DNA from: Deltaproteobacteria bacterium
GTDB taxonomy: Bacteria > Desulfobacterota > Binatia > Binatales > Binataceae
Reading direction: 5' to 3'
DNA length: 64,000 bases
Assembly: GCA_021831785.1 (NCBI GenBank)
Contig: JAKBMB010000025.1
Span: 1-64,000 of the forward strand
Both the position numbers and the translations under genes were made by a program. The notes below the pieces were generated by a model. That model made no database searches. It saw nothing but the letters and a program-made list of their open reading frames with translations, and had not been told where the DNA came from. This document shows positions 1 through 64,000 of this stretch, piece by piece (positions within the stretch are counted from its first letter, which is position 1; each line of letters begins with the position of its first letter).

Positions 1-127
1 CAAGCTCCTCGTGATTCTCAACGCCATGCTCCGCAGCAAAATGTCTTGGCAAACACCTGCGCTCGCTTCCTCCACTGCTGCTCTTTCTCCCCTATTGGGT
101 GCGGTTTCTGAACACGGTTGCTGCTAG
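1..127 (+). mobile_element. 3' end of an IS110-family transposase gene (truncated by window edge)
   Basis: A reading frame is open from base 2 to a TAG at 125-127 and has no start in the window. Its first residues read KLLVILNAMLRSKMSW, which resembles the conserved C-terminal end of IS110/IS116 (Transposase_20) DEDD transposases, usually written as RKLLVILNAMLR followed by a short tail. The tail here (about 25 residues after the motif) is longer than usual, so the copy may be decayed or read past its normal end. Only 41 codons are visible, so family assignment rests on one motif. IS110 elements usually lack long terminal inverted repeats, and I see no clear end in the next 200 bases. Confidence 0.55.
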
Positions 128-362
128 AGGCCAGCCGCGGCGCGCTCTGAGATCGATCAGTGCTCGACGACCCCGGTCTGCGGCGGATAGTTCTCTCTGT
201 TATCATCAGCCCGTTACTAGGGCTTGGGAATATTATACGGCGCTGCCCACGTTTGCTCGACGCCTGGGGGCGTGAGATTGTCGATGCCGGCGGTAGGCTT
301 CAACACAGGGATGGGGCGATGTCGAAACCCGAAGACGTCACGGTACTAGCAAGAGAAGTAGG
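128..362. other. Intergenic leader between IS110 remnant and MFS gene
   Basis: No recognisable gene. A 68-codon frame (GTG at 160, stop at 364-366) overlaps the MFS start by four bases in an ATGA arrangement, but its product matches nothing I know and has no clear ribosome binding site. The stretch probably holds the promoter and leader of the MFS gene, preceded by AAGAGAAGTAGG. Confidence 0.3.
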
Positions 363-1688
363 ATGACCGGCAAAGGGGCCGATGCAAACGGCGTCGTTTC
401 TCAATCAAACACCGCGGAAGAGCTCACGCCCCTTGCGCTCGCTCGACGGCAAACCTGGTATCCCGCGTATGGAATATTAGGCGCGCTGACCTCGCTCGCA
501 GCCATTCTTCTACCGATAACGATGGCTGACGCGAGGCTTCCTCCTTCCCACATCGGAATGGTGATGTCTAGCCTAAGCGTGGGAGTGTTGCTCTCGCCGT
601 TATGGGGACGGTTAGCCGACCGGACACGCGCATATCGAGCGATTTTCTCCGTGGGCTTTATCCTCGTGGGATTGAGTTTCGCCGCATTTTGCGTGACGCG
701 AAGTCCGTTGGTCTGGGCGCTGGTTGCGTTGCTGCAAGGCGTGGGGGTCGCGGCGGTAAGCACGGTCGCAAGCCTGCTCGTCGTCGTCTCGAACTCTCGC
801 TCGGAGTGGGATCAGCATATCGGGTGGTTGCAGAGCTACAATACCGCTGGCCAAGTAGCAGGCCTGGCCCTCGCCGGCGTGCTCTCGAGCACGCAAGGTC
901 TGCAACTGGCAGCGGCGCTCTCGCTTCCCGCGATTCTTCTCGCCTTTCGTGTTAGCTGCGATGGTGCCAAGAGTCCGCTTGGGGCGCGCTCGGCCACTGC
1001 TCTAGCCGCGTCTACCCGCCTTACACGGCGCACCGAGCTCTTTACGAGGACGCCGTTTCATGCTCTTGATGCTCCGTTGCTCATTGCCGATCTGCGCCAG
1101 CTTGCCCTCAGCCGTTTCGGCCGCTTTCTCGCCGGCTGGTTTTCCCTGACCTTGGCCACCTCGGCATTCTTTTCGCTGTATCCGGTCATGATGCCCCGCG
1201 TGTACGGCATCTCGGCCCAGCTTGTCGCTGAGCTTTACGCGGTCGCGATCCTCTTTACGCTGCCGCTTTATTCCTTGGTCGGGCGCTGGTCGGAGCGCTT
1301 CGGCGCGGGACGTATGTTGCGTATCGGCGCCGGCGCGCGAGCCCTCGCCTTTTTGGCGCTCGGGCTGCTCGCCTTTGCGTCTTTTTCGGCCGCCTCCGCT
1401 CTGGTTCTCGCCAGCTTTGCCGCTTTGCAGGGGCTATGGCCGTTTCTCGGCGTGAGCGCCACAGACCTCTCCGCGCGCCTGTCGAAATTCGGCGAAGGCG
1501 CCGGCATCGGCATCCTTAACGGCACCGCCGCGCTGGCCGGCGCGGTGGGAGCGGTCGTCGGCGGGCTATGCGCCGGTCACTTCGGTTACTGGAGCGTGCC
1601 CTTCCTCGGCGCAGCCGGCGCAGCGCTATGCTGGCTTCTCAGCGGCCGCCTCATCCCGCACGGGATGCGCGCCCGCTCCGTTTCCTGA
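363..1688 (+). CDS. Major facilitator superfamily transporter
   Basis: A 441-residue, strongly hydrophobic protein with about twelve predicted membrane spans and a polar central loop around residues 215-245, the standard MFS layout. The loop between spans 2 and 3 carries a motif A-like sequence (GRLADRTRAYR, residues 82-92). The span 4-5 region is rich in Gly/Ala/Ser/Val, as in H+-coupled drug or small-solute exporters. The substrate cannot be named; multidrug or metabolite efflux is the usual guess for this MFS_1 type. The start is the ATG at 363. It is not obviously in an operon: the next gene begins about 210 bases downstream. Confidence 0.85.
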   Translation: MTGKGADANGVVSQSNTAEELTPLALARRQTWYPAYGILGALTSLAAILLPITMADARLPPSHIGMVMSSLSVGVLLSPLWGRLADRTRAYRAIFSVGFILVGLSFAAFCVTRSPLVWALVALLQGVGVAAVSTVASLLVVVSNSRSEWDQHIGWLQSYNTAGQVAGLALAGVLSSTQGLQLAAALSLPAILLAFRVSCDGAKSPLGARSATALAASTRLTRRTELFTRTPFHALDAPLLIADLRQLALSRFGRFLAGWFSLTLATSAFFSLYPVMMPRVYGISAQLVAELYAVAILFTLPLYSLVGRWSERFGAGRMLRIGAGARALAFLALGLLAFASFSAASALVLASFAALQGLWPFLGVSATDLSARLSKFGEGAGIGILNGTAALAGAVGAVVGGLCAGHFGYWSVPFLGAAGAALCWLLSGRLIPHGMRARSVS

Positions 1689-1901
1689 TCGCTCTTGCGC
1701 TGCGGCTGCCGCGCCACGCGCCGCTCGATGTTCTCCATCGGGCGGCTTTACCCCAGTCGGCGGCCATCTTTAAATGCTGATGCCCCGGACATCTCCAATG
1801 TTTATGACGACCGCCTTCTCAAGCACTGGACTTCAATTACGGGTAATGCTTGTTTAAGGAAGGATACGGGTGCAAGCCAATGCTCACCCGGCGCATTTAG
1901 G

Positions 1902-2579
1902 ATGAGCAACATGCAGGTCTCCACGTTGAACATCGACTTTCGTGAGCGTGTCGTAATCAACACCGAAAAGCTCCCATGGATAGAGAGCCCCAGCCCAGGG
2001 GTTTGGCGCCGTCCGCTCGAGCGCGGAGGCGCGGAGTCGGGTCGTGCAACGTCGATCGTTCGCTATAGCCGGGGAACCAGCTTTCCCCCGCACAGCCATC
2101 CCGACGGCGAGGAGATACTGGTTCTGGATGGCGTTTTCAGCGATGAATCGGGTGACTATCCCGCAGGCACGTATCTTCTCAACCCGCCTGGCTCGCGCCA
2201 CGCGCCCAAAGCGCCGAACGGATGCCTCCTGTTTGTGAAGCTTTGCCAATATCGCGGGAACACGCGCCAGCGCCTAGTGCTCGACACGACCGCCATGGAA
2301 TGGCAACGGGCTGCCGAGCCGGGCGTTTTCGTCAGGCCCTTATACTCTCAGGCAGGATACCCCGAAACCATGGCACTGATGAAGTTTGAGCCCGGGGCTC
2401 GCCTAGGGCCCCATGAATACGCGGCCGGCGCCGAGATTCTAGTGCTCGAAGGCACTCTGGCAGACGAGCAAGGACGCTATTTGCAAGGAACATGGCTGCG
2501 AAACCCGCCCCACAGCGTCGCTACGTTTGTTTCCGAATCAGGCTGCGTGATCTTTATCAAGACCGGCGGCTTGAACTAA
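1902..2579 (+). CDS. Double-cupin protein, ChrR-type cupin family
   Basis: A 225-residue soluble protein made of two cupin repeats. Repeat 1 carries H64-x-H66 in PPHSHPDGEEILVLDG, with E70/E71 and H100 as further metal ligands. Repeat 2 repeats the pattern with H171 in LGPHEYAAGAEILVLEG and H204 in NPPHS. This matches the cupin half of ChrR-like anti-sigma factors, but the N-terminal zinc-binding anti-sigma domain is absent, so it is more likely a stand-alone metal cupin (possibly an acetylacetone-cleaving-type or stress protein) than a sigma regulator. The frame is open upstream to 1695, but the first 69 codons are not protein-like. I chose the ATG at 1902; ATG 1911 is an alternative. Confidence 0.8.
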   Translation: MSNMQVSTLNIDFRERVVINTEKLPWIESPSPGVWRRPLERGGAESGRATSIVRYSRGTSFPPHSHPDGEEILVLDGVFSDESGDYPAGTYLLNPPGSRHAPKAPNGCLLFVKLCQYRGNTRQRLVLDTTAMEWQRAAEPGVFVRPLYSQAGYPETMALMKFEPGARLGPHEYAAGAEILVLEGTLADEQGRYLQGTWLRNPPHSVATFVSESGCVIFIKTGGLN

Positions 2580-2857
2580 TCCGGCAGCGTTGCCCTAAAG
2601 CGCGCGTTCGCGCAGCCTCACGTGTCCGGCAGCGATCTTCTGTCGAGCGCTTGCAGGGTTGTCGGAATATTTCGCTTAACGCGTTTGGTGTTGGCCGGGT
2701 TCGCTGGCGATTATCTCGCTCACGCGGCTCAAGTTAAAGCCTGCGGCAAGACGCCTGGCCCGCCGTGCTTCGCCCCCGGTTATGGCAGCTTTCCTGTCCG
2801 GCCTCTGCTGATCGCGCGGACGACGGCACGCTCCCGAAGCCCAGTAGCGGCGAAGGC

Positions 2858-3883
2858 ATGGCGCGGCGCGAAGCGCTTTCGCGAAAAGAACGTTCGGCGC
2901 CAAGCCCGCGCGCGCTCTCGCGGGGAGATTTTTTAGCGCTCGCCGCGCGCGGGCTTGGCGCCGCGATGCTGGCCGGCGTGGCCGCAGCGGTGAGCACAGA
3001 GACGGCGCGGGCCTCGGCAGGTTCGAAGGACGGGACGATGAAACGATCGAATACGCTGATGATAACGCGAGCGATCCCCAAAACCGGTGAGCCGCTGGCG
3101 GTGATCGGGCTCGGCACGTGGCAGACTTTCGATATCGGCAATGACCCTGCGACCCGAGGCAGGCTCGCGGAGGTGCTGCGAGCGCTGTTCGCGGGCGGGG
3201 GTAAGGTTATCGACAGCTCGCCGATGTACGGCCGAGCCGAGGGTGTGGTCGGCGACCTGTTGGCCCAGCTCCACGCGCGCAGCTCGGCCTTTCTCGCGAC
3301 CAAAGTATGGACGACCGGGCAGCAGGCGGGAATCGAGCAGATGCAGCGCTCGTTCGAACTGCTCCGGACCCGCACGATCGACCTGATGCAGATTCACAAT
3401 TTGTTGGACTGGCGCGCGCATCTTTCGGCGCTGCGCCGGATGAAGGACGCCGGGCAAATTAGATATATCGGCATCACTCACTACACCGCGTCGGCGCTGC
3501 CGGAGTTGGCCGAGATTATCGAGCGCGAGCAAATCGATTTCGTCCAATGCGCCTATTCGATCGAGGAGCGCGATGCGGAAAAACGGCTGTTGCCGCTGGC
3601 GGCCGAGCGCCGCGTCGGGGTTATCGTCAACCGGCCGTTCGGCGGCGGCGGTTTGTTTTCCCGCGCGCGCGCCGTCGCCCTGCCGCCGTGGGCGGCGGAA
3701 TTCGGATGCAGCAGTTGGGCCCAGTTCCTTCTGAAGTTCATCCTGTCGAATCCAGCGGTGACCTGCGTGATTCCGGCGACGGCCAACCCCGAGCATCTGG
3801 CCGATAATTTAAGCGCCGGGTACGGACGTTTGCCCGACGCCGCCGAGCGCCAGCGCATGGTCAGGTTATGGGATTCCATCTGA
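2858..3883 (+). CDS. Exported aldo/keto reductase
   Basis: A 341-residue NAD(P)H-dependent oxidoreductase of the AKR (TIM-barrel) superfamily. The catalytic tetrad is visible: D119 and Y124 in VIDSSPMYG, K149 in LATKVW and H180 in QIHNLLDW. An N-terminal basic stretch followed by a hydrophobic Ala/Leu segment (residues 21-52, ending ETARA) looks like a signal peptide. Related proteins are often TAT-exported, but here the canonical RR pair is replaced by SRGDFL, so the export route is uncertain. The start is the ATG at 2858, preceded by GCGAAGG; an open frame continues upstream to 2765 without a better site. The substrate is unknown. Confidence 0.82.
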   Translation: MARREALSRKERSAPSPRALSRGDFLALAARGLGAAMLAGVAAAVSTETARASAGSKDGTMKRSNTLMITRAIPKTGEPLAVIGLGTWQTFDIGNDPATRGRLAEVLRALFAGGGKVIDSSPMYGRAEGVVGDLLAQLHARSSAFLATKVWTTGQQAGIEQMQRSFELLRTRTIDLMQIHNLLDWRAHLSALRRMKDAGQIRYIGITHYTASALPELAEIIEREQIDFVQCAYSIEERDAEKRLLPLAAERRVGVIVNRPFGGGGLFSRARAVALPPWAAEFGCSSWAQFLLKFILSNPAVTCVIPATANPEHLADNLSAGYGRLPDAAERQRMVRLWDSI

Positions 3884-4090
3884 GCGACGAATTGGACAAC
3901 CGAACCACAGCAAGGGCGCGCCATTCTTATACAGTCGGCGACACCAAGCGGTTGCCGCTCGGAGCGCGCGCAGCTTGACCGCGGGCGCGAGTTCGACCAA
4001 ATTCTTTGTTAAGCTCGGAGTACCGTTACCACCGCGCCGTAATTCAGGTGCTGGCAAAGGCCCGGTGCAAATATCCGAGGAGGGGGGAAG

Positions 4091-4522
4091 ATGGCTAAGA
4101 TTTACGTGAGCTCGGTGATCGACGCGCCGGTCGACAAAGTATGGGCGGTCGTGCGCGGTTTCAACGATTTGCCAAAGTGGCTCCCGGCGTTCGTTGACAG
4201 CCACATCGAGAGCGGTCTACCCGCCGACGCGGTGGGCTGCGTGCGTAACTTCAACCTAAAGGAGGGCGGCAACATCCGCGAGCGCCAACTGGCGCTCTCT
4301 GACGCGGAGTATTTTTGCACATACGGCATCGTGTCGGCGCCGCTGCCGGTAGAAAATTACGTGGCGACGCTGCGCCTGAGACCGGTCACTGACGGCAACC
4401 GGACCTTCGCCGAATGGACGGCCGAGTTCGACTCGCCCAAGCCCGAGGAAATGATCGAGACCATCGGCAACGGCGTTTTTCAAGGAGGGTTCGACGCTCT
4501 CAAACAGCGCTTCAAGCGTTAG
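4091..4522 (+). CDS. SRPBCC (START/Bet v1-like) family protein
   Basis: A 143-residue protein of the SRPBCC fold, the polyketide cyclase/dehydrase-like group that binds hydrophobic ligands in a helix-grip pocket. Typical features are the N-terminal strand and helix (SSVIDAPVDKVWAVVRGF), the tryptophan-rich NDLPKWLP turn, and a long C-terminal helix ending in LKQRFKR. A very strong purine-rich ribosome binding site (GAGGAGGGGGGAAG) lies directly upstream of the ATG. It stands alone between the aldo/keto reductase and the metal cassette; its ligand cannot be deduced. Confidence 0.85.
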   Translation: MAKIYVSSVIDAPVDKVWAVVRGFNDLPKWLPAFVDSHIESGLPADAVGCVRNFNLKEGGNIRERQLALSDAEYFCTYGIVSAPLPVENYVATLRLRPVTDGNRTFAEWTAEFDSPKPEEMIETIGNGVFQGGFDALKQRFKR

Positions 4523-4640
4523 CCATACGGAGCGCGCCGCTTGAGGTGTAGCGCGGCGCGGCGGGCCCGAAAAACATCGAGAATGCCGGGAGTTAGCGTC
4601 GAGGTCAAACCCGTGCGTGGTCGTTTGCCGCTCGCGGCAT

Positions 4641-5060
4641 TCATCGCTCCGCCGGCGCTTCGCGAAGGCGTCCGTTTGACTCCATCAGGGGACAGAGTTG
4701 GTGGTCGGTCCGGGCTGCCGGCCGTTTGCGCACCAATGTGCGCAGTTGGTGGGCAAGCGCTTCGAGCTCACGAATCCTGCGATCGACGTCTTCGAGACGA
4801 CGGCGGGCAAGTTCCTGCACGCGACGGCACGGCTGCTCGCCCCGGCCGGCAAGCTGGAGCAATTCCTTTATCTCCGCGAGCGTCATGCCGAATGCCTGGG
4901 CCCGCTGTATAAAGTTCAACCGCCCGAGCGCGTCTTTGCTATAGACGCGATAGCCGTTGGGAAGGCGAGAGGGACGTGGCAGGATGTGATGGCTTTCGTA
5001 ATAGCGAATCGTAGAGGCTCGAAGACCCGCCTCTCGCGCAACTTTGCCAATCGTCAACAT
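4641..5060 (-). CDS. MerR-family heavy-metal-responsive transcriptional regulator
   Basis: A 139-residue MerR-family regulator. The N-terminal winged helix-turn-helix is intact (LTIGKVAREAGLRASTIRYYE, then RxxNGYRVY), followed by a dimerisation coiled coil at about residues 75-110. Metal-site residues are C78 (EQPCRR) and C123 in the HxxCPLME loop, the arrangement of Zn/Cd/Pb/Hg-type members. The third Cys of true MerR is not seen. It is the last gene of a minus-strand cassette whose promoter (6336..6367) has the long-spacer palindrome bound by such proteins, so autoregulated activation of that cassette is the likely role. I prefer the ATG at 5060; a GTG at 5069 is in frame. Confidence 0.88.
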   Translation of the reverse strand: MLTIGKVAREAGLRASTIRYYESHHILPRPSRLPNGYRVYSKDALGRLNFIQRAQAFGMTLAEIKELLQLAGRGEQPCRRVQELARRRLEDVDRRIRELEALAHQLRTLVRKRPAARTDHQLCPLMESNGRLREAPAER

Positions 5061-5165
5061 GGCTCGCACCTATGCAAAATCTCAATTTATGTGCCCACCA
5101 CACCTTACCTGGACAGCGCTGAACCACGAAAGTTCGCTGTCGAGTAATAAACCGGACGTATGAGA

Positions 5166-5196
5166 GCGGGACGGTCCGGCACACGGACCGTCCCGC
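5166..5196 (-). terminator. Strong hairpin between the Cys-rich gene and merR
   Basis: A perfect 13-bp inverted repeat (left arm 5166-5178, right arm 5184-5196) with a five-base loop GCACA lies 10 bases beyond the stop of the 48-residue Cys-rich gene. No U-tract follows on the minus strand, so it may attenuate or protect the upstream transcript rather than terminate all transcription; merR lies beyond it. Confidence 0.6.
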
Positions 5197-5205
5197 CTCG
5201 GCCTG

Positions 5206-5352
5206 TCAGCCGACTTTCTTCATTTCCTTTCCGCAACAGCATCGGGGGGCGTATGTGCCGCGGCAGCCGGGGTCGGCGCCCTTGGTCACCTCGATTGCAC
5301 AGCCGCAGTTCGGATCCGGACACTCATATTTTTCCCCTTTTACTAATGGCAT
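5206..5352 (-). CDS. 48-residue Cys-rich, metallothionein-like small protein
   Basis: An ATG at 5352 is preceded by a near-perfect Shine-Dalgarno (AAGGAGGTGAATCGAC), and the frame runs 48 codons to a TGA at 5206-5208. The product has seven Cys: C11, C16, C18, C30 and the triple C38-C40, in CPDPNCGC and APRCCCGKEMKKVG. The clustering suggests binding of a soft metal, as in short zinc-ribbon or metallothionein-like proteins found in metal-resistance loci. It lies between the fused MerT-like protein and merR, all on the minus strand. A role as a cytosolic metal scavenger or chaperone is inferred from composition and neighbours only. Confidence 0.8.
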   Translation of the reverse strand: MPLVKGEKYECPDPNCGCAIEVTKGADPGCRGTYAPRCCCGKEMKKVG

Positions 5353-5403
5353 GTCGATTCACCTCCTTGGAATCACGTTGCCGGTGTCAATTTTCGTCAG
5401 GTC

Positions 5404-6012
5404 TCAAAAGCCCATTACCAGCGGCAGCACGTAGGCCACGCTGAAGCCCGCAAGCCAGATCGCCGCCGAGCACCACACTGCGACGCGGCTGAGCCTGCTC
5501 ACTGTGTTACAGGCGCTCAGGCCGTCGATCCCGCAGGTCACGCCCCGCGCGCGCAATCGCGGCGCGACGCCGTAGACGTAGACGAGGTTGCCTAAAATGA
5601 GCGCGCCCGCAAGCGCAAAGACCAGCTTTTTGTGATGTGAAAGCGCCACCAGCCAAGAGACGTTCGAGACCAATGGCGCCCAAGTTGCTCCGAGCCCGAG
5701 CATCACGAGCGCCAGCGGGAGCGCGCAGCACAGAATCGTTCCGAGCGAAGTGAAAAGCGCCGGCACCGATAGCGAGACCTGCAGATCGGGCGTGATTCCG
5801 TATGCCAGCATGGTGCGGAACATGCTCCCGGAGCCCGCTCCGCCTCCCGTTCCCATAAAGCTCGTATCGAGGCTCCATCCGTCTTCAACGTTGGTCGGCG
5901 TGCTAAGTCCGAACACCGGACCATGGCCGTTGGCCAAGGCCGCGCGAGGCCCCATGAGCAGCACGCACAATCCAACAAGAAACGCCGTCTGGTCCGCTCT
6001 TCTAGTTGTCAT
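5404..6012 (-). CDS. Chimeric protein: outer-membrane-type N-terminus joined to MerT-like transporter
   Basis: A 202-residue protein with two unlike halves. Residues 1-28 form a signal peptide (TAFLVGLCVLLMGP, cleavage after ALA). Residues 29-88 (ANGHGPVFGLSTPTN, then GWSLDTSFMG and MLAYGITPDLQVSLSVP) resemble the start of a beta-barrel outer-membrane protein often seen in metal-resistance clusters. From residue 89 the sequence turns into a MerT-like inner-membrane protein: LGTILCCALP with the vicinal Cys pair, several hydrophobic spans, a loop with CGIDGLSAC, and a final span near AYVLPLVMGF. The barrel is cut short, so this looks like an in-frame deletion fusion of two adjacent genes. Upstream codons to 6270 overlap the MerT-like gene; ATG 6012 gives a proper signal peptide. 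Confidence 0.72.
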   Translation of the reverse strand: MTTRRADQTAFLVGLCVLLMGPRAALANGHGPVFGLSTPTNVEDGWSLDTSFMGTGGGAGSGSMFRTMLAYGITPDLQVSLSVPALFTSLGTILCCALPLALVMLGLGATWAPLVSNVSWLVALSHHKKLVFALAGALILGNLVYVYGVAPRLRARGVTCGIDGLSACNTVSRLSRVAVWCSAAIWLAGFSVAYVLPLVMGF

Positions 6013-6035
6013 CGGCGCCGGCGCTGCGCGGCATC

Positions 6036-6329
6036 CTAAAGCCGCAACCACCAAAGCAGGGCAACCATCGCGGTTGACCACCACACAATCCACTTCGACC
6101 AGCGCGGCCCGTGGCCACGCCACGCGCTCAGATAGAGAGCGCGCAACATGAACCCGATCGAGGCGCCGAGCAGGACGTACTGCGGCCATCCGGCGAGCCA
6201 TCGCCACGCCGCCATCGCAAACCCCGCTAGCCCGAGCAGGGAAAGCATCGCCGGCAGAATTCAGCGCCACGGCAGCGCAGCCGCCACGGCGCCGAGACCG
6301 AGATCTGCGATGTCCCTGAGCCCGCCCAT
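6036..6329 (-). CDS. MerT-like membrane protein with in-frame TGA (candidate selenoprotein)
   Basis: Read through one TGA (6261-6263, codon 23), the frame from ATG 6329 gives 97 residues. Segment 1 is MGGLRDIADLGLGAVAAALP. The join then reads WR-TGA-ILPAMLSLLGLAGF, followed by a GWPQYVLLGASIGFMLRALYL span and a last WWSTAMVALLWWL span. MerT-like proteins read CCxxP followed about six residues later by LGLxxF. Here the TGA falls on the second Cys (R-TGA-I-L-P), with Pro, Leu-Gly-Leu and Phe in register. A possible SECIS hairpin lies 14 bases downstream (6226-6246). The alternatives are a nonsense mutation or a start at ATG 6248, but that ATG has no ribosome binding site. The promoter places the transcript start near 6329, so translation may be leaderless. 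Confidence 0.6.
6226..6246 (-). promoter_or_regulatory. Possible bacterial SECIS hairpin after the MerT-like TGA
   Basis: On the minus strand, 14 bases after the TGA, GCU and AGC pair outside, CCC and GGG pair inside, and a 2x2 internal loop (UU/CU) lies between them. The apical loop is UGCUC. The apical loop sits about 22 bases after the UGA, within the range known for bacterial SECIS elements. The structure is weaker than the one in fdhA and lacks the single bulged U. Confidence 0.35.
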
Positions 6330-6335
6330 GCAGCG

Positions 6336-6367
6336 AGCCTAGACCTTGAACCTAGGTTTAAGGTCAA
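6336..6367 (-). promoter_or_regulatory. MerR/ZntR-type promoter-operator of the metal cassette
   Basis: On the minus strand a -35 box TTGACC (6362-6367) and a -10 box TAGGCT (6336-6341) are separated by 20 bases, the over-long spacer typical of MerR-family activated promoters (19-20 bp). The spacer is filled by a 22-bp dyad at 6343-6364 (half-sites ACCTTAAACCT and AGGTTCAAGGT, one mismatch). The predicted transcript start is at or within a base or two of the ATG at 6329. Confidence 0.8.
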
Positions 6368-6769
6368 CACCGCACGGACCGCTCTGCGCGCTGCGCTATT
6401 TCGCAATGAGCGGCCTATCGCCGGCCTTTGAGCGAGCGCCACTCGCCGAACCGCCGCCCGCCCGGCCGCTCCGTCAGGTGACCCTCCGTTAGCAAAAGCC
6501 GGTCGAAGGCCGCCTCCTTGTCCCGTTGGCATGAGGGGCGCTCATTGCAGACAACAACAGCTCGCCGCAGCCGCCGGGCGCCTTGCGCGTGCCGGATTGC
6601 CGAGGGAAAGCATTGCGCGGGCGACGATCGCCGGTTGCCTTCAGAGCCGTTAGAGGTTAAGGCGCCTTTGCATTTGGAGGCGACATCATTTAGTCTGGCT
6701 ATGCGTAAAGGGCCGTTAGGTTTCAAAACGTTGTGGAAAAAAAATGACACAAGGGCGCGGATTTCGAAC

Positions 6770-7234
6770 ATGAAAGAACGAGCCTGGGTTAGCGTGGTTT
6801 GGCGCGGGATGGGCGCGATCGCCGTCGTCGCCTGTGTGCATGGGAAAGCGTGGGCGCTCCAATCGCGTGGCTGCGTGACGATTGCGGATTGCCGGGTGGC
6901 GGCATTTAGCGCCCCTGAGGGTCGCAAACCGCCGGCGTTGCAGCGTATAGCTCAGGCCCAGCCGGGGGGTCTTTTATCTGGGCACGTGACCCAACCGGCG
7001 CAGTCCGGCGCGATCGAAGTTGGATCGCAGCCTCGTGAGGGCCTTCTCGCAGGCGCGCCCAACGCCGCAACCAGCGCGGCCGAGGTGCAAAGCCAGGTTG
7101 TCCCCGAGCCGGGCCAGCCGCCACGCGGCCTGTTGGCCGGCGCGATCAGAGGAAATGAAGCCGCGCCTGGAGGAACGGGCGTTGCTGCGCCGTCCGGCCG
7201 CGGCCTGCTAGCAGGCGCGATCAGGGGAAATTAA
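6770..7234 (+). CDS. Secreted low-complexity protein with GLLAGA repeats
   Basis: A 154-residue protein of unknown function. Residues 1-29 form a signal peptide (basic MKER, hydrophobic GAIAVVACV, cleavage after AWA). The mature part is Ala/Gly/Pro/Gln rich and carries four copies of a short motif: GGLLSGH (66-72), REGLLAGAPN (89-98), RGLLAGAIRGN (119-129) and RGLLAGAIRGN at the very C-terminus (144-154). The last two are encoded by near-identical 35-bp direct repeats. An in-frame extension upstream to 6518 is not protein-like, so I chose ATG 6770. The motif could be a processing or binding repeat, but no function is known to me. Confidence 0.6.
   Translation: MKERAWVSVVWRGMGAIAVVACVHGKAWALQSRGCVTIADCRVAAFSAPEGRKPPALQRIAQAQPGGLLSGHVTQPAQSGAIEVGSQPREGLLAGAPNAATSAAEVQSQVVPEPGQPPRGLLAGAIRGNEAAPGGTGVAAPSGRGLLAGAIRGN
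7124..7233 (+). repeat. Direct repeats encoding RGLLAGAIRGN
   Basis: Two near-identical 35-bp copies at 7124-7158 and 7199-7233 differ mainly at synonymous or third positions (ctgttggcc versus ctgctagca). This suggests that selection keeps the peptide rather than a recent DNA duplication. A diverged third unit encoding REGLLAGAPN precedes them near 7034-7065. Confidence 0.7.
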
Positions 7235-7411
7235 ACCCGCACCGAGACAAACCAGCGCCGATACACCGGCTACGCTCGTCTGCCGGGGTTTCACCAAGAA
7301 CGAAGAGCGGCCGCCCGACCTAACGGGAGGCGCACTCGTCGGGCGCGGCGGGTCTTCAGCGCCCCTGCCGGAGCGGCAGCCGCAAGCCCGCCGCCGTATT
7401 CTCGGTGCGAG

Positions 7412-7822
7412 ATGGGGAGCTTTCATTTTTACCGCCGAAAGGAGATTTTCCCGGGGGTTAGGGTAAATCTCTCGAAGTCGGGGCCGTCGCTCACCTTTGG
7501 CGCCGCAGGCTTTCATCTTACGGTCGGCCCGCGTGGCGTGAGGAGAACGATCGGAATCCCGGGCAGCGGGCTCTATTACACCTCCAGCGCCGGCTACCAC
7601 AGCGGAATTCATAGCGCGCATCGTGAGGCGGAAGAACCCGGCCTAAAGCTCCGTCACCTGGTCTGGACGTGGCTCATCTTGTGGGCGGCGCTGCTTTTCG
7701 CAGGCCAGCCACAACTGAGTGCCTACGTGACGGTATACGGATTTTTGGCGATCCTGGTCGGCTGGCCTCTATACAAGCTTTTGCGCCGGTTTCTCGCCGC
7801 TCGTCCCGAACGCGCGCCGTAA
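7412..7822 (+). CDS. DUF4236 domain protein with two C-terminal membrane spans
   Basis: A 136-residue protein. Residues 1-55 match the DUF4236 pattern: a short FxxRKxIxxxPGVRxNLSKSG start, then TFGAAGFHLTVGPRGVRRTIGIPGSGLYYT. Two hydrophobic segments follow (about residues 84-100 and 103-120) and a basic tail (RRFLAARPERAP). The domain is common in bacteria but its function is unknown to me; the GxRxTxGxPGTGxSY loop is its hallmark. The ATG at 7412 begins directly at the family N-terminus. It converges on recD. Confidence 0.8.
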   Translation: MGSFHFYRRKEIFPGVRVNLSKSGPSLTFGAAGFHLTVGPRGVRRTIGIPGSGLYYTSSAGYHSGIHSAHREAEEPGLKLRHLVWTWLILWAALLFAGQPQLSAYVTVYGFLAILVGWPLYKLLRRFLAARPERAP

Positions 7823-7968
7823 CTCCGCGGCCCGTTCTCGGTTTCGTGGGGGGCCTTCCGCCGCGCGAGCAATTGGCCGGCGCGCCAAGTTCGCCGGTCG
7901 GGGTCAGGTTAACGTGCGCCTCGTCGAGTTTGGCCAACGATGGGGACCGGGTAATCAGAGGCCGGCGT

Positions 7969-10122
7969 TCAAGGCTTGGTTTTCAAGGCGGCAATTAGGT
8001 GCTCGGCAAGGCCGGAGTGACGATCGATCTTGCGGCCTGCCGCAGCACGTATCAGTCTCTCCTCGCCGGCCAGGACGACCGAGCTTCGGCTTCGGGTGAG
8101 CGCCGTATAAAGCAGTTCCCGCGTAAGCAGGGGAAGGTCTTCGTTGGGCATGATAAGCGCGACCTTGTGGAATTCCGAGCCCTGCGCCTTGTGCACCGTC
8201 ATCGCATAGCAGAGCTCCACCGACCCGCTGAGAGTTTCCAAAGGGAACGTTTTGAAAGCGTCTTGGCGCGGAAAGACGGCAGCTGGGAACGACCTGTCGC
8301 TCGGAGTGCGGCGCACCGTAAGCACGATTCCTTGGTCGCCGTTGAAAAGACCGCGCGCGTAGTCGTTATGCAGCGCCATTATCGGCTCGCCCGGCAAAAG
8401 CGCAAAGCGTTCAGGCGGTTTGCTCGCTTGTCGAGCGGCGCGAGCGTGCAGCACGGCGTTTACGCGTTCGGAACCGGTCGCCAAAACCCGCGTCACGCAT
8501 AAAAGCCGCGCGCTTTGCAGATAGTTGAACAGCGGCCTTAGGCGGGCCGACTCCGCTCGATCAAGCGCGTCGGATTCGACCACGCTATAAACGCTTTGCG
8601 CTAGCGACTGCATGCGCGCGTCGCCTTGGACCTGCGCGGTGTACCATCGGTCCAGGAACGCGTCAATGTCAACCGCGCCGGCACTCAGCAATTCGACGCC
8701 GCGGTAGGCGAGTTCGTCCGGCGAAACGCGCCTGATGACCGACGATTCCCCGTTGAGCCACGGGGCGCTGTCCTCGTCGGGCGGGCCGGCATTAATCGCT
8801 TGGGCGAAGGCCAAGATTTCCTGCCCCGCCGCTTGCGCCTCATCCACGCGATAATTTCGTTTGAGCTTCACGCTCGCGCCGCAGGCCGACGCGGCGCGCA
8901 CATGGTCTTCGGCGCCTCGTCCGCGGCGCCGGAGATGCGCGCCGACTTGTATTAAATTTCGAAACACTGCGCCGGCGGCCACGGACGGAAGTTGTTCCTC
9001 GTCGCCCAGAAGAATTAACCGCGCATCTACGCCAAGCGCATCAGCTAGCGCCCGCATCAGATCGAGATCGACCATCGACACCTCGTCGACGATTACAACC
9101 GACGCCGATAGCGGATTGTTGTGATGATGCCGAAAGCGCCCGCGGCTGGGCGAGTAAGCGAGCAAGCGATGAAGCGTCCGCGGTTCGGGCCGCTCGGACC
9201 GCAGCGCCGCGTCGTGTTCATCCGGCTCCTCGACTGCGCCGAGCATCTGCTCAAGTGCCTCGCCCATTCGATAGGCGGCTTTTCCGGTCGGCGCGGCAAG
9301 CGCGATGTTCTCGGCGCCGACGCCGATTCGCGCGAACAGCCGCAAGATCGCCGCGACGATCGAAGTCTTGCCGGTTCCCGGCCCGCCCGAGATTACCGTG
9401 ATCCTAAAGCTGGCCGCCGCCGCCACCGCCGCTTTTTGCTCGTCCGAGAGTTTCAACGCCCTCCCCTGCCTTACCGGCGGCCGCTTCAGCACGTCTTGCA
9501 GCGCTGCTTGAAGCTGCGGTTGGTCAACCGTCAAAGGCTGCTGTCTCAGTGTTGCGGCCAATCGCTGCGCCAGCGAAACCTCGGCTTTGTAGACGCGCTG
9601 ATGGTAGACGTACGGCCGTAAATAAAGCAGGGGCGCGTATGAATCCGGGTCGTGGCCGACTACGCTCGAAGCTTTGCCGGATTCCAGCAGCGATTTGATC
9701 GCGCCGGCGACGTCCCCCAATCCGGCTGCGTTGGAGCTCTCGCCGCATAGCTCGGCTGCGATTTGACGCAGCGCTTGCCTGCCTTCGCGCGTGCCGATCG
9801 GGAGTCGCGAGCTTCCCTGGTTGAGCGCGGCAAGCGAGATTACGCACAGCACGATCAGCGCCAGGCGCCGCTTGGGGTCAAGGCCGGGTTCGAGCGAGGC
9901 GATTTCGCACGCCAGGTGAACCGCGTCCGGGGATAGATTGAAGCCTCCGGCGCGCTCTTCAAGCTCGCGCAAGCATCGGACAAAGCCGTCTGCGGGAGCG
10001 GCCGGCGATTGCATGTTCTCTCCGGCGGGCTCGCCTCTCCGCTCTAGCCATCCCCACGCAGCTCGTGCTCCGACGGGCGGCCGGAAATCTCGTTCGGATG
10101 GGGATTGTCCGAAGAAGGTCAT
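7969..10122 (-). CDS. recD: Exodeoxyribonuclease V alpha subunit RecD
   Basis: A 717-residue 5'-3' helicase subunit of RecBCD. The Walker A motif is GGPGTGKTS (246-254) and Walker B is VIVDEVSMVD. A late UvrD-like motif is present (AMTVHKAQGSEF), with YTALTRSRSSVVL near the C-terminus. The N-terminal RecB-contacting domain is present (about residues 45-200, with YLRPYVYHQRVYKAE). It is the last gene of recC-recB-recD; its ATG overlaps the recB stop by four bases (ATGA). The length is slightly above E. coli RecD (608). Confidence 0.95.
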   Translation of the reverse strand: MTFFGQSPSERDFRPPVGARAAWGWLERRGEPAGENMQSPAAPADGFVRCLRELEERAGGFNLSPDAVHLACEIASLEPGLDPKRRLALIVLCVISLAALNQGSSRLPIGTREGRQALRQIAAELCGESSNAAGLGDVAGAIKSLLESGKASSVVGHDPDSYAPLLYLRPYVYHQRVYKAEVSLAQRLAATLRQQPLTVDQPQLQAALQDVLKRPPVRQGRALKLSDEQKAAVAAAASFRITVISGGPGTGKTSIVAAILRLFARIGVGAENIALAAPTGKAAYRMGEALEQMLGAVEEPDEHDAALRSERPEPRTLHRLLAYSPSRGRFRHHHNNPLSASVVIVDEVSMVDLDLMRALADALGVDARLILLGDEEQLPSVAAGAVFRNLIQVGAHLRRRGRGAEDHVRAASACGASVKLKRNYRVDEAQAAGQEILAFAQAINAGPPDEDSAPWLNGESSVIRRVSPDELAYRGVELLSAGAVDIDAFLDRWYTAQVQGDARMQSLAQSVYSVVESDALDRAESARLRPLFNYLQSARLLCVTRVLATGSERVNAVLHARAARQASKPPERFALLPGEPIMALHNDYARGLFNGDQGIVLTVRRTPSDRSFPAAVFPRQDAFKTFPLETLSGSVELCYAMTVHKAQGSEFHKVALIMPNEDLPLLTRELLYTALTRSRSSVVLAGEERLIRAAAGRKIDRHSGLAEHLIAALKTKP

Positions 10123-13100
10123 TCGGCGTCCGCCAACTCCGTTTCGTAGCGCTTGATGTCCGCCCAGGCGGGACGGCGATAGTAGACGCCGCTTAAGCCG
10201 CCGCCGACTGCGCCGGAAAGACCACGCAGAAACAGGTAGAGCAGCCCTCCGAAACGCTTCTCGTACTCGCTTGCGCTCCCGATTTGCAAAAGACGGATAA
10301 CGGCGACGGCATAAATTTTTATCTGGGACTCATAGTGACGCTTGACGTGCGTCTTGAGCGCTGCCGGCTCGTACGACGGTAGAATATCGCTCTTCCAATC
10401 GGCCAAGTAGATAAGACCCTGATGCTCGAAGACAAGGTCGACGAAGCCCCTAAAATACACCGGCCGGATTTCCCGTCCGCCGCCGCTTGCCCCTGGCGAC
10501 GGCGGACCGGCGAATTCAAAAACCGGGTATAGAAACTCCGTTTCGCGCAGGCTGGCAAGCGTGTACAGCTCGCTTGCGGTTCGCTGGCCGCTCGCGGCGA
10601 AAGAACAACGTAGAGCGCGGTAGACCAGCCACATCGCCGGCTCGGCGGCCGCTTCGTCGATCCCCCAGCGCCGGCGGATTGCGCGCCGGAAAGTCTCGCG
10701 CACGTCCGCGCGGTTCTTCCACGAATCGAGATCCCCGGTTTCGGCCAGCGAGCGCAGGTTTAGTTCCCCTATTGCCTCGTGGAGAAAGATCCCGACCTCG
10801 CGGCTTCCCGCAAGTTCGTGCACAGCTTCGCGAGCCTCGCTCCGGCCCGCAACTTCGAGGCTGCGGTCGAACGCGGCCACTTGCGGGTCGGCCTCGGCGT
10901 AGCGGTTGAGCGAGGTGTAGGAACGCACGGCAAGGGGCGCATGCCGCGCTCTAAGCTCTGCCAGCTTCACGCGCAAGGCGTAGCGGTTGTCCTCGTCCTC
11001 GAGCAGTCTCTGGGGCGGCGACCAGCGCGGGGGTTGCGGGAACCGATCGCTCGCACGGCGGGGGTCCGCGCCCGCATCGGAATTTTCAGCCGCGCCGCCG
11101 CATCTGTGCGTTTCCGGCGCAGGCCCCTGCGCCGCCGCGCTTGCTCCCGCTCTTGGCGCGCCCGCGCCGTTCTCGTCTATCGTCGCCCCGCCGGTCGCGC
11201 CGGTTCCCGCTGCGGCGTCTTCTTGCGCGCCATCGCCCGCCGCGCCGGGGCGCGCGCCTTCATATTCGAGGACATTCTCCAGGGCGAAAAGGTCCTCGCG
11301 CAGTTGTCCGCCGGAAGCCATGGCGTTGAGGCGCCGGTTGAGGGCTGCGTAGTATCCGGTCGGCGGCTTTTTGAGCGAGCCGTCCGGAAAAAAAGACAGA
11401 TAAAGTTTGGCGCATGCGCGCGTGATCGCCACGTAAAGCAAGCGCTGGTCTTCTTCCGTATGCTCTCTACTAAGTGTGTCTTTAACCAAATCTTTGGCGT
11501 ATTTGCCGACCGCAAGGCGACATTGGCGCCCTTCGTGGTAACGGCTGATCGGCGAGTCGTCGGGTCGAGCATAGAATCCTCCAAACAGCACCACGATTTT
11601 TGCTTCGAGGCCTTTGCTCTTATGCACGGTAAGTATCCGCACCGCGGCGCGGGTGCCTTCCGGCCGTTGAAGGTTTTGCTCGGCCTCGATGGAGGATACG
11701 CCGCCGGCGATATAGCCTTGCAGCACAAGGATCAGGTCGCTCAGAGCGAGCTTGTTTGCGGACGACCGTTCGAGCAGGGTTTCGAACATCTGCTCATAAT
11801 TGGCCAGCCGGCGGCGGCTTGCGGAAAGCAAAAGCTCGCGCGCGACAAGGCCGCTCTGATGGAGCACGCGGTCGAAGAGCTCCGCTAACTGCTCCTGTTC
11901 GGCGAGCGCGTTCCATTCCAGCAGCGTCTCGTAGAACGGGTCCGCGGAAACTTCGTCGTCCAGGGGAAGCCGGCTTAAGCTGAGGCCGAAAAACGGCGTG
12001 AGATAAGCTTTGAGCCGGCGCGCGCGGGTAGCCGGCCGTTCAACTGCCTTCAATAAGTCGAGGATGTCGCGCGCTTGATCGGTCTGGAAAAGCCCGTCGA
12101 GCTTGTAGAAGGTGAAGGGAACGCCGGCTTCCTGAAGATACGAGCCCGCTTCGACGCTCTCCTGCGCCGTGCGCGTCAAGACGAAGATTTCCTCGGCCCC
12201 TACCCTTCGCGGCGCGTCGTTTCCTTGCCTGATCCTTACTTCGTAGTCGGGGTCGAGGAGGATGCGCCGCAGGTTCTCGGCGAAGTGCCGGCCGAGCGCT
12301 TTGCGGGCGCGGCCCGCCGAGCCGTTCCCTTGTCCTTCGGGCGCGTAGCGCATCAAGCTGACGGGCTTTAGCGGCTGTCCTCGCCGGTTCACCGCGTGAA
12401 AGTCCGGCCGCGCGGACTTTGACGCCACCCGGTAGTTTATTTCACCCGTGAACAGCGGGTTGGCCGCGCTCTGATCGAGAATTGCGTTCAGCGCATCCAC
12501 CATGGGCGCCGTCGAGCGGAAATTTTCGTTGAGCGAAAGGCGCGAGGCCTGTCTGCCGGTCAGCTCGTCTACCGCCGCGAGGTAGGCAAAAACGTCAGCG
12601 CCCCTGAAGGCGTAGATCGCCTGCTTAGGATCGCCGATCAGGTAGAGCAGGTTGCCGCCTTTGCTTTCGACAAAGATGCGCCGAAGTATCTTCCACTGCA
12701 GTTCGTCGGTATCTTGAAACTCGTCGATTAACCCGTAGCGCAGCCGCGCTCGCAGGGCGGGGAGAATTTGCTCGCTTCGCGGCCCGTCCAGCATGCCCCA
12801 GACCCGTCGCAGCATGTCGTCATAGTCCAGAAGCCCTTGCTCGCGCTTATCCTTTTCCAGACGCTCGGCGACCCGGGGCAAAATGGCGTCGATCGCCCGC
12901 ACCTCGATCTGAGCAGCGGCTCGCGCCTTTTTCGCCGCGGACAGGAACGCTTTGCCGCTCGACGAGAGCTCCTCGGGAAACCTTCTCTTGCCGCTGCGCG
13001 CTGCGACTCGCCGAGGCTCGAGCAGCGGCGAGAAGTCAAAGCCCGCGAGCTTCTCGGCCAGCGCCTCGACATCCGCGCGATTGCCCGCGATGAGCTTTGC

Positions 13101-13793
13101 GAGATCGTCAAGGGCGCGTATGGCGTTATGCCGAGCTTGCGCTTCCAGCGCCGCCGCGGCGTAGTCCTGCTTGACGGCATCGATGTCGCGCATTGTCAGC
13201 AAGCCTAAAACAGCGGCGCGGTGATCCGCGACCGCGCCGCTTTCAAGATAACGGTGACAGTGCGCCGCAAAGAGCAGCGCTTCCAACCGCTCCACGCTTC
13301 GCTCCGTAAGCCACCCCTCCAGCAAAAGGTTGAAGCGCTTTTCGACGGCGAGATGCTCGCGCAAAAAAGCGCGAAATGCTCGATGAAAGGCGCGCCCGCT
13401 GTTGGTGACCTCAAGGCTGCGCGGTCCCAGAGAGTCGGGCGAAAACTCGAGCAGCAACTGATGGCAGAACGAGTGAATCGTATAGATCGGCGCGAAGCTA
13501 AAAGAAACCAGCGCCGATTCGAGCTTGCGCTTTTGAGGCGCGGCCGCCCGCCTGTCCGCCTTGGCGGCCTCGAGCAATTGCCGCACTCGTTGGCGCAGCT
13601 CGGCCAGCGCCCGCTCCGTGAAGGTCACGGCCAGAATTTGCTCCAACTCGCACGGCGTGGAAAGCAGCAGGTCCGCGAACAGATGCGCTAGGACGTGCGT
13701 TTTGCCCGTGCCGGCGTTGGCTTCGAGCACGCCGTGTTGGTCGCGCGGGAGACCGGACAAGATCGCCGGTTTGTCGTATAGGCTCTCGGCCAT
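10119..13793 (-). CDS. recB: Exodeoxyribonuclease V beta subunit RecB
   Basis: A 1224-residue UvrD-superfamily helicase-nuclease. The P-loop is EANAGTGKT (24-32), Walker B reads GLIDEFQDTDELQWK, and the helicase motif LTVHKSKGLEAK is followed by LLYVAITRAC. The C-terminal PD-(D/E)xK nuclease shows GFVDLVFEHQGLIYLADWKSD. Between helicase and nuclease lies a linker of about 80 residues rich in Ala, Gly and Pro (from EYEGARPGAAGDG to RFPQPPRW) that is not conserved in the family. It acts with RecC and RecD in double-strand break repair. It starts 12 bases after the recC stop. Confidence 0.95.
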   Translation of the reverse strand: MAESLYDKPAILSGLPRDQHGVLEANAGTGKTHVLAHLFADLLLSTPCELEQILAVTFTERALAELRQRVRQLLEAAKADRRAAAPQKRKLESALVSFSFAPIYTIHSFCHQLLLEFSPDSLGPRSLEVTNSGRAFHRAFRAFLREHLAVEKRFNLLLEGWLTERSVERLEALLFAAHCHRYLESGAVADHRAAVLGLLTMRDIDAVKQDYAAAALEAQARHNAIRALDDLAKLIAGNRADVEALAEKLAGFDFSPLLEPRRVAARSGKRRFPEELSSSGKAFLSAAKKARAAAQIEVRAIDAILPRVAERLEKDKREQGLLDYDDMLRRVWGMLDGPRSEQILPALRARLRYGLIDEFQDTDELQWKILRRIFVESKGGNLLYLIGDPKQAIYAFRGADVFAYLAAVDELTGRQASRLSLNENFRSTAPMVDALNAILDQSAANPLFTGEINYRVASKSARPDFHAVNRRGQPLKPVSLMRYAPEGQGNGSAGRARKALGRHFAENLRRILLDPDYEVRIRQGNDAPRRVGAEEIFVLTRTAQESVEAGSYLQEAGVPFTFYKLDGLFQTDQARDILDLLKAVERPATRARRLKAYLTPFFGLSLSRLPLDDEVSADPFYETLLEWNALAEQEQLAELFDRVLHQSGLVARELLLSASRRRLANYEQMFETLLERSSANKLALSDLILVLQGYIAGGVSSIEAEQNLQRPEGTRAAVRILTVHKSKGLEAKIVVLFGGFYARPDDSPISRYHEGRQCRLAVGKYAKDLVKDTLSREHTEEDQRLLYVAITRACAKLYLSFFPDGSLKKPPTGYYAALNRRLNAMASGGQLREDLFALENVLEYEGARPGAAGDGAQEDAAAGTGATGGATIDENGAGAPRAGASAAAQGPAPETHRCGGAAENSDAGADPRRASDRFPQPPRWSPPQRLLEDEDNRYALRVKLAELRARHAPLAVRSYTSLNRYAEADPQVAAFDRSLEVAGRSEAREAVHELAGSREVGIFLHEAIGELNLRSLAETGDLDSWKNRADVRETFRRAIRRRWGIDEAAAEPAMWLVYRALRCSFAASGQRTASELYTLASLRETEFLYPVFEFAGPPSPGASGGGREIRPVYFRGFVDLVFEHQGLIYLADWKSDILPSYEPAALKTHVKRHYESQIKIYAVAVIRLLQIGSASEYEKRFGGLLYLFLRGLSGAVGGGLSGVYYRRPAWADIKRYETELADAE

Positions 13794-13805
13794 GACGTTC
13801 GCCGT

Positions 13806-16800
13806 TCAGATAAAAATCTGACGGAACGGACCGAAGCGGCGTTCGATGATCTCTTGCACCTCGTCGTCCGATTTGGGCGGAGGGAAGCGTCTCGCGTTTC
13901 GCACCGGGCCAGACGCGGAGCTTACGGGTAAGCGCTCGTCTTCTCGCAGCCGCCGGATGATATCGCGCAGGGAGCCTTGATGCTTCGCGTCGGCGGGGCG
14001 CAGATGCGAGAGGACGGCGGCGACGGCTTCGATGGGCAAGAAGTACTCGGCGCGGCCGCTGAGTAGATCGTCTGCCGAGTCGGTAAGATAAGCGAGCGCC
14101 GCTTGCGGAGTCGGCAGCGCCAGCGTTTTTTTGCTCGCCTGCCCTTGGCCGTGCTCCGAGACGGCGATAACGACCGTCTCGAAGCAGTCCCCATCTAAAA
14201 CTCCTGCGGCCCTCAGCGCGAGTGCCCAAATAAATGGACCGAGAAAATCTCTTGGCGTGGCGCGGTCGCGCGCTACGAGATGCAGCGCGCATCCAAGCGT
14301 TGCGGACAGGCGCGAGAGCCGGCCATGAAGGCTCACTGCGACGCTCACCGGCGAGCCGTCGGACCGGCGCAAGGCGCTGCCGTCGGCGGCCCGGCGCGGT
14401 ACATTGAGGTGAATCGCAGGCAGGGAGCGGTTCGCGGCCTCGGCAAACTCATCTGCGGGTCCGATTTGGAGGTCTTGCCACTTGGCGAGGTCCCCTAGAT
14501 CAGCCTCTCGCGTCAGTCGCAACCATTCTTGCAGCATCGCCAGATCGGCCTGCTGCCGGACCTGCGCGAAAGGACCGAAGGGCGCCTGTCCTTTGACCTG
14601 CTCCAGGCGGAAGCCATCAAGGTAAGCTTTTCTAACCGCATCGGGATCGCCTCGCCCTTGCCAGAATGCGCGGCGCAATAGCCGGACGCGCTGCGGCCTG
14701 GGCTGCGATAGGGGCTCGTTCTCCTCAACCTCGACCGGGTCGTCCTCGGACATGCCAAAGGCGTACATGGCGGTTCCCTGAATCGGACATTCCAGAAAGC
14801 GGCGCAACGCCGCCAGGGGCAGCGAGACCTCGGAAGGCGGGTTAGATGTAGACCTTTCTGCGCGCCAAGCCTCGGGTAGGCGCAGAGTTCCCCTTAGCTT
14901 GTCCCGCTGCTCTTGCGCGAGCAACCCCAGAACCGCGGTCCCTTCGGGCGGCGCGATCCGTCCGTAATGGCGTTCGAGGTCTTCGCGCAGTGCGCTCAGC
15001 CGGGCCGCCTGTCGCGCTTCACTGTCAAAGCTGGCCACCTCGTACCTTTGAGCCGGGATTTCGCTCGCGCTGACAGGCGCTTGGTCAGGCTGCTGCTCCG
15101 CGGGCGATTGCAGGTTGGGAAAGCACTCCAAATCGTAGCGGTTCAGGGGATGGGGAATCGTCATCTGCTCAAGCGCGGATTGACTCACGTAGCCGCGCAA
15201 AATCGATTGTAGCTCGTGCACCACGATGGAAGGCTCCAGCGGGTCGCCGGTATGAGGATCGAGCGAGCCATAGGAGAGAAACAGGCGGTCGCGCGCCGCG
15301 AGCAGCGTTTGAAGGAACCAGTAGCGCTGGCGTTCGGTTAGCGTTGAATCTTCTCTCTCACGCTTGTCGAGACGAAGGTCACGCCAGTCGAGTCTTTCCC
15401 GGTCGGGAAAGGCCGCCCCGCCGAGGCCGAGAAAAAAGATGGCCCTAAAAGGGAGCGCGCGCAGCGCCGAGAGCGGGCCCACGACCAAGCCGGTGTACGA
15501 AAGCTGTCCCCGCGCGGCTTCTATCTCGGCGGCCCGACGCGCCACAAGCCGGCGCGCGATATCGTAGCCGACCGGGCCGCTCGCCACGCCGTGCGGCGCG
15601 ATTGACTCAAGCGCGCGCAGGCAGCAATCAAGAACTCGCTCATCGGCGGCGTCTGCGGCTTGAACGTAACTTTTCACTAGCCTGATTAGCGTATCCGACC
15701 AATCGGCGAGGACCAGTTGCGCGCTCTTGAGCTCAAGCGCGCTGCCCAAGAGCCCGCGGGCGCTGCGGACCAACTTCGCGACGCTCTCGCCTTCATCCTG
15801 CTCAACCTCGAACGGCAGGTAAGCACATCCGTCCTCGGCGTGAAACAATTCGGTGCTGCCGCCGCGTTCGCCGACCATGAAGGCCCCCAGCGACAGGCGG
15901 CGCAGAGCCTGATCCCAATGGTAGACGTCCTTCGGTATGTAGGTCCCGGCAAAATCACGGGCGTCGGCGCCGAACACGATACCCAGCTCTTCGCACCACC
16001 GCCGCCATCGCTGGGCGTTCGCTTCCGCGTTAGGGCCGGTTATCGCCGGATGGGTGAGCACGCGGATCACTTCCTCGCGCGTAAACCGGCTTAAGGGAAG
16101 GTCCAACAATAGCCCGAGGACCTCGGCGACGCGGCTTTCGCTAATCAAAGAACGGTTCACAACATTCAGCGGAATCTGGTACCTCTGCTCGAACAAGGCC
16201 TCGATATGCGGCAGATAAACCTCGCGCTGGGAGTCCGGGAAGAGCACGGCTATCTCATGAAACCTAAGTGGCGGCGAGCCCGGCGCCGTGGCTGCGTCGC
16301 TCTCCTGCAGGAACGACCAGACCGCGGTCGCGACGGCCTCGACCTCGCGCCGCGCGCCAGGGCACGCAACAAAGCAAATGCTTGCGCAGGGCTGCGCCGG
16401 CTCGCCATCCGGGACCGGGGGGCGCTCCGGCTCTCCATTCAGGATGCTGTCCTGAAGCGAGCCCAGCAGGCTTTGCCGGCCGTCGTCCGCGGCCAAAATA
16501 AAGTGCGAGTCGAAGTCGTAGCCCGAAAGCTCGTTGAGTAAGCGCGTTAGCTCTCTGCCGGGCCGGGCCCAGAACCGCAGCGCCGGAGAGTCGCGCTCCG
16601 CGCCGGCGCAATCAAGCCCAAGCTTTTCCAGGTCGTTCACGCCGCCGTCATCGGCCTCGGGGTCAGCCTGCACGGCCGCCGCGCGCAATTCCAGGTCTGC
16701 GGCGCGTCCGGCCGCGACGTTCTCCCAGAATTCGCGGCACGGGTTCAAAGCATAGACGCGGAGGTCGCCGGAGGCGTTCAGAACCGTCAAGGCGCGCGTC

Positions 16801-17537
16801 AAGATCGGGTCAGCGTCCGAGCAGCCGAAAAAATGGAGCATGAGCGGCAGCCCGGGCTTGAGCGTCGATGGCTCAAGCGCATCGAGCGCATCGGGCAAAA
16901 GCATGCATCGATGGCTTTGCTCCGCTGCCCATTGCGGGCGTAGCGCTCCGTCGGAGTCGAACAAGGAAAGATAGAGCCGGCGTTGCCAGCGCTCGAGGCG
17001 TCGATAGGGCTCGGTTGTGACGAGCGATCCGGCGCGCCATTTGCGCAGCATCGCGCGGCGCGTGGCGGCATATTCGTGAAACAAAGTTCCAACCTTAGCG
17101 GCCAACTCGAACGTTCTTTTCTCGATCTCTCGGTCGTCCGCCGCAGCGGCGGCGTCGGCGTTGCTGAGCACCAACAACTCGGGATCATCTCTAAAAGCAG
17201 GCGTGCGCAAGCATTCGAAGACCGCGAGCTGCAAGTCTTGACAGCCGAGCACGCGCAGGCTCGGGTTGAGCCCCTCGAGGGTCCGCGACAGGTAGCCGCG
17301 CAAAGTCGGGAAGTCGAGATTTGCGGCTACGCCCAGCCGTTCGGCAAGCCTAAACCTTACGAAGTGCTCAAGGGCGCGATAGGATTCAAGCGAGTCGCCG
17401 AACGGTCCCGGCACAAATGCGTCCGGCACAACGATAACCACGGTTTCGAGGGGACGCTCGGCCTGCTGCTCGGCAACAGCCTGTGCGAGAGGCGCGACCA
17501 AGCTCTCCAACCGATTTGCATAGTATAGCCGCATCAT
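13806..17537 (-). CDS. recC: Exodeoxyribonuclease V gamma subunit RecC
   Basis: A 1243-residue RecC, the Chi-scanning scaffold of RecBCD, built from inactive helicase and nuclease folds. The N-terminus (RLYYANRLESLVAPLA) matches the usual RecC start. Other family landmarks are GRELTRLLNELSGYDFDSHF, the region AVLFPDSQREVYLPHIEALFEQ, and IFFLGLGGAAFPDRERLDWRD in the second half. No intact Walker A motif is present, as expected. It is first in the three-gene operon, and the order recC-recB-recD is preserved on the minus strand. An M-M pair opens the frame; either ATG may be used. Confidence 0.93.
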   Translation of the reverse strand: MMRLYYANRLESLVAPLAQAVAEQQAERPLETVVIVVPDAFVPGPFGDSLESYRALEHFVRFRLAERLGVAANLDFPTLRGYLSRTLEGLNPSLRVLGCQDLQLAVFECLRTPAFRDDPELLVLSNADAAAAADDREIEKRTFELAAKVGTLFHEYAATRRAMLRKWRAGSLVTTEPYRRLERWQRRLYLSLFDSDGALRPQWAAEQSHRCMLLPDALDALEPSTLKPGLPLMLHFFGCSDADPILTRALTVLNASGDLRVYALNPCREFWENVAAGRAADLELRAAAVQADPEADDGGVNDLEKLGLDCAGAERDSPALRFWARPGRELTRLLNELSGYDFDSHFILAADDGRQSLLGSLQDSILNGEPERPPVPDGEPAQPCASICFVACPGARREVEAVATAVWSFLQESDAATAPGSPPLRFHEIAVLFPDSQREVYLPHIEALFEQRYQIPLNVVNRSLISESRVAEVLGLLLDLPLSRFTREEVIRVLTHPAITGPNAEANAQRWRRWCEELGIVFGADARDFAGTYIPKDVYHWDQALRRLSLGAFMVGERGGSTELFHAEDGCAYLPFEVEQDEGESVAKLVRSARGLLGSALELKSAQLVLADWSDTLIRLVKSYVQAADAADERVLDCCLRALESIAPHGVASGPVGYDIARRLVARRAAEIEAARGQLSYTGLVVGPLSALRALPFRAIFFLGLGGAAFPDRERLDWRDLRLDKREREDSTLTERQRYWFLQTLLAARDRLFLSYGSLDPHTGDPLEPSIVVHELQSILRGYVSQSALEQMTIPHPLNRYDLECFPNLQSPAEQQPDQAPVSASEIPAQRYEVASFDSEARQAARLSALREDLERHYGRIAPPEGTAVLGLLAQEQRDKLRGTLRLPEAWRAERSTSNPPSEVSLPLAALRRFLECPIQGTAMYAFGMSEDDPVEVEENEPLSQPRPQRVRLLRRAFWQGRGDPDAVRKAYLDGFRLEQVKGQAPFGPFAQVRQQADLAMLQEWLRLTREADLGDLAKWQDLQIGPADEFAEAANRSLPAIHLNVPRRAADGSALRRSDGSPVSVAVSLHGRLSRLSATLGCALHLVARDRATPRDFLGPFIWALALRAAGVLDGDCFETVVIAVSEHGQGQASKKTLALPTPQAALAYLTDSADDLLSGRAEYFLPIEAVAAVLSHLRPADAKHQGSLRDIIRRLREDERLPVSSASGPVRNARRFPPPKSDDEVQEIIERRFGPFRQIFI

Positions 17538-17728
17538 CGCCGCTGTCCCGGTGCCCTAAGAGTTGGCGCGGGCGCGCCGCGCTCGCAAAGCGAAAGTGGG
17601 GAGCCTTGAATCTGCCCAGCTTTCATCACGCGGCCTCAGTTTGTCCGATTGTTCTCTAACATAGTCAACCCGAGCGTTCCCGGCGAGGTGAAATCAACCG
17701 CCCTTAGAGTCAGCCCTCTGGTTAATGC

Positions 17729-18913
17729 TTAGTCGAGCCATCTGTCCCGCACCACGCGGCGCGCCGCCTTGAGTACATGCTCTGGACTGACGTCAAGCAT
17801 GCAGCGAGACTTCTCGGTAAAAAAACAGGCGTCTGGAATGATGCGCCGATAGCTGTTAATGCACGGGCTGCACGGGACTCGAGTGACGTACACAAATGCG
17901 GCGCGTTGGCCAACCGGCGCCCAGCACTTCGGCGTATTGGGTCCGAAGATTCCCACTGTCGGCGTTGCCATTGCCGCTGCAAGGTGCATCAGGCCCGTGT
18001 CGGCGCTGATCAACAGGTCGCATCGCTCGACTAGCGCGGCGCTGTGCTGAATCGAGCCAAGTCCTGTCGCGTCAACCAACCGCCCGTCGTACAGGGCTTT
18101 GAAAGCCTCGGTCAGCGGGCGCTCGGCTTGCTCGCCCGTGAAAACAATCGTGAGACTGTGGTCCCTCGACTTAAATCTGCGCGCTAATTCCGCAAAGCGC
18201 TCCAGCGGCCAGCGGCGATATTGCGCTCGCGGGCCCACTCCGAGATGCATCGCGACCACGTGACCGGTATCCGAACCGATGTTGGCCTGCCACCACTCAT
18301 CAATGTGTACTGCGGCGGTGGCACTGATCGGAATGGGAAGAATTGAAAGTTCCTTGGGCAGACTGGGATCGATGATTCGCCCGAGCTCGTTCATCGCCTG
18401 CCACATAGACTCACCCTCGCGCAGGTCGACGGCGTGGCTAAGGAAGAAACGGCGTCGCTCGTCGCCTGGAGGAATGAATCCGACACGCACCGGTATGCCG
18501 CCGGCGTAAAGAAATGCGGCAGTTAGCACGGACACCTGCTCGAAGTCGATCGCCGCGTCGTAGTGAGCGGCTCTGATTGCGCGCAGGATACGCGAGGCGG
18601 CGGGTAAGCCGTCGGCTCGCGGGTCGTAGCAGAACACGCGCGCGTCGCTCTCACACGTCATGGCTTCGCGTGTGCGCGCGTCGACCAGCATGTCGATCCG
18701 CATCCCCGGATGGCGCGCGCGCAAGTGATCGGCAATCGAGCGCGCCAGGACAGCTTCGCCTATGCCCCCGAACTTAAGAAAAAGAACACGGCGCGGAATT
18801 GTGCTGATTGGAGCGCAAGGCCGTTTGGTCGCACGTCGGGCCAAGTGCGATAGAATCCATTCCAGCGCCGCGTGAACCGGGCGGTAGTAAAAGTGCGAGC
18901 GATGCGTGGCCAC
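17729..18913 (-). CDS. Glycosyltransferase family 9 (heptosyltransferase-like) protein
   Basis: A 394-residue GT-B glycosyltransferase of the ADP-heptose:LPS heptosyltransferase group. The N-terminal domain opens with RVLFLKFGGIGEAVLARSIA, and the donor-binding C-terminal domain contains SADTGLMHLAAAMATPTVGIFGPN, the hallmark of family 9. A Cys-rich segment near the end (VPCSPCINS, DACF) resembles the variant seen in GT9 proteins of O-antigen or glycan loci rather than core WaaC/WaaF. The start is the GTG at 18913, preceded by AAGGCGAG. No other LPS gene is adjacent, so the acceptor is unknown. Confidence 0.85.
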   Translation of the reverse strand: MATHRSHFYYRPVHAALEWILSHLARRATKRPCAPISTIPRRVLFLKFGGIGEAVLARSIADHLRARHPGMRIDMLVDARTREAMTCESDARVFCYDPRADGLPAASRILRAIRAAHYDAAIDFEQVSVLTAAFLYAGGIPVRVGFIPPGDERRRFFLSHAVDLREGESMWQAMNELGRIIDPSLPKELSILPIPISATAAVHIDEWWQANIGSDTGHVVAMHLGVGPRAQYRRWPLERFAELARRFKSRDHSLTIVFTGEQAERPLTEAFKALYDGRLVDATGLGSIQHSAALVERCDLLISADTGLMHLAAAMATPTVGIFGPNTPKCWAPVGQRAAFVYVTRVPCSPCINSYRRIIPDACFFTEKSRCMLDVSPEHVLKAARRVVRDRWLD

Positions 18914-18981
18914 GGATGAGACTCGCCTTTGTAGGAGTGGTGAGCAGCGCCGCTGCGGTCGTTGGCGTCTGTGGCTCTCGA

Positions 18982-19923
18982 TCAGATGGCGATGCGCTCG
19001 GGATGGGTGTAAATATTGAAGCCGCGCTCGCGCAAAAAACCGACCAGGGTGACGCCCACTTCCTCGGCCAGCTCGACTGCCAGCGATGAGGGCGCGGAGA
19101 CCGCGGCGAGAAGTGGAATTCCGGCCGCCGCCGCCTTCTGTACAATCTCGAAGCTTAAGCGTCCGCTCACCATCATCAGAGAGCGCGCAAGCGGCGTAAG
19201 GCCGTTTAAAAGCGCGTAGCCGATAACTTTGTCGACCGCGTTGTGACGCCCCACATCTTCACGTAACACTTTAAGTTTTACGCCGTCGAGCGGCGTCGTT
19301 TCCTGGCCCGCGCAGGATCGCGCGCCATTACTGCTCGGCGGGAGGAAGAGCGCCGCCGCATGAAGCCCGCCGGTGGCGGCAAAGATTTCCTGCGCCTGCC
19401 GCATGCGGGCCGAGAGCTTGAGCAGCACCGCCGGTTGAACCCGCATTCGGTCCGTAAGCGGCGCGATGCGCCGCTGGATCGATTCGATGCTGGTCTTGCC
19501 GCACACGCCGCAACTCGAAGAGATGATGAAGTTACGCTTTAGCCGCTCGCGCAAGTGTGCGGCCGGCACGTTCAACACTACGTCAACCACATTTGGTTCA
19601 AGCCGGCCCCGGCCGTCTCTGATTCTGCGAATCTCGCCCAATTCGGTAGGAGCGCCGACGAACCCCTCGGTGAAGAGGAAGCCCGCGGTGAGTTCCTCGT
19701 CATGCCCCGGCGTGCGCATCGTGAGCGTGAAGCGACGGCCTCCGAGTCGAATCTCCAAGGGCTCTTCGACCGCCAGCGTCTCTGACACCGCGCCTTTGAT
19801 CGCCGGTTGGCCGCCGCCGGAAGCATGCTCGACGATGGCCGAGGGTGAGACGGTGCCCAGACCGCTCGACGGATCGATGCGCCATTTGACGGCTTCGCGT
19901 CGCTTTATTGCCGCGGCTATCAT
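18982..19923 (-). CDS. fdhD: Formate dehydrogenase accessory sulfurtransferase FdhD
   Basis: A 313-residue FdhD, which carries sulfur from the cysteine desulfurase to the Mo/W-bis-MGD cofactor and so activates formate dehydrogenase. The catalytic loop SSSCGVCGK places C138 and C141 in the CxxC arrangement. Family blocks are TPGHDEELTAGFLFTEG, EDVGRHNAVDKVIGYAL and MVSGRLSFEIVQKAA. It is separated from the formate dehydrogenase genes by about 3 kb containing two unrelated genes, but it almost certainly serves the enzyme at 25630..28695, the only visible client. The start is the ATG at 19923. Confidence 0.95.
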   Translation of the reverse strand: MIAAAIKRREAVKWRIDPSSGLGTVSPSAIVEHASGGGQPAIKGAVSETLAVEEPLEIRLGGRRFTLTMRTPGHDEELTAGFLFTEGFVGAPTELGEIRRIRDGRGRLEPNVVDVVLNVPAAHLRERLKRNFIISSSCGVCGKTSIESIQRRIAPLTDRMRVQPAVLLKLSARMRQAQEIFAATGGLHAAALFLPPSSNGARSCAGQETTPLDGVKLKVLREDVGRHNAVDKVIGYALLNGLTPLARSLMMVSGRLSFEIVQKAAAAGIPLLAAVSAPSSLAVELAEEVGVTLVGFLRERGFNIYTHPERIAI

Positions 19924-20108
19924 CCTGTGCGCCGTTTTCGCATCCTCATCGTGCTCATGCGCGACAAGCTTTTATGCACGATGCCGTTAAGGCAGCGCGC
20001 GGCGAGCACCAGGCCACCTTCCACGACTCCACGCCGTATCAATATTTTGCAATCCACAATAGGCGCCTAAAGCCTTAAAAGCCCGCTGCTTTTTTATCCT
20101 AGGCGAAC

Positions 20109-20153
20109 GGCTTGAACTAAGCCACTGCACCAGGGTCCGGCTCGAACTAAGCC
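20109..20153. repeat. Pair of short hairpin repeats
   Basis: Two copies of GGCTYGAACTAAGCC (20109-20123 and 20139-20153), each a small hairpin with a 4-5 bp stem, lie 30 bases apart just past the stop of the zinc dehydrogenase gene. They may be a bipartite terminator or a small intergenic repeat. The surrounding interval 19924-20157 holds no gene. Confidence 0.5.
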
Positions 20154-20157
20154 GCGC

Positions 20158-21108
20158 TCACATCCTGAGCAATATCTTAAAGTTTTGTGCTCGGCGAGCG
20201 GCGCCGATCGCCGCTTTTGCGCGCTCGAAGGGCAAAATCGCCGAGATCAGCGGCCGAGGGTCGATTTCGCTGCGCGCCAGCGCCTTAAGCGCGGGTCTCA
20301 AGCGACCGCATCGCGAGCCGATAAGCGTTATTTCATTGATCACCGCGGGGACAAGATTGAGTTTCGCTGACTTTGCGGTCGTACTCTTGAGGATCACTTT
20401 GCCGCGAGGGCGCACAAGCTCAAGCGCGCGCAAGAGGCCCGCGTAGTTGCCGGTGCAGTCGGCCACCACGTCGAAGCCGGCGGAAAGCTCACCTTCAAGT
20501 TTTGCTTTAAGTCCAAGCGAATGCAGGCGAGCGAGCTTTTCCGGATGATGGCCGCCGACCACCGTCTCGTAGCCGCGGGCGCGAAGCGCAAAGGCGACGA
20601 TCGCGCCGAGCCGACCATCGCCTAAGACTGCGATACTCTCGCCGCGGCCGATCGAGGTGTTTTCGAAAATCTCGAGTGCTGCGGCGACCGGCTCGGCAAA
20701 CACCGCGACCTCGTCCGGCATCGCCTTGGGCACGAGGAGCAGGTTCCCATCGGGTAAGGTAAGGTAATCGGCGAAGGCGCCGTTGCGCTTTACGATCCCG
20801 AGCACGGTGCGCGACGGGCAGTGGCGCGAAAGCCCTGCGCGGCATTGCGCGCACGTCCTGCAGCCGGCGTTGATCTCGCCCACCACCCGCTTTCCGATAA
20901 GCTCGCGCCGCTCGCTCCATACGACCTCGCCGACGAACTCATGGCCGGGGATGCCGGAAAAGCCCATGTAGCCCTGCATAAGCTCGAGGTCCGTGCCGCA
21001 AATTCCGGCCAAACGCACGCGCACCAGACTTTCACCGCGTGGCGGGCGCGGCAAAGGATGGTTGCGGTGCAGAATAAGGCGTCTCCCGCTAAGCGTAAGC
21101 GCGCGCAT
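20158..21108 (-). CDS. Zinc-dependent medium-chain alcohol dehydrogenase
   Basis: A 316-residue MDR-superfamily NAD(P)-dependent dehydrogenase, related to threonine/sorbitol dehydrogenases. The catalytic zinc site is AGICGTDLE with GIPGHEF. The structural zinc Cys cluster is CRTCAQCRAGLSRHC. The Rossmann fold starts at ESIAVLGDGRLGAIVA. It is a little shorter than typical members (about 340). The start is taken at ATG 21108 (MRALTLSGRRL, the usual family N-terminus); the frame runs up to 21159. The substrate cannot be stated. It is transcribed alone. Confidence 0.85.
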   Translation of the reverse strand: MRALTLSGRRLILHRNHPLPRPPRGESLVRVRLAGICGTDLELMQGYMGFSGIPGHEFVGEVVWSERRELIGKRVVGEINAGCRTCAQCRAGLSRHCPSRTVLGIVKRNGAFADYLTLPDGNLLLVPKAMPDEVAVFAEPVAAALEIFENTSIGRGESIAVLGDGRLGAIVAFALRARGYETVVGGHHPEKLARLHSLGLKAKLEGELSAGFDVVADCTGNYAGLLRALELVRPRGKVILKSTTAKSAKLNLVPAVINEITLIGSRCGRLRPALKALARSEIDPRPLISAILPFERAKAAIGAARRAQNFKILLRM

Positions 21109-21378
21109 GACTGTGGGTCTCGCGGAGCGCGCCATTCGCGCCTGATTCGGATTAAGCATAAAATCTGAACTGGGGGTGAACGGCTTTGACCGGCGTTGCG
21201 CGCCGCTCGCTCTAGAGGCTTCGGCTTGCCCAAAGGCGCACTAAAGTTTAGCACATCTGGGCGCCGCGAGCGGGTAAGCCTTGCACAACGGACCGAGTGG
21301 TTACCCAGGCCCGTGCTTAAATTCGTCCTTCGCTATAACGGTTGACGAAGCCGGCATTTGTTAGGGATGAGCGGAGTC

Positions 21379-22731
21379 ATGCTCAAGTCGAAAGCTGGTC
21401 ACGGCCGCCATCGCTTGTTCACACCCTCTTCGCTGCGAGACCTGCTTGATTCTGTGAGTCGGCGAGTAGCGCGGTCGAGGCCGTGGAGGGTCTTGTGCCT
21501 ATCGGTCAAAAACTTTGTCCGCAACAATGATCCGCTGTGGGCATCGGCGCTCACTTACACGACCACCCTTTCGATAGTTCCAATTCTGGCGCTTGCCCTG
21601 TCCACTGTTGGCGCCCTCCACGCCACCGCGGGCTTGCATCGGTTGATCCAGCGTTACATCGCGGCCGGCTCGCCCGAGATCGCTGATAGAATTGTGAGCT
21701 TCGTTTCCAACACGGACAACAGCGAATTGAGCGCTTTTGGCGGCGTCGCGCTGCTGGTCACCGCGATAATGACGCTGGGCGCAGTGGAGCAGGCGTTCAA
21801 CAATATATTTCACGCGCCCGAGGCGCGTAGCCTCGCGCGCAAAGTCACGGATTACCTCGGCGTGATTTTCGCCGTTCCGCCGATCATCGTCGCGACCGTC
21901 GCGTTTCGGGAGGGTATCGCGGGCTTCCTGCCGCATTGGGTAGTGCTGCGATGGGTGGTTTCCAGTCTCATGCTGTGGGGAAGCATCTGCTTTCTTTATA
22001 TCTTCTTCCCCTATACGAAGGTCCGCGGCAGCAGCGCGCTGGTGGGCGGGCTTGCGGCCGCGTTGATGCTTGACCTGGCGCGGAGAGCGTTCATCCATTT
22101 CCAGTACGGGGTCTCGAGCTATAAAGCGATATACGGAGCGCTGGCGGCAATCCCGATACTCATGACCTGGACCTACATCAGTTGGACAATTTTGTTGTAT
22201 GGCGGAGAGCTGGCTGCGGCATTGCAAAGCGGGGCGGACGTGTACCGCCCGCAAGACGAGCCATCACCGCAGGACTTCGCGCGAGGCGCCGCGCTGCTCA
22301 CGATGCTTCGCTTGGCGGAGCGCATGATGAACCGGCGCGCGCGCGTTAGCGTGGACAGCATCGCAGGCGAATTGGGCGTGGCGCAAGAGACACTGACGCC
22401 GGTCTTGTCTCGGCTCAAGGACGCCGGTCTGGTGGTTGAGGCTCAAGACCGGCGCAGCGAGTTCCAGCACCAGGGGCTCTTCCTGGCGCGCGACCCCGGC
22501 CTCATTTCCCTGGCGGAGGTGATACAGCACGCGCACGCCGTTGGCGAGGTGCACGTGCATGACCCGCGCGTGCAGAGCGCGATTCATCTGCTTGCTCAGC
22601 GCGAGAGCGAAATTTTACAACCCCTTACGGTCCGCGACCTGCTCGGCGACGGGGGCGCGGGCGACCAACTGGTCAAACAAGGCGCCGTGGGCGCGGCTGA
22701 AGCGGCGCTATTGAGGATTGCAAAACATTGA
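21379..22731 (+). CDS. YihY/BrkB-family inner membrane protein with C-terminal winged helix
   Basis: A protein of about 450 residues. Residues 30-290 match the YihY/virulence factor BrkB family, once mis-assigned as RNase BN: NDPLWASALTYTTTLSIVPILALAL, a central NIFHAPEARSLARKVTDYLGV, and WTYISWTILLYGGELAAAL, with six predicted spans. Residues 300-450 are soluble. They look like a winged-helix domain (VSVDSIAGELGVAQETLTPVLSRLKDAGLV) of the kind fused to a subset of the family. The exact cellular role is not established. I prefer ATG 21379, preceded by AGCGGAG; ATG 21367 and TTG 21358 are in frame. Confidence 0.87.
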   Translation: MLKSKAGHGRHRLFTPSSLRDLLDSVSRRVARSRPWRVLCLSVKNFVRNNDPLWASALTYTTTLSIVPILALALSTVGALHATAGLHRLIQRYIAAGSPEIADRIVSFVSNTDNSELSAFGGVALLVTAIMTLGAVEQAFNNIFHAPEARSLARKVTDYLGVIFAVPPIIVATVAFREGIAGFLPHWVVLRWVVSSLMLWGSICFLYIFFPYTKVRGSSALVGGLAAALMLDLARRAFIHFQYGVSSYKAIYGALAAIPILMTWTYISWTILLYGGELAAALQSGADVYRPQDEPSPQDFARGAALLTMLRLAERMMNRRARVSVDSIAGELGVAQETLTPVLSRLKDAGLVVEAQDRRSEFQHQGLFLARDPGLISLAEVIQHAHAVGEVHVHDPRVQSAIHLLAQRESEILQPLTVRDLLGDGGAGDQLVKQGAVGAAEAALLRIAKH

Positions 22732-22826
22732 GACCGCGCGGGGTCGTGGGCTGCGCGCCCGCCGGCTTACCGAGGACTGCGGAAGGTAGTGACAGGCGCA
22801 CTTTCAGCTTGGCCTTCTGCCGTGGA

Positions 22827-22894
22827 ACAGGCTTTTAGCCTGTCATCTCGGGCTAAAGGCCCGAGCCACTGTCATCTCAGGCTGGAAGCCTGAG
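22827..22894. repeat. Three tandem small hairpins
   Basis: Three consecutive perfect inverted repeats with five-base loops occur at 22827-22843 (arms ACAGGC/GCCTGT), 22847-22865 (CTCGGGC/GCCCGAG) and 22876-22894 (CTCAGGC/GCCTGAG). The second and third units share flanks reading GTCATCTC before and GAGCCAC after. They form a REP-like cluster downstream of the YihY-type gene and could act as a transcript end or as a mobile palindromic element. Confidence 0.7.
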
Positions 22895-22950
22895 CCACCA
22901 CCCCCATCCTGACCTTCCCCCGCGTCGCGGCGAAGGCCCTATTTCCGGTT

Positions 22951-22975
22951 CCTTCTCCCGCTCTGCGGGGGAAGG
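22951..22975. repeat. Interrupted GC palindrome shared with the metH upstream region
   Basis: The fold is CCTTC, one mismatch, CCCGC, loop TCT, GCGGG, one mismatch, GAAGG. The same architecture (5 bp, mismatch, 5 bp, 3-base loop) occurs at 61532-61556, so this is a dispersed palindrome family. It lies just beyond the fdhE stop, where it could end transcription arriving from either side. Confidence 0.6.
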
Positions 22976-23014
22976 AGTCAGCAGGTGCGGCAGTTAAGAG
23001 GCGTTCCGCGGCCC

Positions 23015-23938
23015 TCATTCCTGGCTGGGGAAAACAAACGACACGGGCGTTAAGCGATGCCATCCGGCTTCGCCGAGCAAAAGGTCAAGCGCGATGCTGC
23101 CGGCGTCGTCGGCGACAGGATCGAGCCCGGGCCCCTTCTCCATGTACAGGAGCTTGAGGTAGACCTTGCACTTCTCGCAGCTCTCGGCCTTGAGCGCCTG
23201 ATCGCCGCCCTCGATACCGTAATAGGCGATTTCTTCGGTCGATTCGCAATTGCTGCACGTGATTCGCGCCATGCGCCATTGCGTGGCACACAAGCTGCAG
23301 CATAGGTAGCGATTACCCCGAATCACCGGCTCGGCCGAGACGATGCCGCTGACCGGCGGCGACCCGCACACCGGGCAATTTCCCGGCGGGGTGAGCCTCA
23401 CGATTGTATCGGCGTCGCATAGGTGGGCCATCTTGGCCCAGTAAACTTGCAGCGCGGCGCTGATTAACGGGGCGATCGCCGGATCAACTGGCTTGTACAC
23501 CTGACGCAAAAGCGCGCTCGCCCAAGCCTCCACAACCGCCGCGTCAAGCTGCCGCGCACGCTCTATCGCCGAGTTGGTCTGCGCGGGGAGCGCGGCGCCG
23601 GCGAGCTCGCGCAGTATGCCCGTGAACGCAGCTTGCCAGCTTACGCCGAGCTTAATGCTCGCGGCTGCCAGCGGCGGCAAGCCCGCAGCGCGACGGCGTT
23701 CGATCTCGGACGGCGCCGGGGAGTCAAGGAGATTCAATCTGCGAACCGCCGCCTCCTGCGCCCGCGCCAAAATACCCATGAAGACAAAGAAGTCCTTGGG
23801 TTGGCGCGATAGGGCGATACGATCGAAACGGTCAGCGCGTCTGAGGAAAAGCGAATCGGGATTAGGCAGGCGTACGAACGGCGCTTGAGCGCCCGGCTGT
23901 AGCGCTTGCGTGTCCAGCGGAAATGAGGTGTCGCTCAC
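23015..23938 (-). CDS. fdhE: Formate dehydrogenase accessory protein FdhE
   Basis: A 307-residue FdhE, a rubredoxin-type iron protein needed for assembly of respiratory formate dehydrogenase. Four CxxC pairs are visible in the C-terminal half: CPVCGSPPVSG, LCCSLCATQW, CSNCES and CEKCKV. The length is close to E. coli FdhE (309). The start is the GTG at 23938, five bases after the stop of the cytochrome subunit and preceded by GGGCAAGG. Longer upstream codons would overlap that subunit and look non-coding. It is the last gene of the fdhA-fdhB-fdhC-fdhE operon. Confidence 0.92.
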   Translation of the reverse strand: MSDTSFPLDTQALQPGAQAPFVRLPNPDSLFLRRADRFDRIALSRQPKDFFVFMGILARAQEAAVRRLNLLDSPAPSEIERRRAAGLPPLAAASIKLGVSWQAAFTGILRELAGAALPAQTNSAIERARQLDAAVVEAWASALLRQVYKPVDPAIAPLISAALQVYWAKMAHLCDADTIVRLTPPGNCPVCGSPPVSGIVSAEPVIRGNRYLCCSLCATQWRMARITCSNCESTEEIAYYGIEGGDQALKAESCEKCKVYLKLLYMEKGPGLDPVADDAGSIALDLLLGEAGWHRLTPVSFVFPSQE

Positions 23939-23943
23939 CCGCT

Positions 23944-24576
23944 TTATGCCTTGCCCTCCGAGATCTCCCGGTACCATTCCGGGTGATGTTGCCGCGCCCA
24001 GGCAGGCGTTACCTTGCCGCCCACCATCGCGTGGATGGAGCCCTTGACCCAGATGCTCGCATAGATGTGCACGATGATTCCTTCGACGAGCACGAAAGCT
24101 GCCAAAGCATGAATGGCGGCGGCCGATTGGCGCACCCAAAGCGGGAAGTACAAAGCAAAGTATGCGTACCACATGACGATGCCGCTGAGCAGCAGCAGCG
24201 CGAGGCTTGCCACCAACACCCAGAACAAAATCTTCTGGCCGGCGTTGTAGCGGCCCGCCGGAGGCAGGTGCTCTTCACGGTTGCCGATTACGTCCGAGAT
24301 TTGCGAAAGCCAGCGGCGATCGTTGTCGTTCAAGTAGTTGTCGCGCCACATCCATTTGGCCATCAGCACGAAGGCGACTACCATCACGATTCCCGTCCAA
24401 GGATGGAGGATACGCGTCCAAGGACCGCCGCCGAAAAGGTTCGTCAAAAAGAACAAGCTCGGATGGAACAGCGCGAGTCCGCTCAGGCTGGAAAGGAAAA
24501 ACGTGATCGCCACGATCCAATGATTGATTCGCTCGCTCGCGTCGTAGCGAACGATAGTTTCCTCTTCGCTGCTCAT
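23944..24576 (-). CDS. fdnI: Formate dehydrogenase cytochrome b556 (gamma) subunit
   Basis: A 210-residue integral membrane di-heme cytochrome b that passes formate electrons to the quinone pool. Four hydrophobic spans carry candidate heme His residues: ERINHWIV in span 1, ILHPWTGIV in span 2, AIHALAAF and VHIYASIWVKGSIHAM in the last part. The C-terminal GKVTPAWARQHHPEWYRE is characteristic of FdnI/FdoI. It follows fdhB after a 153-base gap and is followed by fdhE. Confidence 0.92.
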   Translation of the reverse strand: MSSEEETIVRYDASERINHWIVAITFFLSSLSGLALFHPSLFFLTNLFGGGPWTRILHPWTGIVMVVAFVLMAKWMWRDNYLNDNDRRWLSQISDVIGNREEHLPPAGRYNAGQKILFWVLVASLALLLLSGIVMWYAYFALYFPLWVRQSAAAIHALAAFVLVEGIIVHIYASIWVKGSIHAMVGGKVTPAWARQHHPEWYREISEGKA

Positions 24577-24729
24577 GGTTGCCTCGAGCTAGTTTGGAGC
24601 TGCTATACGTTTGATATGGATGAACGCCGCCCGGCGAGGCGTACTGATTCGCGGTGCGTTCGCGCTTTCCCGCCGGGTCTGCGCTGTTACCTCACCGACC
24701 TGCTTGCCTCGCCCTGCGGCCGGTAAAGC

Positions 24730-25611
24730 TTAAGTCCTGTCCCTCCGGTCGCTCGCCTTCTTTTCGTGCTTCACCTCGTTGGGTCCGACATCGACGTAGT
24801 GCAGGAACCCGACCAGTACCGAGGCGCCCAAGGCAAGCATCGCCAGCGGCTTGGTAATGCCTTTCCAGAGCTTGACCACCGGGCTGATTTTGGGATCCTT
24901 CGGTAGCTCGTAAAGCTCGGGCTGGTCGGCGTGCTGAAGTACATATATGACGTGCGTTCCGCCGACTCCAGCGGGGTCATAGATGCCGGCGTTCTTGAAG
25001 CCGCGCTCCTGAAGTTCCGCCACGCGGTCGGCCGCGTGCTCACGCATCGCTTCCTTGCTGCCGAAGACAAGCGCCTGGGTCGGGCAGGCCTTGATGCAGG
25101 CGGGTTCGAGCCCTACCGCCACGCGGTCGGAACAGAGCGTACACTTATAGGCTTTGTCGTCCTGCTTGGAGATGCGCGGGATGTTGAACGGGCATCCGGT
25201 GATGCAGTAGCCGCAGCCGATGCAGTTCTCCTCGACGAAGTCGACGATCCCATTGGAGTACTTGACGATGGCGCCCGGTGACGGGCACGCCTCGAGGCAT
25301 CCGGGCTCCGCGCAGTGCATGCACCCGTCTTTTCGGATGAGCCATTCGAGGTGTCCCGCCGGCTCGACCTCGTAAAAGCGCATCAAGGTCCACGACGCCG
25401 GGGTCAAGTCGGCCGGGTTCTGATACGAGCCGAAATTGAAGCCTACCTCGTCGCGCAGGTCGTTCCATTCCATGCACGCCGCTTGACAGGCCTTGCATCC
25501 GATGCACTTGGAAATGTCGATGAGCTTGGCGACCTCTTCGGTGCGCCTAATCCCCGGAGAAGGCAGGGTCGTCGCCGAACGTGCGGCAATGTCGAGCGAT
25601 TGTAACGGCAT
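24730..25611 (-). CDS. fdnH: Formate dehydrogenase iron-sulfur (beta) subunit
   Basis: A 293-residue ferredoxin-like subunit with four [4Fe-4S] sites: [41 protein letters not shown] and [23 protein letters not shown]-terminal transmembrane helix ([18 protein letters not shown]) anchors it on the periplasmic face, as in FdnH/FdoH. It lies 18 bases downstream of the alpha subunit gene. Confidence 0.95.
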
Positions 25612-25629
25612 AGCGCAAGCCTCCCCTTC

Positions 25630-28600
25630 TCAAGCCCTCTCGACGTTGACCAGAAAAGCCTTGGTTTCCGGCGTCTGAGTGTTGGCATCACCAACACAAG
25701 GAGTCAGCACGTTAGCCGGGAAGCCCTTGCGAGTAAGCCCGGTGAAACCCCAGTGGATGGGGATGCCGACGTGTTGGATCACCTTGCCGTTGACCGTCAG
25801 GGGTTTGATGCGCTTGGTCACCACCGCCACTGCTCTAATCCGTCCGCGCGCGCTGGTGACGATGATCTCGCCCCCGTTGACGATGCCTTTTTCCGCCGCC
25901 AATTGCTCGGAGATCTCGACGAACTGCTGCGGCTGCAAAATAGCGTTGATCAGGCAATGCTTGCTCCAGTAATGGAACAACTCGGTGAGGCGATAAGTCG
26001 TGCCCACGTACGGGAACTCCGAACTGTTCCCAAGTTCGCTGTGGTCGTCCTTGTAAACGCGCGCCACCGGGTTGGTGACCACCTTAGGATGAATCGGATT
26101 AGTGCCAAGCGGCGTCTCAAACGGCTCGTAATGCTCGGGGAACGGGCCGTCCTTGACGAAGGCACGGCTAAACAGGCGACCCACGCCCTCGGGATGCATG
26201 ATAAAGGGTCCCATGTCCTTGCTGGGCGCGGCGGTAGGAACGTAGTCGGGCACGTCAAGCCCGACCCACTTCGTGCCGTTCCAATGGATTAGCGGGCGGT
26301 TAGGGTCCCACGGCTTGCCGTTAGCGTCGCAGGAGGCGCGATTATACAGGATTCGCCGGTTGGCCGGCCACGAGAAAGCCCACCCCGGCACCAAGCCGCG
26401 GTCCCCCGGGTCATGGGTCTCGCGTCGCGCCATCTGGTTGCCCTTCTCGGTCCAGCAGCCGCTGTAAATCCAGCATCCGCAGGCGGTGCTGCCGTCGTCG
26501 CGAAGCTGGGCGAAAGTCGCGAGCTGCTGACCTGCCTTGACCAGCACCTTGGTCGGATCCTGCGGGTCCTTTACGTCCGTGATGGCGTAGCCGTTAAGTT
26601 CCCGCGCCAGCTCAGCCGGCATGGGCCGTTCTGGGATCAGATAAGGCCAGTGCAAATTCAGAATCGGCTCGGGAAAGACGCCGCCTTCCTTGCGATAAAG
26701 CTCGCGTATCCGCAAAAACAGCGCCGCTATGATGTCAATGTCGGTGCGCGCTTCGTCCGGCGGGTCTTGGCCCCGATAGTGCCATTGTAGCCAGCGCGAA
26801 CTATTGGTCAGCGAGCCCTCGTCCTCGGCAAAACAGATGCTGGGCAGGCGAAAGACCTCGGTCATTATCTTGGAGCTGTCCGCGGGATTGTATTCGCCGT
26901 GGTTCTCAAAAAACGCCGAGGTTTCCGTAGCCAAGGGATCGATGACGACCAGAAATTTGAGCTTGCCGAGCCCGGCCAGCGTTTTGGCCTTGTTGGGCGA
27001 GGCTTGCAGCGGGTTGAAGCCCTGGCAAATGTAGCCGTTCATCTTGCCCTGGACCATCAAATCTTGCACCCGCAGCATGTCGTATTCGTGGTCCACCCGG
27101 TCAAGCTTCGGCAGCCACCCATAACCGTAATCGTTCTCTTTGGTAGCGGCCGGTCCGTACAGCACCTTCATCAGACTGACGAAGAACTTTGGGTAATTAG
27201 ACCAGTAATTGAGCTGCCCTGGCCGTAGCGGCTTGGGCGTCCGTTTGGCCAAGTAAGTCGCCAGATTGGGCTCGGCGGCGGCCGGCAGAGTCAGATACCC
27301 CGGCATCAGATTACTCAGCAGCCCCAGGTCGGTGAGACCTTGAATATTGGAATGGCCGCGCAGCGCGTTAAGTCCCCCGCCGGACATGCCGACATTGCCC
27401 AGCAGGAGCTGGATTATAGCCATGCAGCGGATGTTTTGCGTCCCCACGCTGTGGTTGGTCCAGCCCAGTGCGTACAGGCTGGTCATCGTACGGTTGAGGG
27501 CGGCGGTGGAGGCGATTAGCTTACACACCTCAAGGAACTTGTCCTTCGGCGAGCCAGTGACGTTTACCACTACCTCCGGCGTATAACGGGAGTAGTGCTG
27601 CTTCATTAGCTGGAAGACGCAGCGCGGATGCTGCAAGGTCTCGTCCACTTGGACGTAGCCGTCCGGCCCGAGCTCGTAGTCCCACGTGCTGTGGTCGTAT
27701 TCGCGTTTGTCGGAGTCGTAGCCGCTAAACAGCCCCTCGGAGAAGCCGAATCCGTCCTTGACGATAAAGGAGGCGTTGGTGAAGGCTTTGACGTATTCGT
27801 GCTGGATGGCGTCCTTGGTCAGCAGGTAGTTGATCACGCCGCCTAGGAACGCGATGTCGGTGCCGGCCCGAAGCGGCACGTAAACGTCCGCCACCGCCGC
27901 GGTTCGGTTGAAGCGCGGGTCAACGACGATGAGTGTCGCCTTGTTGCGCGCCTTGGCTTCAATCACCCACTTGAAGCCGACCGGATGTGCCTCGGCGGTG
28001 TTTCCGCCCATCACCAAGATAACGTTCGCGTTCTTGATGTCGATCCAGTTATTGGTCATCGCGCCACGGCCGAATGATGGGGCCAAACTGGCCACCGTTG
28101 GGCCGTGTCAGACGCGTGCCTGATTGTCAAACCCTAGGATGCCTAGGCTGCGAACCGTCTTGAAGGTGAGGAAACCCGCCTCGTTGGTCGAAGCCGATGC
28201 CGCGAGCATGCCCGTGGTCAGCCATCGATTAACGTCTTCGCCCTGTGCATTTTTAGCCACGAAATTGCGGTCGCGGTCTTCCTTCATCAGATGCGCGATG
28301 CGGTCGGTCGCCCAGTCCCATGACACGCGCTTGAAGCCGCTCTCGCCCGGCGCTCGATATTGAGGATAGAGCAGCCGGCTCGGGCTGTGGACGAAATCAA
28401 GAAGTCCCGCGCCCTTCGGGCACAGACTGCCGCGGCTCACGGGATGGTCCGCGTCGCCCTCGATGTGCATAATCGAGGCGCGATTGTTCTGGGCGCGGTC
28501 GCCAAGACTGTACATGATCACGCCGCAAGCAACCGCGCAGTAAGGGCACGTGTTTCTGACCTCGGTCGTGCGTGAAAGCTTGAATTCACGCACCTCGGCC

Positions 28601-28695
28601 ACGGCCTCGGCAGCGGGAAACCCCAAGGCCGCCATGCTGGAGCCTGCCAGAGCTGCCCCGCTCAACTTAAAGAATTGGCGCCGGCTCAATTCCAT
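25630..28695 (-). CDS. fdnG: Selenocysteine formate dehydrogenase catalytic (alpha) subunit
   Basis: A 1021-residue Mo/W-bis-MGD enzyme that oxidises formate in the periplasm. The TAT signal is SRRQFFKLSG. The [4Fe-4S] Cys motif is NTCPYCAVACGV. The frame contains one TGA (28108-28110) at codon 196, in NQARV-TGA-HGPTVASLAPSFG. That is exactly where the E. coli FdnG selenocysteine sits (196), so the TGA is Sec, not a stop, and the two flanking open frames are one gene. A SECIS hairpin follows (28079-28096). The rest carries the usual molybdopterin blocks (RGAMTNNWIDIKNANVILVMGGN, LNALRGHSNIQG). GGGGGAG precedes the ATG. fdhB, fdhC and fdhE follow. Confidence 0.96.
28079..28096 (-). promoter_or_regulatory. 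SECIS element of fdhA
   Basis: Eleven bases after the TGA the minus strand reads GGUGGCCAGUUUGGCCCC: GG pairs with CC, a single U bulges, GGCC pairs with GGCC, and the apical loop is AGUUU with the GU step. The bulged U and loop GU are the features SelB recognises in E. coli formate dehydrogenase mRNAs. Confidence 0.9.
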
Positions 28696-29388
28696 GTAAA
28701 TTCACTCCCCCAAAGCTTGGGTGCTCGGACAACATTCCGTCTAAAGCGTAGCCAATTAGTGCGCGCTTAGTTCCGAATGATTATTCGCTGTCCTAAATGT
28801 GTCAATGCTAGACCCGATAACTCCGAATTTCAACAGGGTTTCCGTGGCTGCCGACCTTACAGGGCGGGGTCAACGGGCAACAGAGGTTGTGCTCTACAGA
28901 AGGCCCGCACGCCCACCGTCCTTAACGCCCAGCGCGCGCTCCGTCCCGCATATTTGCGCCCCCGTGGACCCTTTCGCCTGTGTTCACCGCGCACGACCCT
29001 GTTTTTATAGCGTTCAGTGAACATACAGTCCGATCACTGAACATAAAGTCAAGGACTTCAGTGAACAGGCAGTGAATTGAACCAACGCGCGGCGGCAAAA
29101 AACCCGACGCAAAAACGCGACGTTTGACATACGTGGCTCCGCCGTTCTAAGTTTGACCCGGGGACTCAATTTCGCCGCGATTTCTTTCCGTCTCGGCTGC
29201 GCGCCGGACCGCAGCAGGCCCGTTTGCGGGTATGTGGCTCGGTGGGCTGCCTGATTGGGGCGCGCGTCGCGTGCATCGAAGCGAGGCGGCCAGCCGGTGA
29301 TGGGCTGGGTGTCTTTATCGCGGTTCGATTGGGGTGATTCAGGCGAGTTAAATCGACCAAAGATGCGTCTGGTTGCCGGAGGTTTATC
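28696..29388. other. Intergenic region between divergent fdhA and pdhA
   Basis: About 690 bases without a convincing gene. It holds the fdhA ribosome binding site at the left end, three direct repeats at 29013-29073, and a possible plus-strand -35 box TTGACA near 29126 with only a poor -10. A GGAGG precedes the ATG at 29389. Promoters for both flanking operons should lie here. Confidence 0.5.
29013..29073. repeat. Three direct repeats with core CAGTGAACA
   Basis: Imperfect copies of about 18 bp start at 29013 (TTCAGTGAACATACAGTC), 29033 (ATCACTGAACATAAAGTC) and 29057 (TTCAGTGAACAGGCAGTG). They are spaced 20 and 24 bases apart, about two helical turns, as expected for cooperative binding of a regulator. 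They are notably AT-richer than their surroundings and lie between two divergent operons. Confidence 0.6.
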
Positions 29389-30426
29389 ATGTGGAAGCCG
29401 GAGCCGAATCTCGAGGATTTGCGCTACCTCTTAGACCGCGCTGGCCTCACTGCTGACCTTTCACTTTCTGCCTTTCGGCAGATGTGTCTCATCCGCTTCT
29501 TTGAAGATGGGATCGCCGAGCGCTACTACGTCGGCAAGCAGCCCGAATTCAACCTGGCCTCGGGGCCAATTCGCGGGGAGATGCATCTGGCGGTCGGCCA
29601 AGAAGCTGTGGCGGTTGGGGTTTGCTCCTTGCTTGATGACGAGGACGCGGTGGTCAGCACCCATCGTCCCCATCATCACGCGATCGCTAAGGGCCTGGCG
29701 CCGGGGCCGCTGGCGGCGGAGATCTTCGGCAAGGCGTCGGGCCTATGCCAGGGCAAGGGCGGACACATGCACCTGTTCGACAAAGCGAGCAATTTTTCGT
29801 GCAGCGGCATCGTGGGCGCTTCTTTCCCCCAGGCCGCAGGCGCCGCTCTGGCCTTTCAGTGCGCCGGCAAGCACCTGATCGCCGTAGCCTTCGCCGGCGA
29901 AGGGGCGGCCAATCACGGTACGTTCAGCGAAACCCTTAACGCGGCTTCCCTGTGGCAGCTTCCGCTAATCATCGTGATTGAGGACAACCTCTATGCCGAC
30001 TCGACGCCCAAATGGCAGGCGATGGCAACGGCCCAACACTATCAGCGTGCGCTGAGCTACAACATTCCCGCCTATCTGGTCGACGGGATGGACTTCATGG
30101 ACGTCTATCGCGTGGCCAAGGCCGCGACCGAACGCGCCCGCCGCGGGCATGGCCCGACGGTCATCGAGGCGGTGTGTTATCGCTACCGTGGCCATTTTGA
30201 GGGCGACGCCGGCGAGTATCGCACCCAAGAAGAAGTCGATCTGTGGCGGTTGCGCGACCCTATTACGTTGCTCGGCGCGAGGCTTAAGAAGCTCGGTTGG
30301 GCCGATGATGGGACGCTGGAGCGGGAGCGCGAAGCGGCCAAACGTGAAGCCGAGCAAGCGCTGGCGTTTGCCGAACAGAGTCCGTTGCCTGAGGCAAAGC
30401 AGGCCCTCATGGGGGTGTTCCGATGA
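29389..30426 (+). CDS. pdhA: 2-oxo acid dehydrogenase E1 alpha subunit (pyruvate/acetoin type)
   Basis: A 345-residue thiamine diphosphate-dependent E1 alpha. The TPP motif reads GEGAANHGTFSETLNAASLWQLPLIIVIEDN, and the family blocks HRPHHHAIAKG, GKGGHMHLFD and YRYRGHFEGDAGEYR are present. The sequence resembles AcoA/PdhA of the acetoin- or pyruvate-dehydrogenase group; the choice of substrate is not certain. GGAGG precedes the ATG. Its TGA overlaps the ATG of the beta subunit. No E2 or E3 gene follows in the window. Confidence 0.88.
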   Translation: MWKPEPNLEDLRYLLDRAGLTADLSLSAFRQMCLIRFFEDGIAERYYVGKQPEFNLASGPIRGEMHLAVGQEAVAVGVCSLLDDEDAVVSTHRPHHHAIAKGLAPGPLAAEIFGKASGLCQGKGGHMHLFDKASNFSCSGIVGASFPQAAGAALAFQCAGKHLIAVAFAGEGAANHGTFSETLNAASLWQLPLIIVIEDNLYADSTPKWQAMATAQHYQRALSYNIPAYLVDGMDFMDVYRVAKAATERARRGHGPTVIEAVCYRYRGHFEGDAGEYRTQEEVDLWRLRDPITLLGARLKKLGWADDGTLEREREAAKREAEQALAFAEQSPLPEAKQALMGVFR

Positions 30427-31460
30427 GAAAATTAAGAGGAATCGCCTTTGGAGTCGCCGAGGCCATCGATCAGGAGATGGCCAAAAACGCCAAGATCATC
30501 GTTCTAGGCGAGGACGTCACCTACTGGGGCGCCGTATTCGGTTTCACTTACGGTCTGCATAAAAAGTACGGCCGCGACCGGGTGATCGATACTCCCATCA
30601 CGGAGCAAACCTTCATGGGGATAGCCGTGGGCGCGGCCGCGGCCGGGCTGCATCCGGTGGTGTCGCTGATGTTCGTCGATTTTCTCGGCGCCGGTTTCGA
30701 CCAGATGTACAATCACATGGCCAAGAACCATTACATGTCCGGCGGGCAGTTCGCGATGCCGGTGACGGTGGTGACCGCGATCGGCTCCGGCTATGGCGAC
30801 GCCGGACAACATTCCCAGGTTCTCTACAGCCTTTTCGCCCATGTGCCGGGCTTCAAGGTCGTCGTGCCCTCGACTGCTTACGATGCCAAGGGTCTGACTT
30901 CGACCGCCCTGCAGGACCCCAACCCGGTCGTCATCTTTGGTCATAAGCTTTTGACCGGCCTGCCCTTCCTGCCGTTCGAGGGTGAGGAGGAAGAGGTTCC
31001 GGAGGAGCCGTACACGATCGAATTCGGCAAGGCCGCAGTGCGCCGCGAAGGCAGCGACCTGACGATTATTTCCGCCGGCCTGATGGTGCATCGCAGTCTG
31101 CGCGCCGCGGAGCACTTGGAGCGCGAGGGCATTTCGGCCGAGGTGATCGACGTGCGCACGCTGGTGCCGCTCGACGTTCAGACGCTGGTGTCTTCGGCGC
31201 GCAAGACGGGCCGCGTCCTGATAGTTGACGAGGACTACCAAAGCTATGGCATGAGCGGGGAATTGGCCTTCCGTATCCAAGCGCAATCATTCGGGACGCT
31301 CAAGGCGCCGATAAGACGCGTTGCGACGCCCGACGTGCCGATACCTTTCTCGCAGCCGCTGGAAAACGCGGTAATGCCCGGGGTAGAACGGATTTGCGAA
31401 GAAGCCAGGCTGCTCGCCGGACAAGCCTCGCGCGAGGCGGCCCTTGCACAGCCGGCTTAG
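30423..31460 (+). CDS. pdhB: 2-oxo acid dehydrogenase E1 beta subunit
   Basis: A 345-residue transketolase-like E1 beta partner of the preceding gene, with which it shares a four-base ATGA overlap. Conserved stretches include VLGEDVTYWGAVFGFT, DTPITEQTFMGIAVGAAAAG, VVPSTAYDAKGLTSTALQDPNPVVIFGHK and DVRTLVPLDVQTLVSSARKTGRVLIVDED. The C-terminal VATPDVPIPFSQPLENAVMP is typical for the family. It forms the alpha2beta2 E1 with PdhA; acyl transfer to a lipoyl E2 is required, but that gene must lie elsewhere. Confidence 0.9.
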   Translation: MRKLRGIAFGVAEAIDQEMAKNAKIIVLGEDVTYWGAVFGFTYGLHKKYGRDRVIDTPITEQTFMGIAVGAAAAGLHPVVSLMFVDFLGAGFDQMYNHMAKNHYMSGGQFAMPVTVVTAIGSGYGDAGQHSQVLYSLFAHVPGFKVVVPSTAYDAKGLTSTALQDPNPVVIFGHKLLTGLPFLPFEGEEEEVPEEPYTIEFGKAAVRREGSDLTIISAGLMVHRSLRAAEHLEREGISAEVIDVRTLVPLDVQTLVSSARKTGRVLIVDEDYQSYGMSGELAFRIQAQSFGTLKAPIRRVATPDVPIPFSQPLENAVMPGVERICEEARLLAGQASREAALAQPA

Positions 31461-31557
31461 CCGGCGCTTCGGCGGCGCGACTCGACGCGAAAGCGAGCTG
31501 TACGGCAGTGTGGAATCGAGAATCCAAGACCAAGACTCAAATAAGGAACAGGTGGAC

Positions 31558-32463
31558 ATGCGAAAGGACATCGAATTTAAGGCTGAAGATGGGACGACTC
31601 TGCGCGGCTGGCATTATCTGCCCGACCGGCACAGCGGACGGGTGCCGACGATCGTGATGGCGCACGGCTTCTCCGCGCTGAAGGAGAATTATCTAGATAA
31701 ATATGCCGAGGTTTTTGCGGCTGGCGGGTTGGGCGCGCTGGTGTTCGACAACCGCAACTTCGGCGCCAGCGACGGAGAGCCGCGCTACGAGATCGACCCG
31801 TGGCAGCAGGTGCGCGATTATCGCGACGCGATTACCTTCGCCAGTGGCCTGTCCGAGGTTGACGAAGAGCGCATCGGCGTCTGGGGCTCGAGCTACAGCG
31901 GCGCTCACGTGATTGTTTTGGGGGCCACCGACCGGCGCATCAGGTGCGTTGCCGCGCAGGTGCCTTTGATCAGCGGGCATCGCAACGCCCGCCGGCTGAT
32001 TCGCGCGGACATGATCGCGGCGGTGCAGAAGATGTGCCAGGATGACCGCAAGGCGCGTTACGCGGGCAAACCGCCGGCGATGATTCCGGTGGTCTCGGAT
32101 GATCCCGCCAATAAACCGTGTGCGTTGCCAACCGCGGACTCCTACGAGTGGTTCACCGAAACGGCCAAGAAGCGGGCCCATGGCTGGCGCAACGAGGTGA
32201 CGCTGCGTTCGATCGAGATGTTCCTTGAGTACGAGCCGGGCGCCTACATCGAGTACGTGAGCCCCACGCCTCTGTTGATGGTCCTGGCCGCAGGCGACCA
32301 CTTGACGGTGTGCGATGAGGCGCTTAGCGCCTACCAGCGCGCGCTTGAGCCGAAAAAACTCGCGCTGCTCAAGGGCGGTCATTTTGACGCCTACGTCAAA
32401 GACTTTGAGCAATCATCCGGCGCGGCTTGCGACTGGTTCGTGCAGCACTTACTCAAGCCGTAG
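31558..32463 (+). CDS. Alpha/beta hydrolase (dienelactone hydrolase/S15-like)
   Basis: A 301-residue alpha/beta hydrolase. The oxyanion region is MAHGFSALKENYLDKYAEVF, the nucleophile elbow is GVWGSSYSGAHV (Ser in GSSYSG), the likely Asp is in LAAGDHLTV and the His in KGGHFDAY. The pattern is that of the YcjY/polyketide-transferase group related to peptidase S15. I chose the ATG at 31558, preceded by AGGTGG; the frame is open to 31444 but overlaps pdhB. It may be cotranscribed with pdhAB (97-base gap). The substrate is unknown. Confidence 0.82.
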   Translation: MRKDIEFKAEDGTTLRGWHYLPDRHSGRVPTIVMAHGFSALKENYLDKYAEVFAAGGLGALVFDNRNFGASDGEPRYEIDPWQQVRDYRDAITFASGLSEVDEERIGVWGSSYSGAHVIVLGATDRRIRCVAAQVPLISGHRNARRLIRADMIAAVQKMCQDDRKARYAGKPPAMIPVVSDDPANKPCALPTADSYEWFTETAKKRAHGWRNEVTLRSIEMFLEYEPGAYIEYVSPTPLLMVLAAGDHLTVCDEALSAYQRALEPKKLALLKGGHFDAYVKDFEQSSGAACDWFVQHLLKP

Positions 32464-32581
32464 CCTCTCGCTGTCCTCGACCTCCTTATCTGGAGGCATG
32501 CCCTCGAAAATCGGCCCGCGCGTTTCTCCCCAGGGCGAGACGCGCGGGCTGCCGGCCGCCGCGCGTGGGCGCCGAAGTTCG

Positions 32582-32932
32582 CTACGTGACTGTGCGGTCA
32601 AGCAAGAGCCGCGTCGGAAGGTAGACCCAAGCGCGGCGGGCGCGGCCGTCGCGTTCGTGAACCGTAAGCCGCCGGCGCGTATACAGTCTGGGCGCCTCCT
32701 CGTAGCGGTCCAGAGCACAGAGTTCGTCCGCGGTGAGGGGGCTCAGGATGTGGCCTTCGACCACGGTCCCTGGCTTGCGCTCCACGTAAAAGTAACGCCC
32801 GCGCCGGCGCTCAAAATCACGCAAGTAAGCGGGCTGCGCTGCGACCTCACGGCCGAGCAGGCGGCGGCGCAGGTCAGGCTGCATCAGGCTCCCATAAACA
32901 AACAGGCTGCTGCTTGTGCCGCTTTTGTGCAT
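32582..32932 (-). CDS. Gamma-glutamylcyclotransferase/AIG2-like protein
   Basis: A 116-residue protein with the GGCT-like fold: FVYGSLMQPDLRRRLLG at the N-terminus (the YGSL substrate loop), then GRYFYVERKPGTVVEGHIL and LDRYEEAPRLYTRRRLTV with the likely catalytic Glu in RYEEA. This family includes gamma-glutamylamine cyclotransferases and AIG2-like proteins; the substrate is unproven. It reads away from mlaE; the two starts lie 65 bases apart. Confidence 0.8.
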   Translation of the reverse strand: MHKSGTSSSLFVYGSLMQPDLRRRLLGREVAAQPAYLRDFERRRGRYFYVERKPGTVVEGHILSPLTADELCALDRYEEAPRLYTRRRLTVHERDGRARRAWVYLPTRLLLDRTVT

Positions 32933-32996
32933 CGCCCGGCTTGCCGCTCGTACGGGGCTGGCTTACCCTCATTTCAGCTTGCTCAGACGAGGCGCA

Positions 32997-33752
32997 ATGG
33001 CAAACAGCCTTGCTGGTTTTCTCTCCGAGTTGGGCGAAGTAGGCTTGTTGACGCGCGACTTCGCCCGGCTGCTCGTGCGCCGGCCCTTCGAGGCTCGCCT
33101 GCTGATCGAGCAGCTCGACAATGTCGGCGTCAAATCGTTTACCGTGGTAAATCTTACCGCGATTTTCAGCGCAATGGTGCTCGCGCTGCAGACCGGAACG
33201 CTGCTCGGGAAGTTTGGCGCGAAGATTTACGTCAGCCGGATCATTGGGCTCTCGCTGTTCAGGGAGCTGGGGCCGGTGCTCACCGCGCTAATGATCGGCG
33301 GCCGCGTCGGTGCCGGAATCACGGCCGAGCTCGGGGCGATGAACGTCACCGAACAGATCGATGCCTTACGCGCGCTGGGAGCAAACCCGGTAAAAAAGTT
33401 GGTCGTGCCGCGTGTGCTCGCCACGATGATAATGCTGCCGACGCTGACCCTTATCGCCGACGGTTTTGGCATACTTGGAGGGATGCTGATCGGCGTCGCC
33501 CAGCTTGGCCTGGGCGCAAATTATTTTCTCGGTTCTCTGATGCAAATGACGCAGCTCAGCGACGTTTTCGGCGGGTTTCTGAAGGCCGCCGTCTTTGGCT
33601 ATATAATCGCGATTATAGCCTGCGCCAAAGGCCTGGGTGCCAGCGGCGGCGCCGGCGGAGTCGGCAGAGCGACGACCTCGACTGTGGTCACCGCGTCGGT
33701 AAGCATTCTGGTGTCGGACTTTTTCTTGACCAAGGTTTTGCTCTCGCTATGA
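32997..33752 (+). CDS. mlaE: MlaE-type ABC lipid transporter permease
   Basis: A 251-residue permease of the MlaE/YrbE family that moves phospholipids between the inner and outer membranes. Family signature stretches are ALQTGTLLGKFGA, LFRELGPVLTALMIGGRVGAGITAELGAMNVTEQIDALRALGANP and LVVPRVLATMIMLPTLT. Five to six membrane spans are predicted. The start at ATG 32997 follows GAGG; upstream codons to 32916 overlap the divergent gene region. It overlaps mlaF by four bases. Confidence 0.93.
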   Translation: MANSLAGFLSELGEVGLLTRDFARLLVRRPFEARLLIEQLDNVGVKSFTVVNLTAIFSAMVLALQTGTLLGKFGAKIYVSRIIGLSLFRELGPVLTALMIGGRVGAGITAELGAMNVTEQIDALRALGANPVKKLVVPRVLATMIMLPTLTLIADGFGILGGMLIGVAQLGLGANYFLGSLMQMTQLSDVFGGFLKAAVFGYIIAIIACAKGLGASGGAGGVGRATTSTVVTASVSILVSDFFLTKVLLSL

Positions 33753-34501
33753 GGCAAGAGAGATCGCCGGCGCCGTTTTTCTCGATTCGCGGACTCGAGA
33801 AGTCTTTCAACAACAAGCCCGTGCTCACTGGCGTCACGCTTGATGTCGAGGAGGGCGAAACGCTGGTGGTGTTGGGTGCCAGCGGGGTGGGCAAGACGGT
33901 GCTGCTACGCCATCTCAACGGTCTTCTGCAACCGGACCGCGGTGAGGTGCGCGTGCGCGGCGTAAGCCTTAACGATCGCGACGAAGAACAACTCGCCGAG
34001 CTGCGCAAAGACGTGGGCATGGTTTTCCAGCTCGGCGGGCTCTTCGACTCGCTGACCGTTTACGAAAATATCGCCTACCCGCTGCGCGAGCACACTGCTT
34101 GGCGCGAACGCGAGATCTCGCGCCGGGTCGGCGAATTGCTGGCGGCGGTCGAACTCGAGAGAAGCGGAAAGCTTTATCCGGCGGAGCTGTCGGGTGGGAT
34201 GCGCAAGCGGGTGGCGTTGGCCAGAGCGCTCGCGCTTGAACCCAAGGCCGTGCTCTATGACGAGCCGACCACCGGACTGGACCCATTGGCAACCCGCAAG
34301 ATAAACTTGCTCATACGTAACCTCCAAAGGCGCCTGGGGTTTACCTCGGTGGTGGTTACTCACGACCTGAGGAGCGCCTTCGCGGTCGGCGACCGCTTTG
34401 CCCTGCTCGACGGAGGCAAGGTCTGCTTCATGGGCAACCGGGAAACGGTTAGCCGCGCTGAGGATGGACTGATGAAAGAGTTCGTCGAAGCGGCGTTGTA
34501 G
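33749..34501 (+). CDS. mlaF: MlaF-type ABC transporter ATPase
   Basis: A 250-residue ABC ATPase. Walker A is LGASGVGKTVLLRHLNGL, the Q-loop VGMVFQLGGLFDSLTVYENIAYPL is typical of MlaF, the signature is LSGGMRKRVALARAL, Walker B is AVLYDEPTTGLDP and the H-loop VVTHDL. Its ATG overlaps the mlaE TGA, and mlaD follows after 23 bases. The same frame is open far upstream but is not coding there. Confidence 0.94.
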   Translation: MRQERSPAPFFSIRGLEKSFNNKPVLTGVTLDVEEGETLVVLGASGVGKTVLLRHLNGLLQPDRGEVRVRGVSLNDRDEEQLAELRKDVGMVFQLGGLFDSLTVYENIAYPLREHTAWREREISRRVGELLAAVELERSGKLYPAELSGGMRKRVALARALALEPKAVLYDEPTTGLDPLATRKINLLIRNLQRRLGFTSVVVTHDLRSAFAVGDRFALLDGGKVCFMGNRETVSRAEDGLMKEFVEAAL

Positions 34502-34524
34502 CCGGCCCGGGTCTGAGAGGCGCG

Positions 34525-35700
34525 GTGTCCCCGGTTCAATCTTCCGCGGCAAAGGTGGGCGCGCTGATGCTCGCCGGTATCGGGGCGCTTATCGTTGTGA
34601 TCGTTTTGGCTGGCGGCAGACCCGGACTCTTCGCGCCCGGCATCGACTTGGAGGCTCGTTTCCATCGCGTAAACGGCTTGCAAGCGGGCGCTCCGGTAGC
34701 GCTTTTCGGGATGACCGTCGGCGCGGTTGAACAAATAAGCTTTTCCGCCGACCCGACAGCCGATTATGTGGTAGTTCGAATGTGGATCGAGCACGCCGCC
34801 GCCCGCCGCTTGCACGCCGATTCGGAGGCCGAGATCGAGACGATCGGCCTATTGGGTGATAAGTTTGTCGAGTTGACCCCAGGTACGCCGCAAGCCGGGG
34901 TGATCCGGCCGGGCGCCGCGCTCCACGCTCGCGATCCGGTGGACTATGAAGCCTTGGTGGGCCGGCAGAATACGCGCGATTTTCTGACCAACATTTATTT
35001 TATCGCCGGCTCGATGCGTGTGCTGCTCGAACAGTTGCAGAACGGGCGCGGCCTTTTGAGCGAACTGATTCGCGGTGACGAGAACGGCGGACAGCTTTCG
35101 CTGGCCAACCTGAGACAGACCTTGGAGCATATCGACCGCGCGAGCGCGGCCCTGCAGCGCATGCTCGACCGGGCCGCGGATGACCGCAGCCTCGCCGGCG
35201 CTTTGCTGAGCAATAAAAACGACGGCCGCAAGATGATCTCGGACATCGCGGCTTCCGTCGCCTCCTTGCGCGCGTCCGCAGCGCGTCTCGACGGTTTTAG
35301 CGCCCGCGTGGAACGCGCTCGTGGACTGATTCCGCGCCTCGTCGAGGATTCACAGCTAGCAGACCGGCTAATAGGCGAGCTTGACCGGACTTCCCGCCAG
35401 CTCGAGCGAATCCTGTACAAGATCGATGCCGGGCAGGGCACGCTCGGCAAGATGATCAACGATCCCACGCTCTACTTCCGCGCGGATTCGCTGCTCAGCG
35501 GCGGTGGGTGGGGTCTTTCGCTGATGCGAGGCTTGTACGGCATCTCTCATCCGTTCAGCCCTTCCCTTTCTCCATCCCAGTCTGTCTCGTCCGTGGCCTG
35601 CACCTGCTCGCGAGCGTCCGACCCGGGCGATCCGGCGGCAACTGACCCTGGCTCGACGAAAGAGTTCGCTGCTCCTTCTTCTTCAGCCGCCAGCCCGTGA
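34525..35700 (+). CDS. mlaD: MlaD-type MCE-domain lipid-binding protein
   Basis: A 391-residue protein with one N-terminal membrane anchor (ALMLAGIGALIVVIVLAGG) and an MCE domain at about residues 38-115 (RFHRVNGLQAGAPVALFGMTVGAVEQI, ETIGLLGDKFVELTPG). A long helical region follows (MRVLLEQLQNGRGLLSEL, then RASAARLDGFSARV), as in YrbD/LetB-like ring subunits. The last 50 residues are Ser/Pro/Ala-rich and probably disordered. The start is GTG 34525 with GAGAGG upstream. No mlaC or mlaB follows; bioF comes next. Confidence 0.88.
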   Translation: MSPVQSSAAKVGALMLAGIGALIVVIVLAGGRPGLFAPGIDLEARFHRVNGLQAGAPVALFGMTVGAVEQISFSADPTADYVVVRMWIEHAAARRLHADSEAEIETIGLLGDKFVELTPGTPQAGVIRPGAALHARDPVDYEALVGRQNTRDFLTNIYFIAGSMRVLLEQLQNGRGLLSELIRGDENGGQLSLANLRQTLEHIDRASAALQRMLDRAADDRSLAGALLSNKNDGRKMISDIAASVASLRASAARLDGFSARVERARGLIPRLVEDSQLADRLIGELDRTSRQLERILYKIDAGQGTLGKMINDPTLYFRADSLLSGGGWGLSLMRGLYGISHPFSPSLSPSQSVSSVACTCSRASDPGDPAATDPGSTKEFAAPSSSAASP

Positions 35701-35835
35701 GGTTTTTCATGCACTCGTCGAGCAATCGGCTCTTCGGATATCTCAGGAACGCGCGGGCGGAATGGGCTCCGTGCGTTCGCGACGTTCCGGTCAGCGACGA
35801 TTCTATGAACGCCCGGCCTTGTAGTTTGCGCTCCG

Positions 35836-37095
35836 GTGTCGGAGCCGCAAGACCCCGGCGAAGTCGACGCCGTCCGGCGCCGCGCGAAGTTGCACATGCC
35901 GGCGCTTAAGGATGAATTATCCGGCGCGCTGGACGAACTGGAGGCGCGCTTTTTGCGCCGCCGGTTGCGCACGGTCGAAACCGCGTGCGGTCCGTTGGCT
36001 CGCGTTGACGGCCAAGACGTAATTTTGCTGTGCTCGAATAACTATCTCGACCTTGCCAATCATCCCGCGCTGCGGCTCGCCGCGACGGCCGCGCTCGAGC
36101 GCTATGGTGTCGGCGCGGGAGCCTCACGCCTGATCGCCGGCAGCCTCGAGCCGGTCCATCGACTGGAGCGCAGCCTCTGTCGGTTGAAAAAGGCTGAGGC
36201 TGCTCTCGTCTTCGGGTCAGGCTATCTGGCAAACCTGGGCGCTTTAACTGCTCTGGCCGCTCCAGGCGACGCGATTTTCAGCGACGAATTGAACCACGCC
36301 AGCTTGATTGACGGATGCCGCTTGAGCCGGGCAGCGGTGAAAGTGTACCGCCATTGCGACGCCGACCATCTAAGGACCCTGCTCGACGAGGCTGGTGGTG
36401 CCAGGCGCAGGCTGATCGTAACCGACGCGATTTTCAGCATGGACGGCGATCGCGCGCCGCTCGAACAGATAGTCGAACTAGCCCGCCGCTATGATGCCGC
36501 CGTGATGATCGACGAAGCGCACGCGGTGGGGGTATTCGGTCCGCACGGCAGCGGTCTTGCCGCCGAGCTCGGGCTTGGGGAGCAAATTGAGGTCCGCGTC
36601 GGAACGCTGAGCAAAGCGCTGGGCGCCTACGGCGCCTATGTCGTCGGGTCGCGGGCCCTGATCGATTTTCTCGTCAACCGCGCGCGCAGCTTCATCTATA
36701 CCACCGGCCTTCCACCTGCCCTGGCGGCTGCGGCTAACGCCGCGCTCGAGGTGATGGCGAGCGAGCCCGAGCGTATCGCGCGGCTATGGAGCAACGCGGC
36801 CTATCTGCGCAGCGAGCTCGCTGCGGCGGGCTTTGACCTGGGCCGCTCGGCGTCGCCGATTCTGCCGGTGATGGTTGGCGAGGCTGGCTGCGCGCTGGCA
36901 CTAACGCAAGGGCTGTATGAACGAGGGGTCTTTGCCGGCGCTATTCGGCCGCCCACGGTGCCGGCGGGAAGCGCGCGCCTTAGGCTCACGCCGACCGCCG
37001 GCCATGACCGCTCGCAGCTTAGGCGCGCCGTGGACGCGCTGGTTGAAGTCGGCGCGCAAATAAAGCTTGTTCCGCCGACTTCGAGAATCGCGTAA
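35836..37095 (+). CDS. bioF: 8-amino-7-oxononanoate synthase
   Basis: A 419-residue PLP-dependent alpha-oxoamine synthase that condenses pimeloyl-ACP (or -CoA) with alanine in biotin synthesis. Landmarks are LLCSNNYLDLANHPALR, the GAGASRLIAGSLEPVHRLER block, the PLP Asp in MIDEAHAVGVFG and the PLP Lys in GTLSKALGAYGAYV. It is about 30 residues longer than E. coli BioF at the N-terminus if translation starts at GTG 35836; ATG 35896 is an alternative. It is first of the bioF-bioA-bioD series. Confidence 0.92.
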   Translation: MSEPQDPGEVDAVRRRAKLHMPALKDELSGALDELEARFLRRRLRTVETACGPLARVDGQDVILLCSNNYLDLANHPALRLAATAALERYGVGAGASRLIAGSLEPVHRLERSLCRLKKAEAALVFGSGYLANLGALTALAAPGDAIFSDELNHASLIDGCRLSRAAVKVYRHCDADHLRTLLDEAGGARRRLIVTDAIFSMDGDRAPLEQIVELARRYDAAVMIDEAHAVGVFGPHGSGLAAELGLGEQIEVRVGTLSKALGAYGAYVVGSRALIDFLVNRARSFIYTTGLPPALAAAANAALEVMASEPERIARLWSNAAYLRSELAAAGFDLGRSASPILPVMVGEAGCALALTQGLYERGVFAGAIRPPTVPAGSARLRLTPTAGHDRSQLRRAVDALVEVGAQIKLVPPTSRIA

Positions 37096-37254
37096 AGTCA
37101 GTGGCGACCAGGGGGCACCTTGCCGGACTCTGCCTCGCCTCGCTAATTTTCGCGCCCGCGAATTGTGCCCTGGAACCATACCAGCAACGAACCGCCCGGA
37201 CGCGCGGCGCCGGACGGCCGCCTGAAGCCGCTGAATCGCGGAGCCTGGAGAGAA

Positions 37255-38622
37255 ATGAGCGAATCGCATGACTTGCGCTTAGTAGAAAACGACCATCGCT
37301 ATCTGTGGCACCCTTTCACGCAGATGCGCGCCTGGCTTAACGATCGGCCGATAATTATCGAGCGCGGTGAGGGCAACTATCTGATAGACGTTCACGGCCA
37401 GCGCTTTCTGGACGGCGTATCCTCGCTCTGGTGCAACGTTCACGGCCATCGCAAGCCTGAACTCGATCAGGCGCTCATCGATCAGGCCAAACGGATCGCG
37501 CACTCGACGATGCTCGGATTGTCCAACGTCCCGGCGATCGAACTGGGACGACAGCTAATCGCGGTGGTGCCTACCGGATTAAAGCGCGTATTTTACTCCG
37601 ACTCGGGCGCGGAGGCGGTGGAGGTCGCGCTTCGCATGGCGGTTCAGTATTGGCAATTAAACGGCGCGGCCGAGCGCAAGCTTTTCCTCACCCTTACCGA
37701 GTCTTATCACGGCGACACGGTTGGGGCCGCGAGCCTCGGCTACAGCGAAGTGTTTCATCGCTACGCGCGTCCCGTTCTCTTTCCGGTGCTGAAGACCGAT
37801 CCTCCGTTGGTGTTTCGTCTCTATCGAGGGCTAACAGCGCAGGACGCTCTGGCGGCCGCGCTGGAAGCTGCCCGGGCCTTGATAGAGCGTCATCGTGAAG
37901 AGATCGCGGCGTTGGTGATCGAACCTATCGTACAAGGTGCTGCGGGCATGTGGACTCATCCGCCGGAGTATCTGCGGCAGATCGTGAGGCTCGCCCGTGA
38001 GGCAGGCGCGCTGGTCATCTTCGACGAGGTTGCCACCGGCTTCGGCCGCACCGGAAAAATGTTCGCCTGCGAGCATGCGCAGGTTACTCCCGACCTGCTG
38101 TGCCTGGGCAAGGGCATCACCGGCGGCTATCTACCGCTGGCCGCGACGCTGGCCACCGAGCGAATTTTCAACGCCTTTTTAGGCGAGCCCGCCGAGTTCC
38201 GCGCCTTTTACTACGGTCATACCTATACCGGTAATCCTTTGGCTGCCGCGGTAGCTGCGGCTAATCTCAAGCTGTTTGGAGACGAGGCCATAATCGAGCG
38301 AATCGCGCCGCGCATCGCCCTTTTAAGCCGCGCGCTTGACGAGGAAGTAGCGACGGCGCCGCACGTGGCTGACGTTCGCCAGTGCGGCTTGATGGTCGGT
38401 GTCGAACTAATGCGCGACGTAGCGCGCGGAGAGCGCTACGATATCTACCGACAAATGGGGACGAAGGTCGCGCGCGCCGCGCGCAACGCCGGCGTGCTCA
38501 TCCGTCCGCTGGGCGACGTGGTGGTTTTGATGCCGCCGCTCTCGATAAACGAGGCCGAAATCCGCCATCTGGTGAGCGCCGCCGGCGAGGCAATCAGGCA
38601 AGTCGTCGCGCACGACGATTAA
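37255..38622 (+). CDS. bioA: Adenosylmethionine-8-amino-7-oxononanoate aminotransferase
   Basis: A 455-residue class III aminotransferase that makes 7,8-diaminopelargonate. BioA-specific features are [12 protein letters not shown] at the N-terminus, [20 protein letters not shown]-like [38 protein letters not shown] and the PLP lysine in [15 protein letters not shown] took ATG 37255 with GGAG upstream rather than the longer frame from 37165. bioD follows 16 bases later. Confidence 0.94.
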
Positions 38623-38638
38623 GGATCGTACGATTAGG

Positions 38639-39322
38639 ATGGGGCTCGCGGCGATCTTAGTTTCCGGCACCGACACCGCGGTTGGCAAGACCAAGATAAC
38701 GTGCGATCTGGCGCGAGCGTTGATGCAGCGTAGCATTAGAGTTGGCGTGATGAAGCCGGTCGAGACCGGTTGCGAGGCGACAGGCGCGCAGCTCGCGCCG
38801 GCGGACGCGCTGGCGCTGCGCGCAGCGAGCGGCTGCCAGGCGCCGCTCGAGACGATCTGTCCCTACCGTTACCGCGCGCAGCTGGCGCCGGCGGCCGCGG
38901 CCGAAGCGGACCGGACGGCGGCGCCCGACTTCGGCGTCATCAGGAACTGCTTTGCTATCCTCGCCGACGCGCACGAAATCGTCCTGGTCGAGGGTGCCGG
39001 CGGTTTGGCGGTGCCCATTACCTGGGAAAAAAGTTACGCCGATTTGGCGCTGGAGTTAAACCTGAAGTTGATTTTGGTTATCGGTAATCGGCTCGGATGC
39101 ATCAATTCCGCGGTGCTCTCGTTCGAATATGGGGATCGGCGGGGCCTGCGGCTCGGCGGCTATATCTTGAACGACGCAGACCCGCAAAGCACGCTCGCGA
39201 GAGAGACCAACGCCGGCTCGCTGCGTCGTCTGCTGCGCGCCGATTGTCTCGGTGAAGTTGGTTACCGGCAGTCGCTGACTGCTGAAAGCGTAGATCGGAT
39301 CGCGTCTCTTTCACGCAGGTAG
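38639..39322 (+). CDS. bioD: Dethiobiotin synthetase
   Basis: A 227-residue ATP-dependent carboxylase that closes the ureido ring of dethiobiotin. The P-loop is VSGTDTAVGKTKITCDLARAL, the substrate lysine region is VGVMKPVETGC, and EIVLVEGAGGLAVPI is the conserved Glu-Gly-Ala block. It completes bioF-bioA-bioD on the plus strand. bioB, the last step, is not in the window. Confidence 0.93.
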   Translation: MGLAAILVSGTDTAVGKTKITCDLARALMQRSIRVGVMKPVETGCEATGAQLAPADALALRAASGCQAPLETICPYRYRAQLAPAAAAEADRTAAPDFGVIRNCFAILADAHEIVLVEGAGGLAVPITWEKSYADLALELNLKLILVIGNRLGCINSAVLSFEYGDRRGLRLGGYILNDADPQSTLARETNAGSLRRLLRADCLGEVGYRQSLTAESVDRIASLSRR

Positions 39323-39734
39323 GCTTGCGAATGAATGGGACGAAATTAGGCGTTAGTTGGCGTATTGCGCGCAGCGCGAGCCTTAATTTTGCGCGATCAA
39401 TAGGGATCGGCGCAGTTCACGCGAGAGTGCCGGAGTCGTACAATGAGCGTAGTCCCGTCGGCAGTTTTCGGCGGTTTCGCTCGCTCGCGCTAATGCCCAC
39501 GACGTGTTGAGCACGCCGGCGCCGGCTGTCGGCCAGAGGTTGTCATCGGAGGCGCGAGTCGCGCTGCGGATTTTTGCGGCGGCAGCGGCTCGGTCCGAAC
39601 GGCTTGGACATTGAGCGCTGCCCGTAACGAAGGCGAACCGACGGGGCTCGACGCCGCGTCCAAAGGCGAGGCGCAAGCCGGGAGTCCGCGCCTGGAGCGG
39701 ATCGAACGCTTTTATCAAGGAGCATAGGGCGGTA
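39323..39734. other. Non-coding stretch upstream of a small gene
   Basis: About 410 bases without a supported gene; long frames on both strands are compositionally implausible (Ser/Arg rich). A ribosome binding site-like AAGGAGCATAGGGCGG lies at its right end. It could contain a promoter or a structured RNA, but I recognise no known RNA family. Confidence 0.4.
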
Positions 39735-40016
39735 ATGGCGATGAAAATTGACGTCGACCTTAAGGGCGGTTTCTTGCAAAGCCTTAAGCGTGAAGTGCTG
39801 TCCGTCCTCGACCAGGAAGAGCGCGCGGTGATCGAAACGTCCACTGGGGAGCTGGGCAACAAGCCTGACGCGGTGAAACTCGGATGGCTGCGAATGCGAA
39901 CCAAGCAGGATTGGACCAAGCAGCGTTACGTCAAGACCCTGAATCACGCGATCGAGAAGCTGCGCAAAGCCGCCGAACAGGCGACCAAAGCGCAACAGAC
40001 CAATAAGAAGGATTAG
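39735..40016 (+). CDS. Hypothetical 93-residue basic protein
   Basis: Not recognised. A soluble, Lys-rich protein predicted to be mostly alpha/beta at the start (KIDVDLKGGFLQSLKREVLSVLDQEERAVIE), with a long C-terminal helix (LNHAIEKLRKAAEQATKAQQ) and a charged tail NKKD. The ATG at 39735 is preceded by AAGGAG and GGCGG. Codon composition and Shine-Dalgarno support a real gene. It faces tyrS tail-to-tail. Confidence 0.6.
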   Translation: MAMKIDVDLKGGFLQSLKREVLSVLDQEERAVIETSTGELGNKPDAVKLGWLRMRTKQDWTKQRYVKTLNHAIEKLRKAAEQATKAQQTNKKD

Positions 40017-40232
40017 ACCGGGCCGGCCGTCCATGCCCGCGGGCGCTGACGGCGAGACCGCCGCGCAGTCGCGAGATCGCAAGCGGCATGCGGCGGCTAT
40101 GCAGGCCGCGCCTCGGGCGAAATTCGCGCGCCCGGACGATCCCCAGCACCGGTTCCGGCCCGCGCAACTACAGAGCCCCCCCTTCGGCCCGGCCAAAAGC
40201 GCCTTGGTCTGCGCCTCACGGATTATCCGCGT

Positions 40233-41408
40233 CTATTTCTGTATTCTGGCGATCCTGCGTTTGCCGACTTCGAGCAGACTCTGTTGGCCCGGCGTGAACC
40301 GGTAGTTCATATCGGTGACCACTTCGCCGTCCACTTTGACCGCGCGCTGGGCGATAAGCCGGCGCGCCTCGGTGGTCGATGCCGCGAAGCCCAATTGCTT
40401 CATCAGCTCGCAGATCCATAGCGCTTCGGCGAGTCTGAACACGGGCACCTGCTGGGGAACCTGACGGCGCTGGAATTTGATCTCGAAGTATTCGCGCGCC
40501 TTCTCCGCCGCGCGCGGATCGTGATAGCGGCTGACGATCGCCGAGGCGAGCTGTTTTTTTGCCTCCATCGGATGAAGCGCGCCTGATTTTATTCCGGCGA
40601 TCTCTTCCGCGCTCGCGTCGGTCAGCAATTCGTAATACCTGACCATCAGTTGGTCGGAAATTGACATCAGCTTGCCGAACATTTCCTCCGCCGGCTCGAC
40701 CAGACCGACATAGTTGCGCAATGACTTGGACATCTTGCGGGTTCCGTCGAGACCCTCCAGAATCGGCAGCGTCATGACCACTTGCGCCGGCTGGCCGAAG
40801 GCGCGCTGGAGCTCGCGTCCGATCAGCATGTTGAATTTCTGGTCGGTGCCGCCTATCTCGACGTCCGCCCTCAGCGCAACCGAGTCGTAGCCTTGAATCA
40901 CCGGGTAGAGCAGCTCGTGCAGGAAAAGCGGTCTGCGCTCGTCCAGGCGCTGTTCGAAGTCATCTCTTTCAAGCAGGCGCGCCACGCTTATGTGGGCCGC
41001 GGTCTTTATCAGATCGCTGGTCCCCATCTCGTTCATCCATTCGCTATTGAAGCGAATCTCGGTGGTGCGCGGGTCGAGTACCTTAAAGACCTGTTTCCGG
41101 TAGGTCTCCGCATTCTTTCTGATCTGTTCCGCGGACAGCGCCGGTCGGACCTCCGAACGTCCGGTCGGATCGCCGATCATCGCGGTGAAGTCGCCGACGA
41201 GAAAAATAACGGTATGGCCGTGGCGCTGAAAGTCGCCAAGCTTTTGAAGCGCTATCGTGTGGCCGAGGTGCAGGTCCGGCGCGGTGGGATCCATGCCGAG
41301 CTTGATCCGCAACGGCCGCTTTTCGTCGAGCTTCCTAATCAGCTCAGGCTCGGAGATAACCTCGACGGCGTTGCGGCTGAGCGTTTTGACCTGTTCGCTG
41401 ATTGCCAT
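40233..41408 (-). CDS. tyrS: Tyrosyl-tRNA synthetase
   Basis: A class I aminoacyl-tRNA synthetase that charges tRNA-Tyr, 391 residues from ATG 41408. The HIGH-type motif is DLHLGHTIAL, the KMSKS motif is RKMSKSLRNYVG, the tyrosine pocket is in QGYDSVALRADVEIGGTDQKFN, and the C-terminal S4 RNA-binding domain reads EARRLIAQRAVKVDGEVV. The layout matches the TyrZ-type bacterial enzyme. The frame remains open to 41495; ATG 41408 matches the usual family start but has AGGAG directly abutting it, so a longer protein is possible. Confidence 0.94.
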   Translation of the reverse strand: MAISEQVKTLSRNAVEVISEPELIRKLDEKRPLRIKLGMDPTAPDLHLGHTIALQKLGDFQRHGHTVIFLVGDFTAMIGDPTGRSEVRPALSAEQIRKNAETYRKQVFKVLDPRTTEIRFNSEWMNEMGTSDLIKTAAHISVARLLERDDFEQRLDERRPLFLHELLYPVIQGYDSVALRADVEIGGTDQKFNMLIGRELQRAFGQPAQVVMTLPILEGLDGTRKMSKSLRNYVGLVEPAEEMFGKLMSISDQLMVRYYELLTDASAEEIAGIKSGALHPMEAKKQLASAIVSRYHDPRAAEKAREYFEIKFQRRQVPQQVPVFRLAEALWICELMKQLGFAASTTEARRLIAQRAVKVDGEVVTDMNYRFTPGQQSLLEVGKRRIARIQK

Positions 41409-41530
41409 CTCCTGGTTTGGACGCGCCGCCTCTTCGGCTGCCGCGCGCGGCTTGCTCGGACCGGCGAGCGTGCCGTGCGGGCTACTTCGCTTCATCCTGT
41501 TCGCTTCGTCGCGTAAGACAATCCGCGAGC

Positions 41531-42187
41531 TTACGCGCGCCGATTGTACAGATTCATTGCCGCGGCCACGCCTTGCGCAATAATCGTTTCGACGGCCGCG
41601 CCGGCGCGCTCGATTAGGTTTCCGAATGCGGCTAACTCCTGCTCCGGCATCTGATATAGCACGAACTCAACCGGATCCCGACTTGGCGACGGCCGCCCAA
41701 TCCCCAAGCGCAGGCGCGCGAAATCTGCGCCGCCGAAGGCCTCTTGGAGTGAACGCACGCCGCGATTACCGGCATCTCGTCCGCGGGCAAGTATCTGCAG
41801 GCGTCCTGCTTCGAGGTCAAGATCGTCGTGAATCACGATCATGCGTTCGAGCGGAACTTTAAAATAGCGAGCAAGAGCCGCGACGCTGCGGCCGGTCTGG
41901 TTATAGAAAGTTTGCGGCTGAACCAGCAGCACCCGCGCCTCTTCGCCGATTACGATTTCCGCCACGCGCGATTCGAACTTTGAAACGCCGGCTGCGGCCT
42001 GATGCTTGGCGGCGAGGCTATCGATTACCATGAACCCCAGGTTGTGGCGCGTACGGCGATAGCGGTCGCCCGGGTTCCCCAGTCCGACGACGATCCAGGT
42101 TGGCTTTGACGCTGCGGCGGTTTGGTCGCGGACGTTATCGGCCGGGCGCGCGCGAAAGCGGCTGAAGAGATTATGCAGTCTGCTCAT
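41531..42187 (-). CDS. pth: Peptidyl-tRNA hydrolase
   Basis: A 218-residue Pth that frees tRNA from stalled peptidyl-tRNA. The core begins at WIVVGLGNPGDRYRRTRHNLGFMVIDSLA (Asn and catalytic His in RTRHNLG), then LVQPQTFYNQTGRSVAALARYF and VIHDDLDLEAGRLQI with the catalytic Asp. About 30 extra N-terminal residues precede the core if ATG 42187 is used. It lies upstream of tyrS on the same strand. Confidence 0.92.
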   Translation of the reverse strand: MSRLHNLFSRFRARPADNVRDQTAAASKPTWIVVGLGNPGDRYRRTRHNLGFMVIDSLAAKHQAAAGVSKFESRVAEIVIGEEARVLLVQPQTFYNQTGRSVAALARYFKVPLERMIVIHDDLDLEAGRLQILARGRDAGNRGVRSLQEAFGGADFARLRLGIGRPSPSRDPVEFVLYQMPEQELAAFGNLIERAGAAVETIIAQGVAAAMNLYNRRA

Positions 42188-42373
42188 TAAAGCGCACTGA
42201 AGAGGACAAACGTGGTCGAGCCCGCGGCCCGAAACGGCCTGGCTTGTCGGGCGCGCGCGCGAGGGCAATCCGAGCGAAGGCAATGTCACCGCGCTCATGG
42301 TCGCCCGGCTCAGAGCCGGTGAATTTTTGGCAAGCTGCCGCATGCCGCCGTAGGCTGCGCCCGATAGGTCTCT

Positions 42374-42430
42374 AGTGGGGCGGGCCGCCGTGCCCGCCCC
42401 ACTACTCAAAAATTCACAAACTCTCAGGAC
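42374..42430. repeat. Dispersed palindromic repeat, copy 1
   Basis: A perfect 12-bp stem (arms 42374-42385 and 42392-42403, loop CGCCGT) is followed by ACTACTCAAAAATTCACAAA and CTCAGGA. The right arm and tail recur at 57580-57615 with two or three changes. It sits in the 300-base gap between pth and hisC, which holds no gene. Confidence 0.7.
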
Positions 42431-42488
42431 AACTTGCAAGAGGGTTCACAAAATAACGAACGAGAGCCGATCTCTGCGCGGTGTCCGT

Positions 42489-43661
42489 TTAGGTAGAATC
42501 CCTTTCGCGCAGCGAGGAGCGTCGATCCCGAGCTTCTTGCGCCGATTGCGATTGCGCTTGGAGCGCGAGCGCTGCCGCTCGGCGATAGTCTCCGGTTCGC
42601 CCGCTCGGCCGGAGCAACCCCCCGAGCGCCTTGTATAGAGCGCTCATTTCGGCCCGGGTTCCGATCGTTATCCGCAGTCCGTCGCGAAGCTCAGGCGAGC
42701 TGAAATGGCGCACGAGGATGCCCCTTCGGCGAAGCGCGTTGGCAAGCGCTCCCAGGTCGCAGTCGGGAATGCGCGCGAAGACGAAGTTGGCCGACGAGGG
42801 TAAAACCTCGAAGCCCAACCGGGCGAGCTGCTCCTGCGCGCGGTCACGTTCGCGCTTTATTCGGGCGACATTGTGCCGCATCCATGGAATATCTTCCAGC
42901 GCGCCAACACCCGCCGCCAACGCCAGGCGGCTTACGTTGTACGAGTCTTTGATTTTGCACAAGGTCCGGATTACCGGCGGAGAAGCGAAGCAGAGGCCAA
43001 GCCGCATCCCGGCCAACGAAAACGACTTGGAAAAAGATCGCAGGACAACAACGTTGTTGTGGCGCTTGAGCAGGCGCAAAGCGTGGTCTTCGGCAAAATC
43101 AACGTATGCCTCGTCGATTGCCAGCAGCCGCGGCTTAAGCTTTGCCGCAAGCCGGTCAAGGCTCTCAACCGGCGTGAATGCTCCGCTGGGTGAGTTCGGG
43201 TTGCACACGATCGTGAGCTTGGCGCGCGCCCGCGCCAACGTTGCCGGCATCGCCGCGTTGCCCAGAGAAAACGGAACGCGCCGGACGCGCGCCTCTTGTA
43301 TCGCCGCCAGGGTATCGTAGAGCGTATAGCTCGGCGCGGGATAAGCCAGCGTATCTGCCCGGCCCAGCACGGCGCGAAATAGAATCCCGAGCAACTCATC
43401 GCAACCGTTGCCTGCGAGAATTGTGCTGCGCCCCACGCCGAAGACGGCGGCTGCGCGTTCGATTAGCCCGTCTGCGCGCGGTGGCGGGTACAAGCGCAGG
43501 ACCCCGTTCTTCAGCGCCTGCGCCACCCTTCTTCCGACCACGGGCGAAGGCGGATAGGGGTTCTCGTTGGTATTGAGCTTGATCAGGCGGTGCCCGGGCC
43601 CTGGCTGCTCGCCGGGCACGTACGGCGCCATCCTTTCAACCGCGGAACGAAACACGGACAA
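42489..43661 (-). CDS. hisC: Histidinol-phosphate aminotransferase
   Basis: A class I/II PLP aminotransferase of the HisC family, about 390 residues. Landmarks are IKLNTNENPYPPSP, ILAGNGCDELLGILFRA, the PLP Asn/Asp region CNPNSPSG and AIDEAYVDFAED, and the PLP Lys in RSFSKSFSLAGMRLGL. The start is unclear: a TTG at 43661 lies 11 bases after AAGGAGG and is my choice; GTG 43655 and TTG 43694 are in frame. The C-terminal 25 residues (LALQAQSQSAQEARDRRSS) are a low-complexity extension. cutA lies immediately upstream on the same strand. Confidence 0.88.
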   Translation of the reverse strand: MSVFRSAVERMAPYVPGEQPGPGHRLIKLNTNENPYPPSPVVGRRVAQALKNGVLRLYPPPRADGLIERAAAVFGVGRSTILAGNGCDELLGILFRAVLGRADTLAYPAPSYTLYDTLAAIQEARVRRVPFSLGNAAMPATLARARAKLTIVCNPNSPSGAFTPVESLDRLAAKLKPRLLAIDEAYVDFAEDHALRLLKRHNNVVVLRSFSKSFSLAGMRLGLCFASPPVIRTLCKIKDSYNVSRLALAAGVGALEDIPWMRHNVARIKRERDRAQEQLARLGFEVLPSSANFVFARIPDCDLGALANALRRRGILVRHFSSPELRDGLRITIGTRAEMSALYKALGGLLRPSGRTGDYRRAAALALQAQSQSAQEARDRRSSLRERDST

Positions 43662-43690
43662 GTCTTGGGCACCCTCCTTTTGGCCGGCTC

Positions 43691-44113
43691 TCAAGTCGCG
43701 CTTCGCCGGCCGGAGGTCGCGGACGGTTGCTTAGGTGCCGCCGCCGTCCGGCCTGAATTACCGGTCGATTGAGTCAACCAATCCAGGTAGGTTTTTGCGC
43801 CCGCCCACAGCTCAACTCCGATAATCTCCGGGATCTCGTAGGGATGAAGTTCTTTAAGCCGTTGCTCCAACGCGGCGTAAAGCGCGGCTCGCGTTTTGAT
43901 CAGCATCAGATGCTCGCTTTCAGTGGTTAGCGCGCCGCGCCATCGGTAGATGGAGTGAATCGGTCCGGTAACGTTGACGCACGCGGCAAGGCCCTCCTCC
44001 ACCAGCGCCGCGGCGATCCGGCCGGCGACCAGCGGATCGTCGACGGTCGAAAGTATAAGTACGGCATTAGTCTTTCGGCGCGCTTTCGGCGCGCGCGTCT
44101 TCCGGCGTGGCAT
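43691..44113 (-). CDS. cutA: CutA1 divalent-ion tolerance protein
   Basis: A 140-residue trimeric CutA1-type protein. The family core is clear: LILSTVDDPLVAGRIAAALVEEGLAACVNV, then SIYRWRGALTTESEHLMLIKTR and LHPYEIPEIIGVEL. The N-terminus is a basic tail and the C-terminus a Ser/Ala/Arg-rich extension of about 25 residues beyond the fold. CutA1 is associated with metal tolerance, though its exact role is debated. The gene is spaced closely with hisC. Confidence 0.88.
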   Translation of the reverse strand: MPRRKTRAPKARRKTNAVLILSTVDDPLVAGRIAAALVEEGLAACVNVTGPIHSIYRWRGALTTESEHLMLIKTRAALYAALEQRLKELHPYEIPEIIGVELWAGAKTYLDWLTQSTGNSGRTAAAPKQPSATSGRRSAT

Positions 44114-44408
44114 CGATAATCAGCCGCTCTATAGTTGAAGCTTCGAACCGCCTTGTCGACGGCTTAAGCGCAGGGGCCGCGCCTGCGGATTAGCGCGCGT
44201 GAGGCCGCAGGAGGCGGCGTTGGCCGCGGTCTGGAGCTTAATTTCAACGACGCTCGCTCACTTCTTGCCGCGCGCGCACGAACACGTCAACGAATGCGGC
44301 GCGCAAGCGATTCTATGATCGCATATGTATACGCGATATCCGGGGGTAAAGGCTACGAATACAACGCATTCTCCGGCGCAACTCGCAAGTCGGTTGCGCT
44401 CAGCGGCA

Positions 44409-45167
44409 CTAGATCAGACGCAGTCGCTGCAGCAGCTTGGCGGTTGCCGGGCAGGGATGCTGCTCAAGCGTGCCCGACCACGCTTCACTAGTGTCTACGC
44501 GGCTCCCGTATCGGCGCCGCAGAAGGCGCAAGTGGGCTGCGAGCAGCCACAAATCGTTCGGCTCGTCCACATCATACCACCACGGCGCTAGCGCGTAGGC
44601 CATCGTGCGAGCCGCCAGCCGCTGTCTGGTCAGCGTAAAAACCTCGCTGCTGCCCCACTCGATATCGTTGAAGATGTCAGGCATCGGGCCGCGCACCCCA
44701 ACCATATAGTAGCCTCCGTCAAGGCTTGGACCCAAAACCACGGGAAACCTGTTTAGTAACTCGATCGCGCGGGCAATGCAGGAGCACGGCAGGGACGGCG
44801 TATCGGTGCCGATTAGGATAGCCCCTTTGAGCCGACAGGGCTCAAGCGCGCGGGCCATCCTTTCACCCAGGTCGCCCCGGCCTTGCCTTATAAATCGGCC
44901 TTTCGCACGGTTGGCCAAGTCCGCAAAATACGCGCCGTCTCCCGCGCCCGCGACGAGCACGCGGACGCCGATCCGGGCGGCCTTTGCCGCGGTATCCAAG
45001 TTAAACGCGTGCGCCAGCGCCGCCGCGGTCCGCGCCCCGAGCGCCGGGATCAGCCGTGTCTTGGTCCTGCCGGCGATGGGCTCGCGCGCGAAGACAATTA
45101 GGGCCGGCCGGTAAATCCCGCGCTCTGCCTCCGAGAAAATCGCTTCGTTGCTAAGGTCTGACGTCAT
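44409..45167 (-). CDS. DUF2064/TIGR04282-family glycosyltransferase-like protein
   Basis: A protein of about 252 residues with a GT-A-like fold. Features are ALIVFAREPIAGRTKTRLIPALG at the N-terminus, GERMARALEP, ILIGTDTPSLP (DxD-like region) and GPSLDGGYYMVGVRGP. This matches the family named rSAM/selenodomain-associated transferase 1 (TIGR04282, DUF2064). Its substrate is unknown. It lies just after the AsmA-like gene; ATG 45167 is chosen over a TTG at 45191 that would overlap the asmA stop. Confidence 0.82.
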   Translation of the reverse strand: MTSDLSNEAIFSEAERGIYRPALIVFAREPIAGRTKTRLIPALGARTAAALAHAFNLDTAAKAARIGVRVLVAGAGDGAYFADLANRAKGRFIRQGRGDLGERMARALEPCRLKGAILIGTDTPSLPCSCIARAIELLNRFPVVLGPSLDGGYYMVGVRGPMPDIFNDIEWGSSEVFTLTRQRLAARTMAYALAPWWYDVDEPNDLWLLAAHLRLLRRRYGSRVDTSEAWSGTLEQHPCPATAKLLQRLRLI

Positions 45168-45187
45168 GGCGCGGTTGCGGCGTACGC

Positions 45188-48100
45188 TCAATTGTCCGGC
45201 GAGCTCGGCTTCAATTCGGAATTAATGATGTTCACCGGCAGGCTCAGAATTTTCTTTAATATTTTTGTCACTGAAGTGATCGGCGCCGGCAGCACTGAAG
45301 GGTCGCTGACCGAACCGCTGGCGGTGACGTAAATCGCGAGCAGACTGTCTTGGCTCGCGAGCCCGTTACCCAGCACAGGCAGTAGGCTCAAGACGTTGTC
45401 TACCATGTTGAACGGCATCACGCCCACCGTCAGATTCAGCGCGTCGCTGGGGAGATCCACGTAGCCGACCGCCGAAAGGCGCATTACCGGTCCGTCCAGT
45501 ATGAGGTCCTTAGTGTGGAGGACGCCATCCTTGCACGTGAGATTCGCCTTGAGAACGCGGAAAGGGATGCCCTCGACGAATGGATCGGGAAGCCTGCCGC
45601 GCAGCAACCCGCTGACGCTCATCAGACTTAGAACACGCGCCAACAGCTTAAGCCTGTAAGCCGTGCCGTCGTTGACCCGAAACGAACCTTTGCCGCTGAG
45701 GGTCTGCTTGAGGTCGTTGTTAGTGTTGGTATCGGCGCGAAACTTGGCCTCGGCGCTAAGCCGGCCGGAAAGCACCGGTTTAGAGCTCGGGTCCGCTGCA
45801 GTAAGAAACCAAGCAATATCGATAGCCTTGAGTTGTGTGGTTACATCAAGTATCTCGTCCTCCGAGCGTCCGGTCAGGTTTATTAGAGCGTGGCCCCCGT
45901 ACGCTCCGCCGCCGATGTTCGACACCGTCCAATTGTTACCGCGCCGGTCGAAATCGAGCGTGACGCCGGAGAACGTCAGGCGATCGACCTGAGCCCGATC
46001 GATCTTCACATGGCCAGAGATTCTGGTTTCCGGTGAAAAGCGTTTTGGCGGGGGCTTGGGCTGTCCAGGGAAATGTACGAACTTCAACGAGCGCAGGTCC
46101 AGACGCGCGACGTTGATGCCGATCTGAACCACCGGCCGCATTACGTCGGGAACTTTGATCTTGATATTGGCCTTTTCGCCTTCGAACTCGGCGTGGTCGA
46201 CGCTCATCTCGCCGCCGCGGCCGTCGAGCTTAATCACCACGGTCTGAGCCTCGATCGGCGAACGTAAAATCCCCAGCTTTATCGAGGCCGGACTGGCGGA
46301 GAGCCGGCCATGCGCCGAAAAATCGGGGTCGATGCCGGGCGTGCCGAGGACAGACACCCGCCCTTCGACCAAGCCCGTCGCGATAGCCTCTTTGGGCTTT
46401 ACCGCCAATCCCAGCCAGTTCTTAATTTCGACCGGCTGAAGGTCGACCACCAGCCTGCGCAGCCTCGAATCTCGGCCGTCAATTTTCGCGCTTCCGTCAA
46501 GGAATGCATTTGACCGACCGTCGGCCAGATGCAAACGCTCGACGGTCAAAAGCCCCGGGACAAGCGACGCCGTACCGTCGACGAGCTTCACGGAACGGGC
46601 CGGCGAGCGCATGACGACCGAGACCTGCCGAGGGCGCAGTTCAACCTGGTAGGTGCCCAGGGCGAACTTGGACGCTTGACCAATTCGGCCTTCTGCCTTG
46701 GCGTCGAGCGTGGCGATTCCGTCGATTGCTTTGAGGTATTGGCGTATCGTGCGGGCGCGGTCGCCGGCCAAGCCAAGGGCTGGTTTGTACAGCTCGCCGA
46801 GCGCAAGGCTGGCGTTGAGACGCGCGATAAACCGTGCTTGACCAGCCGAAGGTATCAGGTCCGCGCTCACGCTGCCCGCCGAGAGCACCGAATTGCCTAG
46901 CCGCGCTTGCATCTGCGAGACGCTTAGTCGGCTTTTTTCCAGAAGCAGGCGTGCTTGAACGCCGGTGAGCGCGGGTAGCCCAAGCGAGGGAGGAAGTGAA
47001 GCGGCCGCCTGGCTTATGTTGGCGGCCAGGTGAAGGTTCCTTATCAGTTCGTCCTTCTTCGGTAGTCGCCCGCCACCGATTTGCGTGCTCAGCTCAGCCT
47101 GCTCTAGCGTCAAGCGCCCGGACTGGACGTTTGCGGCGAGCGTCTCGGCCGCGCGGGGGACTGCTTTGAGTTGTCCCAGCCAGAGCTTCGTTTGAGCCAG
47201 GTTCAAGGTCAGCCCGCTGACCTTTAGCGTCAGCCGCGGGGCCGCGGTCGCAAGCTCCGTCAGCGCGCCCTCGCCGTGCAGCAGAGGGTCGGAGCCTTTT
47301 TTCAGTGAAGCCTGCTCGACACGCAAACTGTCGCCGGTGAAGATTATCGACGAGCTGAACGAGTAGTCCGCTGCGTCGGTGGGCCGTTTGAGTATGGGAC
47401 TCGTAATCACGGCTTGCACAAGCTTGAGACTAATCGTACCCGCCGCTCGGCCGTCGTCGCTTAGCACAAGCATCAGGCTTCCCTTCGGGCGTGCCTGCAC
47501 CGCCGTGCCGTTGAACGCAACCTGCATGGCGGATTCACGCAAAAACCGGAGCCTCCCTTGAGCCCACGTATGATCGGCCCGCTCGGCGGGGCTTAACTCG
47601 CCGTCACCCGTGATTAGAGCTCCGGATGCGATGGTCGTCGCGGGGACCAGCCGAAATTTAGTCTGCCAAACACCGCTTGCCGGGCTTGGGCGAGAAATCC
47701 GCAGACTGAAATCTGTGACCAGCGGTTTGCCGTCGGCCGCGAGGACGGCCGCATCCTCGACGCCGAGATCAAGCGTGACGTTGCCGAGCGTCTTGAGTAT
47801 CTGTCCCAGGTGTTCGGACGCCTGTTTTTCTAAAGTGATGAACTGTGTCGCGTAGGGTTCGAGTCGCGCAGCCGCCATCGGCCGCGCCCCAGATGAAGCC
47901 GGCGCCGCTTGTCCGGCCGCACCGACGCGCGCAGCCGGGCCGCGCAACGGAGCCGAAAGCTGCGCCGCGGCCGCGAACGAGCCGGGCATAACGGGTGAAC
48001 TTGAGCCAACCAGTGCCGCAGGCGTCGCGGGCGTAGTCGGCAGCCTTATGCGCGGCGCTTCGACGACAATGGCCGCTAGCGGCAGGCCGCGGTTATGAAG

Positions 48101-48376
48101 CAGGCTGCGATAATGGTAAAAGACCGTCAGACGCTTGAAGGTTACGAGCCTATGACCGTGGCTAATCAGTTCTCCGTCGTCGATCTGGATTGCGGGATGA
48201 ACGAGAAACCTGAATCTGATGGCGCGGAAATTGATGTCAAGCCCGGTCACCGACCTCAATAAGGCGACCGCGAGCGGCGCAAACCGATTGCGGCCGTAAT
48301 CGTAGGAAACCGTGGCGCCGATAGCCAGCATCACCACCAGGACGAGCGCCAATGCGATTGCGAGCCGCCGCCTCAT
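45188..48376 (-). CDS. AsmA-family periplasmic protein
   Basis: A 1062-residue AsmA-like protein (bridge-like lipid-transfer/outer-membrane biogenesis family). One N-terminal membrane anchor (LAIALALVLVVMLAIGATVSYDY) is followed by a very long beta-rich periplasmic part. The C-terminal AsmA_2 region is recognised by TLSGKGSFRVNDGTAYRLKLLARVLSLMSVSG and LNLTVGVMPFNMVDNVLSLLPVLGNGL. An Ala/Pro-rich linker occurs near residues 125-170. Proteins of this group help move phospholipids to the outer membrane, which fits the mla genes seen earlier. Confidence 0.87.
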   Translation of the reverse strand: MRRRLAIALALVLVVMLAIGATVSYDYGRNRFAPLAVALLRSVTGLDINFRAIRFRFLVHPAIQIDDGELISHGHRLVTFKRLTVFYHYRSLLHNRGLPLAAIVVEAPRIRLPTTPATPAALVGSSSPVMPGSFAAAAQLSAPLRGPAARVGAAGQAAPASSGARPMAAARLEPYATQFITLEKQASEHLGQILKTLGNVTLDLGVEDAAVLAADGKPLVTDFSLRISRPSPASGVWQTKFRLVPATTIASGALITGDGELSPAERADHTWAQGRLRFLRESAMQVAFNGTAVQARPKGSLMLVLSDDGRAAGTISLKLVQAVITSPILKRPTDAADYSFSSSIIFTGDSLRVEQASLKKGSDPLLHGEGALTELATAAPRLTLKVSGLTLNLAQTKLWLGQLKAVPRAAETLAANVQSGRLTLEQAELSTQIGGGRLPKKDELIRNLHLAANISQAAASLPPSLGLPALTGVQARLLLEKSRLSVSQMQARLGNSVLSAGSVSADLIPSAGQARFIARLNASLALGELYKPALGLAGDRARTIRQYLKAIDGIATLDAKAEGRIGQASKFALGTYQVELRPRQVSVVMRSPARSVKLVDGTASLVPGLLTVERLHLADGRSNAFLDGSAKIDGRDSRLRRLVVDLQPVEIKNWLGLAVKPKEAIATGLVEGRVSVLGTPGIDPDFSAHGRLSASPASIKLGILRSPIEAQTVVIKLDGRGGEMSVDHAEFEGEKANIKIKVPDVMRPVVQIGINVARLDLRSLKFVHFPGQPKPPPKRFSPETRISGHVKIDRAQVDRLTFSGVTLDFDRRGNNWTVSNIGGGAYGGHALINLTGRSEDEILDVTTQLKAIDIAWFLTAADPSSKPVLSGRLSAEAKFRADTNTNNDLKQTLSGKGSFRVNDGTAYRLKLLARVLSLMSVSGLLRGRLPDPFVEGIPFRVLKANLTCKDGVLHTKDLILDGPVMRLSAVGYVDLPSDALNLTVGVMPFNMVDNVLSLLPVLGNGLASQDSLLAIYVTASGSVSDPSVLPAPITSVTKILKKILSLPVNIINSELKPSSPDN

Positions 48377-49017
48377 CGGTTCTTTTTCTCACGCTCTGCC
48401 GCGAATTTCCTCGGGTCAAGTCGCAAGCTTTCGCCTCCGGTAAGCCCTGCTACGCGCTTCGCTGCGCTAGACTCCAGTATCGCGTTCAGCAAATGATTTT
48501 ACGAGAGCGCCGGCGCTCAACCGACGCGGCGACGGCGGGCCGGCGCAAGCAAGCTAGTTCGAGAGGCGGGGGCTCTATCCGAGGCGCCGAATTGAAAATT
48601 ATCGCGGCGATGGCGGTTGCGACGAGACTTCCGGTCCGACCGGATTGGGGCTATCTTCCGGTGCGCTGCCTGCGCGGGGCAAGCGAGGCTGACTCATTCC
48701 CTACGCACCCCGTCTTCTCCACGGGTGTTCCCCATGCGCATTGGCGACACCCATATCCACGGGTGCGGCTCATGCTTGAGAACCGGATTAGGTTGGCGGT
48801 CGTTTTCGCCGCCGGCGCCTCGCTAGCTTGCTAGGATGCCGCCGGCTCGCGCTCTTCGCGCAGCGCCAAGCTCCCGGTTAAGTGTCTTCGGCGTTGATTT
48901 GCGGACGTGCCGCTTTGACCCGTCGTCCATGTCTAACTCTGCTTCATCATGGACGTAGGAGCGCCGCGGATGGTTGACCTCAGAACTGCAAATCGGAGGT
49001 CCTTCGTCAGAACCGGT
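48377..49017. other. Intergenic region between asmA-like gene and transketolase gene
   Basis: About 640 bases. Plus-strand frames here (for example 48352-48834) are Arg/Ser-rich and match nothing. It should contain the promoter for the asmA-like gene and the 3' end of the tkt transcript. I see no hairpin followed by T residues and no RNA gene. Confidence 0.4.
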
Positions 49018-51063
49018 TCAGGAGTTTAGCAGCTTTAGCGCGCGGGCGACGACGTGTTCCGTCGTAAAATTAAAGTGTTTCATTAAGTCCTTGTACGGCG
49101 CGGAGGCGCCGTAGCCGGTCATGCCGATGATGTCGCCGTAAGTTCCGACCCACTGATGCCAACATTGCGGCGAGCCCGCTTCGACCGCGAGCCGGCGCGT
49201 GATGTCCTTGGGCAGTACGCTTTGCCGGTAGGACTCGGGTTGGGCCTCAAACAGCTCGAAGCTCGGCATGCTGACCACTCTTACCGCTGCTCCCTGGCGC
49301 TCGAGATCGTCTTTGGCTGCCAGCACGAGATGCAGCTCGGAGCCGCTGGCAAGCAGGATGACATCGCTCTTGCGCCCGGCGGTTTCGCTCAGCACGTAGG
49401 CGCCGCGCGCTAGTTCGCTTGCGGGCGCCGCCGATGTGCGATCGATGGTCGGCAAGCCCTGCCGGGTGAGCGCCAGCAGCACCGGGCCGGAGCGGTGGCT
49501 TATCGCGACGCGCCACGCTTCGACCGCTTCGTTGGCGTCGGCGGGGCGAATCACCGTCATGCCGGGAATCGCCCTGAGGCTTGCCAGATGCTCGACCGGT
49601 TGATGCGTCGGGCCGTCTTCGCCCAGGCCGATGGAGTCGTGAGTGAAAACGTAGATCACGTGCAGGCGCATCATCGCCGCCAACCGCAGCGAGGGCCGGC
49701 AGTAGTCGGTGAAGATGAGAAAGCTCGCGCCGAATGGAATCAATCCGCCGAAGAGCGCGACACCGTTGAGCGCGGCGCACATCGCATGCTCGCGCACGCC
49801 GAAGTGTACATTGCGCCCCGAGAAATTATCGCGCGCAAACTCGCCCCCGTCCTTGATTTTGGTCAGCGTCGACTCGTTGAGGTCCGCCGCGCCGCCGAAA
49901 AGATTCTTGACGCGCTGGCTGACCATCGCCATCGCTTTGGAGCCCGACTGGCGGGTTGCCATAACCTCGCCGGCGGAGAATTCAGGGAGCGCCGCGTCCC
50001 AATCTTGCGGCAGCTTGCCGGAAAGCGCGGCCTCGTACCGGCGCGCCAGGTCCGGATAGCTTTGCGCATAGCGGGCGAAGCGCGCGCGCCAGTCGGCCTC
50101 AAGCTTGTTGCCTCGCTCGACACAGCGGCGAAATTCAGCCAGCGCACGCTCCGGCACGTAAAACTCGGGTTCCAGCGGCCAATCATAGTTGCCTTTGGTG
50201 AGCTTCACCTCTTCCTTGCCGAGCGCCTTGCCGTGGGCTTCCGAGGAGTCCTGCCGGTGCGGACTTCCGTAGCCGATATGCGTGCGCACGCGAATCAGCG
50301 AGGGACGCCCGCGCTCGGCGCACGCTCGTGTCAGCGCCTGGTGTATCGCGCCGATATTGTTGCCGTCCGCCACCGCCTCGGTGTGCCATCCGTAAGCCTC
50401 AAAGCGCTTGCCCACGTCCTCGGAAAAAGCCAACTCGGTCCCGCCGTCGATCGTGACGTGGTTGTCGTCGTACAGGTAGATGATATTGCCGAGCCCGAGA
50501 TGACCGGCCAGCGAGGCGGCCTCGCTGGCCACCCCCTCCATTAGGTCGCCGTCGCTTACGATCCCGAACACCCGCCAGTCGAATAGCGCAAAGTCATCGC
50601 GCTCGAAGCAAGACGCGGTGTGCTTGGCCGCCATCGCCATCCCTACGCCGTTGGCAAAACCTTGTCCCAGCGGGCCGGTTGTGGTTTCGACGCCGGACGT
50701 GTGCCAGTTTTCCGGATGGCCCGGAGTGCGGCTGCCGAGTTGGCGGAAACGCTTGATTTCGTCAAGCGGCAGATCGTAACCCGTGAGATACAGCAGCGCG
50801 TAGAGCAGCATCGAGCCGTGCCCGGCCGAAAGCACGAAGCGGTCGCGTCCGGGCCAGCGCGGGTTTGACGGGTTGTGCCGCAAAAAGCGCGTCCACAGCA
50901 CGTATCCCATCGCCGCCGCGCCCATCGGCATCCCGGGATGCCCCGAGTTGGCCCGCTCCACCGCGTCGATCGCCAGGGTCCTTATCGTACTGATGCACAG
51001 CCGATCGAGCTCGGCGTACTCCAGGGTCTGCTCAGCGTGTTTCTTAACTGCCATTGTCGTCAT
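49018..51063 (-). CDS. tkt: Transketolase
   Basis: A 681-residue thiamine diphosphate enzyme that regenerates pentose phosphates in the Calvin and pentose phosphate cycles. Key blocks: [59 protein letters not shown], the TPP motif [27 protein letters not shown], and the pyrimidine domain [11 protein letters not shown]-like [17 protein letters not shown]. It lies downstream of cbbX after a 360-base gap and on the same strand, consistent with a role in ribulose bisphosphate regeneration. Confidence 0.96.
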
Positions 51064-51425
51064 AATTTCCCGCTAAAAGCTGTCGAGAGTTTTACGGTGC
51101 CGCCCGCCGGTCTCCCCAAGTAATAGGCACTATTTTGCTACAGACCGCGCGGTCAAACCATGCCGCGTTGCCAAGGTGCGTTTCAAGTGTGTCGTGGGCG
51201 GCCGCTCTGCCTAAAGCCTGCCGGTAGGCGTACGCCCTATCTCGCTAGCCGCCGTTGCGAGCGCCACCGTGAGCGTGACCTTGCGAGCAGCCCCAGCGCG
51301 GAGCGCGTCGCGGTTTCTGCCGGCGAGCGCCTTGGGGCGGTCGGAGCTGCGTTAGACAAAAGCGGAATTAGCGGCGGCCCTCGATGCGGTGATGATTTTG
51401 CGCGCCGGTCGCGCCGCGGTGAGCA
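51064..51425. other. Gap between cbbX and tkt
   Basis: About 360 bases without a supported gene. It may hold a separate tkt promoter. No clear terminator or RNA was recognised. Confidence 0.35.
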
Positions 51426-52343
51426 TCAGTCGTGCTCCGCCGTCTTAGTTTTGCTTTCGTCCATGACCCGGCTGGCCATAATTTCTTCAGCCTCGAGCGT
51501 CATGAGAGCGTCGCGCGTGAGCGGCCGTTCGCTTGAAGCGAGCAGGCGCGCGGCCTGGCGCAAGCGAGCGCGCTCGAGGGCGTTGCGGATACTGCGCGCA
51601 TTGGCGAAGTTGGGCTGTGCCATGCGCCGCGCGATATACTGACCAAGCGCATTCTCGCCCTCCGGGCTGAGGCGGTAGTCTTGCTGCGCCAGCATCAGCT
51701 TGGCAATCTCCATCAGCTCTCCGGCGGTGTAGTCAGGAAAGTCGATATGATGGGTGATCCGGGATTTCATTCCCGGGTTGCCCTGGAAGAAACGGTCCAT
51801 CCGATCCTTATAGCCGGCAAGAATCACCACCAAGTCCTCGCGGTTGTTCTCCATTATCTGGAGCATGATCTCGATTGCTTCCTGGCCGTAGTCGCGTTCG
51901 TTCTCGGGCCGATATAAGTAATAAGCTTCGTCGATAAATAAGACCCCACCCATCGCGCGCTTGAGCACCTCTCGCGTTTTGGGCGCGGTATGGCCGACGT
52001 ACTGGCCGACCAAGTCGTCGCGAGTCACGGTGACGAGATGGCCTTTGCGGCTGTAGCCCAAGCGGCGCAAAATCTCCGCCATGCGCATCGCGACCGTGGT
52101 TTTGCCGGTGCCCGGATTGCCGGTGAAGCACATATGAAGCGAGGGACTTTCCGCGATGAGCCCCTCTTCCCGCCGCATGCGGTCGATGACAAGCAGCGCG
52201 GCGATCTCGCGAATTCGCGTCTTCACCGGCTTAAGGCCGACTAGCTCGGTATCGAGCCGCGCCAGGATTTCACGCACGGCCGCGTCGAGGCCCGGCTTCG
52301 ATTCACCGACGCCATTGTAAGACCGGGGCTCTTCAGTCGCCAT
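51426..52343 (-). CDS. cbbX: Red-type RuBisCO activase CbbX
   Basis: A 305-residue AAA+ ATPase that remodels inhibited form IC/ID RuBisCO by pulling on the RbcL C-terminus. Walker A is [19 protein letters not shown], the pore loop is [18 protein letters not shown], Walker B is [15 protein letters not shown], and sensor/arginine-finger regions follow ([17 protein letters not shown]). Its start overlaps the end of rbcS by 11 bases, showing tight coupling. Confidence 0.96.
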
Positions 52344-52761
52344 GAGAATAGCGCCGTCCGGCGGGGCTATTGGTCGCGTACGGCCGCAGCGTGTACTTTA
52401 TCTGGCGGTCGGCGAAGTCGGTCCGTTCAAGGCCGAAGCCCGGCTCTTCGGCGGGACGGTCGACGATGAAGCTTAGGGCCGTGGTCTGGCGTCCCTTGCT
52501 GCGATCGAAGGCGCTGAGACGCACATAAATGCCCGGGTTGGCCTTGCGGCATCGTTCGAGCTCGAGCATGACCGCGGCCGCGTCCCTCGCTTCGAACATC
52601 GGCGTTTCCCACATATTCCAATAGACGTTGCGGGGATGCGGGTCGTCGGTGTATTCAATCGCTACCGGCCATCCGTGCTCCAGCGCGTAGTCGACCTGCG
52701 CCCGGATTTGTTCGTCGCTCAGCGGCGGCAGGTATGAAAAAGTTCCCTGGGTCAGGTGCAT
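52333..52761 (-). CDS. rbcS: RuBisCO small subunit (red-type)
   Basis: A 142-residue small subunit of form I RuBisCO. The core is [35 protein letters not shown], then [26 protein letters not shown]. The C-terminal extension after the core ([19 protein letters not shown] to [11 protein letters not shown]) is the betaE-betaF hairpin typical of red-type small subunits. It is located 15 bases after rbcL. Confidence 0.95.
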
Positions 52762-52776
52762 CGTCGTTAAACCTCT

Positions 52777-56437
<3,661 letters not shown>

Positions 56438-56522
56438 CAGTCGTTTCCCTCCCGCCGTCGGCGCCTTCAAGGCTCGTCGATTCGTTGCTCTCGGTGCGCG
56501 GATTAACGGCTTGCCTTGGACC

Positions 56523-56580
56523 AGGCTAAGCGATATCAATCATGCAGTCAAATACAATTCTTAAATGCTGTTGATTGATT
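56523..56580. promoter_or_regulatory. Probable cbb promoter and CbbR operator
   Basis: Between the divergent CBB operon and cbbR, an inverted repeat has arms ATCAATCA (56535-56542) and TGATTGAT (56572-56579) with CAG/CTG extensions, spanning 45 bases of AT-rich DNA. A minus-strand promoter may be TTGACT (56546-56551) with TAGCCT 17 bases on (56523-56528). This is the expected position for a LysR-type operator; the exact CbbR box cannot be proved. Confidence 0.6.
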
Positions 56581-56586
56581 ATTTCT

Positions 56587-57531
56587 ATGGCTAGTTCCAG
56601 ACTTGAACGTCAGATTACGCTTCATCAGCTCCGCGTTTTCAAAAGCGTCGTCGAGCATCGCGGCTTTACCAGTGCCGCCCGTGAGCTCTTCTTGAGCCAG
56701 CCCGCCGTAACCCATCAGATGCAGACGTTGGCGGGCGCGATCGGTTATCCGCTGTTCCAGCCCGACCGAAAGCGCTTCGCACTGACGCCGGTGGGTCAGG
56801 CGCTGTACGAGCGCGCCGGGCGGATTCTGGCCTTGGTGCGCGAGACAGGCGAGGTAATAGACGACCTTGCCGGACTGCGCACCGGCTCGCTTCAGGTCGC
56901 GGCGGATACCACGGTCGGAATTTATGTGATACCTGACGCGCTCGCCGAATTTCACCAGCGCCATCCGTTCATCAAATTGCGCCTGGAGGTGGCTAATCGG
57001 GCGCGCGTGCGCGAACTGCTCGAGCGCGGCGACGCCGACCTGGGGATTCTCGGCCGCCTGTGGACCGATCAGGTGCTCGAAGCCGAGCCGTTCATGGAAA
57101 ATAGCATCATGTGGTTTTGCGCGCCGAGCCATCCGCTGGTCGAGCGCGAACCGCTGCATCCTAAAGCGCTGCTCGAAGGTCCCCTGCTGTTGCGCGAACC
57201 GGGCTCAGGCACGCGGGAAACGGCGGAGACGGCGCTGAAAAAACACGGCGTCGAGCCGGTGGCGGCGATGGAGATCGCAAGCAACGGGGCGCTTAAGCGC
57301 GCGGTCGGCGGCGGTCTTGGCGTCGCCGCGTTTTCGACTTGGGCGGTCAGGCTCGAACTAGCCTCGGGCCTGCTCCATCCGCTTCGCGTGCGCGGCTTTC
57401 CCATCAAAAGAACGTGGCACCTGGTACGGCTTCGGGGCCGGCTTTTGAGCCCCGCCGCGCGCGCCTTCCGCGACCATCTCCGAAGCCCGCAGTGGCGCAA
57501 ACGAATCCCGCTGTCGTTGGGCAGCGAGTGA
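56587..57531 (+). CDS. cbbR: LysR-family regulator of CO2 fixation, CbbR-type
   Basis: A 314-residue LysR-type activator. The N-terminal helix-turn-helix reads ITLHQLRVFKSVVEHRGFTSAARELFLSQPAVTHQMQTL, followed by a linker helix and a periplasmic-binding-protein-like effector domain (AADTTVGIYVIPDALAEFH, then LLLREPGSGTRETAETAL). It is divergently transcribed from the RuBisCO operon, the standard place for CbbR. ATG 56587 gives the family N-terminus; a TTG at 56575 is in frame. Confidence 0.9.
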   Translation: MASSRLERQITLHQLRVFKSVVEHRGFTSAARELFLSQPAVTHQMQTLAGAIGYPLFQPDRKRFALTPVGQALYERAGRILALVRETGEVIDDLAGLRTGSLQVAADTTVGIYVIPDALAEFHQRHPFIKLRLEVANRARVRELLERGDADLGILGRLWTDQVLEAEPFMENSIMWFCAPSHPLVEREPLHPKALLEGPLLLREPGSGTRETAETALKKHGVEPVAAMEIASNGALKRAVGGGLGVAAFSTWAVRLELASGLLHPLRVRGFPIKRTWHLVRLRGRLLSPAARAFRDHLRSPQWRKRIPLSLGSE

Positions 57532-57570
57532 CCAAAGGACGCGGACCACGCGCGCGCCGCGGCCGCGTTC

Positions 57571-57620
57571 GGCACCGCGGCCCGCCCCACTACTCAAAAC
57601 TTCACCAACGCTCAGAATGA
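57571..57620. repeat. Dispersed palindromic repeat, copy 2
   Basis: GCCCGCCCCACTACTCAAAA followed by a TTCAC-nAAC-nCTCAG tail (57580-57615) matches the right arm and tail of the repeat at 42392-42429. The left arm of the hairpin is missing or diverged here. It lies between the converging cbbR and metH genes and overlaps the metH stop. Confidence 0.6.
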
Positions 57621-60600
57621 CGCGCGGGCGCCCGTTGTCTCCGCTTCGTCTCCCAGAGCGCGCTCGAGGGCCTGCGCGTCCGCCTGGGAGAGAGCGAAAT
57701 ATTTCGCCTCGGGATGGTGGAAGACCATCGCGCTGACCGAGCTCTCCGGGTCCATCATGAAGCCCTCGGTGAGCTTGAGCTCAATGGCGGCTTCGAGGTT
57801 CAGCAGGCGGAAAAGCTGGGCCTGGTCTTCGAGCCGGGGGCAGGCCGGGTAGCCGAAGGAGTAGCGCCGGCCATGGTAGCGCGCCTGAAACAGGTCTTTC
57901 ATCGTCAGACCCGGCGGGTCTCCGATTCCCCACATCGCGCGGATTTTCTTATGCAGCAGCTCGGCGAACGCTTCAGCGCTCTCCAAAGCCAGGGCCTGGA
58001 GAATGTGCGAGCGCAAATACTCGCCCTTTTCTTTCCACTTGTCAGCCAATGCGCGCACGCCGGCGCCGATCGTCGTCGCGAAAAAGCAAATGTAGTCAGC
58101 GCGGCCCGAGCCCACGGGCGCGACGTAGTCGGCCAGGCACAGATGCGGCGGCTCGCTCTGGCGGCCGAAGATGAATGTGGTCAAGGTGGTCTTGGCGTCA
58201 GCGTCATAGATGATTACCCGGTTTTCGTCGGAGTGCGCCGGGAAAAAGCGGTAAACCGCGTTGGCGCTGATGTCCGCGCGCGCGAGCATCACTTCCTCGA
58301 CTTCGGCAACCGCCGCGCGCAGTTCGCGCGCCTTCGCATCGCCGGCGTCCAGCGCCTGCTCGAACTGCTTGAAGCCGAGATGGCGCGTATAGAGCATCAG
58401 CGGGTTGATATAGCGGAAGATTTCCTCCAGGTCATAGTTGCGCAGCACGCGCTGAACGAGGTCAGGTGGCCTGGGAATCGGCGCCTCGCCAACCGGTCTT
58501 CGAGCGCGCGCGGGCGCCGGCTGGGGCGCACTTTGCGCCGGGGCGGAGGCCAACAAGCGGCGGGTCTCGTTCGCTAGGCGTTCGGCCAGCTTGGGCCTGA
58601 GCGCGTCGTCCATGAGTTGGTTTGCCAGGTCGAGCCCCTCCATCGCGTCTTTGGCGTAGGCGACGATCCCCCCATGCTCGGGCGCGATCTTGATGCGCGT
58701 GAAACGCGCGGAAAGCGCGGCGCCTCCCACGAGGAGTGGGCACGCAACGCCGGCATTTTTGAGGTCTTGCGCCGTCACCGCCATCATCTGCGCCGACTTA
58801 ACCAGAAGCCCGGACAGTCCGATCAGGTCCGGCCGATGGTCGCGGTAAGCCTGGATGATCGTCTCCGGCGGCACCTTGATTCCCAGATTAACTACGCGGT
58901 AGCCGTTGTTGCTTAGGATTATCTCGACCAGGTTCTTGCCGATGTCATGGACGTCGCCTTTGACCGTGGCCAGGATAATCTTGCCTTTGACCGCGCTCTC
59001 GGCCTTTTCCATGTGGGGCTCGAGGTAGGCGACGGCCGCCTTCATGACCTCGGCCGACTGGAGTACTTCGGCGACGATCATCTGATTGCCGTTGAACAAC
59101 CGGCCTACCTCGGCCATCCCGTCCATCAAGGGGCCATTGATGATGTCCAGCGCCGCGCTGGTCTTGAGCGCCAGGTCCAGGTCTTCCCTAAGCCCTTCTT
59201 TAGAGCCTTCGATGACGGCGCGCGAGAGCCTTTCCTTAAGCGGCATCGACGCGCGTTCCGCCGGCGGGCGCCCGAGCTTCTTTTCGCGAAAATAGGCGTT
59301 GAAGGCGCCGAGCGGATCGCTTCCGCGCCACCAGATCAAATCCTCGGCCAGCGCCCGCTCCGGCTCCGGTATTGACGGGTAGCGCTCGAGCTTTTCGGTG
59401 TTGACTATAGCGAGGTCCAGCCCGGCCTGAACGCAGTGGTAAAGCATGACCGAGTTGAGCGTCTCGCGCCCGGCCTGGGGCAAGCCGAATGAGACGTTGG
59501 AGAGCCCAAGCATGGTCTTGCAGCGCGGCAAGGCCGCCTTGATCGCCTTGATCCCTTCGATGGTCTCGACCGCCGAGCCGATGTAGTTCGGATCGCCGGT
59601 TCCGATGGGGAAGACAAGCGGATCGAAGATGATGTCCTCGGGTTCGATGCCGTACTTGCCGGTCAGAAGCTCGTGGGAGCGCAGCGCGACCTCGAGCTTG
59701 CGCGCGCGCGTGACCGCCTGCGCCTGCTGCTGGTCGTCGTCGATACAGCCGACGGCCAGCGCGGCGCCGAAGCGGCGCGCAAGCGGCGTGACGATGCGAA
59801 AGCGTTCCTCGCCGTCCTCGAGATTAATCGAATTAATGATCGCCTTGCCTTGGATGCGCTTGAGCGCTTGCTCGGTGGCGTGCGCGTCGGTCGAGTCGAC
59901 CATCAGCGGAACTTTGACCTTCTTCACCAGGACTTCGAGCAAGCCGGTCAGGTCGGCGAGCTCGTCGCGGTCGGGGTCTTGCAGACAGACGTCGAGAATA
60001 TGGGCGCCGCGGCGCACTTGCAGGCGGCCGACTTCGGCCGCCTCCTCGAATTTCCCGTTGGCGATGAGGCGTTTGAACTTGCGGCTGCCAAGCACGTTAG
60101 TGCGCTCGCCCACCAGCACCGGCCGGGTGTTCTCGTCGATGACCAGGGTTTCGATTCCGGCTACCACCGAGCGCTTAAGCGTTGAGGGCCGGCGCGGGCG
60201 CCGGCCCTCGACGGCCTCAGCGATGCGCCGTATATGCTCGGCGGTGGTGCCGCAGCATCCGCCGGCCAAATTGACCCAATCCTGGTCGGCGAAGCGGGCG
60301 ATTTTGTCCGCCAGCATATCCGGCGTCTCGGCGTAGCGCCCCTCTTCGTCGGGTAGGCCGGCGTTCGGCACGCAAGCCACGAAAAAGCGGCTTATCTGCG
60401 AGAGCGTGCGCAGGTGGTCGGTCATGAAGTCGGGACCGGTCGCGCAATTGAGCCCCATCCAGAGCAGGTCGCGATGAGCGAGCGAGGTGTACAACGCTTC
60501 GATATCTTGTCCGGCCAGAAGCGTGCCCATCTGCTCGATCGTTCCGGAGACCGCAACCGCGGCCCGCGCCCCGAGCCTATCCAGTGCGCGTTCGATTCCA

Positions 60601-61139
60601 ATCAGCCCGGCCTTGGCGTTTAAGGTATCTTGCACGGTCTCCAGCAGCAGGATATCGGCACCGCCTTCCACTAGCCCCTCGGCCTGCTCCTGGTAGGCGT
60701 CGCATAGCGCGTCGAAAGAGACGCCGCCGGTAAGCGAAATAGTCTTCGTCGTGGGCCCCATCGAGCCCGCCACGAAACGCGGCTTTCGCGCCGTAGTGGC
60801 GGCGTCGGCCGTCTCGCGCGCGAGTTGCGCGGCCAGCCGATTAAGCTCGCGGGCGTCGCGCCCAATCCCGTACTCGGCGAGCACGATCGAAGTCGAGCCG
60901 AAGCTGTCCGTCTCAACGATATCGGCTCCGGCCTCGAGATAGCTCTCGTGAAGCGCGCGAATCTTGTCCGGCCGGGTGCGAACCAGATTCTCGTTGCATC
61001 CCTCCAGCTCGGCCCCGCCGAAATCGTCGTCGGTGAGCTTCATCGCCTGAATGGCGGTGCCGATGGCGCCATCGAGCACCAGGATTTTTTCCTCCAGCGC
61101 TTGGCGCAAAGTCTTAAGCCGTGCCTCGTCTTTGCTCAT
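57612..61139 (-). CDS. metH: Cobalamin-dependent methionine synthase
   Basis: A 1175-residue MetH in four modules. Homocysteine-binding domain: LDGAIGTAIQAM, GLNCATGPDFM and the zinc Cys pair in NLAGGCCGTTAEH. Folate domain: RPVLVGERTNVLGSRKF and PLMVDSTDA. Cobalamin domain: KGDVHDIGKNLVEIILSNNGY with the axial His in DVHDIG. Activation/AdoMet domain: MLYTRHLGF and SFGYPACPRLEDQ. It converts homocysteine to methionine using 5-methyltetrahydrofolate. The start is taken at ATG 61139 (AAAGG upstream). I see no cobalamin or SAM riboswitch in the 200 bases before it. Confidence 0.96.
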   Translation of the reverse strand: MSKDEARLKTLRQALEEKILVLDGAIGTAIQAMKLTDDDFGGAELEGCNENLVRTRPDKIRALHESYLEAGADIVETDSFGSTSIVLAEYGIGRDARELNRLAAQLARETADAATTARKPRFVAGSMGPTTKTISLTGGVSFDALCDAYQEQAEGLVEGGADILLLETVQDTLNAKAGLIGIERALDRLGARAAVAVSGTIEQMGTLLAGQDIEALYTSLAHRDLLWMGLNCATGPDFMTDHLRTLSQISRFFVACVPNAGLPDEEGRYAETPDMLADKIARFADQDWVNLAGGCCGTTAEHIRRIAEAVEGRRPRRPSTLKRSVVAGIETLVIDENTRPVLVGERTNVLGSRKFKRLIANGKFEEAAEVGRLQVRRGAHILDVCLQDPDRDELADLTGLLEVLVKKVKVPLMVDSTDAHATEQALKRIQGKAIINSINLEDGEERFRIVTPLARRFGAALAVGCIDDDQQQAQAVTRARKLEVALRSHELLTGKYGIEPEDIIFDPLVFPIGTGDPNYIGSAVETIEGIKAIKAALPRCKTMLGLSNVSFGLPQAGRETLNSVMLYHCVQAGLDLAIVNTEKLERYPSIPEPERALAEDLIWWRGSDPLGAFNAYFREKKLGRPPAERASMPLKERLSRAVIEGSKEGLREDLDLALKTSAALDIINGPLMDGMAEVGRLFNGNQMIVAEVLQSAEVMKAAVAYLEPHMEKAESAVKGKIILATVKGDVHDIGKNLVEIILSNNGYRVVNLGIKVPPETIIQAYRDHRPDLIGLSGLLVKSAQMMAVTAQDLKNAGVACPLLVGGAALSARFTRIKIAPEHGGIVAYAKDAMEGLDLANQLMDDALRPKLAERLANETRRLLASAPAQSAPQPAPARARRPVGEAPIPRPPDLVQRVLRNYDLEEIFRYINPLMLYTRHLGFKQFEQALDAGDAKARELRAAVAEVEEVMLARADISANAVYRFFPAHSDENRVIIYDADAKTTLTTFIFGRQSEPPHLCLADYVAPVGSGRADYICFFATTIGAGVRALADKWKEKGEYLRSHILQALALESAEAFAELLHKKIRAMWGIGDPPGLTMKDLFQARYHGRRYSFGYPACPRLEDQAQLFRLLNLEAAIELKLTEGFMMDPESSVSAMVFHHPEAKYFALSQADAQALERALGDEAETTGARASF

Positions 61140-61421
61140 CCAGCTAGCCTTTCCGCGAATTAGTCGGCGAACTCTTAGTCGCAAATGGCCGGCGCCGTTG
61201 CCGTGAGCAAGAAGCAACCGGCCTGTGTGAGACAAGTGTAGCCGATGTTTGTCGCCGCGTCAGGTGCGGATGCGGCCGGCGTTCTTTCCCATCGAGCGTG
61301 CCTGTCCCTATATCCAGCGCTCATGACCAGAAGCGGTCTCATAAATGGTCTTGCTTGGATTTTGCGGAAAGTGAAGTCGCGGCGGGGCTTTCGTTGCCCT
61401 GCGTGCGGCGCGCCGGTTTGC

Positions 61422-61465
61422 GCCTCTCCCGACGGGGAGAGGCCGGCGGGCCCGCCGGGCCCGCC
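61422..61465. repeat. Hairpin plus tandem GC repeat
   Basis: A perfect 9-bp stem GCCTCTCCC/GGGAGAGGC with loop GACG (61422-61443) is followed by two exact tandem copies of GGGCCCGCC (61448-61465). Confidence 0.75.
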
Positions 61466-61531
61466 GGGTGAGGGACCACTGAAAAACAACAATTGCTGCG
61501 CGCCCCGTCCGGCTCAGCACCCTCACCCCAG

Positions 61532-61556
61532 CCCTCTCCCGCTTCGCGGGCGAGGG
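61532..61556. repeat. Interrupted GC palindrome, second family copy
   Basis: The fold is CCCTC, one mismatch, CCCGC, loop TTC, GCGGG, one mismatch, GAGGG. It has the same architecture as 22951-22975, indicating a dispersed palindromic element. Confidence 0.6.
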
Positions 61557-61754
61557 GGGCAGACAAGGGCTGCGCGGGCGAGGGAAGGGAAAACGTCGGC
61601 ATCTTGCTGAGGCGCTACTTATGAGATGACTTCCAGGTTGCGACGAACCAGAGCGTCGGATCGTGTCGACGTTGCCACCTTCTTGGGTTGGGTGAGCTGC
61701 AATCCGCGTGGCGACCCGGGGGTTTGCGCGCGTAGTCTTGACTTATGTTTGCCT

Positions 61755-61778
61755 ACCATGAAATGGTATAGACCATTT
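61755..61778 (+). promoter_or_regulatory. Possible promoter/operator of the lasso-type operon
   Basis: Two overlapping inverted repeats, ACCAT-GAA-ATGGT (61755-61767) and AAATGG-TATAGA-CCATTT (61761-61778), surround TGGTATAGA, an extended -10-like box. No good -35 is present. The position, about 75 bases before the first gene, fits a regulated promoter. Confidence 0.4.
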
Positions 61779-61854
61779 AAATCGACCTCTGCTCCGCTTG
61801 CGCGGGCGGCTTGCGCTGCGCGATTGGCGATTGCCGGCGGGAGGGCTTTTTAAG

Positions 61855-62154
61855 ATGGCTACACGGCAGCTTGAAATGGCTTCAGTCGTAGTTGCAAGCA
61901 AGGAGCAGGTTTCCTGCGACCTGGCTGGAGAAGCGGCAATTCTCAACCTCAAGAACGGCAGCTATTACGGGTTGAACCCGGTCGGCGCGACGGTTTGGGA
62001 CTTGGTAAAAGAGCCGATTTCGATAAGCGCCCTACATAGCGCCGTCTTGGAGCGCTATGAGGTGGAGCCCGAGCGCTGCGCCGGCGATCTGCTGAATCTG
62101 TTGGGAGAGATGGTCGAGCAGGGGCTGATCGAGGTCAAGCGCGCCGATGAATAA
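61855..62154 (+). CDS. PqqD-like peptide recognition (RRE) protein, lasso B1-type
   Basis: A 99-residue PqqD-family protein. The domain reads VSCDLAGEAAILNLKNGSYYGLNPVGATVWDLVKEPISISAL, then LERYEVEPERCAGDLLNLLGEMVEQGLIEV. In RiPP clusters such proteins bind the leader peptide of a precursor and hand it to the modifying enzymes. GGGAGGG lies 10 bases before the ATG. It overlaps the next gene by 8 bases, and that gene in turn overlaps the third, so the three form one translationally coupled operon. Confidence 0.85.
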   Translation: MATRQLEMASVVVASKEQVSCDLAGEAAILNLKNGSYYGLNPVGATVWDLVKEPISISALHSAVLERYEVEPERCAGDLLNLLGEMVEQGLIEVKRADE

Positions 62155-62635
62155 GTTGCTGCGGCTGAGTGCCGCGGAATACCTGCTTCTAATCGGTGCG
62201 ATGCTCAGCGTGGGCGCGGCGCGGCTCGCGCTATGGCTGCTACCCTTTCGCATCGTAAGCCGCCTCGGCGACGGACGGGCGCGTCGCGACACTGCACTAC
62301 CTCTCCCCGCAAAGGGCGGGAATGCCAGGAACGGGGCCGCGCCACAGCGGTTCTCCCCTCAGCGTGTGGCGTGGGCGGTAATGGCCGCAAGCCGGATGCT
62401 TCGCGGCGAGCGGGTATGCCTGGTGCGCGCGCTGGCGGCCCGATGGATGCTGGCCGCACTGGGGCATCCCTCGGAGTTGCGCATCGGGGTTGCCAAAGCG
62501 CCCGGCGGCAAGTTCTCGGCCCACGCCTGGCTTGAGAGCGAGGGCGAAATCGTGATCGGCGGAGCCGAGGCAGAAAGCTTTACGGCCCTACCGCCGCTTA
62601 CGCCGGACCATTCACGAGCGGCTAACGCGCCATGA
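62147..62635 (+). CDS. Lasso peptide biosynthesis B2-type protease
   Basis: A 162-residue transglutaminase-like cysteine protease of the lasso B2 family, which removes the leader peptide. A hydrophobic N-terminus (AAEYLLLIGAMLSVGAARLALWLLPF) precedes the catalytic part: the Cys lies in RVCLVRALAARWML and the His in FSAHAWLE. Between them and the N-terminus is an unusual Pro/Asn/Gly-rich stretch (about residues 45-68, ALPLPAKGGNARNGAAPQRF) not typical of the family, encoded by palindrome-rich DNA. It overlaps both neighbours. Confidence 0.83.
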   Translation: MNKLLRLSAAEYLLLIGAMLSVGAARLALWLLPFRIVSRLGDGRARRDTALPLPAKGGNARNGAAPQRFSPQRVAWAVMAASRMLRGERVCLVRALAARWMLAALGHPSELRIGVAKAPGGKFSAHAWLESEGEIVIGGAEAESFTALPPLTPDHSRAANAP

Positions 62636-64000
62636 GCGGGATCGCAGCGATATACAATTTTGACCGCCGGCCGGTCGACCTCGCTCTGCTCGAGCGCATC
62701 ACCGAGGCGGCCGCTTATCGCGGGCCCGATGCGGGCGGCGTGTGGCACGAAGGCCGCGCCGGGCTGGGCCATCGGATGCTGCACACCACGCCCGAGTCCC
62801 TGCGCGAGACGCAGCCGCTGGTTGACACTACGGCGAAGCTCGCGCTGGTCATGGACGGGCGCGTCGACAACCGCGACGAGCTTATCACCGACTTGCGCGC
62901 TCACGGCGTCCGCCTCGCCGACGAAACCGACGCCGAGATCGTGCTGCGCAGTTATGAGCTTTGGCGCGAGGACTCACCGCGCCGGATAATCGGCGATTTC
63001 GCTTTTGTAATCTGGGATGGGCGCGAGCAGCAGTTATTCTGCGCGCGCGACCCGTTCGGCATCAAGTCGTTCTATTACCACCGCGACGCGCGGCGCTTTT
63101 TGTGCGGTTCCGAGCTTCACCAAATACTTGAAGACGCCACAGTGCCGCACGAGCCCAACGAAGGCATGGTCGGCGAGTACCTCGCCGACCGTATCAGAAA
63201 CCGCGAAGAGACGCTGTTCAACGGCATCTTCCGCCTCGAACCGGCCCATTATCTCATCATTCGAGAAAGCGGACTCGTAAAGCGCCGATACTACGATATC
63301 GACCCGGAAAACCGGATAGTCCATGGCAGCGACGATGAGTACGCCGCCCATTTCCTTGAGCTGTTCAAGCAGGCTGTGGCCTGTCGCATGCGCAGTTGCA
63401 CGCCGGTCGGCGCGGAGTTAAGCGGGGGGTTGGACTCATCCTCGGTGGCTTGCACCGTCCAGCTCTTACTTAAGAGCGGCGCATGTGCTGCGCCCGGTTT
63501 CGAGACCTTTTCCGCGGTATATCCGGGCTTGCCCTGCGACGAGAGCGAATACATCGCGAGCGTGGTCGAAAAGGCTGGTCTCAAGGCAAATTTGCTTCGG
63601 CCCGGGCCAACGCCGCCGGGCAAGTGGGTGACCGAGGCGCGTCGGTTTGGCGACTTTCCGGGCTACGCGAACGGATTGATGAACGAAGCCGTCTTAGATT
63701 CCGTGCGCGCCAAGGGCATGAGGGTCGTGCTTACCGGCGTTGGCGGAGATGAATTTCTGACCGGCAGCTTCCGCCATTGCGCCGACCTGTTAAGCAGGCT
63801 TGAGCTCCGCGCGTTAATCGGTTACTTGCGGGACGCTTTTTCGAGGTACGGGCTCGAGCCCTGGCGGCTGGGCGACCTCCCTGCCGTTGCCGCGATCATG
63901 CGCGATGTCGTTCGACCGCTGGTTCCTTTGCCCGCAGTCCGTGCGCTTAAGCGGCTGCGTAGGCGCGATCCCGTACCGAGCTTCATCAACCGGGAATTCG
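62632..64000 (+). CDS. Asparagine synthetase-like protein, lasso cyclase type (truncated at window edge)
   Basis: An open frame from ATG 62632 to the right edge (456 codons, no stop). Residues 1-200 form a GATase_7-like domain (AAAYRGPDAGGVW, FAFVIWDGREQQLFCARDPFGIKSFYY), but the nucleophile Cys-2 of true glutaminases is Ser (MSGIAAIYNF). The asparagine synthase domain has the PP-loop ELSGGLDSSSVACTVQ, then SAVYPGLPCDESEYI and VLTGVGGDEFL. Loss of Cys-2 and the PqqD plus B2 partners point to a lasso-peptide macrolactam synthetase, which adenylates an acidic side chain. The missing C-terminus prevents full assessment. Confidence 0.85.
   Translation, partial: MSGIAAIYNFDRRPVDLALLERITEAAAYRGPDAGGVWHEGRAGLGHRMLHTTPESLRETQPLVDTTAKLALVMDGRVDNRDELITDLRAHGVRLADETDAEIVLRSYELWREDSPRRIIGDFAFVIWDGREQQLFCARDPFGIKSFYYHRDARRFLCGSELHQILEDATVPHEPNEGMVGEYLADRIRNREETLFNGIFRLEPAHYLIIRESGLVKRRYYDIDPENRIVHGSDDEYAAHFLELFKQAVACRMRSCTPVGAELSGGLDSSSVACTVQLLLKSGACAAPGFETFSAVYPGLPCDESEYIASVVEKAGLKANLLRPGPTPPGKWVTEARRFGDFPGYANGLMNEAVLDSVRAKGMRVVLTGVGGDEFLTGSFRHCADLLSRLELRALIGYLRDAFSRYGLEPWRLGDLPAVAAIMRDVVRPLVPLPAVRALKRLRRRDPVPSFINREF

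Follow-up and report, generated by a model that had tools for sequence, protein, structure and literature searches.

Does the in-frame TGA of a MerT-like gene in this deltaproteobacterial DNA specify selenocysteine (Sec), and if so, what kind of metal transporter results? The window, i.e. the whole 64,000-nucleotide stretch that was analysed, contains a short membrane-protein frame in which a TGA stands where MerT proteins have the second Cys of their metal-binding pair. We consider, with a probability of about 0.68, that this UGA (6263–6261) is read as Sec in a MerT-type (RC607-like) transporter, which is MerR-controlled and translated from a probably leaderless message.

6036–6329, minus strand: MerT-type frame of 97 codons with an in-frame TGA (assigned by frame, codon usage and homology with the relatives L123 and L129)
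6261–6263, minus strand: TGA proposed to encode Sec, aligned with the second Cys of CCxxP in MerT (TGA in the same column in relatives)

Reading frame and coding signal

The frame extends from the ATG at 6329 to the TAG at 6038–6036, and the TGA is its sole interruption, at codon 23; the sequence-only reading had said as much without stating that the gene is on the minus strand. A further in-frame TAG (6341–6339), located within the promoter, closes the frame on the upstream side and therefore leaves ATG 6329 as its only ATG start. The read-through product is MGGLRDIADLGLGAVAAALPWR-U-ILPAMLSLLGLAGF...

Using a codon-usage model trained on 32 long ORFs of the window, we found that this frame is the best of the six on both sides of the TGA, in agreement with the earlier claim that coding character continues across it. 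The 22 codons before the TGA score +0.29 per codon (true coding on average 0.29; off-frame 95th percentile 0.29) and the 74 codons after it +0.22 per codon (true coding on average 0.31; off-frame 95th percentile 0.23). Taken alone, each half has a score that about 5% of off-frame sequence reaches.

Before the TGA comes CGC (Arg) in place of the TGC or TGT of relatives, and the window protein contains no Cys at all, reading P-W-R-U and R-U-x-x-P around this site. The putative Sec is thus its only chalcogen ligand besides Met. With Arg in the place of the first Cys and no Cys elsewhere, the protein has no two-thiol Hg site of the usual kind, a point against the Sec reading; the sequence-only reading, whose Sec-MerT interpretation is supported by the data below, had noted this Arg but had not weighed it. 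A structure model built without an alignment places helices at residues 3–18, 24–46, 49–70 and 75–96 with low confidence (pLDDT 68.5), and a Foldseek search of this low-confidence model against the PDB gave no fold match.

Relationship to MerT

The window protein matched no family in Pfam or NCBIfam (including PF02411, NF033560 and NF045683), and direct searches of viral contigs, species genomes, plasmids and the PDB found no relative. Neither the genomes of the class nor an 84,980-species collection contained a close homologue. This and the lack of a family match count against the Sec-MerT reading. Matches within the class at E values of 0.006–0.5 were judged to be chance similarities of hydrophobic stretches, and BLASTP against a Sec-MerT protein of the class gave an E value of 0.15 with the motif not properly aligned. 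A direct MerT assignment with a profile of class MerT proteins was rejected, as the score was not separable from shuffles once the TGA residue was masked; it depends on the disputed residue, and such an assignment is therefore circular. The window's second MerT (5404–6012) was also dropped as a parent of the TGA gene, their similarity not being above that of shuffles.

The link that avoids this circularity runs through two other proteins. A profile made from three TGA-bearing MerT-type proteins of the window's own class was used to search 395 genomes of the phylum and found L123 and L129, from another family in the phylum, without any use of the window protein.

L025:1477–2049, L027:1477–2043 and L029:589–1155: the three profile members, MerT with a C-terminal CusF-like domain and a TGA at the second Cys of CCxxP

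L123 and L129 have 96 residues and read MKEK...AYAFC-UGA-QLPLVLAGFGLGSF...GKTGPW...GILYGTT. Their own membership of the family is firm: L123 scores 50.8 bits against MerT (none of 2000 shuffles as good), or 36.4 bits with both Cys masked, has an hhalign probability of 97.7%, and matches the MerT model NF033560 over residues 2–95 with an E value of 6e-11 (1.5e-10 for L129). Against L123, the window protein gives z = 7.1 relative to hydropathy-preserving shuffles, and z = 5.5 with the TGA residue masked (one of 1000 shuffles as good). Against a two-sequence profile of L123 and L129 it scores 11.9 bits (0/2000 shuffles), falling to 7.9 bits when masked (2/2000), and among 22 MerT-like sequences aligned with the window protein these two outrank the other 20. 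The homology runs across the TGA, covering residues 13–88. When viral contigs were scanned with a three-sequence alignment, nothing was found. On these sequence comparisons, the window protein appears to be a divergent MerT-type member, linked to the family via L123 and L129 only.

The TGA column in relatives

We then compared the disputed column across 49 MerT-type hits, 18 from a PF02411 search of the class and 31 from the phylum-wide profile search; a few are common to both searches, so that 49 is a number of hits and not of independent genes. Five carry an in-frame stop (L025, L027, L029, L123 and L129), in every case TGA and in every case at the second Cys of CCxxP, and none of the 49 has TAA or TAG. 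Nearly all of the other hits have Cys there. The local motif is S-V-C-U in L025 and L029, S-I-C-U in L027 and C-UGA-x-x-P in L123 and L129. These data support the earlier proposal that the TGA takes the place of the second metal-binding Cys in a protein of MerT type: the homologues have either TGA or Cys at the position, and no other stop codon.

Selenocysteine decoding and the SECIS-like hairpin

The genome (3.68 Mb in 34 contigs) has a complete Sec system, all four of the genes that the sequence-only reading had proposed looking for being present: selA (582 bits), selB followed by selD on one contig, with an in-frame TGA in selD itself, and selC (tRNA-Sec) with the anticodon tca. The formate dehydrogenase gene, which had been taken earlier as evidence of Sec decoding, does contain a genuine Sec TGA and is proof of such decoding internal to the window.

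25630–28695, minus strand: formate dehydrogenase alpha subunit (fdhA), Sec TGA at 28105–28107, context ARV-U-HGPT
6222–6241, minus strand: apical hairpin of a SECIS-like structure following the TGA of the MerT-type gene, 7 bp, loop CGGGCU, with outer pairs from 6246

The predicted hairpin does exist at 14 bases past the TGA, with its first pair at +15 and the loop 26 nt from the TGA, and the 45 nt downstream of the TGA fold at −14.3 kcal/mol. It lies within the published limits for bacterial SECIS elements, namely a loop of 3–9, a stem of 4–16, a spacing of 16–37, an MFE of −7.5 or lower and a G in the first two loop positions (PMC13188914). This is a weak test, since 18% of the window's 1585 TGAs lie within the same limits; an equally stable hairpin follows 1.4% of them. 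L123, L129, L025 and L027 also fall within the limits, with a spacing of 22, as does the genome's selD with a spacing of 17, and the hairpins of L123 and L129 have a G-first loop. The spacing of 26 in the window, compared with 17–22 in selD and most relatives, counts against the Sec reading. L029 and the TlpA-like genes beside L123 and L129 fall outside the limits, and the SECIS model is therefore neither strict nor complete.

Promoter and translation start

6336–6367, minus strand: MerR-type promoter/operator, TTGACC-20 bp-TAGGCT, an imperfect dyad (identified by its match to the element in G009, a deltaproteobacterial MAG)

This element is identical at 24 of 32 bases with that of G009 (L012:3443–3474), which has the equivalent position upstream of a related operon, and no other site in the window comes within 11 mismatches of the G009 element. 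The distance from the end of the window element's −10 to ATG 6329 is 6 nt, and the message of the TGA gene is therefore probably leaderless, beginning at the AUG, which would account for the lack of a Shine–Dalgarno sequence at 6329. The alternative ATG at 6248 likewise has no Shine–Dalgarno sequence, as had been reported, and a message beginning at AUG 6329 favours the start at 6329 over that at 6248.

Operon structure and comparison with G009

5404–6012, minus strand: fusion gene, outer-membrane protein start joined to a MerT-like protein with CCxLP
5206–5352, minus strand: 48-residue Cys-rich protein, CPDPNCGC ... CCCGK, with a good Shine–Dalgarno sequence and no match in NCBIfam
4641–5069, minus strand: MerR-family metal regulator

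The surroundings of the TGA gene are those of a mer-type operon, with a MerR-family gene, the operator at 6336–6367 and an adjacent second MerT-like protein with CCxLP. In Bacillus MerR, Hg is bound by C79, C114 and C123. Alignment of the window's regulator with 4ua1 shows that the first and third of these are present and that the middle one is Arg, so the operon's metal may not be Hg. The G009 regulator (L012, from 2715) likewise has two of the three, the middle position lying in an RKRPA stretch common to both.

The related operon of G009 runs from MerR through the operator, an outer-membrane protein (326 aa) and a MerP-like protein with GMD-UGA-AVCAH to a MerT with CCALP. The window operon lacks approximately 1.2 kb of this, and the missing part includes the MerP-like gene, of which a search of the genome found no copy elsewhere. 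In the fusion gene, residues 1 to approximately 87 are the start of the outer-membrane protein (porin) and approximately 80–202 are MerT-like, the first part continuing in frame into the second; the two parts are 73 and 57% identical with two separate genes on G009 contig C52. This fusion could reflect a genuine deletion or a misassembly. The TGA gene sits between the operator and the fusion, where G009 has nothing, and the operon is absent from the other genome of the same genus. The rearrangement and this absence count against the Sec reading.

Several further observations concern the neighbouring gene families. The secreted MerP-like protein with FGMD-UGA-xxCAH, in which Sec replaces the first Cys of the HMA motif, occurs in G009 (L012:4489–5023) and in five Acidobacteria contigs (L062, L063, L064, L065 and L067), placed between the outer-membrane protein and MerT; L094 has Cys instead. 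The NCBIfam Sec-HMA model NF041115 scores the G009 protein weakly, at 30 bits (cut-off 95). MerP-like HMA proteins with UxxC (L025, near 2142) or UxxU (L026, near 1959; L146, near 1600) were also seen, and MerT and MerF-like genes adjoin those of L025 and L026. L123 and L129 themselves lie outside any recognizable mer operon and adjoin, on their upstream side, a frame for a TlpA-like secreted thioredoxin with an in-frame TGA (GTHW-U-WKC), so that the family may serve purposes unrelated to mercury; a sulfate-permease-like gene is found further downstream. In the window, (R)GLLAGA motifs recur in the C-terminal half of the predicted protein at 6518–7234 (plus strand).

Alternatives to a functional Sec-containing transporter

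Our main doubt about the TGA gene is whether the window copy is still functional. As the operon appears to have lost approximately 1.2 kb, with a porin start fused to the second MerT, the gene may be a decaying one, with an ancestral Sec codon in a copy that is losing its function along with its operon. The Cys-to-Arg change in the metal pair, the loss through the fusion of both the remaining porin and the whole MerP-like selenoprotein gene that G009 retains, and the absence of the TGA gene from the other genomes of the family would all fit this. However, apart from the TGA the frame is unbroken, its codon usage is normal both before and after that codon, the promoter is conserved with G009, and the fused MerT has kept both its CCxLP and its frame; we therefore regard decay as unlikely, though it is the strongest of the alternatives.

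It is less probable still that there is no read-through, the region encoding a 22-codon leader peptide, a 70-residue protein from ATG 6248, or no protein at all. Both halves are short, off-frame sequence reaches such coding scores in approximately 5% of cases per half, and no family model matches the product, but ATG 6248 lacks a Shine–Dalgarno sequence and would lie approximately 81 nt into the likely transcript, and the homology with L123 and L129 runs straight across the TGA. Finally, a single base change turns a Cys codon into TGA, yet a recent TGC/TGT-to-TGA nonsense mutation in an ordinary Cys-MerT with no Sec insertion is very improbable, as the nearest relatives already have TGA at this column, the first Cys has gone too and Sec is decoded elsewhere in the cell.

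Comparison with known Sec-containing MerT proteins

The gene had been put forward as a candidate new selenoprotein, and as a claim about the family this does not hold, Sec-MerT having been on record since at least 2008, when a marine selenoproteome listed both a ‘Mercuric transport protein MerP’ and a ‘putative mercuric transport protein’ (PMC2398784). NCBIfam also holds NF045683, ‘MerT/CopZ fusion-like heavy metal transport selenoprotein’ (MerT_CopZ_Se), and a putative mercuric transport selenoprotein of PF02411, ABB16073.1 of Carboxydothermus hydrogenoformans, is listed with the motif C/SxxU (PMC9312934, 2022; PMC13188914, 2026). Since S-V-C-U or S-I-C-U would be written as SxxU, the Sec of the known family is, judging from the listed motif, probably at the same column as here.

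ABB16073.1 resembles the window protein as a small MerT-type membrane protein with Sec, and its motif fits the S-x-C-U of L025, L027 and L029, whereas the window protein has P-W-R-U without a vicinal Cys and does not reach PF02411. NF033560 (merT_RC607, the short MerT of Bacillus RC607 type) has the same length of 97 and is matched end to end by L123 and L129, but the window protein does not match it directly and has a putative Sec in place of Cys. NF045683 is likewise a curated Sec-containing MerT-type transporter, but it describes a MerT/CopZ fusion of 235 positions and is not matched by the window protein, which corresponds to the MerT part only. The MerT–CusF fusions share the TGA column and, unlike the window protein, keep the first Cys and carry a C-terminal CusF-like domain. 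In a family already known, the new features here are how far this member has diverged, its Arg-Sec pair, its probable leaderless start and the rearrangement of its operon.

Proposed mechanism and significance

In the proposed mechanism, the TGA gene would head a MerR-controlled operon, have its AUG at the 5′ end of the message and encode a 97-residue, probably three-helix MerT-type metal transporter. The ribosome would meet the UGA at codon 23, where the hairpin just downstream would recruit SelB and the UGA would be translated as Sec by means of SelA, SelB, SelC and SelD. The Sec would lie in the first transmembrane helix, at the position of the second Cys of the canonical MerT vicinal pair. 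As the first Cys has become Arg, the metal site would be a lone selenolate, which may capture a soft metal, Hg(II) or one like it, for transfer through the membrane. That the protein is a functional transporter with this lone Sec (Arg-Sec, no Cys), made from a leaderless MerR-controlled message and using one selenolate for two thiols, is a tentative reading to which we would give somewhat less than even odds.

If the gene is translated as proposed, a heavy-metal transporter could work with one selenolate replacing a Cys pair, and, if true, this would allow the reasons for the use of Sec in proteins other than redox enzymes to be tested directly. It would also add to another picture, which the relatives strengthen, of mer-type operons in these bacteria being able to contain Sec in MerT and MerP.
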